Origin: Polaribacter sp. Q13
GTDB taxonomy: Bacteria > Bacteroidota > Bacteroidia > Flavobacteriales > Flavobacteriaceae
Length of the DNA stretch: 64,000 nucleotides
Assembly (NCBI RefSeq): GCF_016858305.2
Contig: NZ_CP074436.1
Coordinates: forward strand, 2,500,001 to 2,564,000
Direction: 5' to 3'
Below are positions 1-64,000 of the stretch, piece after piece (position 1 is the stretch's first letter; each line of letters opens with the position of its first letter). The notes under the pieces are model-generated. The model worked only from the letters and a program-made list of their open reading frames with translations. It was not told the DNA's origin and did no database searches. Made by a program: the position numbers and the translations under genes.

Positions 1-345
1 AGTTATATTGATAACGTTTTAGCGTGTGAGAAAACAATTCAACAATTTAACAATTCAACAATTACACAAAAACTCTTTAGACCTCCTTACGGAAAAATAA
101 AAAAATCTCAAGCAGCAGAGTTAATCAAAAAAAGCTACAAAATTATTATGTGGAGCGTTTTATCTGCAGATTTTGACACTACAATTTCTAATGAAAAATG
201 TTTAGAGAACGTATTAAAAAACACTAAATCAGGTAGTATTATTGTTTTTCATGACAGCGTAAAAGCTGCCGAAAGAATGAAATATGCGTTACCAAAAGTA
301 TTAAAATATTTTTCTGATAAAGGCTTTGTTTTTAAGGCAATATAA
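1..345 (+). CDS. Polysaccharide deacetylase, C-terminal part (5' end outside window)
   Basis: The reading frame is open from the first base, so the gene starts upstream of the window. The visible 114 residues contain two NodB-homology signatures: an LFRPPYG motif (about residues 26-32 of the visible part) and an IIVFHDS motif (about residues 80-86). In this carbohydrate esterase 4 family these line the active site that removes acetyl or other N-acyl groups from glycans. The metal-binding Asp-His-His part lies off-window. Oddity: residues just before LFRPPYG are encoded by a low-complexity CAATTCAACAATTTAAC-type repeat (about 35-66). Family assignment is firm; substrate is unknown. Confidence 0.8.
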   Translation, partial: SYIDNVLACEKTIQQFNNSTITQKLFRPPYGKIKKSQAAELIKKSYKIIMWSVLSADFDTTISNEKCLENVLKNTKSGSIIVFHDSVKAAERMKYALPKVLKYFSDKGFVFKAI

Positions 346-504
346 AATTACAGAATATCATTTTGCACAAAGAAACCTGAGAATTTAGAAACACCTAATG
401 AATTAGCTTTATGGGATTTCTCCTAAAGTCCTTTAGATTAGCAAAGTATAATTATTGAGTTTAATTCTTATATTTTAGTCCAATATAGAACTCATGTTTT
501 ATAA

Positions 505-650
505 TAAAAAAGAATGGAGTGAACTTTCCTTAAGTCTAGATTTATCAGATCTATATTTCGTATTAGTCTCCATTCTTTTATTTCCGATTACAAAGGACCA
601 AATAGAATTTCAGTTTCGACCTTTTAAAGGTTTTAGTCAACGTAATCATT
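505..650 (+). ncRNA. Candidate IS110 bridge RNA region
   Basis: The left non-coding end folds as IS110-group bridge RNAs do. A perfect 12-bp stem (508-519 with 568-579) encloses an inner hairpin (537-541 with 549-553), leaving two internal loops of about 14-17 bases. A second stem-loop lies at about 618-638 (GACC...GGT with an outer GTC). In characterised IS110 elements such loops pair with target and donor DNA. The folds are seen in the sequence; the RNA itself and its ends are inferred. Confidence 0.5.
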
Positions 651-673
651 TTTTACTAACACAAAACAAAATT

Positions 674-1648
674 ATGAAAATTAAACAAACTATTGGTATC
701 GACATTAGTAAATTAACCTTTGATGTTCGGATTCACAGTAATCAGTGTTATCAAGCATTTGAGAATAACTTAAAAGGTTTTAAAGCACTTATAAAATGGG
801 TAGAAAAAAACAACTCTATTTCTAAGGAACACACAGGTATTTATTCTGAAGAAATCGCATCATTTTTTGATGTAAATAACTTTTATTTCGCATTAATTCC
901 AGGTTTAGAAATAAAGAAATCTCTAGGAATATCAAGAGGAAAAGATGACAAAGTAGATGCTACAAAAATAGCATTATATGGGTATCGATTAAGAGATGAA
1001 ATTAAACCATATAAACTTCCATCAAAAAACATTCATCAATTAAAACGCCTTTTAACATTAAGAGAAAGGCTAGTGAAACAAAACGCTGGTTATAAAGCAA
1101 CACTTAAAGAACAGAAAAGAGTTTATACTAGAAAAGAGAATCAACTTCTTTTAGAAACTCAAGAGAAAATGATAAAATATTTTACAAAGCAAATTAAAAG
1201 TGTTGAAGCCGAAATGAACAAAATAATTAAGGCTAGTGAACAACTTAAAAAACAATACAAACTAATTGTGAGTATTAAAGGAATTGGTAGTCAAACAGCT
1301 TTATTTATGATTGTAACAACCAACGGATTTACAAAGTTTGCTTCTTGGAGAAAGTTTGCTTCTTATTCTGGTATTGCTCCTTTTCCGAATACTTCAGGAA
1401 CAAGTATAAGAGGGAGAACCAAAGTAAGTAATCTTGCTAATAAAAAAATCAAAAGTCTTTTTGATATGTGTGCAAAATCAGCAATACAATACAATCCAGA
1501 AATGAAGCTATTTTATAATCGAAGAGTCGAACAAGGAAAGAATAAAATGAGTACAATTAACATCATTAGAAATAAATTATTATCACGAATTTTTGCAGCT
1601 ATAAAAAGACAAACTCCTTATGTAAATGTTTTAAAATATGCTGCTTAA
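674..1648 (+). CDS. IS110-family transposase (DEDD catalytic domain plus Tnp C-terminal domain)
   Basis: This 324-residue recombinase has the size of well-studied IS110 enzymes. The N-terminal RuvC-like domain carries D10 (GIDISK), E52 (KEHTG), D92 and D95 (DDKVDA), matching the DEDD tetrad. A coiled-coil segment follows (about 125-195). The C-terminal domain has KGIG (202-205), the YSGIAPFPNTSGTS block and S241, the presumed nucleophilic serine. The ATG at 674 is chosen because MKIKQTIGIDIS is the conserved N-terminus. The frame is open for 60 more codons upstream, but that stretch holds the RNA stem-loops and has no family similarity. No frameshift is seen, so the copy looks active. Confidence 0.93.
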   Translation: MKIKQTIGIDISKLTFDVRIHSNQCYQAFENNLKGFKALIKWVEKNNSISKEHTGIYSEEIASFFDVNNFYFALIPGLEIKKSLGISRGKDDKVDATKIALYGYRLRDEIKPYKLPSKNIHQLKRLLTLRERLVKQNAGYKATLKEQKRVYTRKENQLLLETQEKMIKYFTKQIKSVEAEMNKIIKASEQLKKQYKLIVSIKGIGSQTALFMIVTTNGFTKFASWRKFASYSGIAPFPNTSGTSIRGRTKVSNLANKKIKSLFDMCAKSAIQYNPEMKLFYNRRVEQGKNKMSTINIIRNKLLSRIFAAIKRQTPYVNVLKYAA

Positions 1649-1660
1649 AAATTACTAAAA

Positions 1661-1668
1661 TATATTTG
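1661..1668 (+). promoter_or_regulatory. Outward-facing -7 box in the right end of the IS110 element
   Basis: TATATTTG matches the Bacteroidota -7 consensus TAnnTTTG exactly and lies about 16 bases inside the inferred right end, pointing outward. In the linear insertion it would read into repeat DNA. In an excised circle it would read across the joined ends into the candidate bridge RNA. No clear -33 TTTG is seen at the right spacing, so this is tentative. Confidence 0.3.
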
Positions 1669-1786
1669 GTAGAGTCATAGAATACGAAATGACAAAACTG
1701 CACGTAAATATTAAACTTTATATTTGAATCACATAGAAACATAGTGAATTTATTTTGCTTTAAAAAAAGTAAATAACACTCCAAAT

Positions 1787-1831
1787 GTTATTTCGAAATG
1801 AGTTTTTTTAGCGGTTGAGAAATCTCATAAC
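1787..1831. repeat. REP-like imperfect palindrome
   Basis: This is the reverse complement of the units at 61725-61769 and 62516-62559. The shared sequence is TGAGATTYCTCAAYCG, then an A-rich loop, then CTCATTTCGRAATRACA. It is one of several short palindromic intergenic units in this genome. The rest of 1685-2081 holds further REP-like pieces and no gene. Confidence 0.65.
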
Positions 1832-1954
1832 AGTGAAAACACAAAACTGATCTTCCTTCTGTTATTTCTCACAAAAGTTTAAAATGACAAAACTGTATGT
1901 CATCAATTTAGTATGTAATTTTATGGAAAAATAATGCCTAGCCACTTAATAAAT

Positions 1955-1983
1955 AAAAGATAGCTTCGTGCCTCGCAATGACA
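1955..1983. repeat. REP-like unit (GCTTCGTGCCTCGCAATGACA)
   Basis: This short unit ends in CGCAATGACA and is of a type widely seen between genes in Bacteroidota. It has a different sequence class from the neighbouring unit at 1787-1831. Only one copy of this class was noticed in the window. Confidence 0.45.
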
Positions 1984-1990
1984 AAAGGTT

Positions 1991-2079
1991 GGCAAACAAG
2001 TTTAGCCCTGATTGAAACGACATCCTTTTTGCTTTTTCGGCAAAAAGATATAGTGGAAAGCAGGAATTAGCTTCTAAAA
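1991..2079 (-). repeat. 3'-associated intergenic repeat, copy 1
   Basis: Read on the minus strand it begins just after the stop codon of the thioredoxin-like gene: TTAGAAGCTAATTCCTGC, then a CTATATCTTTTTGC arm, a GCAAAAAGGATGTCG arm, ATCAGGGCTAAAC, and TTTGCC. Copies 2-4 are at 36044-36130, 50678-50775 and 62408-62495. The TTTTTGC/GCAAAAA arms form a hairpin that may act in transcription termination or mRNA 3'-end stability. Confidence 0.7.
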
Positions 2080-2081
2080 AA

Positions 2082-2375
2082 CTAAACGTATTCTTCTACC
2101 AAACTGATTAAGGTTTTTACTTCTTGAAAACCTGTTTGACGCCATTTTACTTGGCCTTTTTTATAAATCATAAAGGTAGGATTTCCTTTAACTTTTAGAG
2201 CATCTGCAAGATTTTCATTCTTAGCAATATCTATCTTAATTATTTTTGCCTTATTTCCTAAAGCTGCAACAACATCTCTTAAGTTACTTACTGCGTTGTC
2301 TGCATTATCCCTGTCTGTATAAAAGTCAATTAAAACAGGTTTTTCGGTATTTAATAATTCCCCAAATCTAGTCAT
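2082..2375 (-). CDS. Thioredoxin-fold protein lacking the CxxC active site
   Basis: This 97-residue cytoplasmic protein keeps the thioredoxin fold markers. PVLIDFYT is the strand leading to the active site, KIIKIDIAKN is the central strand, and GNPTFMIYKKG carries the cis-proline. The redox site that should follow DFYT reads DRDNADNA, so both catalytic cysteines are absent and it cannot act as a dithiol oxidoreductase. Similar Cys-less thioredoxin-like proteins are common in Flavobacteriaceae. It may be a binding or scaffold protein; partner unknown. The gene starts at an ATG and is followed directly by the 3'-associated repeat. Confidence 0.85.
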   Translation of the reverse strand: MTRFGELLNTEKPVLIDFYTDRDNADNAVSNLRDVVAALGNKAKIIKIDIAKNENLADALKVKGNPTFMIYKKGQVKWRQTGFQEVKTLISLVEEYV

Positions 2376-2446
2376 AGTATAAGTTTAAAGTGAGGGAAAA
2401 TATGTTATCAATAAATGATATAAAGTGCGAATATATAAAAAAACAT

Positions 2447-3685
2447 TTAAACGACCTGATTATCAATCTTTTTCAATTCTATAACGGTAATTTCTGGCCA
2501 GACACCTACTCTACCCGGAAATGCATGATAGCCAAAACCTCTATTTACGTTTATGTATCTGCCTGCTTCCTCATACAATCCTGCCCATTGTTTATAGACA
2601 AACTGAGAAGGACTCCATTTGATCCAACCCGGAATTTCGATTCCCATTTGCAAGCCATGTGTATGCCCACTTAAGGTAAGTTGATAATTAAAAGGATCTT
2701 CTTTTACTTTGTATTCCCAATGACTTGGATCGTGACTCATTAAAATTTTAAAATCTTCTTGCTTGATATTTTTTGAAGCCTTTGCTAAATCTCCGGCTTG
2801 ATTAAATCCTTTTCCCCAGTTTTCTACCCCCACTAAAGCAATTTTTTGTCCGTCTTTTTCTAAATAACGGTGCTCATCTAGCAATAAATCGAACCCAATT
2901 TTTTGGTGAATGTCTTTTACTTTCTGAAAGTTATCCATTTTGTCTTGTGGAGTAGCCCAATCCATATAATCGCCATAATCATGATTACCAAGGATGGAAT
3001 ACTTACCGTCTTTAGCTTCAAACTTATCAAAAACATCCATCCAATTGTCCATTTCATCCGCTTTATTGTTTACTATATCTCCGGTAAACAATAGTAAGTC
3101 TGATTTTTGCTGATTTATTAAATCGACACCATATTGTATTTTTTCTTTATTGGTAAAACTCCCGGAATGAATATCTGAGATTTGAGTAATAGTATAACCG
3201 TCGAAAGCATCTGGTAAATCTTTAAAACTTAATTGGTATTTTATTACTTTGTAATTGTATTTTCCTTGCACAATTCCGTAAATAAAAGAGGCAAAAGGTA
3301 TTGCTGCTAAGCCTAAAGCAATTTGAGAAATAAATTTTCTCCGTCCTACAAGCGGTTTTGTTTCTCCAGATGAAATTGCAGAAAATAACTTTAAAACCCA
3401 ACGATATGCGTCTTCTCCAAAAAGTAAAAAGATAATAACCAATTTAGGAATAGAAATAGTTAATAACAATCCCACGGCCATTTGAAACTGTGGAGTTTGC
3501 CCTACGCTTCTAGAGTATGTTAAGAAACTGATGAAAAAATTAATATAAACCGCTATACTTAACAATAGAAAAGAATAACGAACTATTTTACTTTTAGAGA
3601 CTGTTTTAAACGCTTGAAACGTGTAAATTTCTACAAGCGTAATAACAATAGTTAATATGATTAAAGGAAAAATCCAACGTGGCAT
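2447..3685 (-). CDS. Membrane-anchored metallophosphoesterase
   Basis: The 412-residue protein has four predicted membrane segments in the first 140 residues (about 5-25, 35-55, 70-92, 118-138). A calcineurin-like phosphoesterase domain follows, with all metal-binding motifs in order: DIHSGS, GDIVNN, GNHDYG, a MSHDP block and SGHTHGLQ. This layout resembles the YaeI/YkuE type of lipid or nucleotide phosphodiesterases; the substrate cannot be told from sequence. It stands alone on the minus strand, diverging from polA. Confidence 0.9.
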   Translation of the reverse strand: MPRWIFPLIILTIVITLVEIYTFQAFKTVSKSKIVRYSFLLLSIAVYINFFISFLTYSRSVGQTPQFQMAVGLLLTISIPKLVIIFLLFGEDAYRWVLKLFSAISSGETKPLVGRRKFISQIALGLAAIPFASFIYGIVQGKYNYKVIKYQLSFKDLPDAFDGYTITQISDIHSGSFTNKEKIQYGVDLINQQKSDLLLFTGDIVNNKADEMDNWMDVFDKFEAKDGKYSILGNHDYGDYMDWATPQDKMDNFQKVKDIHQKIGFDLLLDEHRYLEKDGQKIALVGVENWGKGFNQAGDLAKASKNIKQEDFKILMSHDPSHWEYKVKEDPFNYQLTLSGHTHGLQMGIEIPGWIKWSPSQFVYKQWAGLYEEAGRYINVNRGFGYHAFPGRVGVWPEITVIELKKIDNQVV

Positions 3686-3832
3686 AGATAAATTTTAAAA
3701 TATTGACAAAGATAACTGTTTAAGCATCGATTGCATTTTAACGTCTTGTTAAAGTTTTGTACCTTTCTCGAATCTCAAAAAACACTATTTTTGGGGCCAA
3801 ATTATCATCATTTAAACCACAAAACCAATATA

Positions 3833-6685
3833 ATGTCAGATCAGAAAAGAGTTTTTTTAGTGGATGCTTTTGCATTAATTTTTAGAGGATATTATGCATT
3901 TATAAAAAACCCTAGAATTAATAGTAAAGGTTTAGATACGTCTGCAATAATGGGTTTTATGAACTCGCTTTTAGATGTTATTAAACGTGAAAGACCAGAT
4001 CATTTAGCGGTTTGTTTTGATAAAGGCGGTAGTATAGACAGAGTAGAAATGTTTGAAGCTTATAAAGCCAACCGAGACGAAACTCCGGAAGCTATTAAGT
4101 TAGCGGTACCTTACATACAAGAAATCTTAAAAGCCATGCACATTCCTATTATGGTAAAAGAAGGTTTTGAGGCAGATGATGTTATTGGAACCCTTTCTAA
4201 ACAAGCAGAAAAAGAAGGTTACAAAACGTATATGGTAACGCCAGATAAGGATTTTGCGCAACTAGTTTCTGAAAATATTTTCATGTACAAACCCCGTTTT
4301 GGTGGTGGTTACGATATTTGGGGAGTGGATGAAGTAAAAGAAAAGTTTGGTGTAGAAAACCCAGAGCAAGTCATTGATTTTTTAGGAATGATGGGAGATT
4401 CTGCGGATAATATTCCAGGTTTACCTGGAGTTGGAGAAAAAACAGCTAAAAAGTTTTTAGCGGCTTATGGTTCTATGGAAAATCTATTAGCAAATACGCA
4501 TGAGCTAAAAGGAAAAATGAAGGAGAAGATAGAAGCAAACGGAGAATTAGGGTTACTTTCTAAACAATTGGCAACAATTATGTTAGATGTTCCGGTAACT
4601 TTTGATGCGAAAGATTTTGAATTAGACCAACCAGACAAAGAAAAAGTAACGGAACTTTTTAACGAGTTAGAATTTAGAAATTTATTAACCAACTTCTTAC
4701 GAACTTTCGCAGTTGAAAATGCAGAAAAAGCAAATTCTGTAGAGGATAACAAAAACACGGACTCAAGTCCGTTGCAAAGCAAAAAAGCTACTCCGGCTCC
4801 TGAAGGTCAGTTTGATTTATTTGCAGCACCGGGAAGCGGAAGCGTTTCTGAAGCAGAAGTTGCATCTGGTTTTAAATCGATAAAAGATACGAATCATTTT
4901 TATCAACATATAGACTCTCCTTTTGCTAGAAAATTATTATTGAAGAAATTAATGGAACAAACTTCGGTTTGTTTTGATACAGAAACCACGGGCTTAAAAG
5001 CCTTGGAAGTTGAATTAATAGGTATTGCTTTTTCTTACGAAGTTGGTAAAGGATATTATGTCTCTTTCCCAGAAGATCAAGAGGAAACCAAAGCAATTTT
5101 AGAAGAATTTAGACCCTTTTTCACATCCGATGAAATCGAAAAAATTGGGCATAATTTAAAGTATGATATTAAAGTTTTATCAAATTATGAAATGCCTGTA
5201 AAAGGGAAGTTGTTTGATACCATGATTGCGCATTATTTGATCAATCCAGATATGCGTCATAATATGGATATGTTGGCAGAAACGTATTTAAACTATCAAC
5301 CAGTTTCTATTGTAGATTTGATTGGCAAGAAAGGAAAGAATCAGCTTTCTATGCGTGTTGTTCCTTTAGCAGATCAAACAGAATACGCGGTAGAAGATGC
5401 AGATATTACGTTTCAATTAAAACAACTTTTTACGAGTGAGTTAGAAAGTGGAAATGTAACCAACCTATTTAATGATATAGAAACTCCTTTAGTTTCGGTT
5501 TTAACCGCCATGGAAATTGAAGGAATTAATATTAATATCGATTTCTTAAAGGAATTATCTGTTGCTTTAACCGAGGACATTAACAGACTTGAAAAAAATA
5601 TTTACGAGCAAGCAGGAGAGGAATTTAATATCGCTTCGCCAAAACAATTAGGAATTGTGTTGTTCGAAAAAATGGAGTTGGTTAAAAAACCTAAAAAGAC
5701 TAAAACGGGTCAGTATAAAACCGGAGAAGATATTTTATCTTTCTTAGCAAAAGACCATAAAATTATTAGAGATATTCAAGAATATCGTCAGTATAAAAAA
5801 TTACAAAGCACGTATGTAGACGCCTTACCAAATGAAGTGAATCCGAAAACAGGTAGAATTCATACAGAATACATGCAAGCTGTTGCTGCTACGGGAAGAT
5901 TGAGTTCTAACAACCCGAATTTACAAAACATTCCTATTAGAACCGAAAGAGGTAAAGAAGTTAGAAAATCGTTTATTCCAAGAGATGAAAACCATGTGTT
6001 ATTAGCTGCAGATTATAGTCAAATTGAATTAAGAATTATTGCTGCTTTAAGTGAAGAAGAAAACATGATAGAAGCTTTTAAAAACGGCGAAGATATTCAT
6101 GCTTCTACGGCTGCAAAAGTGTTTAATGTTCCTTTAGATGAAGTAACTCGCGAACAACGTAGCAATGCAAAAACAGTAAACTTCGGAATTGTATATGGAG
6201 TTTCAGCATTTGGATTGAGCAATCAAACCGATTTATCTAGAAGTGAAGCAAAAGAACTAATTGATACCTATTATGAAACGTACCCAAAGTTAAAAGCCTA
6301 CATGGCTGCACAAGTAGATTTTGCAAGAGAACACGGGTATGTAGAAACGGTTTTAAACAGACGTAGGTATTTAAAAGATATCAATTCTAGAAATGCAATG
6401 GTTAGATCTGGCGCAGAAAGAAATGCCGTAAATGCACCAATACAAGGTTCTGCAGCAGACATTATAAAACTTGCCATGATTAATATTCATAACCGTTTTG
6501 AAAAAGAAGGTTTTAAATCTAAAATGTTATTGCAAGTACATGATGAATTGGTTTTTGACGCACATAAAGACGAGTTAGAAATTATTAGACCTATTATAAA
6601 AGACGAAATGGAAAATGCTTTTAAAATGAGCGTTCCTTTAGATGTTGAAGTTGGAATTGGTGAAAACTGGTTACAAGCACATTAA
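3833..6685 (+). CDS. polA: DNA polymerase I
   Basis: The protein is 950 residues. An N-terminal 5' nuclease domain (about 1-290; FEADDVIGT, GDSADNIPGLPGVGEKTA) is followed by a linker, an intact 3'-5' proofreading exonuclease (D382 and E384 in FDTETTG; NLKYD; YAVEDAD), and the family A polymerase domain (D727 in DYSQIELR, the RSNAKTVNFGIVYG finger motif, D904 in VHDELVFD). All catalytic acids are present, so the exonuclease is predicted active, unlike in several bacterial Pol I enzymes. The ATG at 3833 gives the standard MSDQKRVFLVDA start; 34 further codons are open upstream but unlike the family. It replaces RNA primers and fills repair gaps. Confidence 0.97.
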   Translation: MSDQKRVFLVDAFALIFRGYYAFIKNPRINSKGLDTSAIMGFMNSLLDVIKRERPDHLAVCFDKGGSIDRVEMFEAYKANRDETPEAIKLAVPYIQEILKAMHIPIMVKEGFEADDVIGTLSKQAEKEGYKTYMVTPDKDFAQLVSENIFMYKPRFGGGYDIWGVDEVKEKFGVENPEQVIDFLGMMGDSADNIPGLPGVGEKTAKKFLAAYGSMENLLANTHELKGKMKEKIEANGELGLLSKQLATIMLDVPVTFDAKDFELDQPDKEKVTELFNELEFRNLLTNFLRTFAVENAEKANSVEDNKNTDSSPLQSKKATPAPEGQFDLFAAPGSGSVSEAEVASGFKSIKDTNHFYQHIDSPFARKLLLKKLMEQTSVCFDTETTGLKALEVELIGIAFSYEVGKGYYVSFPEDQEETKAILEEFRPFFTSDEIEKIGHNLKYDIKVLSNYEMPVKGKLFDTMIAHYLINPDMRHNMDMLAETYLNYQPVSIVDLIGKKGKNQLSMRVVPLADQTEYAVEDADITFQLKQLFTSELESGNVTNLFNDIETPLVSVLTAMEIEGININIDFLKELSVALTEDINRLEKNIYEQAGEEFNIASPKQLGIVLFEKMELVKKPKKTKTGQYKTGEDILSFLAKDHKIIRDIQEYRQYKKLQSTYVDALPNEVNPKTGRIHTEYMQAVAATGRLSSNNPNLQNIPIRTERGKEVRKSFIPRDENHVLLAADYSQIELRIIAALSEEENMIEAFKNGEDIHASTAAKVFNVPLDEVTREQRSNAKTVNFGIVYGVSAFGLSNQTDLSRSEAKELIDTYYETYPKLKAYMAAQVDFAREHGYVETVLNRRRYLKDINSRNAMVRSGAERNAVNAPIQGSAADIIKLAMINIHNRFEKEGFKSKMLLQVHDELVFDAHKDELEIIRPIIKDEMENAFKMSVPLDVEVGIGENWLQAH

Positions 6686-6723
6686 ATTACATAAACAATA
6701 CCGAAACAAGTTCAGTACAAAAA

Positions 6724-7113
6724 ATGGAATTAGATTATATAGAAAATATAGATGGACACGATCAAAATATTGTTCGTTTATACAACTTTGACAAGGCAGA
6801 AGCAGTACTTTTTAGAGAACTGATTGTAGAAACAATTATCAATAAAAAACAAAAGTTAGATTTAGCTCAAGTAGATTTTATAACACCACGAAATTGTAAT
6901 TTAATTTTTGGTTTATTTAAATCTGATGAAGGAATATTATCTGAGGACAACCAAACTTTTTTCTGCGTTTTAACTTTGGATGGCTTTACAAATATGGCAA
7001 GACTTTTAGAGCCTTTTTGCAGAAAAGAATCTAAAGGTTATGAGTACTTATATGATATTGACAACCCAACAGATTTATTGTTTTGTCCCACTGCTAGTTA
7101 TGATGAGGAATAA
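6724..7113 (+). CDS. Conserved hypothetical protein downstream of polA
   Basis: I do not recognise this 129-residue acidic soluble protein. It has no signal peptide or membrane segment and no catalytic motif. A central RNCNLIFGLFKSDEGIL stretch and three cysteines are the only distinctive features. It follows polA by 38 bases on the same strand and could be co-transcribed. Codon use matches its neighbours, so it is probably a lineage-specific core gene rather than cargo. Confidence 0.75.
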   Translation: MELDYIENIDGHDQNIVRLYNFDKAEAVLFRELIVETIINKKQKLDLAQVDFITPRNCNLIFGLFKSDEGILSEDNQTFFCVLTLDGFTNMARLLEPFCRKESKGYEYLYDIDNPTDLLFCPTASYDEE

Positions 7114-7311
7114 CTAATTTTATAAATCTTTAACTCTAGTGAATGATTCTTTTGCCACGCAATAACCAACACCCATATAGTCAACTAGAAATAAACAAGT
7201 TAAAACCATTTTTTATATTCAGAGAGTTGTATAACTAAAAAAGAATTTTAAAAACTACCAAATATTTATCTGGAACTAAATAATTATAGATAGGACGATT
7301 AGGTTTTAGTA

Positions 7312-7569
7312 CGATTTACATATAACATAAAATTAATTCAGTTAATAAGATCAATTAAAGATACTTATCGTAAATTATTAATTGAAATTATTAGAGATAT
7401 CACAGAACGTAAAAAAACCGAAATAGAATTAGTTAAACTTAGAACCGAGGAGGTTAATTCTAAAAATGCTAAACTACGACGAATGAATAAAATATTTATT
7501 GGAAGAGAGTTAAGAATGAAAGAACTAAAAAAAGTGATTAAAGAATTGAAGTTAAAAAATGATAACTAA
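7312..7569 (+). pseudogene. Degraded remnant of a PAS-containing sensor protein
   Basis: One frame is open from 7312 to a stop at 7567-7569 but has no usable start before 7483. It encodes IRDITERKKTEIEL, the classic end of a PAS/PAC domain, followed by a linker ending FIGRELRMKELKKVIKEL, which in related sensors joins PAS to a kinase or another PAS. Nothing similar is readable upstream in 7114-7311. The end overlaps the ATG of the kinase at 7559. I read it as the stump of a sensor gene fused to, or replaced by, the present kinase. Confidence 0.6.
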
Positions 7570-9748
7570 ACTTAATAAAAAGAACCTTTTAACTTTGTTA
7601 AATACGAAACGTAGTGCTTTTTATTCTTTTTTTAAAAAACCTATTGTATTGGGTTTTGCAACCTTTATAGTACTACTTGTCGTTTCGCAATATATAGCAT
7701 ATCAAAAGTATTTATTAAATGAAAATGAGCAAAAAAAAGAAGTAAATAATAGAGTAGATTTAATTAAAGAAAAACTACATGCCTTAGTAATGTATAGCTA
7801 CTCTGCAACAAAAACACTAGAATATATTGTTGAAAGAAATGGAGTGCCAACCGATTTTGATAACATAGCTATAGAGTTATTAGATAGAAACAAATATTTT
7901 AACGTTGTAGAACTTGTAGATAGTAATGGTGTTATTACACATGTTTATCCGTTAAAGGATAATGAAGTAATTGGTTATAATATTTTAACTAGTATGGAAG
8001 GTAGTAGTGGTGCACTAGCTACTATAAAAAATAAAGATTTTTTTATTGCAGGTCCAGTTCGTTTAAAACAAGGTGGTGTCGCTATGGTAAGCAGGCAGCC
8101 TATTTTTATAGAAAACAAATTCTCAGGGTTTTCTGCAGTAGTTACCACCTTGTCTACTTTTTTTAATGATTTAAATATAGATACCGCTAATGATAATAGT
8201 TATACCTATCAATTATCAAAAGTAAATAATGTTACGGGTATAGAAGATTATTTTTTAGAGCAAGATGTTACGTTGTTTAAAGAATATGCTGTACCCATAG
8301 AAATGTCATCTGGTGAATGGAAACTATATGTAATACCAACAACAAAAACATTTAATACAGCAATAGGCTTTGCTATATTTGGTTTGATTATTACCCTTTT
8401 AGGCGGTTGGAGCGTTTGGTTCTATACAGGTCAATCTGTACGTCTAAACGAACTAATTAAAGAGAAGTTATTAGAGCAAGAAGCACAATTAAAATTAGTT
8501 CATGAAACCTCTAGAGCACAAATAGAAGAAAGTGAGTTGTTGTATCGTAGTCTTACTTCTAACGCGCCAGTAGGTATTTTTAATACAGATAAGCTTGGTG
8601 CTTTTACGTATGTAAATGAAGAATGGACAAAGTATTCTGGAATAAATCTTGACGAAGCTTCTGGTTTTGGTTGGCTAAAGGCAATTTATCACGAAGATAG
8701 AGATAGAGTAACTAAAGAATGGCAAGAAACCATTATAAAAGATATCGAGTTTAAATCAGCGCTTAGATTTCAAGATAAAAATGGTAAAATTACTTGGCTT
8801 CAAGCAAAAGCTGTTAAACTTGTAGATACAAATAATAACATGTATGGTTATATAGGTATTGCATCAGACATTACAGAAATAATTAATTACGAAAAAGAAT
8901 TATTGGTTTATAAAAATGATCTAGAAAAACAAGTGGACCTAAGAACAAAAGAGCTTCATGATAGTAAAGAAGCCTTGCTAAACCTTCTAGAGGATATGAA
9001 TTTTCAATCTGTTCAACTCGAAAAAGAAAAAGTAAAAGCGGAGTCGGCAGATTTAATGAAGTCTGCCTTTTTAGCGACCATGTCGCATGAATTAAGAACA
9101 CCAATGAATTCGATAATTGGTTTTACAGGAATATTATTAAAAGAATATGCAGGACCACTAAACCAAGAGCAGAAAAAGCAGTTGTCTATGGTTAAAAACA
9201 GCAGTCAACACCTATTAGGCTTAATTAATGATGTCTTAGATATCTCTAAAATAGAAGCTGGAAAATTAAAAGTATCCTATTATCCTTTTAATTATTTAAA
9301 TACCTTAGAAAAAACAATAAACTTCTTGTTACCACAGGCATCTAAAAAAGGACTTACCATAAATTCGGAAATATCTGAAATAGATATCATTATAAACAGT
9401 GATGAACGAAGAGTAGAACAGGTATTACTTAATTTATTATCTAACGCTATAAAGTTTTCATATAATGGTATAATACAAGTTAAGGTAGATGCGGTAGATA
9501 ATTTAATTATTACTCAAGTAATTGATCAAGGTATAGGTATGAATAAAAAAGATCTTAATAAATTATTTATGCCATTTATACAACTAGAGGGAGGTTTAAG
9601 TAGAAGTCATGAAGGCACAGGGCTAGGTTTGGCAATTTGCAAAAGTTTAGTCGAGAAATTAGGCGGAACAATAAAAGTACAAAGTGAAAAAGATAAAGGA
9701 AGTAACTTTACATTTACATTACCTTTAAAGAATGATGAAAATAAATAA
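7559..9748 (+). CDS. Hybrid-input sensor histidine kinase (CHASE, PAS, HisKA, HATPase)
   Basis: The protein is 729 residues. A membrane segment at 29-48 is followed by an extracytoplasmic CHASE-like sensor (about 60-260; VVELVDSNGVITHVYPL), a second segment at 266-288, coiled coil 295-328, PAS/PAC 330-445, coiled coil 450-500, the H-box with H510 (FLATMSHELRTP), and the ATPase domain (NLLSNAIKFS at 625-634, DQGIGM 656-661, EGTGLGL 685-691). It should autophosphorylate in response to an external ligand. There is no receiver of its own; the next two genes supply receivers. It starts inside the tail of the PAS remnant. Confidence 0.93.
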   Translation: MITKLNKKNLLTLLNTKRSAFYSFFKKPIVLGFATFIVLLVVSQYIAYQKYLLNENEQKKEVNNRVDLIKEKLHALVMYSYSATKTLEYIVERNGVPTDFDNIAIELLDRNKYFNVVELVDSNGVITHVYPLKDNEVIGYNILTSMEGSSGALATIKNKDFFIAGPVRLKQGGVAMVSRQPIFIENKFSGFSAVVTTLSTFFNDLNIDTANDNSYTYQLSKVNNVTGIEDYFLEQDVTLFKEYAVPIEMSSGEWKLYVIPTTKTFNTAIGFAIFGLIITLLGGWSVWFYTGQSVRLNELIKEKLLEQEAQLKLVHETSRAQIEESELLYRSLTSNAPVGIFNTDKLGAFTYVNEEWTKYSGINLDEASGFGWLKAIYHEDRDRVTKEWQETIIKDIEFKSALRFQDKNGKITWLQAKAVKLVDTNNNMYGYIGIASDITEIINYEKELLVYKNDLEKQVDLRTKELHDSKEALLNLLEDMNFQSVQLEKEKVKAESADLMKSAFLATMSHELRTPMNSIIGFTGILLKEYAGPLNQEQKKQLSMVKNSSQHLLGLINDVLDISKIEAGKLKVSYYPFNYLNTLEKTINFLLPQASKKGLTINSEISEIDIIINSDERRVEQVLLNLLSNAIKFSYNGIIQVKVDAVDNLIITQVIDQGIGMNKKDLNKLFMPFIQLEGGLSRSHEGTGLGLAICKSLVEKLGGTIKVQSEKDKGSNFTFTLPLKNDENK

Positions 9749-9841
9749 CCTATTAAAAATCTAAATATTTTATAATTTATTTAATTTTAGTATATTTATA
9801 AATGAACCATTTGATAATAAGGTGGCTATGTAAATTATTCT

Positions 9842-10219
9842 ATGAAACAAACTATTTTAATTATTGAAGATAACGAGCAGAACATGTATATGTTATCTTT
9901 TTTGCTTACTCAAAATAATTATACTATAATTAAAGCATATAATGGATTAGATGGCCTAAAGTTTGCACACGAAAATAATCCTGAAGTTATTTTAATAGAT
10001 ATTCAACTTCCAGATATGGATGGTTATGAAATATGTACTAAACTAAGATATAACGGCCTTCCTGTAAATACAACCATCATAGCGGTTACATCTTATGCAA
10101 TGGGTGGCGATAGAGAAAAAGCAATGGAGGCAGGAGCAGATGGCTATTTAGAAAAACCCATAGATCCGGAAACCTTTGTAAGTCAAATGGAAAGCATTAT
10201 TAAGGCAAAAGAAAAATGA
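9842..10219 (+). CDS. Single-domain response regulator (CheY-like receiver)
   Basis: This 125-residue protein is a lone receiver. The acidic pocket is E9/D10, the phosphoacceptor is D53 (LIDIQLPDMDGYE), the switch threonine is T83 (AVTSYAMGG), and the lysine is K105 (EKPID). With no output domain it likely relays phosphate or acts by protein contact. Its stop overlaps the next start (ATGA), so the two are translationally coupled. The receiver is preceded by 93 non-coding bases after the kinase gene. Confidence 0.93.
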   Translation: MKQTILIIEDNEQNMYMLSFLLTQNNYTIIKAYNGLDGLKFAHENNPEVILIDIQLPDMDGYEICTKLRYNGLPVNTTIIAVTSYAMGGDREKAMEAGADGYLEKPIDPETFVSQMESIIKAKEK

Positions 10220-13200
10220 ATAAAAAAACTATTTTAATAGTAGATGATACTTTTGAAAACCTTTACCTGCTAAAAGTGATCCTTAAAGAAGAAGGTTATA
10301 ACGTACTTGAAGCAACTAATGGTAGTGAAGGATTAGAAAAACTGCACCAAAATAGTAATGTAGATCTTATTATTTCAGATATTTTAATGCCTATTATGGA
10401 TGGGTACTTGTTTTGTAAGGCATGCCAAAAAGAAAAGTTGTTTGCAAATATTCCGTTTGTTTTTTATACCTCAACCTACACAGAACGTTCGGATGAAGAA
10501 TTGGGCTTAAAATTAGGGGCTGCGCAATTTTTAAGAAAACCAATTGACCACGACGAATTACTTTTAACCATAAACCATATTTTTAATAATAAAGAAGAGC
10601 AAGAAGCGCGAGTAAAAAAGGGGCAAATTTCTGAAAATGAGGTTTTAAAACTCTATAGTGAGCGACTCATTAATAAGTTAGAGCAAAAAAGTTTAGATCT
10701 CGGTAATGAAGTTCTAGAAAGAGAAAAGGCACAGAAATTATTAATACATAAAAATGAAATTTTAGATTTAATTTCGGTAAACACACCTTTAAACGAAATA
10801 TTTGATCAATTACTTTTAAATTTTCAATCAATATACCCAGATTATATTGGCTCTATTAGTTTGTTAGATGAAGATGGTATACATCTTAATCTAGAGTCTG
10901 CACCTTCCCTACCGATCTCTTATAGTTTAGCTATAAAAAGGCTTTTAATTGGTAAACGTACTGGTTCTTGTGGTACTGCTGCATTTACTAAAAAACCAGT
11001 TATTGTTGCAGACATAAGTACAGATAAGTTATGGGTAGATTATAAAGACCTTGCATCAAAACACCATTTAAAGTCTTGTTGGTCTATTCCAATATTTTCA
11101 AAAGACAAAAAAGTGTTAGGTACTTTTGCTATTTATAGTAAGTATATAAAGACTCCGTCTTTAGAAGATATTCACGAACTTAATTTTGCGGTAAATTTAG
11201 TATACATAGCCATTGAAAAATCTTTAATTGTAGCAGAAATAAAAAAGAAAGATGAGTCTTATATCGCATTAATAGATCAAGCTAGTGATGCTATTATATC
11301 CTATTCTTTAGATGGAGAAATACACCTCTTCAATAAAGCAACTTATATAAATTTAGGATATACCAAAAGTGAGTTTTTAAAATTAAAAATTCAAGATTTA
11401 ATTGCTGGAGATTTCATACATAAAGAAAAGAATAACAATAAGTTACTCTTAGGTGAGGCTGTAATTTTTGCTAGGAAATTTAAACGAAAAGACAGATCTC
11501 TATTAGAGGTAGAAGTATCTGCAAAACTTCAAAAAGATGGTAAAATACTTGCCATTGCACGTGATGTAACAAAACGTAAGGAAGCAGAAAGAAAACTTAA
11601 AGAAAGTGAATACTATTTAAGGCAATCTCAAACAGTTGCCAATATTGGCTCGTATGTATTGGATTTAAACACTGGTACCTGGGAAGGTTCTGCAGTATTA
11701 AATAATATTTTTGGTATCCCAGAGACCTATGTAAAAACAATAGAAAGTTGGGGCCATCTTATTCATCCGGATGAGAAAGACGAGATGTTAAATTATTTTA
11801 AAAAAGGCATTGGAAGTAATGTAAGATTTAATAAAGAATATAGGCTGTTGAAGCCGAATACAAAAGAAGAAATATGGGTACATGGTATAGGAGAGTGGAT
11901 TTTTGATAAGGATGGAAATGCCATAAAGTTAATTGGTACCATGCAAGATATTACCGAACGTAGAAAAGCAGAAACAGACTTAAAACTAGCTAAAGAGTTT
12001 AATGACAAGCTAGTTATGTCTATGCAAGAAGGCTTGCTAATTCTTGACATGTCTGGTAACATTATTAAAGTAAACGATTCTTTGTGTAAGCTTCTTGGCT
12101 ACTCAAAAAAAGAACTTATTGGATTAGAGCTTCCATACCCGTTTGCCAAAGCGGAAGACTTTGTTAAAATACAGGAAATAAAAGCAAAAGTAGCAAAAGA
12201 TAAAGCACCTTCTTTTCAGTTAGAATTTGTGAAAAAAAATGGCACTCCATTTTTGGCCTCTTTTTTATCAGGTACTATTAAAAATGATAATGGGGATGTG
12301 ATAGCTATTTTTGCAACCATTAAAGATATCTCTGAAGAAGAAAAAGCAAAGAAAGTTTTAGAAGATAATGCCCAAAAATCATTAGAAAGAAAAAATGTTA
12401 TTATCGAACTAGCTAGCCTAGTAGGTACAGACTATAAAGAAGCATTAAATAAAATTACTGCACTATCTGCAAAAACATTAAATGTAGAAAGAGGAAGTAT
12501 TTTTAAATTTAATAAAGAAAAAACAGAAATAATCTGCGAAAAATTATACACTCGAAAAAGTGATGATTTTGAAAGCGGACAAGTACTTAGCGGAATAGGG
12601 AACGAAAGATTTTTTGATACCTTAATAAAAAATACAATAGTTGCCGCTTCCCATGCCTTAACACATGAGCTTTCAGTAGGATTTATTACAGATTACCTCA
12701 TTCCATTAAATATAAAATCTAAATTAAGTATTCCTATTCAAGGTATCGATGAAGTGTACGGAATTTTATGTTTCGAAGAAGTAGGTAATACACATCTATG
12801 GACTACAGATGAAGAAGAATTTGCAACTTCTATTGCTAATTTGGTCTCTTTAATGATTCAAAGTGCAGAAAGAAAATTGGCAGAAAAAGCATCTATTTTA
12901 GCGAACAATCAACTTACAATAGCCAATAAGGAGCTACATCGTTTACGCAACCAATTAGAACAAGAAAATGTATACCTAAGAAATGAGTTAGATCTAGTAT
13001 TTAATTATGAAGAAATGGTTTATGGTAGTACTGAGTTTAGTACTGTTTTAACAGAAGTAGAAAAGGTAGCACCAACAAATGCCACTGTCTTGCTTTTAGG
13101 AGAATCTGGAACAGGAAAGGAATTGCTAGCCAGAGCTGTTCATAACACGAGTTTACGTAACAATAAACCGTTAATTAAAGTAAATTGTTCTGCAATTCCA

Positions 13201-13944
13201 AGAGAGCTGATTGAAAGTGAATTGTTCGGACATAAAAAAGGGTCTTTTACAGGTGCAATTAGTGATAAAATAGGAAAATTTGAATTGGCAGATAAAGGAA
13301 CTTTGTTTTTAGATGAAATAGGAGAGCTACCATTAGATATGCAACCTAAAATATTAAGATTTTTACAAGAGGGAGAAATTGAAGTTGTTGGTGGCACCAC
13401 AGGATTAAAAAAATTAGATGTTAGAGTTATTGCTGCTACCAATCGAAATCTAAAAGACGCTATTGAAAAAAAGGAGTTTAGAGAAGATTTATATTTCCGT
13501 CTAAATGTGTTTCCAATAGAAGTACCTCCTTTAAGAGGTAGAAAAGATGACATTCCTTTACTGGTAGAGCATTTTGTAGATAAATTTAATAAAGCTTACG
13601 GAAAAAGTATTAAATATATTACAGATGATGCAATGAGTCAGTTAAAAGCATATAAATGGCCCGGAAATATTAGAGAGTTAGAAAATCTAATTGAGCGAGC
13701 TTCTATTTTATCAAACACAGATACACTAGTTATCCCAGGTTTTGAGTCTTCTACACAAAAAGCAAAACCAATCAATAATAAAGATTTAAGTTTAGATGCT
13801 GTACAACGTAATCACATCATACAAGTGCTAGAACAATGTAAATGGAAAATTAGTGGACCTCATGGAGCTGCAGTTGTATTAAATTTAAAAGCAAGTACCT
13901 TGCGTGATAGAATGACCAAACTAAACATAAAAAAAATAAAATAA
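10216..13944 (+). CDS. Large sigma54 activator with REC, GAF and PAS input domains
   Basis: The protein is 1242 residues. It has a receiver (about 5-120, D55), GAF (about 178-335, GTGSCGTAAF-type motif), three PAS/PAC repeats (about 345-715, each ending DVTKRK, DITERRK or DISEEEK), a second GAF (about 725-885), coiled coil, an AAA+ sigma54-interaction domain (Walker A GESGTGKE 962-969, GSFTGA loop 1009-1014, D1033 in the Walker B LFLDEIGE) and a Fis-type DNA-binding helix-turn-helix at the end (HGAAVVLNLKASTLRDRM). The loop is GSFTGA instead of GAFTGA. NtrC-class proteins hydrolyse ATP to open sigma54 promoters; the number of input domains here is unusual. Confidence 0.93.
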   Translation: MNKKTILIVDDTFENLYLLKVILKEEGYNVLEATNGSEGLEKLHQNSNVDLIISDILMPIMDGYLFCKACQKEKLFANIPFVFYTSTYTERSDEELGLKLGAAQFLRKPIDHDELLLTINHIFNNKEEQEARVKKGQISENEVLKLYSERLINKLEQKSLDLGNEVLEREKAQKLLIHKNEILDLISVNTPLNEIFDQLLLNFQSIYPDYIGSISLLDEDGIHLNLESAPSLPISYSLAIKRLLIGKRTGSCGTAAFTKKPVIVADISTDKLWVDYKDLASKHHLKSCWSIPIFSKDKKVLGTFAIYSKYIKTPSLEDIHELNFAVNLVYIAIEKSLIVAEIKKKDESYIALIDQASDAIISYSLDGEIHLFNKATYINLGYTKSEFLKLKIQDLIAGDFIHKEKNNNKLLLGEAVIFARKFKRKDRSLLEVEVSAKLQKDGKILAIARDVTKRKEAERKLKESEYYLRQSQTVANIGSYVLDLNTGTWEGSAVLNNIFGIPETYVKTIESWGHLIHPDEKDEMLNYFKKGIGSNVRFNKEYRLLKPNTKEEIWVHGIGEWIFDKDGNAIKLIGTMQDITERRKAETDLKLAKEFNDKLVMSMQEGLLILDMSGNIIKVNDSLCKLLGYSKKELIGLELPYPFAKAEDFVKIQEIKAKVAKDKAPSFQLEFVKKNGTPFLASFLSGTIKNDNGDVIAIFATIKDISEEEKAKKVLEDNAQKSLERKNVIIELASLVGTDYKEALNKITALSAKTLNVERGSIFKFNKEKTEIICEKLYTRKSDDFESGQVLSGIGNERFFDTLIKNTIVAASHALTHELSVGFITDYLIPLNIKSKLSIPIQGIDEVYGILCFEEVGNTHLWTTDEEEFATSIANLVSLMIQSAERKLAEKASILANNQLTIANKELHRLRNQLEQENVYLRNELDLVFNYEEMVYGSTEFSTVLTEVEKVAPTNATVLLLGESGTGKELLARAVHNTSLRNNKPLIKVNCSAIPRELIESELFGHKKGSFTGAISDKIGKFELADKGTLFLDEIGELPLDMQPKILRFLQEGEIEVVGGTTGLKKLDVRVIAATNRNLKDAIEKKEFREDLYFRLNVFPIEVPPLRGRKDDIPLLVEHFVDKFNKAYGKSIKYITDDAMSQLKAYKWPGNIRELENLIERASILSNTDTLVIPGFESSTQKAKPINNKDLSLDAVQRNHIIQVLEQCKWKISGPHGAAVVLNLKASTLRDRMTKLNIKKIK

Positions 13945-13995
13945 ATTAACGGAATACCGTGAGTACATGTATTTCGTCTAAAATTTACACGGTAT
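13943..13995 (+). promoter_or_regulatory. Palindromic regulatory unit, copy A (ACGGAATACCGT)
   Basis: ACGGAATACCGT (13949-13960) is a near-perfect palindrome set in a 22-base stretch that matches copy B at 18103-18124 in 20 positions. Its 3' part also forms ATACCGTG (13954-13961) facing CACGGTAT (13988-13995). It lies just after the sigma54-activator gene and about 130 bases before a weak sigma54-like promoter, a distance typical of enhancer sites. Role inferred. Confidence 0.5.
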
Positions 13996-14090
13996 AGCAA
14001 TTTTACCTTTATCCGTTAAAAAACAAATAACACCCACAAACAACTGAAAATCATTATTTTGTGTTTTTTTTTTTGTTTTTAAATGATTTT

Positions 14091-14105
14091 TGGCATTTAA
14101 ATTGA
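14091..14105 (+). promoter_or_regulatory. Possible sigma54 (-24/-12) promoter
   Basis: TGGCATTTAAATTGA has the -24 GG and -12 G at the spacing of the consensus TGGCAY-N5-TTGC, with A in place of the final C. It is about 345 bases upstream of the surface-protein operon at 14450. A match of this quality can occur by chance in AT-rich DNA. Confidence 0.25.
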
Positions 14106-14116
14106 AATCTGTTTTT

Positions 14117-14449
14117 AAAACATAATAATAACAATGGAAAACTATTGGTTTTAATACTTCCTTTAATTTTCTAGCTAATAAATCAAAAAATGAAGTAAGG
14201 AAGTGCTTTGATACACTTTCTTTGTTAATTCTTATTATTTAATCCCCCATTTTTATTCCTTCAAAATTTTATGCAAACATCAATTCCCCCAGATGCAGTT
14301 TTTAAAAACCTTTTAAGCTGCAGTGCGCTATTATACTAACTACAACACAGTATATAACTAGCTTAACTAATTTATGGTAAAACCTTTTTTACTATAAATT
14401 AACTATGGCAATCTGCCATACATAGTACTAACCCCCAACCCCCTAATCC
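14117..14449 (+). other. Long leader region with CCCCC motifs and hairpins
   Basis: No gene was found here. Four runs of five cytosines (14244-14248, 14286-14290, 14432-14436, 14439-14443) stand out in otherwise AT-rich DNA. A perfect 7-3-7 inverted repeat TATGGCA/TGCCATA (14404-14420) sits 30 bases before the start codon at 14450. This looks like a structured 5' untranslated region. Confidence 0.35.
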
Positions 14450-16423
14450 ATGAGAAGTAAACACTTTCTTTTTTACTGCCTGCTTCTATTTAACTTTTTA
14501 TGCAGTTATGCACAAATAGTAAATAAAGGCATATTGCAGATTACAGCATCCACAGATGTGTATTTTGAAAACGAATACACGAATAAAAATACTGGAACCC
14601 ACAAAAGCAACGGAAACCTTTATTTAAACAATAATTTTATAAATAACGGAACCACGTCATCCGCATCAGGAACCACCTATTTTAAAAGCATCACAAACCC
14701 ATTAGTAACTATTTCAGGTACTTCAAAAGCTATTAATTTTAATAATCTAGAAATAGATATAACAGCGACAAACACAAAAGGAGTATCTGTAGCAAATGGT
14801 TTTGCACTAAATGTAGAGAACTCCTTAAATTTAAAGAGTGGAGATGTTCGGTTAACTGGTGAAGCCCAACTTATTCAAACACATTTAGGTGCAGACGCAA
14901 ATACAATAGGCTTTGGTAAGGTTTTAATAGACCAACAAGGATACGCCTCGGCTTATAAGTTTAATTACTGGTCGTCACCAATAAATAATAGTGGTGTATT
15001 TTCTTTAGTAAGTGGTAAGTTTGATGGTACAGATGCTAGTATTAATCCATTTAATCCACAAGAAATGCTATTTAGCGCTGGTTCTCCATACAATGGATTA
15101 CCATCGGCAGTAGACGGTAATAATAACGTAATCAGCGCTTTAACCATAAACACCCGATGGATTTATAAATATTTACAAAGCGGTGGCTGGGTTTCTTTAA
15201 ATAATAATAGTAGTTTAAATCCTGGTGAAGGCTATATCATGAAAGGAACAAATACGCTTTTGGCAGATCAAAATTACACCTATTATGGCGCACCAAACAA
15301 TGGCGACTATTCAGCACCAATAAATTCTGGAGAAGAATCTTTGTTAGGCAACCCATATCCTTCTGCTTTAGATGCAGATCAATTTATTAATGATAACATA
15401 TTGCTTTTTGATACGCTTTATTTTTGGGTAGATGGAGGTTCAACCTCACATAATAAAACAACTTATTTAGGTGGTTATGCTATGCGTAATTTATCTGGAG
15501 GCACCCCTCCATCGATTGCATTATCGTCCCCAGGAGGTTTAGGTAATTCCTCTAGTGTAGCGCCACCTACACAATATGTGTCTGTAGCTCAAGGTTTTTT
15601 TGTTACTGGCCTATCAAACGGGTCTATTCTTTTTAAAAATTCGCAAAGAGCATTTAAAAAAGAATCTTCAGAAGATGCCCATTTTTATAGAGCTGATGAC
15701 ACAGAAGTAAATACAAAAGAAAATAAAGCGATTGGTGCTGATAATCAATACATCAGATTAGGCTATCAAGATCCCGAAGGATTTCATAGACAATTACTTT
15801 TGGCTTTTTTACCAGATACTAGTGCAGATATTCACTATAATTTTGGCTATGATGCCATAATAATTGACAACAGAGCAGACGATCTATTTTTTGTAATTGA
15901 CAACGACTTAAATAATACGTTCGCTATTCAAGGTGTTCATAATTTTAATAAAGCATTAGAGTTTCCTTTAGGATTATTTATTTCGGAAACTGGTTCTCAT
16001 GAAATTATGATTGATGAAGTAGATAATTTTGAAAACACCATTTATTTAAAAGACAATGTTTTAAACACTACACATAATTTAAGCGACTCCAACTTTCAAG
16101 TGAATTTACCAATAGGAGAGTATTTAGATAGGTACTCTTTAGTTTTTTTACCCCAAGAATCTTTATCGGTTTCCGATGATAAACTCTTAAGTATAGGTGT
16201 TTTTTATGATGGCAATAAACACATTGTACTGAATAATACCGCTAGAGTTAAAATAGAAAGCATAAAAATATTCAACGTTCTAGGGCAAGAAGTTTTAAGC
16301 AGAAATAAAAATCTAAACAATAAAGATAAGCTGCAAATACCGTTTAACCAAAGCAAAGGAATTTATATAGCAAATATAAAAACGAGTAACGGCAAATTAA
16401 CTAAAAAAATATTAAATTATTAA
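14450..16423 (+). CDS. Secreted surface protein with T9SS type A sorting domain
   Basis: The protein is 657 residues with a signal peptide (about 1-21, cleaved after SYAQ). An N-terminal beta-rich region is followed by a module containing YWSSP (about 178), LLGNPYPSA, LYFW, a GY..RNLSGG stretch, QGFFV and a HRQLLLAF segment. A C-terminal T9SS type A domain (about 580-657; IKIFNVLGQEV, GIYIANIKTSNGKLTKKI) ends the protein. It should be exported through the type IX system and fixed to or released from the cell surface. The same central module occurs in the proteins at 30479 and 39057. Two bases separate it from the next gene. Confidence 0.88.
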   Translation: MRSKHFLFYCLLLFNFLCSYAQIVNKGILQITASTDVYFENEYTNKNTGTHKSNGNLYLNNNFINNGTTSSASGTTYFKSITNPLVTISGTSKAINFNNLEIDITATNTKGVSVANGFALNVENSLNLKSGDVRLTGEAQLIQTHLGADANTIGFGKVLIDQQGYASAYKFNYWSSPINNSGVFSLVSGKFDGTDASINPFNPQEMLFSAGSPYNGLPSAVDGNNNVISALTINTRWIYKYLQSGGWVSLNNNSSLNPGEGYIMKGTNTLLADQNYTYYGAPNNGDYSAPINSGEESLLGNPYPSALDADQFINDNILLFDTLYFWVDGGSTSHNKTTYLGGYAMRNLSGGTPPSIALSSPGGLGNSSSVAPPTQYVSVAQGFFVTGLSNGSILFKNSQRAFKKESSEDAHFYRADDTEVNTKENKAIGADNQYIRLGYQDPEGFHRQLLLAFLPDTSADIHYNFGYDAIIIDNRADDLFFVIDNDLNNTFAIQGVHNFNKALEFPLGLFISETGSHEIMIDEVDNFENTIYLKDNVLNTTHNLSDSNFQVNLPIGEYLDRYSLVFLPQESLSVSDDKLLSIGVFYDGNKHIVLNNTARVKIESIKIFNVLGQEVLSRNKNLNNKDKLQIPFNQSKGIYIANIKTSNGKLTKKILNY

Positions 16424-16425
16424 TT

Positions 16426-17895
16426 ATGAAAAATTTAAACTTAAAAATAGCCATATTAACAATAATAACGGTTATTAGCTTTAACTATAATGCCTTCTCT
16501 CAAGTTGGTATAGGTACAGTAACACCAGACGCTTCCTCTATGTTAGATATTAGTTCTACAGAAAAGGGTATGTTAGCACCAAGAATGACAACAACAGAAA
16601 GAGTAGCAATAGCAAGTCCAGCAAATGGCTTGTTAGTCTATGATATTTCTGAAAATGCATTTTATTTTTATCAATCAAGTACTTGGGTAAAAATGGAGTC
16701 GCAGTCGGCTTCTAGAGTAAATCATAAAATAATCAAATCTGCAGCAGACTTAAGCGAAGAACTTGCAGCTGGCGGTGGCAGTAAGTATTTATTAACAACC
16801 AATACATTATATGAAATAAACGGAACAGTTGCTTTAGCACATCCCATCGATCTAAATAAAGCCTATTTAATTGGTTTAGATACTAATGAAGATATATTAG
16901 TAAAATCTGGAGGAACTATGTTTGTAAGTTCTAAGGGAGGAACTATAAAAAACCTAACGCTAACGGCTCCTCTAGGAACTATTTTTAACATGACAGGAAG
17001 TAGTACTGAAAGTTTTGTTTTTAGAGATTGTATCGTTGTCAATTCTGCTTCTATAGGTACTATTAGTGGCTATGGACTCGTATTTTTGAGTATCGTTCAG
17101 TTTTCTGGAAATACCACAGGAATAACATATAGTAATATTTCAGATTTGTTATTAAGTAATATTGGTTGGTTCTCTAATAATTTAGGAACCTATGAAACAT
17201 TAACGGGATCTTTTGACATTGTTGAAAAACAAGGTGGATTTTCAGAATTAAATGGAACTGCCATTGGTTTAGATGTGAGTTCTAATCCCACAGTTGGAAA
17301 AGGTGTATTAACAGGTGCCAGTTTTAGTGGTACAAGTACACAATATGTAAAAAAATATACCGCTGGGTCTTATTCGGGATATAATTTTAATAATGCATGG
17401 ACCGTAGATTGCCCTGGGTTACCTGTAGAATCAGACCAAGTGGCATCTGGTAATATTTATTATAATGGAGATATTACTACTGGATTTGTGCAAAGTGTAT
17501 CAAATGGTACTGCGTTTAACCTAATAGGAAATAGTAGTCCAAATAAAACAACTGCGGTAAATTTATTCAGAATGTCTTCTCCTCAAGATAATAGGTTAAC
17601 CTATTTAGGGCAAAAAACAAGAACGTTTCAAATAAATGCAACACTATCGGTTAGAGGTAATAACTATAGTCAAGGTGATTTTTACGCGTTTTTTATTAAA
17701 AAAAATGGCTCAACAACTTTAACAGAAACTAATACTTTAATGCGTGTTAATAATACATCAGATATTTCTAGTAACGCTATTTCAGGTACTGTAGAACTAA
17801 TTCCTGGTGATTATATAGAAATTTGGGGACAACGACTTGTTGGGAGTAATACTTATACAATAACAGTGTTTTCTTTAAATATGAATATCAAATAA
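16426..17895 (+). CDS. Exported beta-rich protein with GIGT-PDASSMLDI N-terminal motif
   Basis: The protein is 489 residues with a signal peptide (about 1-25). The mature N-terminus, VGIGTVTPDASSMLDISS then APRMTTTER and NGLLVYD, is a motif family frequent in exported Bacteroidota proteins. The middle is Gly/Ser/Thr-rich and looks like a beta-helix. The last 90 residues resemble a jelly-roll trimerisation head of the tail-fibre or C1q kind (weak inference). There is no T9SS sorting domain, unlike its operon partner. The two genes lie 2 bases apart and probably form a surface structure together. Confidence 0.8.
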   Translation: MKNLNLKIAILTIITVISFNYNAFSQVGIGTVTPDASSMLDISSTEKGMLAPRMTTTERVAIASPANGLLVYDISENAFYFYQSSTWVKMESQSASRVNHKIIKSAADLSEELAAGGGSKYLLTTNTLYEINGTVALAHPIDLNKAYLIGLDTNEDILVKSGGTMFVSSKGGTIKNLTLTAPLGTIFNMTGSSTESFVFRDCIVVNSASIGTISGYGLVFLSIVQFSGNTTGITYSNISDLLLSNIGWFSNNLGTYETLTGSFDIVEKQGGFSELNGTAIGLDVSSNPTVGKGVLTGASFSGTSTQYVKKYTAGSYSGYNFNNAWTVDCPGLPVESDQVASGNIYYNGDITTGFVQSVSNGTAFNLIGNSSPNKTTAVNLFRMSSPQDNRLTYLGQKTRTFQINATLSVRGNNYSQGDFYAFFIKKNGSTTLTETNTLMRVNNTSDISSNAISGTVELIPGDYIEIWGQRLVGSNTYTITVFSLNMNIK

Positions 17896-17917
17896 AGTAA
17901 TAGTTCCTTAGTGTAAA

Positions 17918-17958
17918 GTATCTTCTATTATTAAAAATTAAATAGAAGATGCTTTTTT
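17918..17958 (+). terminator. Rho-independent terminator of the surface operon
   Basis: GTATCTTCTATT (17918-17929) pairs with AATAGAAGATGC (17941-17952), with one G-T pair, followed by six T. It sits 23 bases after the stop of the second operon gene. From here to 18102 I see nothing recognisable. Confidence 0.85.
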
Positions 17959-18102
17959 AGTTTTAGGTAAGTGTAAACTTGACTTCTAAATTTACAAGAC
18001 AATCATTTATGTTTATATTATTACCTCAAAAATATTACTAATTTAGACCTGCTTCGGCTTGGGTGGTACATATAATTTATTTGAGTGTTTTAAGCTTATA
18101 AG

Positions 18103-18163
18103 AAATTAACGGTATACCGTCAGTCAACTCTTTTTGTACTCAAATTGTACAATATATTGTTAT
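18103..18163 (+). promoter_or_regulatory. Palindromic regulatory unit, copy B (ACGGTATACCGT)
   Basis: ACGGTATACCGT (18109-18120) is a perfect 12-base palindrome. The 22 bases 18103-18124 match copy A (13943-13964) at 20 positions, and weaker similarity continues for about 40 bases. It precedes the candidate small RNA. A regulator binding site shared by both intergenic regions is the simplest reading. Confidence 0.5.
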
Positions 18164-18317
18164 CTAGTAGTTCTAAAAACTTTAAAACGTAAGAAACGAA
18201 ACAACAAGTGCTTATAAATAGTTTTAGCAATTCTATTGGCATTAGCTTACAAGAATACAAGGGTATAGCAAAAAGTACTAATAATATAAGTCTATACTAG
18301 AATAGTAATAAAAGTTT

Positions 18318-18390
18318 TTTAATCGCAGTTAGGTCCCCCAACCTATTTCACCGAAAAGCCCGATTCAATTGAATCGGGCTTTTTATTTTT
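18318..18390 (+). ncRNA. Candidate small RNA with C-rich hairpin loop
   Basis: The hairpin TAGGT-CCCCCA-ACCTA (18330-18345) is followed after 8 bases by a perfect terminator (18354-18383) and a T-rich tail. No coding frame leads into this terminator, and the preceding gene already has its own at 17918-17958. The 5' end is unknown and may lie anywhere after about 18165. No known RNA family is recognised. Confidence 0.45.
18354..18390 (+). terminator. Strong rho-independent terminator
   Basis: AAAAGCCCGATTC (18354-18366), loop AATT, GAATCGGGCTTTT (18371-18383), then TTATTTTT. The 13-bp stem is perfect. It could also serve the minus-strand PLP gene, whose stop is 140 bases away at 18530, because the stem is flanked by A on the left. 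Confidence 0.85.
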
Positions 18391-18529
18391 ACTGACATTT
18401 GAAATCACGTAATTAAAAGAGGTAATCTAAAAAAAGGTCAACCTATACACATATATTATAGTCTTATAGACGGATAATCTTAAGGATATGGAAATCATTA
18501 AAGATTCAACCTAAACCAGAATAATGCTC

Positions 18530-20593
18530 TTAATTCAACAATTCTGGATTGTTAAGAATCAATTCTATCTTTTTTATTATTACCGTAATTTCATTCATTT
18601 GTGCTTCTATATTTCTAAAATAAAGGCTAATATCTCTATTTACCCAACTTTCTGAAATAACTCTTGCCCCTAAACTAATTCTTAAAACGGCACTTTGTAA
18701 ATCATTTTCATATTTTACATTTACTGCCTGACCAATATGACATTTTTGAGCTGCAAGTCTAATAATTTCTAAAGGAGCTCCTTCAAATTTATTAGATAAA
18801 TCAGAATTTAGCAACACATACAATTTTTTTACTTTATCTACAGATAATGCTTCTTTATTTTTAAGGATGAAAAAAGGAAAAATGGTACGAATATTTCTAA
18901 TACCGAATTCTTCATTATCTACATTTGGTTTATCACCATAAACGGGTTCTAAAAAACTAGCTTCCTTTATAGAATCATCTACAAAATTACAGAACATCTC
19001 AATTCCCATATTTCTATATAAAATAGGTGTTTTATAGTATCGATCCATTTCTACAATAGCAGCATTCCAACGCATATAAGAACCATAATTAAATCCGTCA
19101 GATAAATCTTTAGAACAAAACCAAGATGTTGGCCAATCTGAATGATTATAGTATTTGGTTAACCCTTTTGGCAACTTCTTTTTAGCTACATTAATCTCTT
19201 TAGTAACAGTTTCTGGAAAAATTAAAGCCCCAGAATACGGAGGTCCTGTAAAATACTTACTTCCGGTAATACTAACAATATAGTCCTTTTTTAAATAATT
19301 TTGTATATCTGTTGGATCTAATCTTAACTGAGCAGCATCTATAATTACTAGTAATGACAAATTTTTAAGCCCATCTATTTCTTGCATCATTTTTACACTA
19401 GGAGATTGATACCCTAGTTTAGAATGATCCATTACATGTAACACAATTTGTCTTCCTAATTTATGCGTTTCAGTGATGGCAGCAAAAACTTCTGCATCTA
19501 ATTTTTCTGTTGATTTTAAAGCTCCTTTTTCATCTCTAAAAGGAATTTTAATCAAATCTATATCTCTAAAACCTTCCATTTTATCACCCTTTTTAACTGG
19601 GTAATTTAAAGCGGTATTATTTTCGAAATGACATCCTTTAAGCGCTGCAGGTACTCCACTACCCGTTTCATCAGAAGCAACTAAAATATGTGTAATTTCT
19701 TTATCAGTAACAATTTGAGTTATGGCTGCTATTTGTAGTGAAGAATCGGTTCCTGAAGGTGAAAAAATTATTTCGCAAGCATCATTTAAAGTAAAAATTT
19801 TTCTCAAATTACTTTTTAATAACTCCGAAAATTCAATGGCAGTATTTTTAAAACCATTTTTTAAGCTATTCTTAATTAAAATACTTCTGGCTTTATCTGT
19901 TTTATCAAAAGCAAAATTAGAGACACTTGTTGCAGTAGAAGAAGCAAACGTAAAAGCTTCTGGTCTTGGAAATGGCCTACAACCATATTTATTTAGTAAA
20001 TCTATTTCGTCTATATTTAATCTAAAATCGCCACCATCCATTAATAAATACTCGGTAGGTTTAGCAAGATTATCAACAATAGGCTTCCAAGCTTTCTCAA
20101 AGATTTTATCTCCTGTATTTAATCCATGAAATGATTCTAATTCTTCATGATTTAAGAGAGATTCCGCATTTAAAGCATCCGCATTTTTAATCAAATTAAT
20201 TAAAGAATAATCAACATCTACTAACTTTTCTTTATCTTCTTTAGGCAATAAATTGTAAAATATTCTAGTTACTTCTAAAGCTGCAATATTACATAAAGCA
20301 GTTTCTTTTTTTTCGCCCTCTAAAGCTTTGTACCAAAGTTGCCATTCAATTCCGTATCTTAAATAAACTAATGCTAAAACAGGATTTTTTAAATATAAAG
20401 CACCAATAATTATCGATTTATTTGGTTCAATTTTAAAAACATCCGGTACACTTGTAGAAGTAATAATATTAATGTTATTAATTTTTGGTACCGTATTAAA
20501 TCGCTTTAAAACATGGACTAAGTAATTCACATTTTCTTTTTCAAATAAAGATGTTCTTTTATATTGATTTTCTATAGCTATATTATTTGTCAT
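18530..20593 (-). CDS. Unrecognised fold-type-I PLP-dependent enzyme, 687 residues
   Basis: The C-terminal two thirds has the fold-type-I pattern: a SPSGTDSS phosphate-binding turn (278-285), D419 in VIIDAAQ (contact to the pyridine nitrogen) and K446 in ITGSKYFTGPP (Schiff-base lysine). This is closest in style to aminotransferase class V or related lyases. The first roughly 200 residues are an extra domain I cannot assign. There is no signal peptide. Substrate and reaction are unknown. It lies 137 bases downstream of the ribA-thioesterase pair on the same strand; that gap has two small inverted repeats (20611-20624 and 20629-20640) and no clear -7 box. Confidence 0.75.
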   Translation of the reverse strand: MTNNIAIENQYKRTSLFEKENVNYLVHVLKRFNTVPKINNINIITSTSVPDVFKIEPNKSIIIGALYLKNPVLALVYLRYGIEWQLWYKALEGEKKETALCNIAALEVTRIFYNLLPKEDKEKLVDVDYSLINLIKNADALNAESLLNHEELESFHGLNTGDKIFEKAWKPIVDNLAKPTEYLLMDGGDFRLNIDEIDLLNKYGCRPFPRPEAFTFASSTATSVSNFAFDKTDKARSILIKNSLKNGFKNTAIEFSELLKSNLRKIFTLNDACEIIFSPSGTDSSLQIAAITQIVTDKEITHILVASDETGSGVPAALKGCHFENNTALNYPVKKGDKMEGFRDIDLIKIPFRDEKGALKSTEKLDAEVFAAITETHKLGRQIVLHVMDHSKLGYQSPSVKMMQEIDGLKNLSLLVIIDAAQLRLDPTDIQNYLKKDYIVSITGSKYFTGPPYSGALIFPETVTKEINVAKKKLPKGLTKYYNHSDWPTSWFCSKDLSDGFNYGSYMRWNAAIVEMDRYYKTPILYRNMGIEMFCNFVDDSIKEASFLEPVYGDKPNVDNEEFGIRNIRTIFPFFILKNKEALSVDKVKKLYVLLNSDLSNKFEGAPLEIIRLAAQKCHIGQAVNVKYENDLQSAVLRISLGARVISESWVNRDISLYFRNIEAQMNEITVIIKKIELILNNPELLN

Positions 20594-20730
20594 AAACGCT
20601 TTCTTTTAATCGTTCTTTAGAACGTATTCTCTAAGGAGAGTATTATACTGATTTTCTGACCAGTAAATATTTTGTATTTTTTTCAGTTGCAAAACTCTGA
20701 AAAAAAAGGGTTAATTTTTTAAATAATTTG

Positions 20731-21156
20731 TTAATTTAATCTATTTATCGTTTCAAAATTGGTTGTGAGTATCTTTTCGACAAAACTAGGAATTTTTTGA
20801 GGTAAACGCGACTGAATATCCACAAAAACAACATCTGATTTCGCCTTGCATAAAAGTACATTTTGTTCATTCTTTACTTCAAAATAAAAACTAAAGCGAA
20901 CTTTTGGCATTTCTCTAATAGTTGTTTTTATAGTGATAAGCTCATCAAAGTGAGCTGGTTTTCTATACTTTATATCAAAAGAAATTACTGGAAGCATTAT
21001 TTGGTTCTCCTCTAATTTAACCTCATCTAAACCCAATTTCCGCAATAATTCATTACGAGCTTGATGGCAAAAAGTTACGTAATTTGCATGATATACATAC
21101 CCCATTTTATCAACTTCTCCGTAACGAGGCCTCAATTGAAATACATCAGTTATCAT
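20731..21156 (-). CDS. Acyl-CoA thioesterase, YbgC/4HBT hotdog family
   Basis: The protein is 141 residues from the chosen ATG. The hotdog signature [12 protein letters not shown] near the N-terminus has the catalytic Asp of the YbgC class, followed by CHQARNELL. The family hydrolyses acyl-CoA thioesters, often short chain or aromatic; specificity is not visible. The ATG at 21156 gives the normal family length and an 11-base overlap with ribA. An earlier in-frame ATG at 21180 would add eight residues and overlap by 35 bases. The overlap implies one transcript with ribA. Confidence 0.85.
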
Positions 21157-21772
21157 AGCATTTATTTTTTGATTTATCATTATTCAATTGATGTCCCATT
21201 TGACTCTCTTTAGTGTCTAAATAAAATTTATTGAATGGGTTTGAAGGTATTATTAATGAAACACGCTCTACAACCTGAATACCGTTTTGTTCTAACCCAA
21301 TAATTTTATCAGGATTATTAGTTAACAAGTTTACTTTTTGTATACCAAGAGCACAAAGAATATCTGTACCAACTTTATAATCTCTTTCGTCTGCAGCAAA
21401 GCCTAATTCTAGGTTTGCCTCTACCGTATCCATCCCTAATTCTTGTAGCTTATACGCTTTCATCTTATTCATTAGACCAATTCCTCTGCCCTCTTGTTGT
21501 AAATACACAATAATTCCGCTTCCATTCTTTTCAATCATTTTCATTGCTTCTATAAGCTGATCTCCACAATCGCATCTTAAAGACCCAAATAAATCTCCGG
21601 TAGCACAAGCAGAATGGAACCGTGTTAGCACAGGTTCATTTGGCGTAAATTTTCCTTTTATAAGCGCCATATGCTCAAGACCACTTTCCTTTTCTTGAAA
21701 TGGAATCAACTCAAAATGCCCATATTTGGTAGGTAACTGAACTCTTTCTCCTTGTATAATAGTTGCAGACAT
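21146..21772 (-). CDS. ribA: GTP cyclohydrolase II, stand-alone
   Basis: This 208-residue enzyme opens the GTP imidazole ring in the first step of riboflavin synthesis. Zinc ligands C56, C67 and C69 (LRCDCGDQL), the QQEGRGIGL loop (92-100), Y107, and D128/R130 (ADERDY) are all present. The tail TNNPDKI then VVERVSLI is standard. Many Bacteroidota carry a RibB-RibA fusion; this one has only the RibA half, and its partner genes (a thioesterase, then a PLP enzyme) are not riboflavin genes. That suggests an extra RibA copy in a special pathway, though a plain housekeeping role is possible. Confidence 0.93.
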
Positions 21773-21836
21773 AACTTTTTACTTTAAAATTTATCTAATT
21801 TTAAGAATTACTCTGGCAATCGCTTTTAAATTTTAT

Positions 21837-21877
21837 CAAATATAAATTTGCCACGAATTTATGAATTCGTGGCAAAT
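21837..21877 (-). promoter_or_regulatory. Hairpin terminator abutting the ribA promoter
   Basis: A perfect 14-bp stem (21846-21859 with 21864-21877, loop TATG) lies after the NifX-like gene on the minus strand. TATATTTG (minus strand, 21837-21844), an exact -7 match, follows at once and would start the ribA transcript about 58 bases before its ATG. Termination of one operon and initiation of the next are thus packed into about 40 bases. Confidence 0.6.
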
Positions 21878-21906
21878 ATTTTTAAAATCGATTTCCATAA
21901 TCATTA

Positions 21907-22296
21907 TTAATGATTACATGAATGTGCATGACCTTTTTTGTGTTTGTGACTATGACTTGCACAACCAACGCCATTATCCGTAATTTTGCCATCAACAAAT
22001 TCTAAAATAACGTCTGCAGATTTACCAGAACAACCGCGTATTACACCAATACCTGCAACCACCAATTTACTCATTGCGCTATCGCCTATATTACCTGCTA
22101 ACATAAATGTTACACCTTCTTTTACCAAAACACTAACAATATTAGATTTGCATCCACATTTTCCATCAGATTCTAGTAATTGCAAGTCTATAATTTCATT
22201 GGCATCAGAAAACGTATAGATTTCATAGAACTTACATCGTCCAAAATGATCTTCTACTCTATTGTCTTTTGTAATGGGTATTGCTATTTTTTTCAT
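21907..22296 (-). CDS. NifX/NifB-type dinitrogenase cofactor-binding domain protein
   Basis: The protein is 129 residues. KKIAIPITKDNRVEDHFGRCKFYEIY is the N-terminal family block; only part is needed to recognise it. A GNIGDSA segment and GCSGKSADVI follow. The family binds iron-molybdenum cofactor precursors in nitrogen fixers; outside them it accompanies metal or Fe-S proteins. The last 20 residues are rich in His and Cys (HSHKHKKGHAHSC), a likely metal-binding tail. No nif genes are in this window, so nitrogen fixation should not be inferred. Third gene of a three-gene unit. Confidence 0.85.
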   Translation of the reverse strand: MKKIAIPITKDNRVEDHFGRCKFYEIYTFSDANEIIDLQLLESDGKCGCKSNIVSVLVKEGVTFMLAGNIGDSAMSKLVVAGIGVIRGCSGKSADVILEFVDGKITDNGVGCASHSHKHKKGHAHSCNH

Positions 22297-22298
22297 AA

Positions 22299-22472
22299 CT
22301 AATCATTCATTTTTATTATTGTTCTCGTATTATCTTTTTTACGTCTGCCTTTTCCAAAGGGTCTATTTATCGGAAATGCATCCGTATCTGATTTTGTTTT
22401 TCTACATTTTCCTAGTTTCATTCCTGTTTTCGGACCTAAATCCTCAGGGCCCTTTCTATCAAAATTTGGCAT
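22299..22472 (-). CDS. Small DUF5320-like protein
   Basis: The protein is 57 residues and basic. It begins MPNFDRKGPEDLGPKTG and has a GKC at 21-23, matching the MPxxDxTGPxGxGPxTG style of DUF5320 proteins, which often sit beside NifX-like and DUF134 genes. It lies 3 bases after the DUF134 stop and 2 bases before the NifX-like start, so the three are one operon. Function is unknown; the context points to metal or Fe-S chemistry. Confidence 0.75.
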   Translation of the reverse strand: MPNFDRKGPEDLGPKTGMKLGKCRKTKSDTDAFPINRPFGKGRRKKDNTRTIIKMND

Positions 22473-22475
22473 AAT

Positions 22476-22883
22476 TTATTCATTTAGATTCACTAATTCG
22501 TCTTTATCATTGGTAGCACAATCTCCACATGCTGTGGGATTTTTAACACTATCAATTAACTTAAAGCATGTTTTGCATTTGTACCAATCTTTATCAAATT
22601 CGAAGTTTCCTCCTTTAATAATAATCGATTTACCTTCTACAAATCCTTGTGCAATTTTTTTTAAAGCACTGTTATAAATCCGAGTAAGTGTAGGCCTAGA
22701 AACTCCCATCTTTTCTGCTGCATCTCCTTGAGAAAGGTTATCATACACCACCAATTTAACAGCTTCATACTCTTCATACTGCATATCTACATGTTCCGTA
22801 TCACAAAACCGAATTCCAAAAGGCTTAAAACCAAGCATTTTTGGCGGATGATCTACTTTTCTTTTCTTTTTAGGTCTCGGCAT
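22476..22883 (-). CDS. DUF134 helix-turn-helix protein with C-terminal zinc-ribbon-like cysteines
   Basis: The protein is 135 residues. MPRPKKKRKVDHPP and FKPFGI are typical DUF134 starts. A helix-turn-helix follows at about 45-85 (LSQGDAAEKMGVSRPTLTRIY). CKTC and CGDC near 108-123 could bind zinc or an Fe-S cluster. As the first gene of the operon it is the likely local regulator; the inverted repeat in its own promoter (22907-22922) is the obvious target. Alternative: a regulator acting elsewhere. Confidence 0.88.
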   Translation of the reverse strand: MPRPKKKRKVDHPPKMLGFKPFGIRFCDTEHVDMQYEEYEAVKLVVYDNLSQGDAAEKMGVSRPTLTRIYNSALKKIAQGFVEGKSIIIKGGNFEFDKDWYKCKTCFKLIDSVKNPTACGDCATNDKDELVNLNE

Positions 22884-22898
22884 CTATCAAATTTTACA

Positions 22899-22928
22899 CA
22901 AAGGTAATGAACCTGCGTTCATAACAAA
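22899..22928 (-). promoter_or_regulatory. Consensus promoter with embedded operator for the DUF134 operon
   Basis: On the minus strand, TTTG (22925-22928), 18 bases, then TACCTTTG (22899-22906) match the Bacteroidota -33/-7 promoter. Between the boxes lies a perfect inverted repeat ATGAAC-GCAG-GTTCAT (22907-22922). A protein bound there would block the polymerase. The transcript leader would be only about 10 bases. Confidence 0.7.
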
Positions 22929-23038
22929 ATAAAAATAGCACTTTTTATAAAAAAAAATCATAACTTTATTTCTTATCAAATGAAGTAAACCTATTTGTGC
23001 TATTTTATAATTAAATTTGCGGTCTATAAGAACTATCA

Positions 23039-23998
23039 ATGAGCATCATTTCTAAAGACATACAAAAAGCCATACATTTATTAACCAATGAAGAATTGGT
23101 TGCTATACCCACAGAAACAGTTTATGGTTTAGCTGGTAATATTTTTAGCGAAAAAGCGATAAAAAGTATTTTTTCTACTAAAAAACGTCCATTTTTTAAT
23201 CCATTAATTGTACATATTCCTTCTATTGATTCTTTAGACGGAATTGTAACTCACATTCCTGAAAAGGCAAAATTATTAGCAGCTTCTTTTTGGCCAGGAT
23301 CTATGACCTTGGTTTTAAAAAAGAACAAAAATATTCCTGATATTATTACTGCTGGTAAAGATACCGTTGCCGTTCGTGTACCGAATCATCCAGTAACTTT
23401 AGAATTATTAAGACAATTACCATTTCCATTAGCCGCACCAAGTGCAAATCCTTTTGGAAGTATAAGCCCCACAAAACCAGCACATGTAGAACGTTATTTT
23501 AAAGATGATATAAAAATGGTGTTAGATGGCGGATCTTGTACAAACGGAATTGAATCTACCATTATTGGCTTTATAGATGATGAACCCATTATTTACCGAT
23601 TAGGCGCATTGGCCATAGAAGATATTGAAGCTGTGGTAGGCAAAGTTCCTATTAAAAACAACAAAGAACAAAGTCCGGATGCTCCAGGCATGTTGGCAAG
23701 ACATTATGCGCCTGCTACTCGTACTTTTTTGGTTGATGATATTGCGACCGAGGTTAAAAAACATGTAGGTAAAAAAATTGGTGTACTACCTTTTAAAAAC
23801 TCTTTGGATGATGCGTCTCTGACAGAAATTATTCTATCAGAAAAAGGGTCTATGCATGAAGCTGCTTCTAAATTATACGATTCTCTACATGAGTTAGATC
23901 ATCTAGCATTAGATGTAATTATTGCAGAAAGATTCCCTGAGTTTGGTTTAGGAAAATCGATTAACGACCGTTTGCAACGTGCCACTTTTAGCCTTTAA
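23039..23998 (+). CDS. tsaC: L-threonylcarbamoyladenylate synthase, Sua5 type
   Basis: The 319-residue enzyme makes threonylcarbamoyl-AMP for the t6A modification at position 37 of ANN-decoding tRNAs. The YrdC domain spans about 1-205, with KKRPFFNPLIVHI and APSANPFGSISPT lining the nucleotide pocket. A C-terminal Sua5 domain (about 215-319) follows, so it is the long Sua5-like form. It starts at an ATG and stops 17 bases before the next gene, which is probably co-transcribed. Confidence 0.95.
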   Translation: MSIISKDIQKAIHLLTNEELVAIPTETVYGLAGNIFSEKAIKSIFSTKKRPFFNPLIVHIPSIDSLDGIVTHIPEKAKLLAASFWPGSMTLVLKKNKNIPDIITAGKDTVAVRVPNHPVTLELLRQLPFPLAAPSANPFGSISPTKPAHVERYFKDDIKMVLDGGSCTNGIESTIIGFIDDEPIIYRLGALAIEDIEAVVGKVPIKNNKEQSPDAPGMLARHYAPATRTFLVDDIATEVKKHVGKKIGVLPFKNSLDDASLTEIILSEKGSMHEAASKLYDSLHELDHLALDVIIAERFPEFGLGKSINDRLQRATFSL

Positions 23999-24015
23999 CT
24001 TCATAATTTTTAAAT

Positions 24016-25689
24016 TTGAATTATTTCCAAAAATTTCAAGCAGATATTTCTGACATTGAACTTCCTAAAAAATTTACTTTTCCGTTTTATTACCAACCTC
24101 ATCAACTTGCAAAAATTGCAGTAAATGAGTTGCAAGAGTATTTAGAAAATCAAACGGATTTTACACATAATTTCGGACTTTTTGAAACAGAAAATAATGA
24201 GCTGCCCATTGGAAAAATGTTTGGGGTTTTAATCGTTAAAAATAAACAAAATGAAATTGGTTATTTAGCTGCTTTTTCAGGGAAATTAGCTGATAAAAGT
24301 TTACCAGAAAAATTTGTTCCGCCTGTTTTTAATATGAGAACAGAAGGTAGTTTTTATATTAAAGGAGAAAAAGAGATAGACCAAATAAACGCTCAATTAT
24401 CTCTTTTAAAAAAGGATAAAAATTATTTAAAACTGAAGAAATCTTTTTTAAAAACATCCAAAGAAATTGAAACGGATTTAGTACTGGAAAGAAAAAAATT
24501 AAAACTTCAAAAAAAAGATAGAAAGGCTAGAAAAACAACCGGACAATCAAACTTAAATGAAGTTGATTTTAATGCTCTTAATAAAAAGTTAGTTCAAGAA
24601 AGTTTTAACGACCAGTTTTATTACAAAGAATTGGTAGCATACTACGAAGATAAAATCACTAAAAAAAGAACAGAATTAGCTCTTTTTGAGGATAAAATTG
24701 CATCTCTAAAAAAAGACAGAAAGGAAAAATCTAATTATCTGCAACAAACTCTTTTTAGTAAATATGCATTTTTGAACAAAGAAAAAGAGGAACGTAATTT
24801 ATTAGATATTTTTAACAATCCTGCTATAAAACCTCCTGCTGGTTCAGGTGAATGTTCTGCTCCTAAATTATTACAACACGCTTTTCTAAATGAGTATACA
24901 CCTATTTCTATGGCAGAATTTTGGTGGGGAATTTCGCCAAACTCGGCAATTAGAAAACATAAAAACTTTTATCCTGCCTGCCAAGGCAGATGCAAACCTA
25001 TTTTAACACACATGTTAGAAGGTATTGCTATGGATGAAAATTTATTGTTAGAAAATTTAGCTGAAAAACAAGAATTAGAAATCATTTATGAGGATGATGT
25101 TTTATTAGTTGTAAATAAACCAACAGAGTTTTTATCTGTACCCGGAAAAGATATTTCCGACTCTGTGTATACTCGAATTAAGGAGAAATATCCAGACGCT
25201 ACAGGACCTTTAATTGTACACCGATTAGACATGTCTACTTCTGGAATTTTATTATTGACCAAAACAAAAGAAGCTAATAAAGTACTACAAAGTCAGTTTA
25301 TAAATAGAACTGTAAAGAAGCGTTACGTTGCTTTATTAGACGGAAACTTAACCGAAGAAAAAGGAAAAATAAAACTCCCTTTACGTGTAGATTTAGACGA
25401 CAGACCCAAACAATTGGTAGATTTTGTTCATGGAAAAAATGCTGAAACCGATTGGAAAATCATCAAAAGAGAAAACGGAAAGACAAGAGTTCATTTTTAT
25501 CCTATTACAGGACGAACACATCAATTGAGAGTTCATGCAGCTCATAAAAAAGGACTAAACACCCCTATTGTTGGTGACGACTTGTATGGTACCAAAGAAA
25601 ACAGGTTGCATTTACATGCAGAATTTATTGAATTCTCTCATCCGACAACCCATAAAAAAATGAGCTTTACTGTAGCTCCAAATTTTTAG
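24016..25689 (+). CDS. RluA-family RNA pseudouridine synthase with long N-terminal extension
   Basis: The protein is 557 residues. The C-terminal third is the catalytic domain, with D405 in VHRLDMSTSGILLLTKT as nucleophile and ITGRTHQLRVHAAH as a later motif. The first 340 residues are an extension: a mixed region, a charged coiled coil (about 115-240) and a cysteine/Trp-containing segment. RluA enzymes isomerise uridines in rRNA or tRNA; the target here is not evident. The start is taken as TTG at 24016 because no ATG fits and FTFPFYYQPHQLAKIAV is conserved near the N-terminus. The stop overlaps the convergent gene by 4 bases. Confidence 0.88.
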   Translation: MNYFQKFQADISDIELPKKFTFPFYYQPHQLAKIAVNELQEYLENQTDFTHNFGLFETENNELPIGKMFGVLIVKNKQNEIGYLAAFSGKLADKSLPEKFVPPVFNMRTEGSFYIKGEKEIDQINAQLSLLKKDKNYLKLKKSFLKTSKEIETDLVLERKKLKLQKKDRKARKTTGQSNLNEVDFNALNKKLVQESFNDQFYYKELVAYYEDKITKKRTELALFEDKIASLKKDRKEKSNYLQQTLFSKYAFLNKEKEERNLLDIFNNPAIKPPAGSGECSAPKLLQHAFLNEYTPISMAEFWWGISPNSAIRKHKNFYPACQGRCKPILTHMLEGIAMDENLLLENLAEKQELEIIYEDDVLLVVNKPTEFLSVPGKDISDSVYTRIKEKYPDATGPLIVHRLDMSTSGILLLTKTKEANKVLQSQFINRTVKKRYVALLDGNLTEEKGKIKLPLRVDLDDRPKQLVDFVHGKNAETDWKIIKRENGKTRVHFYPITGRTHQLRVHAAHKKGLNTPIVGDDLYGTKENRLHLHAEFIEFSHPTTHKKMSFTVAPNF

Positions 25690-26231
25690 AAAAACGAGAA
25701 ACCTATCCCTAAAGAAACACTATCTAACCTATCATTTTCGAAACCAATTATTCCTTTTCTATGGAAATCTAATCGAACAATTGTGTTCCATCTTTCCTCT
25801 CCTGCAATTTGAGTACCTAAACCTATTCTGTAATAATTTCCATCTGGATAATTAGTAGAAGGTCGCCACATTTTTCCGTAACTCACTTCCGTAAAAAAAG
25901 CATCATCTTCATCTTCTGTAATATTATATTTTAGACTTACATAAGCAGGAAAAGCACTAACGGCATAATTCCAATGATAATCGAAACCGCCGTTTAAACT
26001 AACGGCTACTCTTTTTTTAAATTCGTAACCGAACCCCATTCTAAAAAAAATTGCTGAAGGAATAAAAAACGTTTCGCCATCATCTGGGTCTAACGTATAA
26101 TTTTCATTAACTGCAAAAGTTAAGTTTGCAGAACCTGTAAAAAAGGGTCTTCCAAGTTTTTCCTGTTTTTCTTGGGAAAACAACGTATGAATCGAACAAA
26201 AAAGCACGATTGAAAATAGTAATTTTTTCAT
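25686..26231 (-). CDS. Outer-membrane beta-barrel-like protein
   Basis: The protein is 181 residues with a clear signal peptide (about 1-19). Alternating hydrophobic strands, many Gly/Tyr/Phe residues and a final phenylalanine (GIGFSFF) suggest a small eight-strand barrel in the outer membrane. No family name is recognised. It converges on the RluA-type gene with a 4-base overlap and no terminator between them. Confidence 0.7.
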   Translation of the reverse strand: MKKLLFSIVLFCSIHTLFSQEKQEKLGRPFFTGSANLTFAVNENYTLDPDDGETFFIPSAIFFRMGFGYEFKKRVAVSLNGGFDYHWNYAVSAFPAYVSLKYNITEDEDDAFFTEVSYGKMWRPSTNYPDGNYYRIGLGTQIAGEERWNTIVRLDFHRKGIIGFENDRLDSVSLGIGFSFF

Positions 26232-26303
26232 AGTATCATTTTGGTTATCAAAACGTAAGCAATAATTATTCCACTACCACATTTTACAAAAAATATTAAT
26301 GAC

Positions 26304-26930
26304 TTAAGACTTTAATATTTTTAAAAAGACATCTCTTTCAATTTCTTTTGCGCCTAAACTCGCTAAATGATCATTATACATTTGGCAATCTATTAATGTG
26401 TATTCTTTCTTTTTTACTAAATGAATAAATGCTCGTTTAGAAGCATTAGAAACTTTACTAAACATACTTTCTCCACAAAAAATAGTATTCACTTCTAAAC
26501 CATACAAACCACCAACTAATTGATTGTCTTTCCATACTTCTATTGATTTTGCGATGCCTTTTTTATGTAAATTAATGTAGGCCTGCTCCATATCATCTGT
26601 AATCCAAGTACCAAAACCATCACTCCTTTCAATATTTTTACAGTTGTAAATTACTTCTTCAAATGCTTTATTTTCTGTGATGGTAAACTCATTTTTATTG
26701 ATGACTTTTCGCATCGATTTAGAGACTTTTATTTCACCTGGAAGTAACACCATCCTTTTAAACGGACAATACCAAACAATAGGTTCTCCTTCTGAAAACC
26801 AAGGAAAAATACCGTTTTTATAGGCACAAATTAACCGTTCATCAGACAAATCTCCACCTAAAGCAATAATTCCGTCATCTGTAGTAAACTCATAAGGAGG
26901 GAATTCAATTTTGTCTGTAAGCCAAATCAT
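26304..26930 (-). CDS. aat: Leucyl/phenylalanyl-tRNA-protein transferase
   Basis: This 208-residue enzyme moves Leu or Phe from tRNA to N-terminal Arg/Lys of proteins, marking them for ClpS/ClpAP decay (N-degron pathway). The family blocks are intact: IALGGDLSDERLI, GIFPWFSEGEPIVWYCP, WITDDMEQAY, VGGLYGLEV, CGESMFS and LIDCQ. It is cytoplasmic and monocistronic, diverging from the gene at 27055. Confidence 0.96.
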   Translation of the reverse strand: MIWLTDKIEFPPYEFTTDDGIIALGGDLSDERLICAYKNGIFPWFSEGEPIVWYCPFKRMVLLPGEIKVSKSMRKVINKNEFTITENKAFEEVIYNCKNIERSDGFGTWITDDMEQAYINLHKKGIAKSIEVWKDNQLVGGLYGLEVNTIFCGESMFSKVSNASKRAFIHLVKKKEYTLIDCQMYNDHLASLGAKEIERDVFLKILKS

Positions 26931-27013
26931 AGTAATTTATTTGCTGCTAATTTACGGAATTCATAAAAAAGTAGGAATCTAAATTATTGTTCATTTTATA
27001 AAAATTAAGTCCT

Positions 27014-27021
27014 TATTTTTG
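27014..27021 (+). promoter_or_regulatory. -7 box for the VTT-domain membrane protein
   Basis: TATTTTTG matches TAnnTTTG and ends 33 bases before the ATG at 27055. A TTG 24 bases upstream is a weak -33 candidate. Confidence 0.45.
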
Positions 27022-27054
27022 TAAACTATTTAAAGAAAAAGAGAAATCTAAGAA

Positions 27055-27678
27055 ATGGCAAAAAAAACAAAGAAAAAAACGAGTACGCATAGAGCTAAGT
27101 TGATGCACTTCTATTTTCATAGAACAGGGTTTTATTTGTTTATATGGGAAAGTTTAAAGAAAGCTTTTTGGCCAATTGTTATTGTTGTTGCAAGCTTACT
27201 TCTGTTTAATAAATATGTCTATAATATTAATGATGGACTACATCATTTTACAGAGAACGTTTCTAGACTTACCGTTTTATCCTTTTTCTTTGTTTCTGAA
27301 ACTATACTAGGTTTAGTTCCGCCAGAAATGTTTATCGCTTGGTCTAAAAAAACACCTGAACCGATTTTAAATCTGGCAATTTTAGCTACTTTATCTTATT
27401 GTGGTGGTTTAATTTCTTTTTTTATCGGAAAAACTGCTTTAAAAATAGCATCAGTTAAAGAATATTTAGAGGTAAAAATGGCTAAAAACTTAAAAAACAC
27501 TCGAAAATGGGGTGGAATTTTAATTCTTGTTGGGGCTTTATTACCTTTACCTTTTTCTATTGCTTGTTTAGCCGCAGGAATGATTAAGTATCCATTTAAA
27601 AATGTAGCCCTTTTTGGGTTATTTCGTTTTCTTAGATTTGCAATATATGCTTGGGCAATTTTTCAGGTCGTACATTAA
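27055..27678 (+). CDS. VTT/DedA-like membrane protein
   Basis: The 207-residue inner-membrane protein has a basic N-terminus and about five hydrophobic segments (about 36-52, 70-90, 100-122, 150-172, 180-200). The re-entrant-loop style motif GLVPPEMFIAW and the GALLPLPFSIACLAAG segment are typical of the SNARE-associated/VTT superfamily, linked to lipid flipping across membranes. Substrate unknown. Followed 29 bases later by a DUF1456 gene. Confidence 0.82.
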   Translation: MAKKTKKKTSTHRAKLMHFYFHRTGFYLFIWESLKKAFWPIVIVVASLLLFNKYVYNINDGLHHFTENVSRLTVLSFFFVSETILGLVPPEMFIAWSKKTPEPILNLAILATLSYCGGLISFFIGKTALKIASVKEYLEVKMAKNLKNTRKWGGILILVGALLPLPFSIACLAAGMIKYPFKNVALFGLFRFLRFAIYAWAIFQVVH

Positions 27679-27707
27679 ATTTAGATTAAAAAAATTATAT
27701 TAATATT

Positions 27708-27950
27708 ATGGGATTATCAAATAATGACATTTTAAAAAAACTACGTGTAGCACATAAATTACGCGATACAGATATTGTGGAGATTTGTGCTTTGGTAGAC
27801 TTTAAAGTAAGTAAGGCAGAATTAGGCGCTTTATTTAGAAGTGAAGAACATCCAAAATATATGGAATGCCAAGATCAAATTTTACGTAATTTCTTAAACG
27901 GACTGGTTATTCATTTACGAGGACCGATGCCTAAGAAAAAAGAAAAATAA
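27708..27950 (+). CDS. DUF1456 (YehS-like) protein, single repeat
   Basis: The protein is 80 residues. It begins LSNNDILKKLRVAHKLRD and contains CALVDFKVSKAELGALFR, the DUF1456 pattern. E. coli YehS has two such repeats in about 156 residues; this form has one followed by a basic tail. Function is unknown. It appears to share a transcript with the VTT protein gene. Confidence 0.85.
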   Translation: MGLSNNDILKKLRVAHKLRDTDIVEICALVDFKVSKAELGALFRSEEHPKYMECQDQILRNFLNGLVIHLRGPMPKKKEK

Positions 27951-28085
27951 TTTTTCTTTTTTAGACGTTTAGATTGCTTCGCTTTTAGATGTAAAAAACA
28001 AGACTATAAAAACAAAAAGGTAGAAAACAATAAATTCTTATACCAGTTTTTGCTCTAAGAATACATACAAACCTTTATAAAATAC

Positions 28086-28119
28086 AAAAGAGAGATTTCA
28101 ATAATGAAATCTCTCTTTT
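28086..28119. terminator. Bidirectional terminator between convergent genes
   Basis: A perfect 15-bp stem AAAAGAGAGATTTCA/TGAAATCTCTCTTTT with ATAA loop is flanked by A on the left and T on the right, so it can end transcripts from both sides. Confidence 0.88.
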
Positions 28120-28159
28120 TATTTGTCTTGATTCTTAATTCTAAAAATCTTAATTCTTT

Positions 28160-28531
28160 TTAAAACGGTAAATCGTCTGGCTCTTCATCAGAAACTTTAG
28201 ATGCTGGCTCAAATTGATCTACTGGAGGTAAACTACCACTAGCTGCTGCACCTTGAGATAAACTTTCTATTCTCCATCCTTGAATAGAGTTAAAATATTT
28301 AGCTTCTCCTTGTGGGTTAATCCACTCTCTACCTCTTAAGTTGATTGCTACTTTTACATCTTGCCCAACTTTGTAATTGTTTAATAAATCACATTTATCT
28401 TGCACAAACTCTATCATTATCATTTGCGGATATTGATCATCTGTTGTAACTACTAATTCTCTTTTTTGAAACCCATTAGCTCCAAATGTTTGAACGTCTC
28501 CAATTAATTTTACTTTACCAATAACTTCCAT
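28160..28531 (-). CDS. DUF3127 OB-fold protein with SSB-like C-terminal tip
   Basis: The protein is 123 residues from the ATG at 28531, which gives the family start MEVIGKVKLIGDVQ; an upstream ATG would add ten residues. The body is a predicted OB fold (FQKRELVVTTDDQYPQ, GREWINPQGEAKYFNSIQGW). The disordered tail ends SDEEPDDLPF, nearly the acidic-then-PF tip by which single-stranded-DNA-binding protein recruits repair enzymes. This suggests an SSB-like role or interaction with SSB-binding proteins. That inference rests on the tail and the fold prediction only. Confidence 0.88.
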   Translation of the reverse strand: MEVIGKVKLIGDVQTFGANGFQKRELVVTTDDQYPQMIMIEFVQDKCDLLNNYKVGQDVKVAINLRGREWINPQGEAKYFNSIQGWRIESLSQGAAASGSLPPVDQFEPASKVSDEEPDDLPF

Positions 28532-28561
28532 AATTTCTAATTTAATAAAAGTACTTTCCAA

Positions 28562-29043
28562 GCACTCTCTACATCATTCTTTTTAAATACTCTTGTGCAA
28601 ATGTATGTTTTTTTACGTGTTTTAATCCAATAAACTCAAGATGTTCTTTTTTAAAGTTATTAACATCCACTACAAATAGTAAATACTATATAATAACTAA
28701 CACGTCAAAATTATTTATTATTAATAGGATTACATCACTAGTGTCAATAAAAAGACTTAAGAACGCTGCACTAAAAGACACCAGAAACAAAACTATTTCA
28801 ATCAACTGTTTTTAAGTGTTTTATATATTTAAAAACCGTTTTAATAAAATATTTTTATTCATAATCCTATTTTCTAATTCAAATCTCCACGCAATAACTT
28901 CTGTCTAAACAAATTGAATTTTATAAAGTTTACTGAAGCATTAGATATTTTTAGTAGCCCCTAATACTATTACATAGTATTCAAATATTTTTGGTTTGTA
29001 AAGATACTATCTCATCTTTAAATGAGTTATACACATGAAACCT
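28562..29043. other. Intergenic region without recognisable gene
   Basis: About 480 bases of very AT-rich DNA between two divergent genes. No coding frame of family-like sequence, no strong hairpin with T-tract and no copy of the repeats found elsewhere was seen. It presumably holds the promoters of both genes. Confidence 0.6.
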
Positions 29044-29051
29044 TATATTTG
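29044..29051 (+). promoter_or_regulatory. -7 box placing the kinase mRNA start at its ATG
   Basis: TATATTTG is an exact TAnnTTTG match ending 5 bases before the ATG at 29057. With the usual spacing, transcription would begin at or next to the start codon, giving a leaderless mRNA. Confidence 0.55.
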
Positions 29052-29056
29052 TTTTG

Positions 29057-30208
29057 ATGAAAATTTTTTCTAACACCCTTTTATTTAAACGAATTACAAT
29101 TCTTATTTCGTTTATTATTGTTTCTTTAATTTTATGGAACACCTATACTTTCTTTCAGAAATTTAAACATGAAGAACGTATTAAAATGGAAATCTTAGCA
29201 ACTGCACAAAAAGAAATTGCGAGCGATACCAACTTAGATGCCAACGTAGATTTACCTTTAAAAATAATTGAGAATAACAATAACATTCCCATGATTCTGG
29301 TAAACGACAAAGGAGAAATAGAATATTTTCAGAATCTTGATTCTGTAAAAGCCTTAAATCCTAAATACTTAGAAAAACAACTGACAGAAATGAAGGCAGA
29401 AAACCAGCCTATAGAAGTTAGTTACAAAGGAAAAAACAAACAGTTTATTTATTATCGAAATTCAGATTTACTAAACAGATTAACCTATTATCCTATTGCG
29501 TTAATTTTAATTTTATTTCTATTTTTGAGTGTTATTTATATGTTTTATAGCTCTAATAAAGTTGCAGAAACCAATAAACTTTGGACAGGTATGGCAAAGG
29601 AAACGGCACATCAAATTGGCACACCATTATCTTCTCTTCTAGGTTGGATTGCCATTTTAAAGATGGAAAAAGTTGATGATAAATATGTAGAAGAAATACA
29701 AAAAGATGTTAGTAGATTAAATACCATTGCAAATCGTTTTTCTAAAATTGGTTCTACTCCAGAGTTAGAAAAAGAAAACGTAGTTGCCATTACTAAACAA
29801 GCTTTCGATTATTTAGAGTCTAGAAGTTCTAAGCAAATTTCTTTCTTTTTTACAACTTCAGACACCGAAATTTATACCCTTTTAAATACTGAGTTATTTG
29901 GTTGGGTTATAGAAAACCTTATCAAAAACGCTATTGATGCCATGTTAGGCAAAGGAGAATTGAAACTTAATATAGAAAACTCACCCAAAAAAGTAAAAAT
30001 TACGGTTTCAGACACCGGAAAAGGAATGTCTAAAAAACTATTTAAACAGATTTTTAAACCTGGTTTTACTACTAAAAAACGTGGTTGGGGCTTAGGTTTA
30101 TCACTTTCTAAACGTATTGTTTCTGATTATCATAAAGGAAAAATATTTGTTCAAAAATCTGAAATTGGAAAAGGAACTACTTTTGAAATTTTATTAAATA
30201 AAATTTAG
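29057..30208 (+). CDS. Orphan membrane sensor histidine kinase
   Basis: The protein is 383 residues. Two membrane segments (about 10-32 and 145-167) enclose a periplasmic sensor of about 110 residues. The H-box has H185 (AKETAHQIGTPLSS), and the ATPase domain has ENLIKNAIDAM, DTGKGM and RGWGLGLSLSKRIV. There is no HAMP or receiver domain and no regulator gene adjacent, so the partner is elsewhere. ATG at 29057 is chosen over a TTG one codon earlier because of the promoter position. Confidence 0.92.
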   Translation: MKIFSNTLLFKRITILISFIIVSLILWNTYTFFQKFKHEERIKMEILATAQKEIASDTNLDANVDLPLKIIENNNNIPMILVNDKGEIEYFQNLDSVKALNPKYLEKQLTEMKAENQPIEVSYKGKNKQFIYYRNSDLLNRLTYYPIALILILFLFLSVIYMFYSSNKVAETNKLWTGMAKETAHQIGTPLSSLLGWIAILKMEKVDDKYVEEIQKDVSRLNTIANRFSKIGSTPELEKENVVAITKQAFDYLESRSSKQISFFFTTSDTEIYTLLNTELFGWVIENLIKNAIDAMLGKGELKLNIENSPKKVKITVSDTGKGMSKKLFKQIFKPGFTTKKRGWGLGLSLSKRIVSDYHKGKIFVQKSEIGKGTTFEILLNKI

Positions 30209-30406
30209 TTTTTTTTAAACTAAAAAGAAACTACATACCATCCTTCCTCATAAAATAACGAAAATAATAGCATTAAAACACCAATCACAGCTACTATTAG
30301 TGCTTTTTTAATCCGTAAAAATACCGTTTAAAGAAAGTAACTTGCAGTTCACCTTGCTTAACGAGAGTAATCAAATAATAATTTTCTATTTTTCTAAAGT
30401 ACTTTT

Positions 30407-30414
30407 TATCTTTG
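30407..30414 (+). promoter_or_regulatory. -7 box of the giant T9SS protein gene
   Basis: TATCTTTG matches TAnnTTTG; TTTTC at 30382-30386 could serve as -33. The predicted leader is about 60 bases. The rest of the gap 30209-30478 shows no gene. Confidence 0.5.
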
Positions 30415-30478
30415 TATAGTAATACACTGTAATACAACACCTTAAAAGTGTTTCGTAAAATTTAAAAAGACCTATCTA

Positions 30479-33400
30479 ATGAAAAATAATTTACATAAAA
30501 TATTCATCTTTATAATTTTATTAACCATAACACAAGTTGGTTATAGTCAATTAAGTGACTTACATATCCTTCCGCCATTAAAACAAGATACTAATAATCA
30601 AGCCATTCAGGAACAAACCATCTATTTATCTACTCCAGAAACTTCAAGTTTCAATGTAAAAGTGTATAAAGGTACTAGCACTGCAGCATTTACTACATTA
30701 TCCCTATCAAAAGCAACTCCAAAAACCTACAACCCAGGTAATGGAGATAACAATATAACTTTAGTAACCAATGCTAATACAGGTATTATATTATCTAACA
30801 GTGGTTTGCGTTTTGAATCTGAAAACGGAGAAAAATTTTATGTAAATTATAGAGGTAGATCTGGTTCACAAGCAGCTTCAATTACCTCTAAAGGTAGAGC
30901 TGCTTTAGGTCAGAAATTTAAATGGGGAGGCGCTCCTATTGAAGCAAATCATAAAACAATGAGTGCTACATTAGGTATTATGGCTACAGAAGACAATACC
31001 AAAATTAAAATAAGTGGTTATAATACAGCATGTAAATTTAGAGCTACAAATACGGTAGACGGAATTACTGATAATACTATTAATATTACACTAAACAAAG
31101 GACAATCTTATGTACTTGAAGCTGCAAAAGATGCTACTACAGCAAATATAGACGGATGGATTGGTGCCTCTATTGATGCTGACAAAGATATTGCCATTAG
31201 TAACGGAATGTTAAATTTTGGTGTAAACCCAAGTAGTGCAAGCAGAGATGCAGGTGCAGACCAACCTGTACCAGAAGACAAATTAGGAAAAGACTATGTT
31301 TTTGTGCGTGGTAACGGTGGTACAACTAATGAGTTTGTAATTATCATAGGAACCCAAGCAAACACAGAAATTTATGTAAATAATGAAACGACTCCTTTTG
31401 CTACGATAGGTATTGGAGAATATGCTGAAATACCATCTTCTAAATACTCTGGTACCACAAGCGGTAAAAATATGTTTGTTTCTTCAACCAAAGACGTATA
31501 CGCTTACCAAGTGCTTTCAGGTAGTTCATCTATTATTACGGTAAGTTTAAATTTTGTTGCTCCCGTAAACTGTCTATTGCCTGACGCAATGGATTATATT
31601 TCTAATATAGAAGATATTTCTGGAATTACGGCTTCAGGTGGTTTATACATTATAGCATCAACAACAACTGCTAACTCTAATATTGTTGTTACTGATGACA
31701 GTGGTGTAACCAGCTTACCTGCAGAAGAAGCTGTTTCAGGCACATCAGACTGGAAAACTTTTTATATTACAGGACTTACAGGAGATGTATCTGTAAACTC
31801 AACAGGTCCTATAGCTGTAGGTTTTTTAGGGTTTAACGGCGCTAGAGGTATTGCTGGTTATTTTTCGGGGTTTGATACTGTACCTGTTACAGAATTAGCT
31901 ATAACAGGTGGAGGTTGTTTACCAGGTGGTGCCATTGAAGTAGTAACTAAAAATTTTGAATCTTACCAATGGTATGACAATGGTGTTTTAGTACCTGGTG
32001 AAAACGGACCTATATACACCCCAACAACATCTGGAGATTATTACGTACGTGTTTCTAAAGGAGGTTGTACATATGATTCTCAACCAATTTCTGCTTACTA
32101 TTGTCCTCCAGATATTATTGTAAATAAAACTGCTAACAAAACCGAAGTTATGGAAGGTGACAACATTACTTTTAAAATTACCGTAGAAAGTAAATGGGTT
32201 AATGAAGTTACAAATATTAACATTTCAGATGTTATGCCTAATGGATTAACAGTTGTTAGTGCAAGTCCTAGTATTGGTTCTTGGGCAACCCCTATTTGGA
32301 CAGTAGGAGATCTTACAAGTGGCCAAGTTGAAACAATTACTATTGTAGCAAAAGCAGACCCAATGACGGGAACTAACTCAATTGCCGCTACAACAAATAC
32401 AGCCACAAATACGCAAGATCAAACAGACAATAATATCACCAGTGATTCTCCTTCTGTTTCTTTTAACATCTTAAGAGATTATGATGGAGATGGTATCGCA
32501 GATAAATATGATATTGATGATGATAACGATGGCGTTTTAGATACAACTGAAGGAAATAATGACACTGATAATGATGGTATACCAAATCAATTAGATTTAG
32601 ATTCTGATGGTGATGGTTGCCCAGATACTATAGAAGCAAGTGTACCTGCAGTATTAGAAGGTGCCAAAGTAACCAATGTTAGCGGTATCAGTAAAGTAGA
32701 TAATGCTATTATTAACATTACTAATAACCCTGTTGGAGATAATGGATTAGCAGCTAGCTTAGAAGCTAATGATAATATTACAACCTCTATAAACTATACA
32801 TCAACCTACAATACGTATGCGTTAGATAAAAACACAAATATCTGTGGGGTTGCTATGATTACACAAGTATATCAAACAGCCACAGAACGTTGGATAGAAA
32901 TTACCAATAGTCATGCTGCAAACATCGTTGCACCAAATGCAGCTATTATTGCGCTCTTTAAAAACACTTCTGGAGATCAAACAGGCAACACTCCTACTGC
33001 TTTTACCTCTAACACCAGTGTTATTAACCCAGGTGAATCTATACTAATATCTGCAGGAACTGTTTCTAATAAGCTTTCTACAACATCAGAAATTGTAAAT
33101 ACAAATGTTACCAATTTTGATGCTGCAAATGATATTATAGCTTTAACAAGAATATCTAATACAAATGCTTGGGCATCAAGAATTGATGTGATATCAGCTA
33201 TAGAAAACAATACAAGTTATGTTCGTATTGATGAAGTTTCTGTACCAAATAAAACTGCAGACACCACAGAATGGGTTGCTTTTATTAACGATGACATTAT
33301 TACTTATTCAGATGAAGCAAATGATAATGCTATAGAACGTCATACACACGATCCTTTATTATCTGAAATAGCTACTGCTAATGATGAAGCCAATATAAAA

Positions 33401-35257
33401 CCAGGTTTACATAGATTTAAATTCACAGACAGAACTACCGTATTAGGCAGTAGTGTTTGGACAAACGGATACCCAGATAGATCTAGAAATGTAAAGATTT
33501 CTGAAGATTATAATCATACAGGGAAGTTCAGTGCTAGAAAATTAGAAGTTAAAGAGAGTAGTATTTTTACAATTACAGACAACCTATTAGTTGTTACCAA
33601 TGAAATAATTATTAAAGATACAAACGATGAAATACGTTTAATTAGTACAGACAATACTAATAAGGCACAGTTAATTCAAACGCATAAAACAGCTTCTAAA
33701 GTTACTGGTAATGGTAAATTATTAGTAGACCAAAACTCTACAGTACCAAGTAAATACAGATACAATTACTTAAGTTCTCCGGTAAATACTATTGGAAGCA
33801 CAACCTTTACTGTTAAAGACGTATTAAAAGACGGAACAATACCAACCTCTGCAACTTCTGCAATTACAGACATTAACTTTGTGGGTGGTTATGATGGTAA
33901 TACTACAGCACCTATTTCTATAGCCGATTATTGGATATACACGTATGCAACAGGATCTAACGGAAGATCTGGTTGGACTCATAAATACAAAGGTGGTACC
34001 ATTTCACAAACCGATGGATTTACCTTTAAAGGACCTGGTGCTGTGCAAAATTATACTTTTGTTGGGACTCCTAAAGACGGAACATTAACCACAACCATTA
34101 GTGCAGGAGATTCTTATTTACTAGGAAACCCGTATGCATCTGCTATAAGTGCTAAAAAGTTTATCGAAGATAATTTAAATACCACTAACGGAAGTTTATA
34201 TTTCTGGGAACATGCAGGAGAAAAAGCGTCTAGCAATGGATCTGAAGGACATAATTACGGAGGATACATTGGTGGATATGGAGTTAGAAACCTATCTGTT
34301 GGAGTTGCTGCAACTGGCGTAACTATTAATAACAATTCTAGTAACGGTACACCAACTTTAGGTACTGGTTCTTATACAGAACCAAAGGCCTTTATAGCCA
34401 TCGGACAAGGGTTTTTTATAGAAGGAGACGATGTACTTTCTGGACCTATTGTTTTTAACAACAGCCAAAGAGAATACATACAAGAAGGAGACAATTCTCA
34501 TTTCTTTAAAAGTGAAAACAAAAAATCAAAAGCTAAAACAAGCTTTACAAATACATTGCCAATTATTAAATTAGGAATGAGTTATACTGATGACAATAAC
34601 GTCAGTTTACATAGACAATTAGCTATTTCATTTAAAAACAATAACTCTTTTGACTTTGATAAAGGATACGATACTGAAATTTATGATGTAGGAACTACAG
34701 ATATCTATTGGAAATTTCCTAATACTGATGAAAAATATGTAATTACCGGTGTACAAAGTATCTCTAACGAATTAGAAATTCCTTTAGAGTTGGTAATATC
34801 TAATGACGGACAAGTAACAATAAGTATAGATGAATGGAATGCGATTGACAGAAACGTTTATATTACTGATAAATTAACAAATACATCTTATTTACTTAAT
34901 AATGATAGTATTATTTTAACCCTTACAAAAGGAACCTACACAGACCGCTTTGTCCTTGCTTTTTCTGAAGTTTCTAAAAAAGTAGTTTTAGGGATAGAAG
35001 ATACTATTTTAGAAAACAACGTTTCTATTTATTTAGATAATAACGCTAAAGAAATAGTAATAAACAACAACAGTAATTTAGAATTAAAAAAGGTAACTTT
35101 ATTTAATCTATTAGGTCAAAAAGTAGCTGAATGGAATGATATTGAAACTACTACAACAGAAAATAGATTAAAAGTAAATAACCTTACTAAAGCTATTTAT
35201 ATTGTAAATATTGCTACAGAAAACGGAAGAATTACTAAAAAAATACTAGTAGAATAA
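30479..35257 (+). CDS. Giant T9SS surface protein (IgGFc-binding-like, DUF11-like, TSP3 repeats)
   Basis: The protein is 1592 residues with a signal peptide (about 1-23). The order is an IgGFc-binding-like beta region (about 60-480), an Ig-like segment with PKD-style YQWYDNG (about 490-540), a DUF11-like domain (about 545-660), calcium-binding thrombospondin type 3 repeats (about 664-717; [12 protein letters not shown] and DSDGDGCPD), a lamin-tail-like region (about 795-960), the shared [20 protein letters not shown] module (about 1090-1510) and a T9SS type A sorting domain (about 1515-1592). It is an adhesin candidate on the outer surface. Domain limits are estimates. Confidence 0.88.
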
Positions 35258-35312
35258 TTTTACTTTAAGAAAATAAAAATCGACAAATACTTTTTAGTTG
35301 AATATTTAAAAC

Positions 35313-35342
35313 CACGTTTTCACAACAGAAAACGTGTTTTTT
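35313..35342 (+). terminator. Terminator of the giant T9SS gene
   Basis: CACGTTTTC (35313-35321) pairs with GAAAACGTG (35328-35336), then a run of T. It lies 56 bases after the stop. Confidence 0.85.
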
Positions 35343-35385
35343 AAATATTAAGAAATTGTTTAGAAAGTATAGAAATTAAAAAATC

Positions 35386-35415
35386 ATAAGAATCTGAAAT
35401 AAATTCAGATTGACA
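35386..35415. repeat. REP-like unit
   Basis: CATAAGAATCTGAAATAAAT followed by TCAGATTGACA resembles the unit at 62605-62634: TGAGATTCTGAAAC, then TTCAGAATGACA. It lies between the terminator and the HIT gene. Confidence 0.5.
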
Positions 35416-35494
35416 AAAAAACTCTTTAGAACACTTCCTTAATTTTTTGCGTACAGCATAACCAAATAAACATCAAACTGACTAAAAAAAAAAG

Positions 35495-35884
35495 TTATAA
35501 AAATTCTGATGAAATACTTGCCGCCAAAGCAACAAACTCTTCATTTGTTAATTTTACTTTTTGATTAAATTGCATGTCTGCCATTGCATTTGTTGGCACT
35601 AAATGTACGTGTACATGAGGTACTTCTAAACCAATAACACTCATACAAACTCTTTTACAAGAAACTGCTTTTTCTAAAGCTTCTGCAACTCGGTAAGAAA
35701 AATCCATAAGGCTTAAATATTCTTCTTTAGACAAATCAAACAACTTGTTTTCTTCTTTTTTAGGAACTACCAACGTATGCCCTTTTGCATTTGGGTTAAT
35801 ATCTAAAAAAGCAATATAATTATCGTCTTCTGCTACTTTGTAACAAGGAATTTCTCCTTCTATGATTTTTGTAAAAATGCTCAT
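35495..35884 (-). CDS. HIT-family nucleotide-binding hydrolase
   Basis: The protein is 129 residues with the histidine triad VPHVHVHLVP near the C-terminus and the GHTLVVPKK block. The family hydrolyses nucleoside phosphoramidates or AMP-lysine-type bonds. It is cytoplasmic. It lies downstream of greA on the same strand, but a terminator and repeats separate them, so it has its own transcript or depends on read-through. Confidence 0.93.
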   Translation of the reverse strand: MSIFTKIIEGEIPCYKVAEDDNYIAFLDINPNAKGHTLVVPKKEENKLFDLSKEEYLSLMDFSYRVAEALEKAVSCKRVCMSVIGLEVPHVHVHLVPTNAMADMQFNQKVKLTNEEFVALAASISSEFL

Positions 35885-35908
35885 TTTTTTATGGAATTGA
35901 TTTATAAA

Positions 35909-35936
35909 TTAGACCTCGACTGCGCTCAATCTGACA
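35909..35936. repeat. REP-like unit (CTCGACTGCGCTCAATCTGACA)
   Basis: This GC-richer unit ends in CTGACA and belongs to the same general class of short intergenic units as 47106-47135. It lies just upstream of the HIT gene start codon region on the minus strand. Confidence 0.45.
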
Positions 35937-35953
35937 AACAGTAGTAAAGGTAA

Positions 35954-35991
35954 AAAAAGAATTCGGGTTTTAGCATTGCCAAAACCCGAAT
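35954..35991 (-). terminator. Terminator downstream of greA
   Basis: ATTCGGGTTTT (35961-35971) pairs with AAAACCCGAAT (35981-35991). Read on the minus strand the stem is followed by TCTTTTTTT. Confidence 0.8.
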
Positions 35992-36043
35992 ATAATGTGA
36001 ACTCGTAAAAAATTATGCTTGTCTTTATAAAAGTACTAAAACC

Positions 36044-36130
36044 TGCAAACAAGTCTAGCCCTGATTGTAGCGACATCCTTTTTGCGTTTTTTAGCAAAAA
36101 GATATAGCGAAAAGCAGGAAATAGCTTCTA
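36044..36130 (-). repeat. 3'-associated intergenic repeat, copy 2
   Basis: Begins 7 bases after the greA stop and reads in greA sense: AGAAGCTATTTCCTGC, CTATATCTTTTTGC, GCAAAAAGGATGTCGC, ATCAGGGCTAGAC, TTTGCA. It is very similar to copy 1 and has the same position relative to a stop codon. Confidence 0.75.
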
Positions 36131-36136
36131 AAAAAA

Positions 36137-36610
36137 TTATCTAGAAATATTTACAATTTCGAATTTCATGATGCCGTTTGGCACTTGAATTTCTGCAACA
36201 TCGCCTACTTCTTTACCTAATAAACCTTTACCAATTGGTGAGTTTACAGACAACTTACCGTTTCTAACATCTGTTTCTGAATCTGCAACCAACGTGTAAG
36301 AAAACTCCATTTTATTAGCTACGTTTTTTATTTTTACGATAGAATGAATCAATACTTTAGAAGTATCTAATTGAGACTCATCTATAATTCTTGCACTAGA
36401 AATAACATTTTTTAACTTGGCAATTTTAAATTCTAAGTGAGATTGCTCTTCTTTTGCTGCATGATATTCTGCATTTTCACTTAAATCTCCTTTATCTCGT
36501 GCGTCTGCAATTTCTGTAGTTACTCTTGGTCTTTCTACTTGTTCTAGTTGCAACAATTCATCTTTCAATTTCTTTAATCCTTCTGCTGAATAATATGATA
36601 TTTCGCTCAT
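36137..36610 (-). CDS. greA: Transcription elongation factor GreA
   Basis: The protein is 157 residues. An N-terminal coiled-coil finger (about 1-75) carries the ARDKGDLSENAEYHAAK tip with the acidic residues that enter the polymerase secondary channel. The C-terminal FKBP-like domain (about 85-157) has the SPIGKGLLGKEVGD motif. It rescues backtracked RNA polymerase by stimulating transcript cleavage. Monocistronic. Confidence 0.97.
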   Translation of the reverse strand: MSEISYYSAEGLKKLKDELLQLEQVERPRVTTEIADARDKGDLSENAEYHAAKEEQSHLEFKIAKLKNVISSARIIDESQLDTSKVLIHSIVKIKNVANKMEFSYTLVADSETDVRNGKLSVNSPIGKGLLGKEVGDVAEIQVPNGIMKFEIVNISR

Positions 36611-36687
36611 TTTTTTTATTTTAATTTGGAACTCAAATTTAATAAACTACCTAAATTTATTAAAAAAAAGTTGCTTTTACACTAAAA

Positions 36688-36742
36688 AAACCCAACACGG
36701 GTTTATATTAAAAAATCTCATTGCCCTAACAGGAATGAGATT
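36688..36742. repeat. Two adjacent hairpins between greA and the Rieske-like gene
   Basis: AAACCC-AACAC-GGGTTT (36688-36704) and AATCTCATT/AATGAGATT (36714-36722 and 36734-36742). The second resembles the arms of the REP-like units. They lie upstream of both divergent genes. Confidence 0.45.
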
Positions 36743-36804
36743 GAATAACAAATATACAAAATATTTGTAACTTGCTAGCGTTTTAAATAAAATGAAACTT
36801 TTGT

Positions 36805-37230
36805 ATGATTAAAAAAACAATGTTTTTCTGCTGCTTTTTAGCGTTTATAAATTGCACTGATAATAACAATTTAGACGGATGTATACAAGCTTTGCCACTA
36901 AATCGTGTTACATATTTAACAAATCCAGAAGCATTAAATGCAAATGTTCCAGGAGGCTATGTAGAATTGAGTGGAGGCTCTAAAGGAATACTTTTGATGA
37001 ATGTAAATGGAACTGAATTTGTAGCGTATGACAGATTGTGTCCTGTTGGAGACTGCGATACACCTATGACTTTTAACGGAACTTTTATTTTAAAATGCGA
37101 ATGTGACGGTAGTGAATATGGCGTTGGTAAAGGGATTGGAGGCAATCCACAAACGGAAGGTTTTATTTGTCCAGCAATAGAATACAAGGTTACCAAAAGT
37201 GGGACTACCATTCGAATCAGTAATTATTAA
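36805..37230 (+). CDS. Rieske-like lipoprotein with altered cluster ligands
   Basis: The protein is 141 residues. A lipoprotein-type signal ends near C17. The fold and spacing resemble a Rieske 2Fe-2S domain, but the two ligand boxes read CPVGDC (C79, C84) and CECDGSEY (C98, C100). The histidines expected in CxH and CxxH are missing, leaving four cysteines. It may bind a cluster through cysteines only, bind another metal, or have lost the cluster. Located in the periplasm or outer membrane. Transcribed alone ahead of purK. Confidence 0.75.
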   Translation: MIKKTMFFCCFLAFINCTDNNNLDGCIQALPLNRVTYLTNPEALNANVPGGYVELSGGSKGILLMNVNGTEFVAYDRLCPVGDCDTPMTFNGTFILKCECDGSEYGVGKGIGGNPQTEGFICPAIEYKVTKSGTTIRISNY

Positions 37231-37253
37231 TAGGGTACTTTAGATAAGTTGCT

Positions 37254-37261
37254 TATTTTTG
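37254..37261 (+). promoter_or_regulatory. -7 box of the purK-purE unit
   Basis: TATTTTTG matches TAnnTTTG and ends 22 bases before the GTG start codon of purK. Confidence 0.5.
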
Positions 37262-37283
37262 CCTAAACACAACAATTCTTAAC

Positions 37284-38447
37284 GTGAAAAACTATTATTC
37301 TTCAGATTTTAAATTAGGCGTTCTTGGTGGCGGACAATTAGGTAGAATGCTTTTAGCAGAAACTCAAAAATTAGACATTCATACTTCTATTTTAGAAAGC
37401 AATAAAAACGCACCTTGTGCCCAAATTTGCAACACTTTTGTAGTTGGAGATTTATTAGATTTTGATGCCGTTTACAACTTTGGTAAAACCGTAGATGTTT
37501 TAACTATAGAAATAGAAAACGTAAACCTAGATGCTTTAGATCAATTAGAGGATGAAGGTTTAACTATTTTTCCAAAGCCAAAAGATTTACGCATTATACA
37601 AAGTAAAGCAAGACAGAAAAATTTTTATATAGATCACCAAATTCCTACTGCAGCTTTTTCTCATTATGCCTATTTAGAAGAATTAAAACACGCTGTAGAA
37701 AACAATATCATCGACTATCCTTTTGTTTGGAAAGCAGCTCGTTTTGGATATGATGGTACTGGTGTTAAAATTGTTAGAAATATAGCTGATTTAGAAAGTT
37801 TGCCAAATGTAGAGTGTATTACAGAAAAACTGATTCCTTTTAAAAATGAATTGGCAGTGATTGTAGCCAGAAATATTACTGGAGAAGTAAAAACATACCC
37901 AGTTGTAGAAATGGAATTTCATCCAGAAGCAAACCAGGTTGAGTATGTTATTTGTCCGGCAAGAATAGACGATAGTATTGCAGAAAAAGCAAGAGCTTTG
38001 GCTTTAAAGGTAGTAAGCGATTTAGATTTTGTTGGTTTATTGGCTGTAGAAATGTTTCAAACAGTAGATGATAAAATTTTGGTAAACGAAGTTGCCCCAA
38101 GACCACATAATTCTGGGCATTATTCTATTGAAGCGAGTTATACCAATCAGTTTGAGCAACATTTGCGTTCTATTCTAAACCTTCCGTTAGGAAATACAGA
38201 TAGTAAAGTTGCCGGAATTATGGTAAATTTAGTAGGTGAAGAGGGTTTTTCTGGTGATGTAATTTATGAAAACATCGAAGAAATTCTAAAAATTGACGGA
38301 GTTACTCCTCATATTTATGGGAAGAAAGAAACGCGTCCTTTTAGAAAAATGGGACATGTTACTATTGTAAATAAAGACATTGAAGTTGCTAGAAAAGTAG
38401 CACAAGAAGTTAAGGAGACAATTAGAGTAATTAGTAAAAATAATTAA
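37284..38447 (+). CDS. purK: 5-(carboxyamino)imidazole ribonucleotide synthase
   Basis: The 387-residue ATP-grasp enzyme makes N5-CAIR from AIR, bicarbonate and ATP in purine synthesis. It shows GVLGGGQLGRML at the N-terminus, WKAARFGYDGTGV in the ATP-grasp loop, and NEVAPRPHNSGH with the metal ligands. The start is a GTG (37284); the next ATG lies inside the nucleotide-binding motif and would destroy it. purE follows after a 54-base spacer holding a perfect hairpin. Confidence 0.96.
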   Translation: MKNYYSSDFKLGVLGGGQLGRMLLAETQKLDIHTSILESNKNAPCAQICNTFVVGDLLDFDAVYNFGKTVDVLTIEIENVNLDALDQLEDEGLTIFPKPKDLRIIQSKARQKNFYIDHQIPTAAFSHYAYLEELKHAVENNIIDYPFVWKAARFGYDGTGVKIVRNIADLESLPNVECITEKLIPFKNELAVIVARNITGEVKTYPVVEMEFHPEANQVEYVICPARIDDSIAEKARALALKVVSDLDFVGLLAVEMFQTVDDKILVNEVAPRPHNSGHYSIEASYTNQFEQHLRSILNLPLGNTDSKVAGIMVNLVGEEGFSGDVIYENIEEILKIDGVTPHIYGKKETRPFRKMGHVTIVNKDIEVARKVAQEVKETIRVISKNN

Positions 38448-38454
38448 CAGTAAA

Positions 38455-38487
38455 CAATTATCAGTTATCAATGATAACTGATAATTG
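38455..38487 (+). repeat. Perfect inverted repeat in the purK-purE spacer
   Basis: CAATTATCAGTTATCA (38455-38470) and its complement (38472-38487) form a 16-bp stem with a one-base loop, directly before purE. It has no T-tract, so it is more likely an RNA-stability element or spacer repeat than a terminator. Confidence 0.75.
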
Positions 38488-38501
38488 ATAATTGAAAAAA
38501 T

Positions 38502-38981
38502 ATGGTAGGAATAATAATGGGAAGCGATTCTGATCTTCCAATAATGCAAGAAGCAATAGATATTTTAGAAAGTTTTGATATTAAAATAGAAGTAGACATT
38601 GTGTCTGCTCACAGAACTCCAGAAAAATTGGTAGACTATTCTAAAAATGCTCATAAAAGAGGAATCAAAGTAATTATTGCAGGTGCAGGTGGCGCAGCGC
38701 ATTTACCAGGAATGGTAGCTTCTATGAGTCCGTTACCTATAATTGGAGTTCCTGTAAAAAGCAGAAATTCTATAGATGGTTGGGATTCTGTTTTATCAAT
38801 TTTACAAATGCCAGGTGGTGTACCGGTTGCAACAGTTGCTTTAGACGGAGCAAAAAATGCAGGTATTTTAGCTGCTCAAATTATTGGTGCTTCAGACGAG
38901 CTTGTTTTAAATAAAATTATTGCTTACAAAGAAGAATTGAAACTAAAAGTTTATAAAGCTTCGGAGAGAGTAAAAAAATAA
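38502..38981 (+). CDS. purE: N5-CAIR mutase
   Basis: This 159-residue enzyme converts N5-CAIR to CAIR, the step after PurK. GSDSDLPIM, SAHRTPEKL and the AGAGGAAHLPGM loop are complete. It is class I (works with PurK), as expected from the neighbour. It ends at the strong palindromic terminator at 38997-39040. Confidence 0.97.
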   Translation: MVGIIMGSDSDLPIMQEAIDILESFDIKIEVDIVSAHRTPEKLVDYSKNAHKRGIKVIIAGAGGAAHLPGMVASMSPLPIIGVPVKSRNSIDGWDSVLSILQMPGGVPVATVALDGAKNAGILAAQIIGASDELVLNKIIAYKEELKLKVYKASERVKK

Positions 38982-38996
38982 GTTGTTTTTTAGTAC

Positions 38997-39040
38997 AAAA
39001 AAGAAAACTCAGAATTTATATAAATTCTGAGTTTTCTTTT
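38997..39040. terminator. Bidirectional terminator between purE and the LamG protein gene
   Basis: A palindrome centred on TATATA with arms AAAAGAAAACTCAGAATT and AATTCTGAGTTTTCTTTT serves both converging transcripts. Confidence 0.88.
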
Positions 39041-39056
39041 ATTCCTTTTAAATAGA

Positions 39057-41564
39057 CTAATTTGCTATTAATACTTTTTTATTTAAGGTTCTTCCATCTT
39101 GTAATTTTACTTTTACAAGATAAACCCCAGATGACAAATTAGAAGTATTTTTTTTCTGACTTCCTTTAAAAAAAGCTACTTCTCTACCCTGAACAGTAAA
39201 CACAGAAACCTCATCGATATTATCTTTACTATTATTATATATTACTACTAATTCTTTTGCACCATCGAGATATACAGAAAGTTCTTTAGCCTCAATTTCA
39301 TTAGATTTTATAGCTAATGTTTTTAATTTACTTTTACTATAAACTACTTTAAATCTCGAATTATTTTCACCAACAGTATCAATTGTGAAATTATATTCTT
39401 TCTGCTTTAAATCTATAGTAATTCCTTTTTCTGTATCTAATAAATAAATATAATAAGCTTCATCTATTTGTTCTTCTTGGATACCAATTGTATAATCTCC
39501 TTCTTCATCTGCAATAAATCCTAATTTAATTACTTCTGTATCTCCTTTTAATTCAGGTAAACCCTGTATAGTTGCTTTAAATGTTTCTTCTACTATAGAA
39601 TAAAAGCTCATTGACTTCTTTTCTACATCAAATGGAGCATCATACAAACGATCAAAATTTTCCGTGGCTCCTTCTAAGAAACCTATTAATATTGATTTTG
39701 TAACATCATTATGATTAAAAGTAAACCAAGAACGACCTTTCTTCTTTATACTATTATTATTGTTACTACTTCTAAGAAATTTTGTATTTAAACCAGCAAT
39801 TTGATGTGTTGTTTTAAAGATAATTTTTAAATTAGGGTTTTCACTTGTTGTTTTTATAAAAAAACCTTGCCCAGAACCAATATTACTAGTTGTTGTATTG
39901 CTTGCCCCACCTGTCATGTTATACTCTAAGTAATCTGCTTGTATGTTTTCACCTATATGAACCGAGTTCTGATCCCAAAGGTACATCGTTCCTTCTATTT
40001 CAGTATTATCTGGATCTGTAATTACCAAGTCCCAATCTATGGCTGCTGCATATGGATTACCAACTAAATTATCTCCATTTAAAGACCACGGAATCCCATC
40101 AAAATCTGGCCCTGCTAAATTTGTAGTATTATATATATCTACGGCTATATCACCTTCATTAATTTTACCAGAAAAAGTTCTTATTTGTCCTCCCATACTT
40201 TCATTACGCACAGCATATCCAATTCCTGGATTAAAATCTGCAGTCCCTGTAGAAACCCAATCTGAATTCGAAGAAGCTGCATCGAATTTATAAATAAGTG
40301 AAGCATCCGGAAAAACGGTTGCAATATTAGAGTCTGAAGCTACAACAGGAGAACTCCAATATGAATAAAATTTATTACTAGCATAAGTTGGCGTAACTTT
40401 TTGAATAATAAAAGTACCTGCACTTACAGGTGCTTCTTTTTCTCTTAAAACTAAACTAGCATCATCTAAAACAGTAATGGTACCATCGTTTGTTAAATCG
40501 TAAGTAACTTCTAACGTTCCTCCTGCATTAACAGTTATACTAGCACCAGTATCAACTATTAAATCTCCTACAACAATGTGAGTTGCTATTTCTGGGTAAT
40601 TACTAGAAACCTGTATTTGTGCACTTTCTTTTTTTAATATACTTGGTACATTCCCACCAACCCAATTAGACCCCATATTCCAATCTGTAGTTGCCGCTGT
40701 TGCACTCCAAATAATTGTTGTTACTGGAGAAACGATAGCTTCTTCAGTACTTGTATTATCATTTGCTAAATATGTAAACGTATCTCCGTCTAATATTGCA
40801 ACTAAATCATCTGTACCAACAGTTGTAATAATATCTGCTTTATAATCGTCTATTTCTGCAGGAGTTCTAACCCTATTCCAAAGTCTGAACCCCCATAAAT
40901 ATCCTTTAAAATAATCATCACCAGAATAATTATTTAAAGTTGATGATGCATAGAAATACTCAGAACTTAATTGACTTGTCCAAGTTGCTGCAACACTAGG
41001 TAATCTAACAGCTACATCTTTATATCCAAGCCTCATAGTATTATGGGCACCAACTTCATATCCAGAATTTTCACCAATTAAAGCACCATCTAAATAAAAT
41101 TTTAAAGCAGTATTTTCATTAGCTCCCATAAGATTTGTAGTAGTATTAGGAGCTAAAGCATTATCTAAAACCATGGCTACATGATACCATGTACCTGCAG
41201 AAATTTTTTTTCTAAAAAAAGTTCCTTGCCAATCTGGTGTATAATCATTTCTATTGTATGCCCCAACAATTAAATAATCATTTTCTATGTACACAACAAC
41301 TGCTCTTGTACCAGCTCCTTCTTTCATAATAAATTGCCTAACAGGAACAGTAGGAGTACCAGGAAGTGCATCTGCTTTAAACCATGTCTCGTACGTTCTA
41401 TCGTTGGTTGTTGTACTATTAATATTTGTTATACTCGTACCTGAAGCACCACCTACATTAATGTAATCATCTACACCATCAAAATACAAACCATCATTAG
41501 CTGTCTGGGCATAACTACAAAATGTAATTAAAATTATTATTAAATTAATAAATACGGTTCTCAT
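39057..41564 (-). CDS. LamG-domain surface protein with T9SS type A sorting domain
   Basis: The protein is 835 residues from the ATG at 41564, which begins the signal peptide MRTVFINLIIILITFCSYAQ; a TTG five codons earlier is unlikely. A LamG/concanavalin-like domain (about 25-240; YETWFKADALPG, LRLGYKD-type strands) probably binds carbohydrate. It is followed by a beta segment (about 275-390), the shared YWSSPV/LVGNPYAAA/QGFFIK module (about 400-740) and a type A sorting domain (about 760-835; VSVFTVQGREV, GVYLVKVKLQDG). A secreted or cell-surface adhesin or polysaccharide-binding protein is likely. Confidence 0.9.
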   Translation of the reverse strand: MRTVFINLIIILITFCSYAQTANDGLYFDGVDDYINVGGASGTSITNINSTTTNDRTYETWFKADALPGTPTVPVRQFIMKEGAGTRAVVVYIENDYLIVGAYNRNDYTPDWQGTFFRKKISAGTWYHVAMVLDNALAPNTTTNLMGANENTALKFYLDGALIGENSGYEVGAHNTMRLGYKDVAVRLPSVAATWTSQLSSEYFYASSTLNNYSGDDYFKGYLWGFRLWNRVRTPAEIDDYKADIITTVGTDDLVAILDGDTFTYLANDNTSTEEAIVSPVTTIIWSATAATTDWNMGSNWVGGNVPSILKKESAQIQVSSNYPEIATHIVVGDLIVDTGASITVNAGGTLEVTYDLTNDGTITVLDDASLVLREKEAPVSAGTFIIQKVTPTYASNKFYSYWSSPVVASDSNIATVFPDASLIYKFDAASSNSDWVSTGTADFNPGIGYAVRNESMGGQIRTFSGKINEGDIAVDIYNTTNLAGPDFDGIPWSLNGDNLVGNPYAAAIDWDLVITDPDNTEIEGTMYLWDQNSVHIGENIQADYLEYNMTGGASNTTTSNIGSGQGFFIKTTSENPNLKIIFKTTHQIAGLNTKFLRSSNNNNSIKKKGRSWFTFNHNDVTKSILIGFLEGATENFDRLYDAPFDVEKKSMSFYSIVEETFKATIQGLPELKGDTEVIKLGFIADEEGDYTIGIQEEQIDEAYYIYLLDTEKGITIDLKQKEYNFTIDTVGENNSRFKVVYSKSKLKTLAIKSNEIEAKELSVYLDGAKELVVIYNNSKDNIDEVSVFTVQGREVAFFKGSQKKNTSNLSSGVYLVKVKLQDGRTLNKKVLIAN

Positions 41565-41672
41565 AATTAGGGAATTCAATTAATAAATAATTTAAATATA
41601 GTAAAAATAAAAGTATTTCTTTGATGAATGTAAGTTTTTAATGGTTTCTATATAATAAATTAATAGAATATT

Positions 41673-41680
41673 TATATTTG
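41673..41680 (+). promoter_or_regulatory. -7 box of the M3 peptidase gene
   Basis: TATATTTG matches TAnnTTTG and ends 21 bases before the ATG at 41702. Its position shows that the in-frame TTG at 41678 cannot be the start codon. Confidence 0.6.
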
Positions 41681-41701
41681 ACATATATATACAAAGAAAT
41701 C

Positions 41702-43720
41702 ATGAATCCACTTTTACAAGATTTTAATACGCCTCCTTTTTCTAAAATTTCTAATAATGATTACAAACCTGCTATAAAAAAAGGGATTGAAATTGCCAAA
41801 GCAGAAATTGATGCAATTACAAATAATATTGAACAACCAACTTTTGAAAACACAACGGTTGCATTAGATTTTTCTGGTGAAAAGCTAAATAAAATCACCA
41901 GTATTTTCTTCAACCTAAATTCTGCAGAAACCAATGATGAGATTCAGAAAATTGCACAAGAAGTTTCTCCTTGGCTAAGTGAGTTTAGTAATGACATTAC
42001 TTTAAATGAGGAATTATTTAAAAGAGTAAAAGTTGTTTTTGATGCTAAAGAAAGTTTAGATTTAACTCCAGAACAAACCATGCTTTTAGAAAAGCAATAC
42101 AAAAGCTTTGCTAGAAATGGTGCTAATTTAAAGGAAGCAGATAAAACGAAACTTCGAGAAATTGATGCAAAACTTTCTAAATTATCTTTAAAGTTTGGCG
42201 AAAATGTACTAGCAGAAACACAGGCTTTCGAGATGCATTTAACCAATGAAGAGGATCTTGCTGGCTTACCAGAAAGCGAAAAAGAATCTGCTAAAGAAGT
42301 AGCAAAATCTAGAGATAAAGAAGGGTATGTTTTCACTTTAGATTACCCAAGTTACATTCCGTTTTTAACGTATGCTGATAACAGAGAATTGCGAAAAGAA
42401 ATGGCCATTGCTGCTGGTAAAAAAGCATTTCAGGATAATGAATTTAATAACGAACAAGTTGTTTTAGATATTGTTAATCTTCGTCAGAAAAGAGCTAATT
42501 TATTAGGTTATAAAACACATGCTCATTTTGTTTTAGAAGAAAGAATGGCAGAAACGCCAGAAAAAGTAATCGAATTTTCTAACAACCTTTTAGAAAAAGC
42601 AAAACCTGCTGCCTTAAAAGAGTTTGAAAATTTAGAAAATTTCGCTAAGAAATTAGACGGAATAGACCAACTTCAAAAATGGGATGGTTCTTATTATTCA
42701 GAAAAACTGAAGAAAGAATTATTCGATTTAGATCAAGAAGCTTTAAAACCTTATTTTAAATTAGAAAATGTAATTGATGGTGTTTTTGAGATTGCCAATC
42801 GTTTATATGATTTAAAATTTGAAGAAATAAATAACATCGACAAATACCACGAAGATGTTAAAACGTATAATGTAACCGATACAAACGGAAATTTTGTATC
42901 GCATTTTTATGCTGATTTTCATCCTAGAAAAGGAAAAAGAAATGGTGCGTGGATGACAAGTTACAAATCGCAACAAATTAAAAACGGAATTAACGAAAGA
43001 CCACAGGTTTCTATTGTTTGTAACTTTACTAAACCAACCGCAACCAAACCATCTTTATTAACCTTTAACGAGGTTACCACCTTATTTCATGAATTCGGAC
43101 ACGCATTACACGGAATGTTAGCAAACACCACTTACAACAGCTTATCTGGAACTTCTGTTTCTTGGGATTTTGTAGAATTACCAAGTCAGGTTTTAGAAAA
43201 TTGGTGTTTCGAAAAAGAAGCTTTAGAATTATTTGCAAAACATTACGAAACTGGCGAAGTTATTCCGATGAAATATGTAGAAAAAATTAAAGAATCTGCC
43301 AGTTTCCATGAAGGAATGCAAACGCTTAGACAATTAAGTTTTGGCTTACTAGACATGCAATGGCATGGTGGCGAGTCGCCACAGACAATAACATCTATCA
43401 AAGAATTTGAAAACGGTGCTTTTGCTAATACAAAATTATATCCTGATGTTGCAGAAAACTGCATGAGTACCGCATTTTCTCATATTTTTCAAGGTGGATA
43501 TTCTGCCGGATATTACTCTTACAAATGGGCTGAAGTTTTAGATGCAGATGCATTTGAGTATTTCTTAGAAGAAGGAATTTTTAATAAAGAAGTAGCAACA
43601 AAATTTAAAGACAACGTACTTTCTAAAGGTGGAACAGAAAAACCAATGGAATTGTACAAACGTTTTAGAGGAAAAGAACCAAAACCAGATGCACTTTTAA
43701 GAAGAGCGGGGTTGATTTAG
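41702..43720 (+). CDS. dcp: M3-family metallopeptidase (peptidyl-dipeptidase Dcp-like)
   Basis: The protein is 672 residues. The zinc site H463-E464-x-x-H467 (FHEFGHALHG) and the later glutamate region ELPSQVLENW are intact, as is the C-terminal RRFRGKEP-like block (YKRFRGKEPKPDALLRRAGL). No signal peptide is seen from the ATG at 41702, so it is cytoplasmic. M3 enzymes trim short peptides; Dcp removes C-terminal dipeptides, while oligopeptidase A cuts internally. Size and motifs favour Dcp, but the split is not certain. Confidence 0.92.
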   Translation: MNPLLQDFNTPPFSKISNNDYKPAIKKGIEIAKAEIDAITNNIEQPTFENTTVALDFSGEKLNKITSIFFNLNSAETNDEIQKIAQEVSPWLSEFSNDITLNEELFKRVKVVFDAKESLDLTPEQTMLLEKQYKSFARNGANLKEADKTKLREIDAKLSKLSLKFGENVLAETQAFEMHLTNEEDLAGLPESEKESAKEVAKSRDKEGYVFTLDYPSYIPFLTYADNRELRKEMAIAAGKKAFQDNEFNNEQVVLDIVNLRQKRANLLGYKTHAHFVLEERMAETPEKVIEFSNNLLEKAKPAALKEFENLENFAKKLDGIDQLQKWDGSYYSEKLKKELFDLDQEALKPYFKLENVIDGVFEIANRLYDLKFEEINNIDKYHEDVKTYNVTDTNGNFVSHFYADFHPRKGKRNGAWMTSYKSQQIKNGINERPQVSIVCNFTKPTATKPSLLTFNEVTTLFHEFGHALHGMLANTTYNSLSGTSVSWDFVELPSQVLENWCFEKEALELFAKHYETGEVIPMKYVEKIKESASFHEGMQTLRQLSFGLLDMQWHGGESPQTITSIKEFENGAFANTKLYPDVAENCMSTAFSHIFQGGYSAGYYSYKWAEVLDADAFEYFLEEGIFNKEVATKFKDNVLSKGGTEKPMELYKRFRGKEPKPDALLRRAGLI

Positions 43721-43730
43721 GGTTTAGTAG

Positions 43731-43797
43731 GCAGTCTTCAGTTTGCAGTAACCAGTCAGTTGATTACTGAAAACTGAGACTGCCAACTGAAGACTGC
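43731..43797. repeat. Long imperfect inverted repeat between convergent genes
   Basis: GCAGTCTTCAGTTTGCAGT (43731-43749) and its near complement (43779-43797) match at 18 of 19 positions. The 29-base loop also contains CAGT and ACTG pieces. Such CAGT-rich spacers recur in this phylum. It may terminate or protect both transcripts. Confidence 0.7.
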
Positions 43798-45036
43798 TTA
43801 CTTATTTTTACTTTCTATCCATTTACTCAAGTATTTTGTAGCTTGTAAAGTTTGATGTTGTAACAAGCTCCCTAAAAAATTCTGAGTTCTGTGCTGTTCT
43901 AAATTATCTTGAATTTCTTTTATTTGATTGATAAAAGGCACTCCAAGTTTCTCTTTATCATAAATTTGGTTGATGATTTCTACACCGTTTTTTTGAGATT
44001 CAATCAAAAGTTTTTCATCAGTATATAATTTGATAGCTTTATTTGAAAACGCTGTAAAATCATTTTCTATAAAGCCATTCCAAGGAAATCTATCGCACAT
44101 TCCCTCAGCTCCAATTTCTGTTGTAACACTTGGTGTTCCGCAAATCATCGCTTCTGTTAGTTTTCCTTTTATTCCTGCACCAAAACGTAAAGGTGCTAAA
44201 ACTACCCTCGCATTTCCAACAACTTCTTTAGCGTCTTCCGCAAAGCCTTTAATAATAAAACCTTCCTTTTTATTATGTAATTGATTTATTTGTTGATTCG
44301 CATACGCACCATAAATATGCACTTCTGCTTTTGGAAGTTGCTTTCTAATTTCACTCCAAACTTCAGTTTTCAAAGTTAAAACAGCATCTACATTTGGTTT
44401 GTGAAAGAAATTACCAATAAATATAAAATGTTCTCTTTCTTCAAAAGGCTTCCATTCTTTAGTTTGATTTTCATCAATCTTATCCAATAAAAAAGGTAAA
44501 TAATATAAGATTTTTTTATCAATCTTAAAAGTAGATTTCAATAAATCCATTTCATAGGTAGAGATAATCAAACTCATGTCGCAACGTAAAATAGAGGAAA
44601 TTTCTCTTTTGGCATCATCAGATTTTAATAATGCTTCTGTTGTAAATTCTTCTCCTTTTTTTAATTGTTGATGACGTGTTTTACGTAAAAAATGTAAATC
44701 TTCTGTATCTAAAATCCGAATTGCATTCGGACAATTTTCCGCAACACGCCAACCAAATTGCTCTTCCATCATAAAACGATCGAATAGTACAATTGTTGGT
44801 TGTAGTTCTTTTATAAAATCGTTAAACGAGGCATTATTTAATTCAATAGAAACCTCCTCAATTCCTAAAGAATTTAAACTTGTAGCTTTCTCACTTTTTT
44901 GAGATGGAGAAGAAAAGGTTATTTTAAACCCTTGTTGTAAAAACTGTTCAATCAACTGTAACATTCTACTTCCGGCAGCAGAAGAATTGGGCTCTACCCA
45001 AACGTAACCTATAATTAAAACCTGCTGTGTATTCAA
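43798..45036 (-). CDS. Glycosyltransferase, GT4-like (GT-B fold)
   Basis: The protein is 412 residues. The N-terminal half has VLIIGYVWVEP and SSAAGSRMLQL. The C-terminal half has the family-1-type nucleotide-sugar site FIGNFFHKPN, VVLAPLRFGAGIKGKLTEAM and GTPSVTTEIGAEG. It would transfer a sugar from a nucleotide donor to a glycan or lipid; the acceptor is unknown. The start is a TTG directly after the stop codon of the haem-binding gene (TAATTG); no ATG preserves the first strand. That arrangement implies coupled translation. Confidence 0.88.
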   Translation of the reverse strand: MNTQQVLIIGYVWVEPNSSAAGSRMLQLIEQFLQQGFKITFSSPSQKSEKATSLNSLGIEEVSIELNNASFNDFIKELQPTIVLFDRFMMEEQFGWRVAENCPNAIRILDTEDLHFLRKTRHQQLKKGEEFTTEALLKSDDAKREISSILRCDMSLIISTYEMDLLKSTFKIDKKILYYLPFLLDKIDENQTKEWKPFEEREHFIFIGNFFHKPNVDAVLTLKTEVWSEIRKQLPKAEVHIYGAYANQQINQLHNKKEGFIIKGFAEDAKEVVGNARVVLAPLRFGAGIKGKLTEAMICGTPSVTTEIGAEGMCDRFPWNGFIENDFTAFSNKAIKLYTDEKLLIESQKNGVEIINQIYDKEKLGVPFINQIKEIQDNLEQHRTQNFLGSLLQHQTLQATKYLSKWIESKNK

Positions 45037-45510
45037 TTATTTAGTATTCAATTGTTGTTGATAATCTACTTGTACTTTTTTACCCCAAGAAACAACTGCA
45101 TCTATTTGCGCTTCTGTTAAATTCGCGTCTCCATGCGTCCATGTATAAGAATCTAACGGCATCTTTTTCTCGGCAACTTCTTCATGAAGTTCCTCCATTT
45201 TATGTTCTTTCTTTTTTAAAGAATAAGTACTCCAAGTAGAAAAATTAAAATGCTTTTTACCGTCTTTTACATGATCTGCTAACCAAAAATTTACGGGTGT
45301 AATATTATTATACCAAGGATAATTGGTTTTACTAGAATGGCAGTCATAACAAGTAGTTTCTAAAATCTTTCTTACATCTGCTGGCGGCTTTGTTTCTGCT
45401 ATAAACATTTCTACAGAATCTAAATTTCCTTCATTTTTTTCAGGACCAAAAAATTGTGCAACTACTAATATTAATACGATAACAATCCCTATTTTTTTGA
45501 GAATTTTCAT
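45037..45510 (-). CDS. Haem-binding domain protein (single c-type haem)
   Basis: The protein is 157 residues with an N-terminal membrane anchor (about 5-22). The haem motif C54-x-x-C57-H58 (CYDCHSSKTNYPWYN) and the PVNFWLADHV and HEEVAEKKMPL blocks match the haem_bd family common in Bacteroidota. Its haem would be attached in the periplasm. Electron donor and acceptor are unknown. Its stop abuts the glycosyltransferase start. Confidence 0.9.
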   Translation of the reverse strand: MKILKKIGIVIVLILVVAQFFGPEKNEGNLDSVEMFIAETKPPADVRKILETTCYDCHSSKTNYPWYNNITPVNFWLADHVKDGKKHFNFSTWSTYSLKKKEHKMEELHEEVAEKKMPLDSYTWTHGDANLTEAQIDAVVSWGKKVQVDYQQQLNTK

Positions 45511-45579
45511 TGGGTAAATTTTAAGGTTTTTAAGAGTGTAAAACTACTGAATTCCCTCTTTATTTTGTGAAAATATCCG

Positions 45580-45587
45580 TATTTTTG
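45580..45587 (+). promoter_or_regulatory. -7 box of lpd
   Basis: TATTTTTG matches TAnnTTTG and ends 58 bases before the lpd ATG, giving a leader of about 52 bases. Confidence 0.45.
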
Positions 45588-45645
45588 TCAACTATCATTA
45601 AAAAATAAACCGAAAGGTTACATTATACGCAAAACAAACGCAATC

Positions 45646-47046
45646 ATGAAATACGATATTATTGTAATTGGATCTGGTCCTGGAGGATACATTTCTGCAG
45701 TTAGAGCTTCTCAATTAGGTAAAAAAGTAGCAATTATAGAAAAATATTCAACTTTAGGAGGAACCTGTTTAAACGTTGGTTGCATTCCATCTAAAGCATT
45801 GTTAGATTCTTCGCATCATTATTATGATGCTGTTAACCATTTTGAAGAACATGGAATTTCTGTGGAAAATCCTACGTTTGATTTCAGTAAAATGGTAACA
45901 AGAAAAGAAAAAGTTGTAGAAACCACTACAGGCGGAATTAAGTACTTAATGGACAAAAACAAAGTTGATGTTTTTGAAGGATTAGGTTCTTTTGAAGATG
46001 CTACTCATGTAAAAGTTACAAAAAATGATGGTTCTTCAGAAATAATTGAAGGAACAAATATTATTATCGCAACAGGTTCTAAACCGTCTACTTTACCGTT
46101 TATTTCTTTAGATAAAGAACGTGTAATTACATCTACCGAAGCTTTAAAATTAACTGAAGTACCAAAACATTTAATTGTAATTGGTGGTGGTGTTATTGGT
46201 TTAGAGTTAGGTACCGTTTACAAACGTTTAGGAGCAAATGTAACTGTGGTAGAATACGCACCAAAAATTACGCCAACTATGGATGCTGATGTTTCTAAAG
46301 AATTGACTAAAGTTTTAAAGAAACAAGGTATTAAGTTTGCTGTAAGTCATGGTGTTACTTCTGTAGAAAGAAAAGGTGATGAAATTACAGTGAAAGCAAA
46401 TAACAAAAAAGGTGAAGAAGTTACTTTTACTGGAGATTATTGTTTGGTTGCTGTAGGTAGAAAAGCATATACAGAAGGCTTAGGGTTAGAAAAAATTGGT
46501 GTAGAAGTTAACGAACGCGGGCAGGTTTCTACAAACGATCATTTACAAACCAATGTTTCTAATATTTACGCAATTGGAGATGTAGTTAAAGGTGCAATGT
46601 TAGCGCATAAAGCGGAAGAAGAAGGTGTTGTAGTAGCAGAATATTTAGCTGGCGAAAAACCACATATCGATTATAATTTAATTCCTGGTATTGTGTACAC
46701 ATGGCCAGAAGTTGCTGCTGTTGGTAAAACAGAGGACGAATTAAAAGCTGCAAAAGTAGATTACAAAGTTGGTAAATTTTCTATGAGAGCTTTAGGTAGA
46801 TCTCGCGCAAGTGGAGATTTAGATGGTTTTGTAAAAGTATTAGCAGATAAAAATACAGATGAAATTTTAGGAGTTCACATGGTTGGTGCACGTGTTGCAG
46901 ATTTAATTATGGAAGCTGCAGTTGCAATGGAATACAGAGCATCGGCAGAAGACTTGGCAAGAATTTGTCATGGTCACCCAACGTACTCAGAAGCAGTAAA
47001 AGAAGCTGCAAAAGCTGCTTGGGACGGAAAGCCTTTAAATGCTTAA
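45646..47046 (+). CDS. lpd: Dihydrolipoyl dehydrogenase
   Basis: This 466-residue flavoenzyme is the E3 of 2-oxoacid dehydrogenases and the glycine cleavage system. FAD motif VIGSGPGGY (8-16), redox disulfide C41/C46 (GGTCLNVGCIPSK), NAD motif VIGGGVIGLELG, a second FAD motif YAIGDVVKG and the catalytic pair H444/E449 (HGHPTYSEA) are all present. It is not next to E1/E2 genes here, as is common in Flavobacteriia. A terminator follows at 47160-47200. Confidence 0.97.
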   Translation: MKYDIIVIGSGPGGYISAVRASQLGKKVAIIEKYSTLGGTCLNVGCIPSKALLDSSHHYYDAVNHFEEHGISVENPTFDFSKMVTRKEKVVETTTGGIKYLMDKNKVDVFEGLGSFEDATHVKVTKNDGSSEIIEGTNIIIATGSKPSTLPFISLDKERVITSTEALKLTEVPKHLIVIGGGVIGLELGTVYKRLGANVTVVEYAPKITPTMDADVSKELTKVLKKQGIKFAVSHGVTSVERKGDEITVKANNKKGEEVTFTGDYCLVAVGRKAYTEGLGLEKIGVEVNERGQVSTNDHLQTNVSNIYAIGDVVKGAMLAHKAEEEGVVVAEYLAGEKPHIDYNLIPGIVYTWPEVAAVGKTEDELKAAKVDYKVGKFSMRALGRSRASGDLDGFVKVLADKNTDEILGVHMVGARVADLIMEAAVAMEYRASAEDLARICHGHPTYSEAVKEAAKAAWDGKPLNA

Positions 47047-47105
47047 AAAGATTAGATTTTATTATCATCTTTAATAAAACTATTCACTAAATAAACCCAT
47101 ACAAA

Positions 47106-47135
47106 ATGTCACTTCGACGATAGGAGAAGTCCCAT
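47106..47135. repeat. REP-like unit (GTCACTTCGACGATAGGAGA)
   Basis: Its reverse complement, TATGGGACTTCTCC followed by TCGAAGTGACA, provides the reference that the IS110 flanks at 410-423 and 1685-1694 match. Confidence 0.55.
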
Positions 47136-47159
47136 AATATTTAGTGTCTGGTTAAAAAT

Positions 47160-47200
47160 ACTGCAAAAAGAAAACTACTCTTTTTGCAGTATTTTTTTTT
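47160..47200 (+). terminator. Terminator downstream of lpd
   Basis: ACTGCAAAAAGA (47160-47171) pairs with TCTTTTTGCAGT (47179-47190), followed by nine T in ten bases. Confidence 0.9.
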
Positions 47201-47240
47201 CTGACTAAACACTATTTTGAAAATTATAATTGAGCAACAT

Positions 47241-47275
47241 TATGTGATTTCTCCCTTTGGTCGAAAAGACAAAAC
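47241..47275. repeat. REP-like unit
   Basis: GTGATTTCTCCCTTTGGTCG then AAAAGACAAAACTGG resembles the rebuilt IS110 target (TTTCTCC, then CGAAATGACAAAACTG). The rest of 47201-47359 has no gene. Confidence 0.5.
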
Positions 47276-47359
47276 TGGGCGACACCTCGTTTCAACCTCT
47301 ATTCTATGCTCAAGATAAATTATAGTAGAAGTCCATAATACTATAAAAACAGAATAGTG

Positions 47360-47977
47360 CTATTTTTTTAAAGGTGCTATTTTTTTAATTTCTTCATTCG
47401 TTTCTAAAGCGGTATAATCTAACTTCCAGCCAATAGTTTCTACCAAATTCTCCATTAATAAAATAGCTTCTAAAGCTTCTTTGTTAGCCAATTGAATTAA
47501 GTTACTTTCTGGTATTTTACTAAGCACATGCTCTTTTGCCTCTTTATTTAAAGTAGTAAAATCTTCTGAATCAAATTTATTTAAATAGCCATTTTTTATA
47601 TCGTAAAACTTAATATCACATTCAATAGAAACCACTTCTGGTTGTGGAAAATCTGATAAAATGATTTCCTTTTTTTTAGTATCCGCTTCCAATTTAATTT
47701 TTCTAAAATCGAACCCAATGTGTGCTTTTGCTTGTATTAAAACAATCGCTTTTTTCTTACTGCTAAATCCCCAAAAGTTTTCTTTGGTGTTTTCATGATG
47801 ATAAATCTCAGAAAAATCACCTTCTACCGTAATCAATTTAGATACTTTTTTAATTTTATCTAACAGAATAACAGATTGTTTTTCTACTAAGTTTTTTTTC
47901 TTTGATAAAGAAAATCGTTGTGATATTAAATAGGAAATTCCTAATCCAATAATCAACCCTAAAATAATTAACTCCAT
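47360..47977 (-). CDS. DUF4230 membrane-anchored protein
   Basis: The protein is 205 residues with one N-terminal membrane helix (about 2-17) and a soluble domain with VEGDFSEIYHHEN, GFDFRKIKLEAD and EIILSDFPQPEVVSIECD, the DUF4230 pattern. The function of this family is not established. It stands alone, facing the lpd terminator. Confidence 0.85.
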   Translation of the reverse strand: MELIILGLIIGLGISYLISQRFSLSKKKNLVEKQSVILLDKIKKVSKLITVEGDFSEIYHHENTKENFWGFSSKKKAIVLIQAKAHIGFDFRKIKLEADTKKKEIILSDFPQPEVVSIECDIKFYDIKNGYLNKFDSEDFTTLNKEAKEHVLSKIPESNLIQLANKEALEAILLMENLVETIGWKLDYTALETNEEIKKIAPLKK

Positions 47978-48124
47978 ACTGTAAATATACTATTGTTTTC
48001 TTAATTTTTAACGTGTTTTAATACTGTTAACAGCAAAATTGAAGCCAAAAAATGTTTATCTCATATAATCTGTTAATGTTAAAGAAGTTTTTTTTTTTAA
48101 ATAACTTTAATGTATTTTTATCCT

Positions 48125-49345
48125 ATGAAAAAAAACAATTTCCTATTCTTTTTTCTAATTATTCATGGAATTTATTTCTCACAAATAAAAGATACTATTC
48201 CTCTTAAAAACGGAATAGATAAACCTAGCTTATTGCCTATTCATCATTTTGGAATGTTTTCTGCGAGAATAAATCAGAATTTTAAAATTCGACCGCCCAA
48301 AAAATCTACTTTAAATATTTCTTATGCTAGTGCAAACACGTTTCATCCTTTTGTAGAAATGTATATTCCAAAAGACGAAGGTATTAGACAAGAAATGAGC
48401 CAAAAAACATGGTTTGACAGACATTATTATAAAAACCAACAGACAACACCTTCAGATTATGAAAACATTATTATAGATGCCGTTTTTAAAAATTTTAGAG
48501 TTGATTATAATACCAAAATTAGTAAAAATCATGAATTAGGAATTACACTTCGCTCTTATTTAGTTAGTAAAGGAAAATATCCTTTTTCTGTCTTTGCAAG
48601 TGATGAAACTATAGAATGGTTTCATAGTAATATAGCCGGTGGAGAAGATCCTTTTGGACGAAAATATTATGGACTCAATAAAGTAAATGTTAAATATAAA
48701 GATAGAAATGGCAACGTTTTAGAATTAAAAGACGGACAATTTATTTTTGCCGGAATTGAATTTAACCATTTTTACTATCCAGATTTCATCAACCTAAAGA
48801 AAAAAAATATTCATGTAAATTTTGGGTCTCATTTAGGAGTTAATACATCAAAACACAACCCTTCTATAGATATTGGTGTTTCTGGAAATATCTTAAAAAA
48901 ATGGAAATTAAACGAAGAATCAGAAATTAGAACTGCCTTTGGAACCAGTGTTCTAAGAAAAAATACTATCAATTTTAAAGAGAATTTAGTACGTTTTGGT
49001 AATAACAAATATCTAGGGAGCCTAGAAGCTATGTTTGAGTTTACCAAATACACAAGGCAGAGAAACTATCATTCTGTATCCGTAAATTATCAAATTCAGT
49101 CTCGATTTAGTAAAAAAGAAGAAGCAAATTATTATCAATTGGTTGGTCTTTGGCAAGAAATTCATGCTGGTTGGCAAAATGGTTTCGAGCAATTATACGA
49201 ATACCAATCTGCATGGAGTTGGTTGTACACTTATGGCAGAAAAAATTATAGTTTTACATTATATATTAAAGAAGACTTGTATTTAAACAACTCGCCAGAT
49301 ATTCAAACAGGAATCAGTTTAAAAATTCCGCTTTCTAACAAATAA
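48125..49345 (+). CDS. Exported protein, probable outer-membrane barrel (DUF3187-like)
   Basis: The protein is 406 residues from the ATG at 48125, which starts the signal peptide MKKNNFLFFFLIIHGIYFSQ; an ATG five codons earlier adds nothing useful. The mature part is rich in aromatic residues with repeated amphipathic strands and ends in ISLKIPLSNK. The pattern LPIHHFGMFS..FLRIR and HELGITLRSY recalls DUF3187 outer-membrane proteins, but the match is tentative. The substrate or role is unknown. Confidence 0.65.
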   Translation: MKKNNFLFFFLIIHGIYFSQIKDTIPLKNGIDKPSLLPIHHFGMFSARINQNFKIRPPKKSTLNISYASANTFHPFVEMYIPKDEGIRQEMSQKTWFDRHYYKNQQTTPSDYENIIIDAVFKNFRVDYNTKISKNHELGITLRSYLVSKGKYPFSVFASDETIEWFHSNIAGGEDPFGRKYYGLNKVNVKYKDRNGNVLELKDGQFIFAGIEFNHFYYPDFINLKKKNIHVNFGSHLGVNTSKHNPSIDIGVSGNILKKWKLNEESEIRTAFGTSVLRKNTINFKENLVRFGNNKYLGSLEAMFEFTKYTRQRNYHSVSVNYQIQSRFSKKEEANYYQLVGLWQEIHAGWQNGFEQLYEYQSAWSWLYTYGRKNYSFTLYIKEDLYLNNSPDIQTGISLKIPLSNK

Positions 49346-49351
49346 GATTTG

Positions 49352-49359
49352 TATTTTTG
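49352..49359 (+). promoter_or_regulatory. -7 box of pabB, close to the start codon
   Basis: TATTTTTG matches TAnnTTTG and ends 8 bases before the ATG at 49368, so the predicted leader is only 0-3 bases. Confidence 0.5.
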
Positions 49360-49367
49360 ACGCAAAT

Positions 49368-50669
49368 ATGCAAAGAACAATTCGCACTTTCTCTATTGAT
49401 AATATCATTGAATTCAAAAACAATTTATTGTCTTGGGCACAACAATTTGAAACCATTATTTGGTTAGATTCTAATAACTATCATCAAAAATATGCTAGTT
49501 TCGATGGTGCTTTGGCAGCAGATGATTTTACCTCTATTAAAACAGATTATTACAATGCTTTTGAGAAGCTAAAAGAATACCAAACCATTACCAAAGATTA
49601 TATTTTTGGCTATATTACGTACGACGTTAAAAATGATGTAGAACAACTTTCCTCTATCAATTTTGACGGTTTAGATTTTGCAGATTTATACTTCTTTCAA
49701 CCTAAAAAACTTGTTTTTATTAAAGGAAATTCTGCCGAGTTTCATTATTTAAGAATGGTGGATGATGAGATTGAAGATGATTTTAAAGAGATTCTTAAAT
49801 CTAAAAATCCAACAATCCAACCAACGAAAAGTAACATCAAAATAAAACTAAGAATTCATAAAGATGAATATCATGCTAAAGTAACTAAAGTTTTAGAACA
49901 TATTCATAGAGGCGATATTTACGAAGCCAATTTTTGCCAAGAATTTTATGCAGAAAACGCTACCATAAATCCGGTTGAAGTTTACAAACACCTCAACCAA
50001 ATTTCCGAACCACCTTTTGCTTCTTTTTTAAAATTAGATGATAAATACGCCTTATGTGCATCTCCAGAAAGATATCTTAAAAAAGAAGGTACTAAAATAA
50101 TTTCTCAACCTATAAAAGGAACTGCGAAAAGATTGGTTAGCGAATTTGATGATGCTCAATTAGCTTTAGACTTAACGAGAGATGAAAAAGAACGGGCAGA
50201 AAATGTAATGATTGTAGACTTGGTTAGAAACGACCTCTCTAAGACAGCAAAAATAGGCAGTGTAAAAGTAGAAGAATTATGCAAAGTGTACTCTTTTAAA
50301 CAAGTGCATCAATTAATTTCTACCGTAGTTTCTGAAGTTGAAAAAAACACGCACCCAATAGATGTGCTTCAAAGCACTTTTCCGATGGGCAGTATGACGG
50401 GAGCTCCAAAAGTTTCTGCCATGAACATTATTGAAGATTTAGAAGAAACCAAACGCGGTTTATACTCCGGAACTATCGGTTACTTTACCCCAGAAAACAA
50501 TTTTGACTTTAATGTAATTATAAGAAGCATCTTATATAATGAAGCAGAAAAATACATCTCCTACTCTGTTGGAGGTGCTATTACAGCAAAATCTGTTGTA
50601 GAAAAAGAATATGAAGAATGTTTGCTAAAAGCAAAAGCAATGAAATATGTTTTAATGAATTCTAAGTAA
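49368..50669 (+). CDS. pabB: Aminodeoxychorismate synthase component I
   Basis: The protein is 433 residues in the chorismate-binding family. HRGDIYEANFCQEF, CASPERYLKK, PIKGTAKR, NVMIVDLVRNDLSKTA and STFPMGSMTGAPKVSAM are in family order. With glutamine amidotransferase PabA it makes 4-amino-4-deoxychorismate for folate. Length and PIKGT rather than PIAGT favour PabB over anthranilate synthase TrpE. No amidotransferase gene lies beside it. Followed by a 3'-associated repeat. Confidence 0.9.
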   Translation: MQRTIRTFSIDNIIEFKNNLLSWAQQFETIIWLDSNNYHQKYASFDGALAADDFTSIKTDYYNAFEKLKEYQTITKDYIFGYITYDVKNDVEQLSSINFDGLDFADLYFFQPKKLVFIKGNSAEFHYLRMVDDEIEDDFKEILKSKNPTIQPTKSNIKIKLRIHKDEYHAKVTKVLEHIHRGDIYEANFCQEFYAENATINPVEVYKHLNQISEPPFASFLKLDDKYALCASPERYLKKEGTKIISQPIKGTAKRLVSEFDDAQLALDLTRDEKERAENVMIVDLVRNDLSKTAKIGSVKVEELCKVYSFKQVHQLISTVVSEVEKNTHPIDVLQSTFPMGSMTGAPKVSAMNIIEDLEETKRGLYSGTIGYFTPENNFDFNVIIRSILYNEAEKYISYSVGGAITAKSVVEKEYEECLLKAKAMKYVLMNSK

Positions 50670-50677
50670 AATTATTA

Positions 50678-50775
50678 TTAGAAGCTATTTCCTGCTTTCA
50701 CTACTCGCTTTTTTTGCCCTAAAAAGCAAAAAAGAGCTCAAACATATCGTTCAATCAGGGCTAAACTAGTTTGCC
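50678..50775 (+). repeat. 3'-associated intergenic repeat, copy 3
   Basis: Starts 9 bases after the pabB stop and reads in pabB sense: TTAGAAGCTATTTCCTGC, CTACTCGCTTTTTTTGC, GCAAAAAAGAGCTCAAAC, ATCAGGGCTAAAC, TTTGCC. The hairpin arms are TTTTTTTGC/GCAAAAAA. The inner part differs from copies 1 and 2 and matches copy 4. Confidence 0.75.
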
Positions 50776-50845
50776 AACTATTTTTATATTTTAAATATAA
50801 AGTCAATATATTTTACCTTTACGGCAAAGGCAAGAATCTATTTTT

Positions 50846-50853
50846 TATCTTTG
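50846..50853 (+). promoter_or_regulatory. -7 box giving a leaderless mRNA for the tilS pair
   Basis: TATCTTTG matches TAnnTTTG and ends 5 bases before the ATG at 50859, so transcription should start at the codon itself. Confidence 0.55.
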
Positions 50854-50858
50854 TTAAT

Positions 50859-51095
50859 ATGATCATAAATCAAGAAGAACTTTTCACAAAAACCTTAGAA
50901 GGATTAGATGAAAAACCAACAGAACAAAATATGTTTAACATGTTTTTAAAGTTGTACCCCGCAGAATGGAAAGCACTAAAAGTTACCTTTTCTAAATTTA
51001 ACCGAAGCAAACAATTTGGTAAAACTATTCCGTTGCCAAAACCAGAAGTTGCTCTTCGAAAAGAAATTCGTGGTTGGTTAAAAAAGCAAAATTAA
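50859..51095 (+). CDS. Small conserved hypothetical protein upstream of tilS
   Basis: The protein is 78 residues, soluble, with a basic C-terminal half (FNRSKQFGKTIPLPKPEVALRKEIRGWLKK; only the pattern matters). I do not recognise the family. It is 22 bases before tilS on the same strand and probably in the same transcript. A role in RNA binding or tRNA modification can be guessed from context and charge but not shown. Confidence 0.7.
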   Translation: MIINQEELFTKTLEGLDEKPTEQNMFNMFLKLYPAEWKALKVTFSKFNRSKQFGKTIPLPKPEVALRKEIRGWLKKQN

Positions 51096-51117
51096 CGCAC
51101 ATATTTCTAAAAGAAAA

Positions 51118-52431
51118 ATGCAACAAAAACTCTCTGATCACCTCAACAAAAACCTTCCTTTTTTAAAGGATAAAAAACTATTAATCGCCATTTCTGGCGG
51201 AATAGATTCTGTGGTTTTAGCACATCTTTTATCCGCATTAAATTTTAATATTTCTTTAGCGCATTGTAACTTTAACCTTAGAGGAAAAGAAAGTGATTTA
51301 GATGAAGAATTTGTAAGAGAATTAGGAAAAAAACAAAACATTAATACTTTTGTAACCCATTTTAAAACTGAAGAATTTGCTAAAGAAAACAAACAATCTA
51401 CACAAATTGCAGCCAGAAACTTACGCTATGATTGGTTTAATGAACTGATTAAAAAACACCAATTCGATTATATTTTAACAGCACATCATGCAGATGATAA
51501 TTTAGAAACTTTTCTAATTAATTTAACGCGTGGCGCTGGTTTAGATGGTTTAACTGGTATTCCGGAAATTAACGGAAATATTGTACGTCCGCTTTTAAAA
51601 TTTTCTAGAAATGATATTTTAACGTTTGTAAAAGAAAACAATATTTCTTGGCGAGAAGATAAAAGTAATGCCTCTACAAAATACATCAGAAATAAAATTA
51701 GACATCAGATTCTTCCTGTTTTAAAAGAAATTAACCCAAGTTTGTTAGAAACCTTTGCTAAAACATCCGAACATTTAAAAGAAAGTCAGCAAATAATTGA
51801 AGATAAAATTGGTGAAATTTCTAACGAAATCACAACAACAGAAAATAACATTTTAAAGATTGATGTTTCTAAAGTTGAAAAATTATCGAACCCGAAGGCT
51901 TATTTATATCAGCTTTTAAAAGACTATAATTTTACAGAATGGGACGATGTTTCTAATTTACTTTCTGCACAATCTGGAAAACAAATTCACTCTAAAACAC
52001 ATACATTATTAAAAGATAGAGGTTTTTTATTACTTGCTAAAAAAGATTTCTCGACTGCGCCAGAAATGACTACTGAAATAAACGAAAATACAACCTTAAT
52101 TACCCAACCAATTCATTTAAAATTAGAAACCGTAGAAGAAAAATCAACAGAAAATAAACAAACCATTTATGTTGATAAACAACGTTTACAATTCCCTTTA
52201 AAACTTAGGAAATGGCAAGACGGAGATTTCTTCTATCCTGCAGGAATGACTGGAAAAAAGAAATTAAGCAAATATTTTAAAGATGAAAAATTTTCACTTT
52301 TACAAAAACAAAACACTTGGTTACTTTGTAATAATGACAATGCCATTATTTGGGTTGTAGGACATCGAAAAGATAAACGCTTTATAGTAAACCAACAAAC
52401 CACAACACATTTTAAAATATCTGTTTTTTAA
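51118..52431 (+). CDS. tilS: tRNA(Ile)-lysidine synthase
   Basis: The protein is 437 residues. The PP-loop ATPase motif SGGIDSVVLAHLL is at about 23-35, HCNFNLRGKESDLDE and TAHHADDNLETFLINL follow, and the C-terminal TilS domain contains KLRKWQDGDFFYP and GKKKLSKYFKD. It converts cytidine 34 of the AUA-decoding tRNA to lysidine, changing its identity from Met to Ile. Essential in most bacteria. Confidence 0.96.
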   Translation: MQQKLSDHLNKNLPFLKDKKLLIAISGGIDSVVLAHLLSALNFNISLAHCNFNLRGKESDLDEEFVRELGKKQNINTFVTHFKTEEFAKENKQSTQIAARNLRYDWFNELIKKHQFDYILTAHHADDNLETFLINLTRGAGLDGLTGIPEINGNIVRPLLKFSRNDILTFVKENNISWREDKSNASTKYIRNKIRHQILPVLKEINPSLLETFAKTSEHLKESQQIIEDKIGEISNEITTTENNILKIDVSKVEKLSNPKAYLYQLLKDYNFTEWDDVSNLLSAQSGKQIHSKTHTLLKDRGFLLLAKKDFSTAPEMTTEINENTTLITQPIHLKLETVEEKSTENKQTIYVDKQRLQFPLKLRKWQDGDFFYPAGMTGKKKLSKYFKDEKFSLLQKQNTWLLCNNDNAIIWVVGHRKDKRFIVNQQTTTHFKISVF

Positions 52432-52606
52432 TATTTAATTGATCAAAATAAAAACAAAAACACCAAAGAGAAACAGAAAATAAACAATTCACTAAAAAAT
52501 GATATAATTTATATCATTTTCGCAAATAAACACTTGATTATTCGTTAAAAAGTAGGTTTAATCATTTCCCTTTTTCGTAATTTTAATCCCGTAAAATCAT
52601 AAGAAC

Positions 52607-55186
52607 ATGAACAATTTACCTAAGCTAGATAGATTTAATGAAAACGTACTGTCTAAATATCAGATTTACAACAGTATTTTCACAACGCTACCTTTTGACA
52701 CCATAGACGATACGGGGGTTTTATTACCTCTTTTACATAAAGTATGTAGTAAAGGTTTTAAGTTAGGAAAAAACCCTACAGAAATTGTAGAGCACTTTTT
52801 TAGTAAATACCAAGAAGAACCTACAGAAAAAGAAAAATCGGATTTACTGTTCCGTTTTATTCAATTTATAGAACGACAAGTCGTTTTATTTGATGCCGTA
52901 GAAGACGCTGCCTACCCTATTGTAAATAATATGGATGGTTTTGGAACACTAAGAAACTCTAAAGAACTTGCGTTATTAAGTAACAAAAAAGACGAATTAA
53001 AAGCACATTTAGAAGACTTTAAAGTCCGTATTGTATTAACAGCGCATCCAACACAGTTTTATCCTGGATCTGTTTTAGGTATTATTACAGATTTAGACAA
53101 AGCAATACAAAATGACGACTTATTACTAATTAGAAAATTATTAGCACAATTAGGAAAAACGCCTTTCTATAAAAAAGAAAAGCCATCTCCTTTTGATGAA
53201 GCTGTAAGTTTAATTTGGTATTTAGAGCACGTATTTTATCATTCTGTACCAAAAATTTACAATTACGTTCAGCAACATATTTATGATGGTGAACCCATAG
53301 AAAATGAAATTATAGAGCTTGGTTTCTGGCCAGGTGGAGATAGAGATGGTAACCCATTTGTAACTACTAAAATTACGTTAGATGTTGCAGAAAGATTGCG
53401 TCAAACAATTTTAAGAAACTATTATAGAGACATTAGACGTTTAAAAAGACGTTATACTTTTGATGGGGTTCAAGAAATTTTTGCCAGACTAGAAAAAAGA
53501 CTGTACAAGCATGTTGTAAGAAGCTATACCAAAGTTAACTTTTCTCAAAAAATATTATTAGAAGAATTATATACTGCAAGAGAAATTATTGTTAACGAAC
53601 ATCAATCTTTATTTGTAGAAGAATTAAATGATGTTATCAATAAAGTTAGAATCTTTGGTTTTCACTTTGCAACTTTAGATATTAGACAAGATAGTAGAGT
53701 ACATCACCATGCGTTTACGCAAATGGTAGAAGACTTACTTAAATCTGGTGACACTACATTCCCAGAAAACTATTTAAGACTTTCTGATGCAGAACAAGTA
53801 GAAGTTTTATCTGTTGTAAAAGGAAGTATTAACCCAAGTATTTTAACCGATGAAACTTCTGTTAAAACCATAGAATCTATTTATGCGCTAAAAGAAATTC
53901 AGCAAAGAAATGGTGAGCGTGGAGCAAACCGTTACATTATTAGTAACAACCAAAGTGCTTTACACGTAATGCAAACTTTTGCAATGCTAAACTTATGTGG
54001 TTTCGAAAACGAATTACCAGTAGATGTTATTCCGCTTTTTGAAACTGTAGATGATTTAGAGAATTCAGAAGACGTAATGAGAACCTTATATTCTAATAAA
54101 GTATATAGACATCATGTTGCCAAAAGAAAAAACAAACAAACTATTATGTTAGGTTTTTCTGATGGAACAAAAGATGGTGGTTACTTAATGGCAAACTGGG
54201 GAATCTTTAAAGCAAAAGAAGCTTTAACAAGAATCTCTAGAGAATTTGATATTGAAGTAATTTTCTTTGACGGACGTGGTGGACCACCAGCACGTGGAGG
54301 AGGAAAAACACACCAATTTTATGCTTCTTTAGGCCCAACAATAGAGGATAAAGAGATACAATTAACTATACAAGGACAAACGATTAGTTCTAACTTTGGT
54401 ACAGAAAACTCATCTCAATACAACTTAGAGCAATTATTAAGTTCTGGTATTAAAAATGATGTATTTACCAAAGATCAGTTAAACGATAAACATAGAGAAC
54501 TAATAAATGATATGGCTGCAACAAGTTACCAAACTTATGTAGACTTTAAAAATCATGATAAATTCTTACCGTATTTAGAAAAAATGAGTACGTTAAAATA
54601 CTACGCAAAAACCAATATTGGAAGTAGACCAAGTAAACGTGGTGGATCTGACAAATTAGACTTTTCTGCATTAAGAGCCATTCCTTTTGTAGGTAGCTGG
54701 AGTCAGTTAAAACAAAACGTACCAGGTTTCTTTGGTGTGGGTACTGCACTTAAAAAATATGAAGATGCTGGTAGATTTGAAGAAGTTAAAGAATTTTACC
54801 ATGCTTCAGACTTCTTTAGAACTCTATTAGAAAATAGTATGATGAGTTTAACCAAATCTTTCTTTGGCTTAACTTCGTACATGGCAGATGATGAGGAATT
54901 TGGTGAATTTTGGAAAGTAATTTTTACAGAATACGAAACTACTAAAAGACTACTTTTAAAACTTACAGGAGAATCTGAATTAATGGAAAATTTCCCGGTA
55001 GGAAAAGCATCTATAGAAGTAAGAGAACAAATTGTATTGCCTTTATTAACAATACAGCAATTTGCTTTAAAGAAAATTCAAGAACTTCAAAAAACTGATG
55101 GTAGCGCAGCAGAAATTGAAGTGTATGAAAAAATGGTAATGCGTTCATTATTTGGTAATATTAATGCAAGTAGAAACTCTGCTTAA
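52607..55186 (+). CDS. ppc: Phosphoenolpyruvate carboxylase
   Basis: The protein is 859 residues and cytoplasmic; it adds bicarbonate to PEP to refill oxaloacetate. Active-site blocks are complete: TAHPTQFYPGS (catalytic His), GFWPGGDRDGNPFV, FDGRGGPPARGGGKTHQF, LGFSDGTKDGGYLMANW and GSRPSKRGG. Length is typical. Its own terminator lies at 55214-55246. Marine Flavobacteriia often use this enzyme for anaplerotic carbon fixation. Confidence 0.96.
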   Translation: MNNLPKLDRFNENVLSKYQIYNSIFTTLPFDTIDDTGVLLPLLHKVCSKGFKLGKNPTEIVEHFFSKYQEEPTEKEKSDLLFRFIQFIERQVVLFDAVEDAAYPIVNNMDGFGTLRNSKELALLSNKKDELKAHLEDFKVRIVLTAHPTQFYPGSVLGIITDLDKAIQNDDLLLIRKLLAQLGKTPFYKKEKPSPFDEAVSLIWYLEHVFYHSVPKIYNYVQQHIYDGEPIENEIIELGFWPGGDRDGNPFVTTKITLDVAERLRQTILRNYYRDIRRLKRRYTFDGVQEIFARLEKRLYKHVVRSYTKVNFSQKILLEELYTAREIIVNEHQSLFVEELNDVINKVRIFGFHFATLDIRQDSRVHHHAFTQMVEDLLKSGDTTFPENYLRLSDAEQVEVLSVVKGSINPSILTDETSVKTIESIYALKEIQQRNGERGANRYIISNNQSALHVMQTFAMLNLCGFENELPVDVIPLFETVDDLENSEDVMRTLYSNKVYRHHVAKRKNKQTIMLGFSDGTKDGGYLMANWGIFKAKEALTRISREFDIEVIFFDGRGGPPARGGGKTHQFYASLGPTIEDKEIQLTIQGQTISSNFGTENSSQYNLEQLLSSGIKNDVFTKDQLNDKHRELINDMAATSYQTYVDFKNHDKFLPYLEKMSTLKYYAKTNIGSRPSKRGGSDKLDFSALRAIPFVGSWSQLKQNVPGFFGVGTALKKYEDAGRFEEVKEFYHASDFFRTLLENSMMSLTKSFFGLTSYMADDEEFGEFWKVIFTEYETTKRLLLKLTGESELMENFPVGKASIEVREQIVLPLLTIQQFALKKIQELQKTDGSAAEIEVYEKMVMRSLFGNINASRNSA

Positions 55187-55213
55187 AATAGTATCAAAAA
55201 TTAATTTATATTT

Positions 55214-55246
55214 AAAATGCACTCAACTTATGAGTGCATTTTTTTT
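55214..55246 (+). terminator. Terminator of ppc
   Basis: AATGCACTCA (55216-55225) pairs with TGAGTGCATT (55231-55240), loop ACTTA, then a T run. Confidence 0.9.
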
Positions 55247-55262
55247 GTGTTATTAATTTAGT

Positions 55263-55295
55263 ATTTCAAAAAATAAAACAAATTTTATATATTTG
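55263..55295 (+). promoter_or_regulatory. Promoter of the first toxin-antitoxin-like pair
   Basis: TTTC (55263-55266), 21 bases, then TATATTTG (55288-55295), an exact -7 match. The leader to the ATG at 55317 is about 15 bases. Confidence 0.55.
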
Positions 55296-55316
55296 TAAAG
55301 CAAATACTTTATAAAT

Positions 55317-55643
55317 ATGAACACTTTAGAGGTAATCTACAATTATGATACTGTAATAAATAAATTAATAGAAGATATTAAAAAGAGTGATTTTAAAACA
55401 GCCTACTTTTTAAAACTGTTAAATTTAAAAGACAGTTTTTTCTATAAAAAAATGCGTGAAAAACGTTTTACAAATGAAGAAGTTAAACTCATTTCTAAAC
55501 ACTTATATCCAGAAGAATACCAAGCTTATAAAGATGTTTTAATTGGTGAATTGTTAGAAAAATCGAAAGCTCAATTAAAAGCAGGTTTAGGTGTAGATTT
55601 TGAAACTGTTTTAACCAATTCTAAGCATAAATATGGTGTATAA
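55317..55643 (+). CDS. Probable antitoxin with helix-turn-helix, pair 1
   Basis: The protein is 108 residues. A helix-turn-helix-like region (about 27-62; KTAYFLKLLNLKDSFFYKKM then FTNEEVKLISKHL) resembles XRE-type folds. The C-terminal half is helical and could wrap a toxin. Its end overlaps the next start by 11 bases, the usual layout for antitoxin-toxin operons. The family is not one I can name, so the call rests on gene order, size and the partner. Confidence 0.6.
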   Translation: MNTLEVIYNYDTVINKLIEDIKKSDFKTAYFLKLLNLKDSFFYKKMREKRFTNEEVKLISKHLYPEEYQAYKDVLIGELLEKSKAQLKAGLGVDFETVLTNSKHKYGV

Positions 55644-55935
55644 TATTGTTGCATCACCTTTAGCGAATAGTACTTATTTACAAAATATAGAGTTTTTAGA
55701 AACCTATTGGTCAGAAAAAGAAGTTGTTAGTTTTATTACTAAAGTTTCAGATATAGTTACCATTTTAAAAGCGAGTCCTCAAACCTTTAAAAAATGGGAA
55801 AAGAACATCAATATTCATCAAATAGAAATTGTAAAACAGATTACATTATACTATCAAATAACAGATAATAGTGTTGAGTTTTTGCTATTTTTTAATAACC
55901 TACAAGACCCAAACGAATTAACCGAGTTCTTGTAA
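55633..55935 (+). CDS. Probable RelE/ParE-superfamily toxin, pair 1
   Basis: The protein is 100 residues. The sequence runs YNIVASPLANSTYLQNIEFL, a helical middle, IEIVKQITLYYQI and VEFLLFFNNLQDP, which matches the ParE/RelE order of strand, two helices and three strands ending in F..LQDP. Overlap with the upstream gene supports co-translation. If it is RelE-like it would cleave mRNA on the ribosome; if ParE-like it would poison gyrase. Sequence alone does not decide. Confidence 0.6.
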   Translation: MVYNIVASPLANSTYLQNIEFLETYWSEKEVVSFITKVSDIVTILKASPQTFKKWEKNINIHQIEIVKQITLYYQITDNSVEFLLFFNNLQDPNELTEFL

Positions 55936-56010
55936 AATTCTTTTTTTTTAAAGATTCTTTTTTTTAATGCTGAAATAAAATCGTATTTTTATAAAGTAAA
56001 ATTTCGTACC

Positions 56011-56394
56011 ATGAAAAAATACACTTTCTTACTTTTAACTTTATTTGTTGGTAGTTTTTGTTTTTCACAACAACAAACTACCAACAATAATTTTATTCCT
56101 GTTAGTATTTACACCTCTTCTTTTCAGCTTACAGCTGATGACACTCCTTCTTATTCTTCCATTAACAAGGAGTTAAATTTTAAAAAAAAGTATAAATTTT
56201 CTACAGTTTCTTTTGAAGAAATTGACGATAATCAATTTGTAATTTCCACTGAAAATCTTTCTACAAAAGCAACTAAATTTATCTATGACGATTATAAAAG
56301 TTATAGAGATGAAAACTTGTTAAAAGGATTTTTACAAAAACACGACCCAACCCGATGGGATCCTATCAACTTTAAACCACAGAAGCTTAATTAA
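56011..56394 (+). CDS. Small exported protein of unknown function
   Basis: The protein is 127 residues with a signal peptide (about 1-20, cleavage before QQQTT). The mature part is polar with no recognised domain. Its stop codon ends exactly one base before the left copy of the 95-bp comM repeat, so before the insertion it lay 30 bases upstream of comM and may have shared a transcript with it. Confidence 0.7.
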   Translation: MKKYTFLLLTLFVGSFCFSQQQTTNNNFIPVSIYTSSFQLTADDTPSYSSINKELNFKKKYKFSTVSFEEIDDNQFVISTENLSTKATKFIYDDYKSYRDENLLKGFLQKHDPTRWDPINFKPQKLN

Positions 56395-56489
56395 TTTTCT
56401 TTATCTTTAGAAAAAAGAAAAAGAATGCTTGTTAAAGTTTATGGCTCTGCCGTTTTTGGTATTGAGGCCACCACAATTACCGTAGAAGT
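56395..56489 (+). repeat. 95-bp direct repeat, left copy (comM 5' end)
   Basis: Identical over 95 bases to 57538-57632. It spans TTATCTTTAG (a near -7 box), the ATG and the first 22 codons of comM. The match stops abruptly on both sides. It looks like one attachment site of an inserted element. Confidence 0.95.
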
Positions 56490-56502
56490 TATACTTATTT
56501 GA
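56425..56502 (+). pseudogene. Truncated comM 5' fragment
   Basis: The ATG and 22 codons identical to comM are followed by three foreign codons and a TGA at 56500-56502. It is the severed start of the gene left behind by the insertion. A 25-residue peptide could still be made. Confidence 0.9.
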
Positions 56503-56557
56503 TAAATTGGATTAAGTTTTAACATTTATCCAAGATTAATAAAATTAAATGATTTTA

Positions 56558-56941
56558 TTAAAATAATAAATAAACAAAATAGCAAAAAACACATAAAGTA
56601 GAAATAATTGCACACAAAGAAAACAGTACTGATCTATTTTCTTTAGTTTCTGAAAACGTTATAAATTCATCAAAACCAAGCTCATCAATTGAAGCTTCTT
56701 TTCTACTCTTTTGCATCAACAAATATTCTAAAAAAATAAGGAAAATTAGATTCAATAATGGAATCATAATTAATTTTAAATTCACCCAGTCGTAAACACT
56801 AGAAAGGGCAAAATACCCACCAATTAAGATGTTATTAAAAGTGAAAAGTTTATCATTTATTCTATTAAAATGATTCAGAATATTTTTAGATGCCTCTTCT
56901 TTTATTATATTAACTTTATTTTCAAATTCTTTTACATTCAT
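56558..56941 (-). CDS. Small membrane protein in the comM insertion
   Basis: The protein is 127 residues. An N-terminal amphipathic part (about 1-30) is followed by two adjacent hydrophobic segments (about 37-50 and 57-75), a charged stretch (EASIDELGFDEF) and a third segment (about 103-127) at the very C-terminus. No family recognised. It is the downstream gene of the two in the insert and reads against comM. Membrane effector or immunity functions are possible but unsupported. Confidence 0.6.
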   Translation of the reverse strand: MNVKEFENKVNIIKEEASKNILNHFNRINDKLFTFNNILIGGYFALSSVYDWVNLKLIMIPLLNLIFLIFLEYLLMQKSRKEASIDELGFDEFITFSETKENRSVLFSLCAIISTLCVFCYFVYLLF

Positions 56942-57017
56942 TTTTGAATTGTTTATTAAATTCAGTTTGAGGTAAAATTAAAATGTTATTAAAACTACTT
57001 TTAACCTAAAAATTCCA

Positions 57018-57392
57018 TTAATTAATTTTTAAATCTATAAGAGAAATATTACCATTTTCTTTCTCCTTTAATTTTACAACATAATTACTTCTAATTATAG
57101 CTCCAAAACTATTTTGAGAATCAACATAAGATGAGATTGTATATATATTATTTAACTTTTCAACATTTGCTTTATTAAGAGAAGGAAACTTAGCAGTACT
57201 TGGTGACTTTAGTTGCTTCTCAACAAACTGTTGTGCTGCATAGGTAGCCTGCTCATTACTAAAATAGTTGTTTTTTTCCTTTTTTTGAGATGAATTAGTT
57301 GTAGAATATTTATTTTCTATATAATTATTATAAAGTAATACTCCAGCAACGAGTATTCCAATTATTCCAAATAATATTAAAGCCTTTTTCAT
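57018..57392 (-). CDS. Small membrane-anchored protein with AQQFVEKQLKSPSTAKFP motif
   Basis: The protein is 124 residues from the ATG at 57392; a TTG five codons earlier is unlikely. One membrane helix (about 3-21) is followed by a linker and a compact domain with ATYAAQQFVEKQLKSPSTAKF and the downstream ISSYVDSQNSFGAIIRSNY segment. This domain is seen in small proteins of phages and mobile elements in several phyla; its role is unknown. TATATTTG on the minus strand at 57452-57459 is its likely -7 box. Confidence 0.65.
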   Translation of the reverse strand: MKKALILFGIIGILVAGVLLYNNYIENKYSTTNSSQKKEKNNYFSNEQATYAAQQFVEKQLKSPSTAKFPSLNKANVEKLNNIYTISSYVDSQNSFGAIIRSNYVVKLKEKENGNISLIDLKIN

Positions 57393-57537
57393 TTTATAGT
57401 TTTTCAATTTTTAGATTCCGCTAAGATTAAACTTAACAATCTACAAGCAATCAAATATAATGATTTTAGCACATATAGATATCAGGCTAACTCAAGAAAA
57501 AAGATTCAATTTTTGGTAAAATAAGAGAATTTATTTT

Positions 57538-57632
57538 TTTTCTTTATCTTTAGAAAAAAGAAAAAGAATGCTTGTTAAAGTTTATGGCTCTGCCGTTTTT
57601 GGTATTGAGGCCACCACAATTACCGTAGAAGT
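57538..57632 (+). repeat. 95-bp direct repeat, right copy (comM 5' end)
   Basis: Exact copy of 56395-56489 at a distance of 1143 bases. It supplies the promoter-like TTATCTTTAG and the first 22 codons of the complete comM. Confidence 0.95.
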
Positions 57633-59103
57633 AAATATTGATAAAGGAATTGGCTATCATTTGGTAGGTTTGCCCGATAATGCTGTTCGTGAAAGTTCGT
57701 ATCGAATTTCTGCTGCACTAAATAACAATAATTACAAACTTCCCGGAAAGAAAATTATTATTAACATGGCTCCTGCCGATATTCGGAAAGAAGGTGCTTC
57801 TTATGATTTAACTTTAGCAGTTGGAATTTTAGCAGCATCAGCGCAAATAAAATCAGATCATATTGATGAATACATTATTATGGGCGAACTTTCTTTAGAC
57901 GGAAGTTTACAGCCCATAAGAGGTGCCTTACCAATTGCCATAAAAGCAAGAGAAGAAGGTTACAAATATTTAATTCTTCCGAAGGAAAATGCCAAAGAAG
58001 CTGCCATTGTAGATGATTTAGAAGTGTTGGGGGTAGAAAATATCTTAGAAGTAATCAATCATTTTAATGATGATAAAAAAATTGAACCCACTATTGTTGA
58101 TACAAGAGCTGAGTTTTATAAAAATATAGATTTCCCTGAATTTGATTTTTCTGATGTAAAAGGACAAGAATCTATTAAACGTTGTATGGAAATTGCCGCT
58201 GCAGGCGGACATAATATTATTTTAATTGGACCTCCAGGATCTGGAAAAACTATGTTAGCAAAAAGATTGCCGTCCATTTTACCACCAATGACTTTACATG
58301 AAGCGCTGGAGACTACAAAAATTCATTCTGTGGTTGGCAAAATAAAAAAAGAAGGTTTGCTATACCAACGTCCTTTTAGAAGCCCACATCATACGATTTC
58401 TAATGTCGCCTTGGTCGGCGGCGGTCAATACCCAAGACCTGGAGAAATTTCTTTGTCTCACAACGGCGTTTTATTTTTAGATGAATTACCAGAATTTAAG
58501 AGAGATGTTTTAGAAGTAATGCGTCAACCTTTAGAAGACAGAGAAGTTACTATTTCTCGTGCAAAATTTACAGTTACCTACCCAAGTAGTTTTATGTTGG
58601 TGGCAAGTATGAACCCGAGTCCGAGTGGTTTTTTTAATGACCCAAATAGCCCGATGACTTCCTCTCCACAAGAAATGCAACGTTATTTAAGTAAAATTTC
58701 CGGACCATTATTAGATAGAATAGACATTCATATAGAAGTTACTCCTGTTCCGTTTGCAAAACTATCAGAAGAACGAAAAGGAGAATCATCCGTAGAAATT
58801 AGAAAACGAGTAACCGCATCTAGAGAGTTACAATCTGAGCGTTTTAAAGATTTTGAAAACGTACATTATAATGCACAAATGAGTGTAAAACAGATTCGTG
58901 AATTTTGTAAGTTATCACCAGAAAGTTTAACGTTATTAAAAACGGCTATGGAAAAACTAAACCTTTCTGCTCGTGCTTATGACAGGATTTTAAAAGTTTC
59001 TAGAACAATTGCCGATTTAGCTGCCACTAAAGATATTTCTCCAGATCATATTGCTGAAGCCATACAATATAGAAGTTTAGATAGAGATGGTTGGTTGGGG
59101 TAA
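57568..59103 (+). CDS. comM: Mg-chelatase-like AAA+ ATPase ComM (YifB)
   Basis: The protein is 511 residues: an N-terminal Lon-protease-like fold (about 1-165; VGLPDNAVRESSYRI, ADIRKEGASYDL), AAA+ core (Walker A GPPGSGKTMLAKRLP, Walker B LFLDELPEF, SMNPSP sensor) and a Mg-chelatase C-terminal domain. ComM is a hexameric helicase that promotes branch migration during natural transformation. It is intact despite the insertion because the right repeat supplies its first codons. comM is a known integration hot spot in other phyla (Acinetobacter resistance islands). Confidence 0.95.
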   Translation: MLVKVYGSAVFGIEATTITVEVNIDKGIGYHLVGLPDNAVRESSYRISAALNNNNYKLPGKKIIINMAPADIRKEGASYDLTLAVGILAASAQIKSDHIDEYIIMGELSLDGSLQPIRGALPIAIKAREEGYKYLILPKENAKEAAIVDDLEVLGVENILEVINHFNDDKKIEPTIVDTRAEFYKNIDFPEFDFSDVKGQESIKRCMEIAAAGGHNIILIGPPGSGKTMLAKRLPSILPPMTLHEALETTKIHSVVGKIKKEGLLYQRPFRSPHHTISNVALVGGGQYPRPGEISLSHNGVLFLDELPEFKRDVLEVMRQPLEDREVTISRAKFTVTYPSSFMLVASMNPSPSGFFNDPNSPMTSSPQEMQRYLSKISGPLLDRIDIHIEVTPVPFAKLSEERKGESSVEIRKRVTASRELQSERFKDFENVHYNAQMSVKQIREFCKLSPESLTLLKTAMEKLNLSARAYDRILKVSRTIADLAATKDISPDHIAEAIQYRSLDRDGWLG

Positions 59104-59117
59104 AAATTGACTTTTAT

Positions 59118-59160
59118 AAACGCAAAGACGCAAAGAAAACTCGCTAAGTTCGCAAAGAAT
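59118..59160. repeat. Short ACGCAAAG-type repeat
   Basis: AAACGCAAAGACGCAAAG, then TTCGCAAAG. Tandem GCAAAG pieces occur directly after comM. Similar spacers are frequent in Bacteroidota. The three units are too short and irregular for a CRISPR. Confidence 0.5.
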
Positions 59161-59201
59161 TATGGTTGAAAATCTATGTGTTTTTTGGCTAGTCTATAAA
59201 A

Positions 59202-60044
59202 TTAACTACGTTTTCGTTTTAAATAGATATTATAAAGCAAACCAAACATAATTAAAAAGACGCCAAGTAAAGTCCATAAATTATAGATTTCTCCAAACCA
59301 AAATGCACCAATAGCAATCATAAAAACCACTTCTAAATACTTTAAAGGAGCAATTACATTTGTTTCATGAGATTGTAATGCCTTGGTCATATATATCTGA
59401 CCAACATAGCCAAAAACACCTAGACTCAATAACAATAACCACTCTATTAAATTTGGGTTCTTCCAGTGATTGATAGACATAATTCCTCCAAATACAAAAG
59501 CCATTACCATAAAGTAATTGATAATTACTAATGGATTTTCTGTATCTCCTATTTTACGAATTACCACAAAAATTACCCCTAATGAAATTGCAGACAAAAG
59601 AACTAATAGTATTCCAATAGAATTTACATCTACACCAAATCCTTTAATAATTAATACTCCTGCGAATGCTAATAAAAATAAAAACCATTGAACTGGTTTT
59701 ATTTTTTCTTTTAAGAAAATAATTGCTAAAATAGCAGCAAAAATAGGAGAAGTATATCTTAACGAGACTGCCGTACCAATTGCTAAATAATTTAAAGCCT
59801 GAAAAAAACTGGTTAATGAAATTACGCCCGCCAAACCTCTAATTAACAATAACTTTTTATTGTTACCCAGAAAAGGAATCTTCGCTTTTAAAATTAATGG
59901 TACCGTAAAAAATAACGTACCAATAGATCTAAAAAACACAATTTGATACGCACTAAAATCATTTAAGTATTTTACAACTGTATTCATTAGTGAAAACGCA
60001 ATGACACTAAAAATCATATAAAATATTGCCTTTGAGCTTTTCAT
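59202..60044 (-). CDS. EamA-family (DMT) membrane transporter
   Basis: The protein is 280 residues with ten predicted membrane helices in two EamA repeats (about 1-135 and 145-275). The first repeat ends in the FLKEKIKPVQW turn, and the second has FWFGEIYNLWTLLG at the matching place. The family exports or imports amino acids, nucleotides or other small metabolites; specificity cannot be read. A terminator-like hairpin at 60101-60130 lies upstream, serving the next minus-strand gene in from the right only if read-through is counted. Confidence 0.9.
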   Translation of the reverse strand: MKSSKAIFYMIFSVIAFSLMNTVVKYLNDFSAYQIVFFRSIGTLFFTVPLILKAKIPFLGNNKKLLLIRGLAGVISLTSFFQALNYLAIGTAVSLRYTSPIFAAILAIIFLKEKIKPVQWFLFLLAFAGVLIIKGFGVDVNSIGILLVLLSAISLGVIFVVIRKIGDTENPLVIINYFMVMAFVFGGIMSINHWKNPNLIEWLLLLSLGVFGYVGQIYMTKALQSHETNVIAPLKYLEVVFMIAIGAFWFGEIYNLWTLLGVFLIMFGLLYNIYLKRKRS

Positions 60045-60100
60045 TAAAAAATTGTTTGTACTATTTTAATTTAAGGCACAAAAATAACATTAAAATAAAG

Positions 60101-60130
60101 AAAACCCTTACAAATTAATGCAAGGGTTCT
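60101..60130. terminator. Terminator-like hairpin downstream of the lysine-rich protein gene
   Basis: AACCCTT (60103-60109) pairs with AAGGGTT (60122-60128) around CA-AATTAA-TG with one mismatch. The loop and arms are nearly the same as in the terminator at 62570-62597. Confidence 0.65.
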
Positions 60131-60165
60131 TAAATTTATACAATTATTACCTTTATAGAAATGGC

Positions 60166-60708
60166 TTATAATTTACTTTTTGCTTTATTTAATTTTATCT
60201 TTAATTTTTGAATTTTCTCAGCATATTTTGCTTCATCAAAAGGTGAAAGTTTTCCTGCTTTTTTTAATTTATCTCGTTTTTCTGTAGCTTTTTTAAGATT
60301 TCTTTCTGCTTTTACAAACTTCTTTTTTGACTTTTCTTTGTTTTTTAAAGCCTTTTCTGCTGATTTTTTTTCTTTTTCTACTTTTTTAGCTGCTTTCTCT
60401 TTTTTCTTTTGTTCCTTTTTTATGGCTTTTTCTTTGGCCTCTTTCTCTTTTGCTACTTTCTTTTCTGCTTTCTCTTTTGCTTCTTGTGCTTTTTTTGCTG
60501 CTTCAGCTTCCTTTAATTTTACAGAAATTAAAGTAGCCTCTTTTAAAATAGCAGCTTTTTCTTCTATTTTTAAAACTTCCGTAACGTCTGCTTTATCTAA
60601 AAATATTTTTTCTTTTTTAACTTCGTAAACCTTACCTTGTTTTGTTACCTGTTGAGAGAATGTGTTTAAAGACACTGCTAAAAGTACTAGTACTATATAA
60701 TATTTCAT
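60166..60708 (-). CDS. Exported lysine/glutamate-rich coiled-coil protein
   Basis: The protein is 180 residues from the ATG at 60708, which begins the signal peptide MKYYIVLVLLAVSLNTFSQ; upstream in-frame codons are not signal-like. A short N-terminal region (about 20-65) is followed by about 110 residues of continuous Lys/Glu/Ala heptads, a single long helix, ending in a basic tail. It should lie in the periplasm, perhaps bridging membrane and peptidoglycan. No homologous family can be trusted because of composition bias. Confidence 0.75.
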   Translation of the reverse strand: MKYYIVLVLLAVSLNTFSQQVTKQGKVYEVKKEKIFLDKADVTEVLKIEEKAAILKEATLISVKLKEAEAAKKAQEAKEKAEKKVAKEKEAKEKAIKKEQKKKEKAAKKVEKEKKSAEKALKNKEKSKKKFVKAERNLKKATEKRDKLKKAGKLSPFDEAKYAEKIQKLKIKLNKAKSKL

Positions 60709-60858
60709 TTTTATTTGTTTTGTTATCCTATTTATAAGACACCTAAATATCAAAAAAGTAACTTCTTTTTTTATCTTTTTTTAATGATTAAATTCTATTT
60801 AAAGTTTACAAACTAGCAATCAATCATTTAATACAGATTTATATTGAATAATCTTTAA

Positions 60859-61665
60859 TCAAAAACTCCAGTTTTTATAACTACTAGAACTTTCTAACTT
60901 ATTTTCGGTAGTATCATCTAATTCTTTAAAGAAATCGATACCCGTTATAGCTTCTATCTTATCTACGGAAACTACAAATTTATATAAAGGCAAATTAGAT
61001 TCTTTATGAGGCATTAAAAAAGCCAACATTTTTACCCTACCATTCGTTTTGTCTAAGATTACTTTATAAAATTGATTTGGCACAGCAACTGCTTCACTTC
61101 CAATCGTTTTTAAATTGTTTTCTAAAACGCCACCTGTTATTACAAAAACTCCATCGTTTTTCTTTGCCCAATAACGGACTTTCTGTTCTAATCTGTTCCA
61201 AACACCTGCATTAAACTTGTGTTCTTGCGGGCTAATATTACTTGTTAAAAAGGTTTCATCATGTGCTTCCTTTGAAAAACGTCTGTCTGCTGCAGGACAT
61301 AAATGCCCTTTATCGTAACCCGATTTTTTATAATTACGCCAATTTGCTGCTTTGGTTTTTACGGCATTATCAATTTCAAAATAAGGTCTTTTGTAATTTG
61401 TACTACTTAAATCGGATGCTTTTAACTCGTAAGCAACCCATTCTGCTTGTTCGTATTTTTCATTATAGGATAACGAATAGTTTTGATGATGCACCACTTG
61501 ATTAGTAGTACTTGTTGGTAGAAAATATTGGTTTGTAGTCGCTTTAGGAATTTTACCGTTTTCTATGATACCATTTTCTTTTTTAGCATCTAATAGTTCT
61601 TCAGAACCTAAAACAGCTACTAATATGATAATGGCTATGATGGATAGTACTTGTTTTTTTTTCAA
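60859..61665 (-). CDS. DNA/RNA non-specific endonuclease (NUC1 type)
   Basis: The protein is 268 residues. An N-terminal membrane anchor or signal (about 5-22) is followed by the beta-beta-alpha-metal nuclease domain: DKGH with catalytic H121 (usual motif DRGH), PAADRRF, N143 in TSNISPQ, and N152/E160 in FNAGVWNRLE. It would degrade nucleic acids outside the cytoplasm, for nutrients or defence. The start is a TTG (61665), as no ATG precedes the signal. No immunity gene is evident, which fits an exported enzyme. Confidence 0.9.
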   Translation of the reverse strand: MKKKQVLSIIAIIILVAVLGSEELLDAKKENGIIENGKIPKATTNQYFLPTSTTNQVVHHQNYSLSYNEKYEQAEWVAYELKASDLSSTNYKRPYFEIDNAVKTKAANWRNYKKSGYDKGHLCPAADRRFSKEAHDETFLTSNISPQEHKFNAGVWNRLEQKVRYWAKKNDGVFVITGGVLENNLKTIGSEAVAVPNQFYKVILDKTNGRVKMLAFLMPHKESNLPLYKFVVSVDKIEAITGIDFFKELDDTTENKLESSSSYKNWSF

Positions 61666-61724
61666 GGTGATTATTTTAAGTTGTAAAGGTATGAAAGAAT
61701 GAGAAAAAAGGATTAGGACTTTAT

Positions 61725-61769
61725 ATGAGATTCCTCAATCGCCAAAAAAGGCTCATTTCGGAATAACAG
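61725..61769. repeat. REP-like unit
   Basis: ATGAGATTCCTCAATCGCC, an A-rich loop, GGCTCATTTCGGAATAACA. Nearly the same as 62516-62559 and the reverse complement of 1787-1831. The two nearby copies bracket the second toxin-antitoxin-like pair. Confidence 0.7.
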
Positions 61770-61836
61770 GATAATTGAGAATTCAGATATAAAGACGTAT
61801 AAAGTAATTTTAAAAAACAGGTATTTACCTTATAGA

Positions 61837-61865
61837 TTGAAATAAATCTATTTTTACTATATTTG
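61837..61865 (+). promoter_or_regulatory. Promoter giving a leaderless mRNA for pair 2
   Basis: TTG (61837-61839), 18 bases, then TATATTTG (61858-61865), an exact -7 match ending 6 bases before the ATG at 61872. The in-frame TTG at 61863 lies inside the box and is therefore not the start. Confidence 0.6.
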
Positions 61866-61871
61866 TTAAGT

Positions 61872-62123
61872 ATGAATATCCAATCAGAAAAAAATCAATT
61901 AATTCAGCAAATCATAGAACTACAAGACGGTTCTGTAATTAAAAAAGTGCGTGAATTTCTATTGAAAGAAACTAAAAATGATGATTGGTACCATTCACTT
62001 TCTTCTTCCGAAAAAGAATCTATTGCTAAAGGATTAAATGATTTAGAAAACGGAAATATTGTTTCTCATGAAGATGTTATGATTTCTGTTAAAAACAAAA
62101 TTATTGCCCTTAAACAACAATAG
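61872..62123 (+). CDS. Probable antitoxin, pair 2
   Basis: The protein is 83 residues, helical and acidic. NQLIQQIIELQDGSVIKKVREFL then SLSSSEKESIAKGLNDLENGNIVSHEDVM resembles small Bacteroidota antitoxins paired with ParE-like toxins. The stop TAG overlaps the GTG start of the next gene by one base (TAGTG). It starts at the ATG at 61872, set by the promoter position. Confidence 0.75.
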   Translation: MNIQSEKNQLIQQIIELQDGSVIKKVREFLLKETKNDDWYHSLSSSEKESIAKGLNDLENGNIVSHEDVMISVKNKIIALKQQ

Positions 62124-62404
62124 TGGAAATTATTTGGTCTGTTGCTTCCGAAAAATCTTACTTAACGAAAATTGAACAACTTTTTGATAAATGGGGAATT
62201 GAATTTGTCGAGAAATTTGAATTTCAAGTAAATCAATTGTTAGCTAAAATTACAAAACATAATTATTTTTGTCCAAAATCTGAGTATTTAGATTTACATA
62301 AATGTGTTATAAATAAATATATTTCTTTGATTTATAGAATTAATAATCATCAAAAAATTGAAATTGTTTTACTAATTTTTAATAAAAGTGAACACATTTT
62401 TTAA
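62123..62404 (+). CDS. ParE/RelE-superfamily toxin, pair 2
   Basis: The protein is 93 residues, with a GTG start overlapping the antitoxin stop. The sequence begins IIWSVASEKSYLTKIEQLFDKWG and continues VEKFEFQVNQLLAKI, then CVINKYISLIYRI and IEIVLLIFNKSE, the standard ParE order. The target (gyrase or ribosome-bound mRNA) is not decidable. The pair is flanked by REP-like units. Confidence 0.8.
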   Translation: MEIIWSVASEKSYLTKIEQLFDKWGIEFVEKFEFQVNQLLAKITKHNYFCPKSEYLDLHKCVINKYISLIYRINNHQKIEIVLLIFNKSEHIF

Positions 62405-62407
62405 ATG

Positions 62408-62495
62408 CTAAAATCCGCGTTAAGGATTGAGCGGTCTGTTTGAGCTCTTTTTTATTTTTCATAAAAAAAGCGAGTAGTGAAAGCCTGTTAAAACG
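62408..62495 (-). repeat. 3'-associated intergenic repeat, copy 4
   Basis: On the minus strand it matches copy 3 over CTTTCACTACTCGCTTTTTTT, then AAAAAAGAGCTCAAACA and CTCAATC, but both ends have diverged. It lies downstream of ahcY in ahcY sense, separated from it by the terminator and two REP-like units. Confidence 0.65.
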
Positions 62496-62515
62496 CCCAA
62501 AAGAGTATAGTTATT

Positions 62516-62559
62516 ATGAGATTCCTCAATCGTCTAAAAAGGCTCATTTCGGAATGACA
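62516..62559. repeat. REP-like unit
   Basis: ATGAGATTCCTCAATCGTC, A-rich loop, GGCTCATTTCGGAATGACA. Pairs with the copy at 61725-61769 in the same orientation. Confidence 0.7.
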
Positions 62560-62569
62560 TAAAAAAGAA

Positions 62570-62597
62570 AAACCCTTTCAAATTAATGAAAGGGTTT
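62570..62597. terminator. Bidirectional terminator between pair 2 and ahcY
   Basis: AAACCCTTTCA (62570-62580), loop AATTAA, TGAAAGGGTTT (62587-62597): a perfect 11-bp stem with A-rich left and T/G right flank. Confidence 0.8.
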
Positions 62598-62604
62598 GTG
62601 TATT

Positions 62605-62634
62605 ATGAGATTCTGAAACGAGTTCAGAATGACA
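62605..62634. repeat. REP-like unit
   Basis: ATGAGATTCTGAAACG followed by AGTTCAGAATGACA, an imperfect palindrome of the same class as 35386-35415. It lies 7 bases from the ahcY stop. Confidence 0.55.
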
Positions 62635-62641
62635 GATAGAT

Positions 62642-63955
62642 TTAGTATCTATAGTGTTCTGGTTTATAAGGACCATCTACTGTTACACCAATATAAGATG
62701 CTTGCTCTTCGCGTAATTCTGTAAGCTCTACTCCTATTTTTGCAAGGTGTAATTTTGCTACTTTTTCATCTAAATGTTTTGGTAACATATACACATCATT
62801 TCCGTATGCTTCTTTGTTTTTCCAAAGTTCTATTTGTGCTAAAGTTTGGTTTGTAAATGAGTTAGACATTACAAAACTTGGGTGACCAGTTGCACATCCT
62901 AAATTTACCAAACGTCCTTCTGCTAAAAGAACAATATCATTACCGTTGATGTTATATTTATCAACCTGAGGTTTGATAGTATCTTTTGTATGACCATAGT
63001 TTTTATTTAACCAAGCCATGTCAATTTCATTATCAAAGTGCCCAATATTACATACAATAACTTTGTCTTTCATTGCTTCGAAATGACGTCCTTGTATAAT
63101 ATCTTTGTTACCTGTAGTTGTAATAATAATATCTGAATTTGCAACAACAGTTTCTAATTTCTTCACTTCAAAACCGTCCATTGCAGCTTGTAAAGCACAA
63201 ATAGGATCGATTTCTGTAACTGTTACAATAGAACCTGCTCCTTTAAAAGAAGCTGCTGTTCCTTTACCAACATCTCCATAACCACAAACAGTAACACGTT
63301 TACCGGCTAACATAATATCTGTTGCTCTACGAATTGCATCTACTGCAGATTCTCTACAACCATATTTGTTATCGAATTTAGATTTTGTAACAGAATCGTT
63401 TACGTTAATTGCTGGCATTGGCAATGTTCCGTTTTTTACTCTTTCGTACAATCTATGAACTCCTGTTGTAGTTTCTTCTGATAAACCATTGATTCCTGCT
63501 GCTAATTCTGGATATTTATCCAAAACCATATTAGTTAAATCTCCACCATCATCTAAAATTAAGTTTAATGGTTTTCTGTCTTCTCCAAAGAATAAAGTTT
63601 GCTCAATACACCAGTCAAATTCTTCTTCTGTTAAACCTTTCCAAGCGTAAACTGCTGTTCCTGTAGCTGCAATTGCTGCTGCTGCTTGATCTTGTGTAGA
63701 AAAAATATTACAAGAACTCCAAGTTACTTCTGCACCTAAAGCTTGTAAAGTTTCTATTAAAACTGCTGTTTGAATTGTCATGTGTAGACAACCTGCAATT
63801 CTAGCTCCTTTTAAAGGTTGCTCGTTTTTATATTCTTCTCTTAAAGACATTAATCCTGGCATTTCTGCTTCTGCCAATAAAATTTCTTTTCTTCCCCAAG
63901 CTGCTAAAGAAATATCCTTAACTTTGTTTGGTACGTAAGCTAATTTAGTGCTCAT
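62642..63955 (-). CDS. ahcY: Adenosylhomocysteinase
   Basis: The 437-residue enzyme splits S-adenosylhomocysteine into adenosine and homocysteine, keeping methylation running. The substrate and NAD motifs are complete: [58 protein letters not shown] and the C-terminal PYKPEHYRY with the lysine/tyrosine NAD clamp. It is cytoplasmic and monocistronic, with a promoter at the window edge. Confidence 0.97.
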
Positions 63956-63989
63956 ATTATGTATATTTATATTCTAATTTTTCGAACTG

Positions 63990-63997
63990 CAAAGTTA
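63990..63997 (-). promoter_or_regulatory. -7 box of ahcY
   Basis: On the minus strand TAACTTTG matches TAnnTTTG. The predicted leader is about 27 bases. The -33 region would lie beyond the window. Confidence 0.6.
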
Positions 63998-64000
63998 CGA

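Follow-up and report, generated by a model that had tools for sequence, protein, structure and literature searches.

In the Flavobacteriaceae genome analysed here, the start of comM has probably received a recent insertion with a long target duplication, which gives the arrangement T-X-T, with the target T on both sides of the insert X. It seems to be an instance of a known but rarely studied route of gene acquisition, and not a new mobile element. The locus lies in the right part of the window (the whole stretch of 64,000 nucleotides that was analysed), in a genome that is a single contig of 4.42 Mb and whose closest named comM genes are those of Polaribacter. Loci of relatives are designated below by L numbers and genomes by G numbers. 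The features of the locus are the following:

52607..55186, forward strand: ppc, presumably phosphoenolpyruvate carboxylase from its sequence, the left neighbour of comM in many relatives (tblastn against the relatives' loci)
55317..55935, forward strand: a pair of short ORFs of 108 and 100 aa, by eye similar to a toxin-antitoxin pair
56011..56394, forward strand: orf127, encoding a small protein whose start resembles a signal peptide by eye; it belongs to the native left flank and ends directly at the left repeat
56395..56489, forward strand: duplicated target T, left copy, with sequence upstream of comM and codons 1-22 (the last base of codon 22 lies outside), severed
56490..57537, no strand: inserted DNA X, 1048 bp
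56558..56941, reverse strand: cargo A, 127 aa, membrane-protein-like by eye
57018..57392, reverse strand: cargo B, 124 aa, hydrophobic N-terminus by eye
57538..57632, forward strand: right copy of the duplicated target T, which runs into the intact comM
57568..59103, forward strand: comM (YifB/Mg-chelatase-like AAA ATPase), intact, 511 aa

Structure of the comM locus

The original prediction described an identical 95-base repeat whose copies lie 1143 bases apart, and the comparison of both copies confirmed it: 56395-56489 and 57538-57632 agree in 95 of 95 bases, with 1143 bases from start to start. From the right ATG (57568) a ComM/YifB-type protein is encoded, in which Pfam recognises the Mg_chelatase, ChlI and Mg_chelatase_C domains, and from the left ATG (56425) comM codons 1-22 are read, followed by three foreign codons and a stop. 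Reading frames and Pfam thus agree with the description of a severed left copy that ends in foreign codons and of a right copy that continues into a complete comM. The left copy begins immediately 3' of the orf127 stop, and both orf127 and comM are whole because the 95 bp of T are present on both sides of the insert. The claim that the repeat leaves comM whole was therefore correct, and the intact gene argues against a knockout of comM. The comM promoter plausibly lies within the repeat.

In a 464-kb sample of the own genome, the repeat is unique for its length among the perfect direct repeats listed with a spacing of 150-20,000 bases, the next one listed being 50 bases long. No second clear T-X-T case was found in this sample, from which the pair at 435597/438801 was left out of the follow-up. 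When the own genome was searched with the comM start, the only strong matches were the two copies, together with one further weak match.

Regarding the insert itself, its GC content is 23.0% versus 30.8% for the window. The longest terminal inverted match among the matches listed is 7 bp, and elsewhere in the own genome the insert gave a 23-bp match only. Scans with Pfam, NCBIfam, PHROG and PADLOC showed no recombinase, integrase, defence or restriction-modification match for cargo A or cargo B, which bears out the earlier description of two small reverse-strand genes without a recombinase. Cargo B matches phrog_13160 (unknown function, E 4.1e-22) and has homologues in Tenacibaculum gallaicum (74%) and Polaribacter litorisediminis (62%), and the homologues of cargo A are scattered across Bacteroidetes, for example in a Maribacter (75%). 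Cargo A also seemed similar by eye to the cargo of a locus of Olleya marilimosa described below (L064), but BLAST gave no relation between them.

Concerning the rest of the window, the two small ORFs between ppc and orf127 gave nothing above the curated cut-off in the family scans, where their matches were weak at most. The locus L113 lacks these ORFs (window 55187-56010), and what appear to be the last bases of the second one remain there; this loss resembles a deletion between short repeats. Another pair of small ORFs is found at 61724-62555, the second of them ParE-like by eye and without a Pfam match. It is flanked by a 41-bp near-identical repeat (61724/62515), which was taken for a dispersed intergenic repeat.

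Empty sites and the allele of the target

The search for empty comM loci in relatives, proposed with the original prediction, was successful. An automatic check found the single-copy arrangement without the insert in 12 relatives' loci; among these, L003 and L128 seem to belong to a single genome. In L113, L122-L125 and L128, orf127 leads directly into comM, and the closest empty-site locus is L113, with 97% over T. Together with the 95/95 identity of the copies, these relatives support the claim of an insertion whose flanking copies are still identical. Among 166 genus genomes, the own genome aside and with the best two candidates per genome, no match to the insert went beyond 81% over 404 bp. 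This match corresponds to the part of cargo B and was found in G027; some match at E up to 0.001 was present in 80 of the 166 genomes, in most cases a short one.

The bases of T give information about the source of the duplicated sequence. Over its 95 bp, the differences from the window are 3 in L113, 4 each in L114 and L122, 5 in L123 and 8 in L124, and at three positions both window copies agree while all five of these loci carry another base. Since both copies bear one allele, T would have been copied from the resident, and a recent doubling of the resident sequence is the simplest reading. The identical copies could also stem from gene conversion or from a donor bearing this allele, which is the less simple reading. 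It should be noted that, in the same alignment, the distant locus L008 has two of the three window bases and L010 has one, so the window allele need not be private. For this reason the insertion with target duplication was marked down slightly as an explanation, and transformation with a single homologous anchor, discussed below, was marked up slightly.

The ppc-comM gap as a variable cassette position

In 39 of 88 sequences checked, ppc was upstream of comM on the stretch compared, and in 49 it was not. The spacing between both genes in the 39 loci is 36-422 bp in 22 of them, 459-590 bp in the 9 that have orf127 alone, and 1.9-4.9 kb in the remaining 8. These eight occupied loci (>1.8 kb) are the window, L114, L044, L028, L014, L161, L116 and L055, and represent 7 distinct insertions, as L116 and L055 share one; L044 was counted as occupied by gap size, its cargo not being among those read. 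Different cassettes are found between the same conserved genes, and the gap between ppc and comM behaves as a place for variable cassettes.

Five of the eight occupied loci, corresponding to four events, have repeats that join their flanks. Apart from the window, L114 has a T of 18 bp and an X of 1408 bp that encodes a 448-aa thioredoxin-like protein. The bases beside its two copies resemble two different orf127-end alleles, and exchange with other strains may be part of the history of this locus. The event present in L116 and in L055/L115 has a T of about 219 bp, including 62 comM codons, and an X of about 4.6 kb encoding a Porph_ging-domain protein and a 790-aa protein without a Pfam match; over 221 aligned bases, its copies are 95% alike in L116 and 91% alike in L055/L115. 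The left copy is more diverged in G104 than in G053, which indicates that the copies can be replaced later. In L161, from P. glomeratus (also L019), T comprises 408 bp, namely the 3' end of ppc together with the spacer before comM, and its copies are 91% alike. Here X has 4253 bp; it encodes two thioredoxin-like proteins and a toxin of the ParE family, next to which lies a small protein without a Pfam match. An empty-site relative was found for each of these three events. The thioredoxin-like cargos of L114 and L161 are related (42% identical) and lie in opposite orientation. No repeat joining the ppc-comM flanks was found among the rows listed, at most six each, for L014, L028 and L044, nor among those for L118 (G015), a locus outside the 8/39 count with a 558-aa cargo in a 1.9-kb gap.

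According to their coordinates, the four ppc-comM repeats all overlap in 9 bases, from -30 to -22 of comM. This overlap could come from a recombinase core, from a promoter-linked break or from the need to keep the comM promoter. The original prediction had also suggested looking for other cargos between the same repeats. Other cargos do occur at the same place. The repeats around them differ from that of the window in length (18, about 219 and 408 bp) and in their end points, and drift is seen in the older copies (91-97%).

The same structure at other sites and controls

The T-X-T structure is not limited to the ppc-comM gap. In L064, from Olleya marilimosa, T has 124 bp and is the 3' end of a gene resembling an alpha/beta hydrolase, X has 872 bp with one reverse-strand gene, and the site is empty in L073 and L079. 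A second site in L028 shows a T of 322 bp that starts inside the comM 3' end and an X of 1345 bp with two reverse-strand genes, and in L042 a T of 145 bp flanks an X of 907 bp with one such gene; for the 322-bp repeat of L028 and for L042, no empty site was found among the relatives' loci compared. By coordinates, T spans a gene end in six of the seven events (window, L114, L115/L116, L161, L064 and L028; not L042). The GC content of the insert is lower than that of its locus in 9/9 rows. The insert ends show no common motif by eye, and no terminal inverted match >12 bp was found among the rows listed.

The control for the regions upstream and downstream of comM covered 66 loci and gave 5 upstream and 4 downstream pairs outside a single ORF, after four same-ORF downstream pairs had been dropped. 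Three of these nine pairs have an empty-site relative, namely L019 (as L161), L055 (as L115) and L064. None was found for L009, L018, L028, L033, L038 and L042, and L009, L018, L033 and L038 were left out as cases. In the automatic empty-site check of 47 pairs, six rows had an empty-site relative; the 34-bp pair of L054 was not counted as a case, being taken for a dispersed intergenic repeat.

Regarding a possible hot spot, a search with the comM start detected a second strong copy nearby in 3 of 147 matching genomes (G000, G053 and G104, two events), and many other genomes gave a second, weak match. The count excludes G064, a MAG contig on which the two comM starts are oppositely oriented. 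With the ppc start, none of 95 genomes had a second copy nearby among the matches listed, with one on another contig in G095 and a distant weak one in G099. Two further queries were uninformative as hot-spot controls: lpd matched most genomes at 2-3 places, presumably paralogues, and the matches listed for ahcY covered the stronger ones only. The comparison between the comM start and the ppc start is too weak to claim a hot spot.

Possible origin of the insertion

Under the favoured explanation, a 1048-bp foreign fragment with two small genes, perhaps acquired by transformation, would have entered at the start of comM, and the 95 resident bases lying between the two ends of the break would have been copied to either side of it. 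A staggered break, with nicks on opposite strands a distance T apart, or an equivalent template switch is favoured, while the joining step is one that we infer. Both ends would then be filled in, giving the duplicated T. Selection would retain the cases in which T lies across a gene end, since in these the genes are left whole. No Ku was found, in a search in which one of 14 control genomes (Bacillus subtilis) was positive, so classical end joining is unlikely. The ComEC and DprA families of competence proteins are present. Points that weigh against the favoured explanation are the 9-base overlap of the four ppc-comM repeats, the window bases of T that recur in L008 and L010, the loci L014, L028, L044 and L118 in which no flanking repeat was found among the rows listed, the two orf127-end alleles at L114, the more diverged left copy of G104, the negative Ku search and the lack of a second clear case in the 464-kb sample.

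It is quite improbable that the window insert is a non-autonomous element mobilised in trans by an integrase specific for the sequence upstream of comM, with the repeats as attL and attR. The perfect 95-bp repeat and the 9 bases common to the four ppc-comM repeats are features that such a model would also predict, and comM is also split mid-gene by recombinase-bearing elements. Nevertheless, repeat lengths range from 18 to 408 bp with differing ends, the same structure is present at the other sites in L064, L028 and L042, and the insert proteins scanned gave no recombinase match. Moreover, no shared insert ends were seen by eye, no terminal inverted match >12 bp was among the rows listed, and the proposed search for the site elsewhere in the own genome revealed no further strong match to the comM start. 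The conserved attachment site of a mobile element put forward in the original prediction is consequently not supported, given the variable repeats, the drift of their copies and the recurrence of the structure elsewhere.

Homology-facilitated illegitimate recombination, that is, transformation with one homologous anchor, is unlikely as well. In this case, a donor carrying the insert followed by comM would have recombined within comM on the right, with an illegitimate left join inside the resident comM start. The presence of the competence families, the two orf127-end alleles at L114, the related thioredoxin-like cargos at the same locus in L114 and L161, and a window allele that is not strictly private would fit this process. 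However, the identical window copies would require a donor with the resident's allele, no donor with the insert already before comM was found among the 166 genomes, and the related cargos of L114 and L161 lie in opposite orientations. A simple tandem duplication of the comM start, with its middle replaced later, would account for direct repeats in tandem order, but it is highly improbable since nothing at the empty site corresponds to the 1048 bp between them, and elsewhere in the genome no more than 23 bp match, even though the adjoining copies are identical.

The insertion with target duplication could also be part of something broader. It is conceivable, although doubtful at present, that recombinase-free insertion of this kind is a common means by which Flavobacteriaceae acquire genes throughout the genome in connection with DNA uptake, and that break or replication intermediates recurring at the comM promoter make the ppc-comM gap a hot spot. 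In the excerpts of the literature available, natural transformation is described for Riemerella, a genus assigned at the time to the Flavobacteriaceae, and Flavobacterium johnsoniae is described as not competent under the conditions used for Riemerella.

Relation to known systems

Insertion with long target duplication was described in Helicobacter pylori by Nobusato et al. 2000, as cited in PMC1643837, PMC4978471 and PMC3154945, whose passages on the subject present these duplications as frequently associated with restriction-modification genes. A like pattern appears in a passage on transposed plant genes (PMC2869330). As far as these passages describe them, the H. pylori cases share with the present ones the location of foreign genes between long direct target duplications, seen by strain comparison. 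They differ in the cargo, which in the Flavobacteriaceae studied here comprises small orphans, thioredoxin-like proteins and a ParE toxin, with no restriction-modification match for the two genes of the window. No report linking target duplication with Polaribacter was found in the literature search.

The minimal mobile elements of Neisseria are cassettes exchanged by homologous recombination in their flanks, and a long target duplication is not known to be part of their definition. The loci described here are similar in having varied cassettes between conserved genes, no recombinase and competence families, and differ in the long target duplication. The AbaR-type islands of Acinetobacter interrupt comM by transposition. 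In both situations comM is the landing place, but in the window comM is intact and the scans gave no transposase match.

Small accessory genes, such as orphans and toxin-antitoxin pairs, occur in bacterial genomes without a recombinase, and little is known about their route of entry. With several empty-site cases from a lineage that has competence families, the joining mechanism would become testable. Furthermore, a perfect flanking repeat alone is no evidence of an attachment site.

Disruption of comM in other genomes

In four genomes, comM is split near residues 234-296: L162 (G042), L163 (G097), L164/L165 (G011) and L169/L170 (G002). The inserts responsible are of about 7 to 54 kb and carry at their edges serine-recombinase-family proteins with Resolvase and/or Recombinase domains. 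The short ones (G042 and G097) also carry a small tyrosine-integrase-family protein, and neither of these two, which were tested for it, has a long flanking repeat; the two long ones were read at the edges only. These elements affect the same gene in the same genus-level group as the window insert but, unlike it, they split comM mid-gene and carry recombinases. Nothing relevant on comM with a serine recombinase was found in the literature search.

Two other loci show a different kind of alteration. In L171 (G071, rated 100% complete), ppc and the first 17 comM codons are kept (5265-5315) and no comM match was obtained by protein search. In L168 (G036), comM is apparently broken by a frameshift or stop near residues 258-262.
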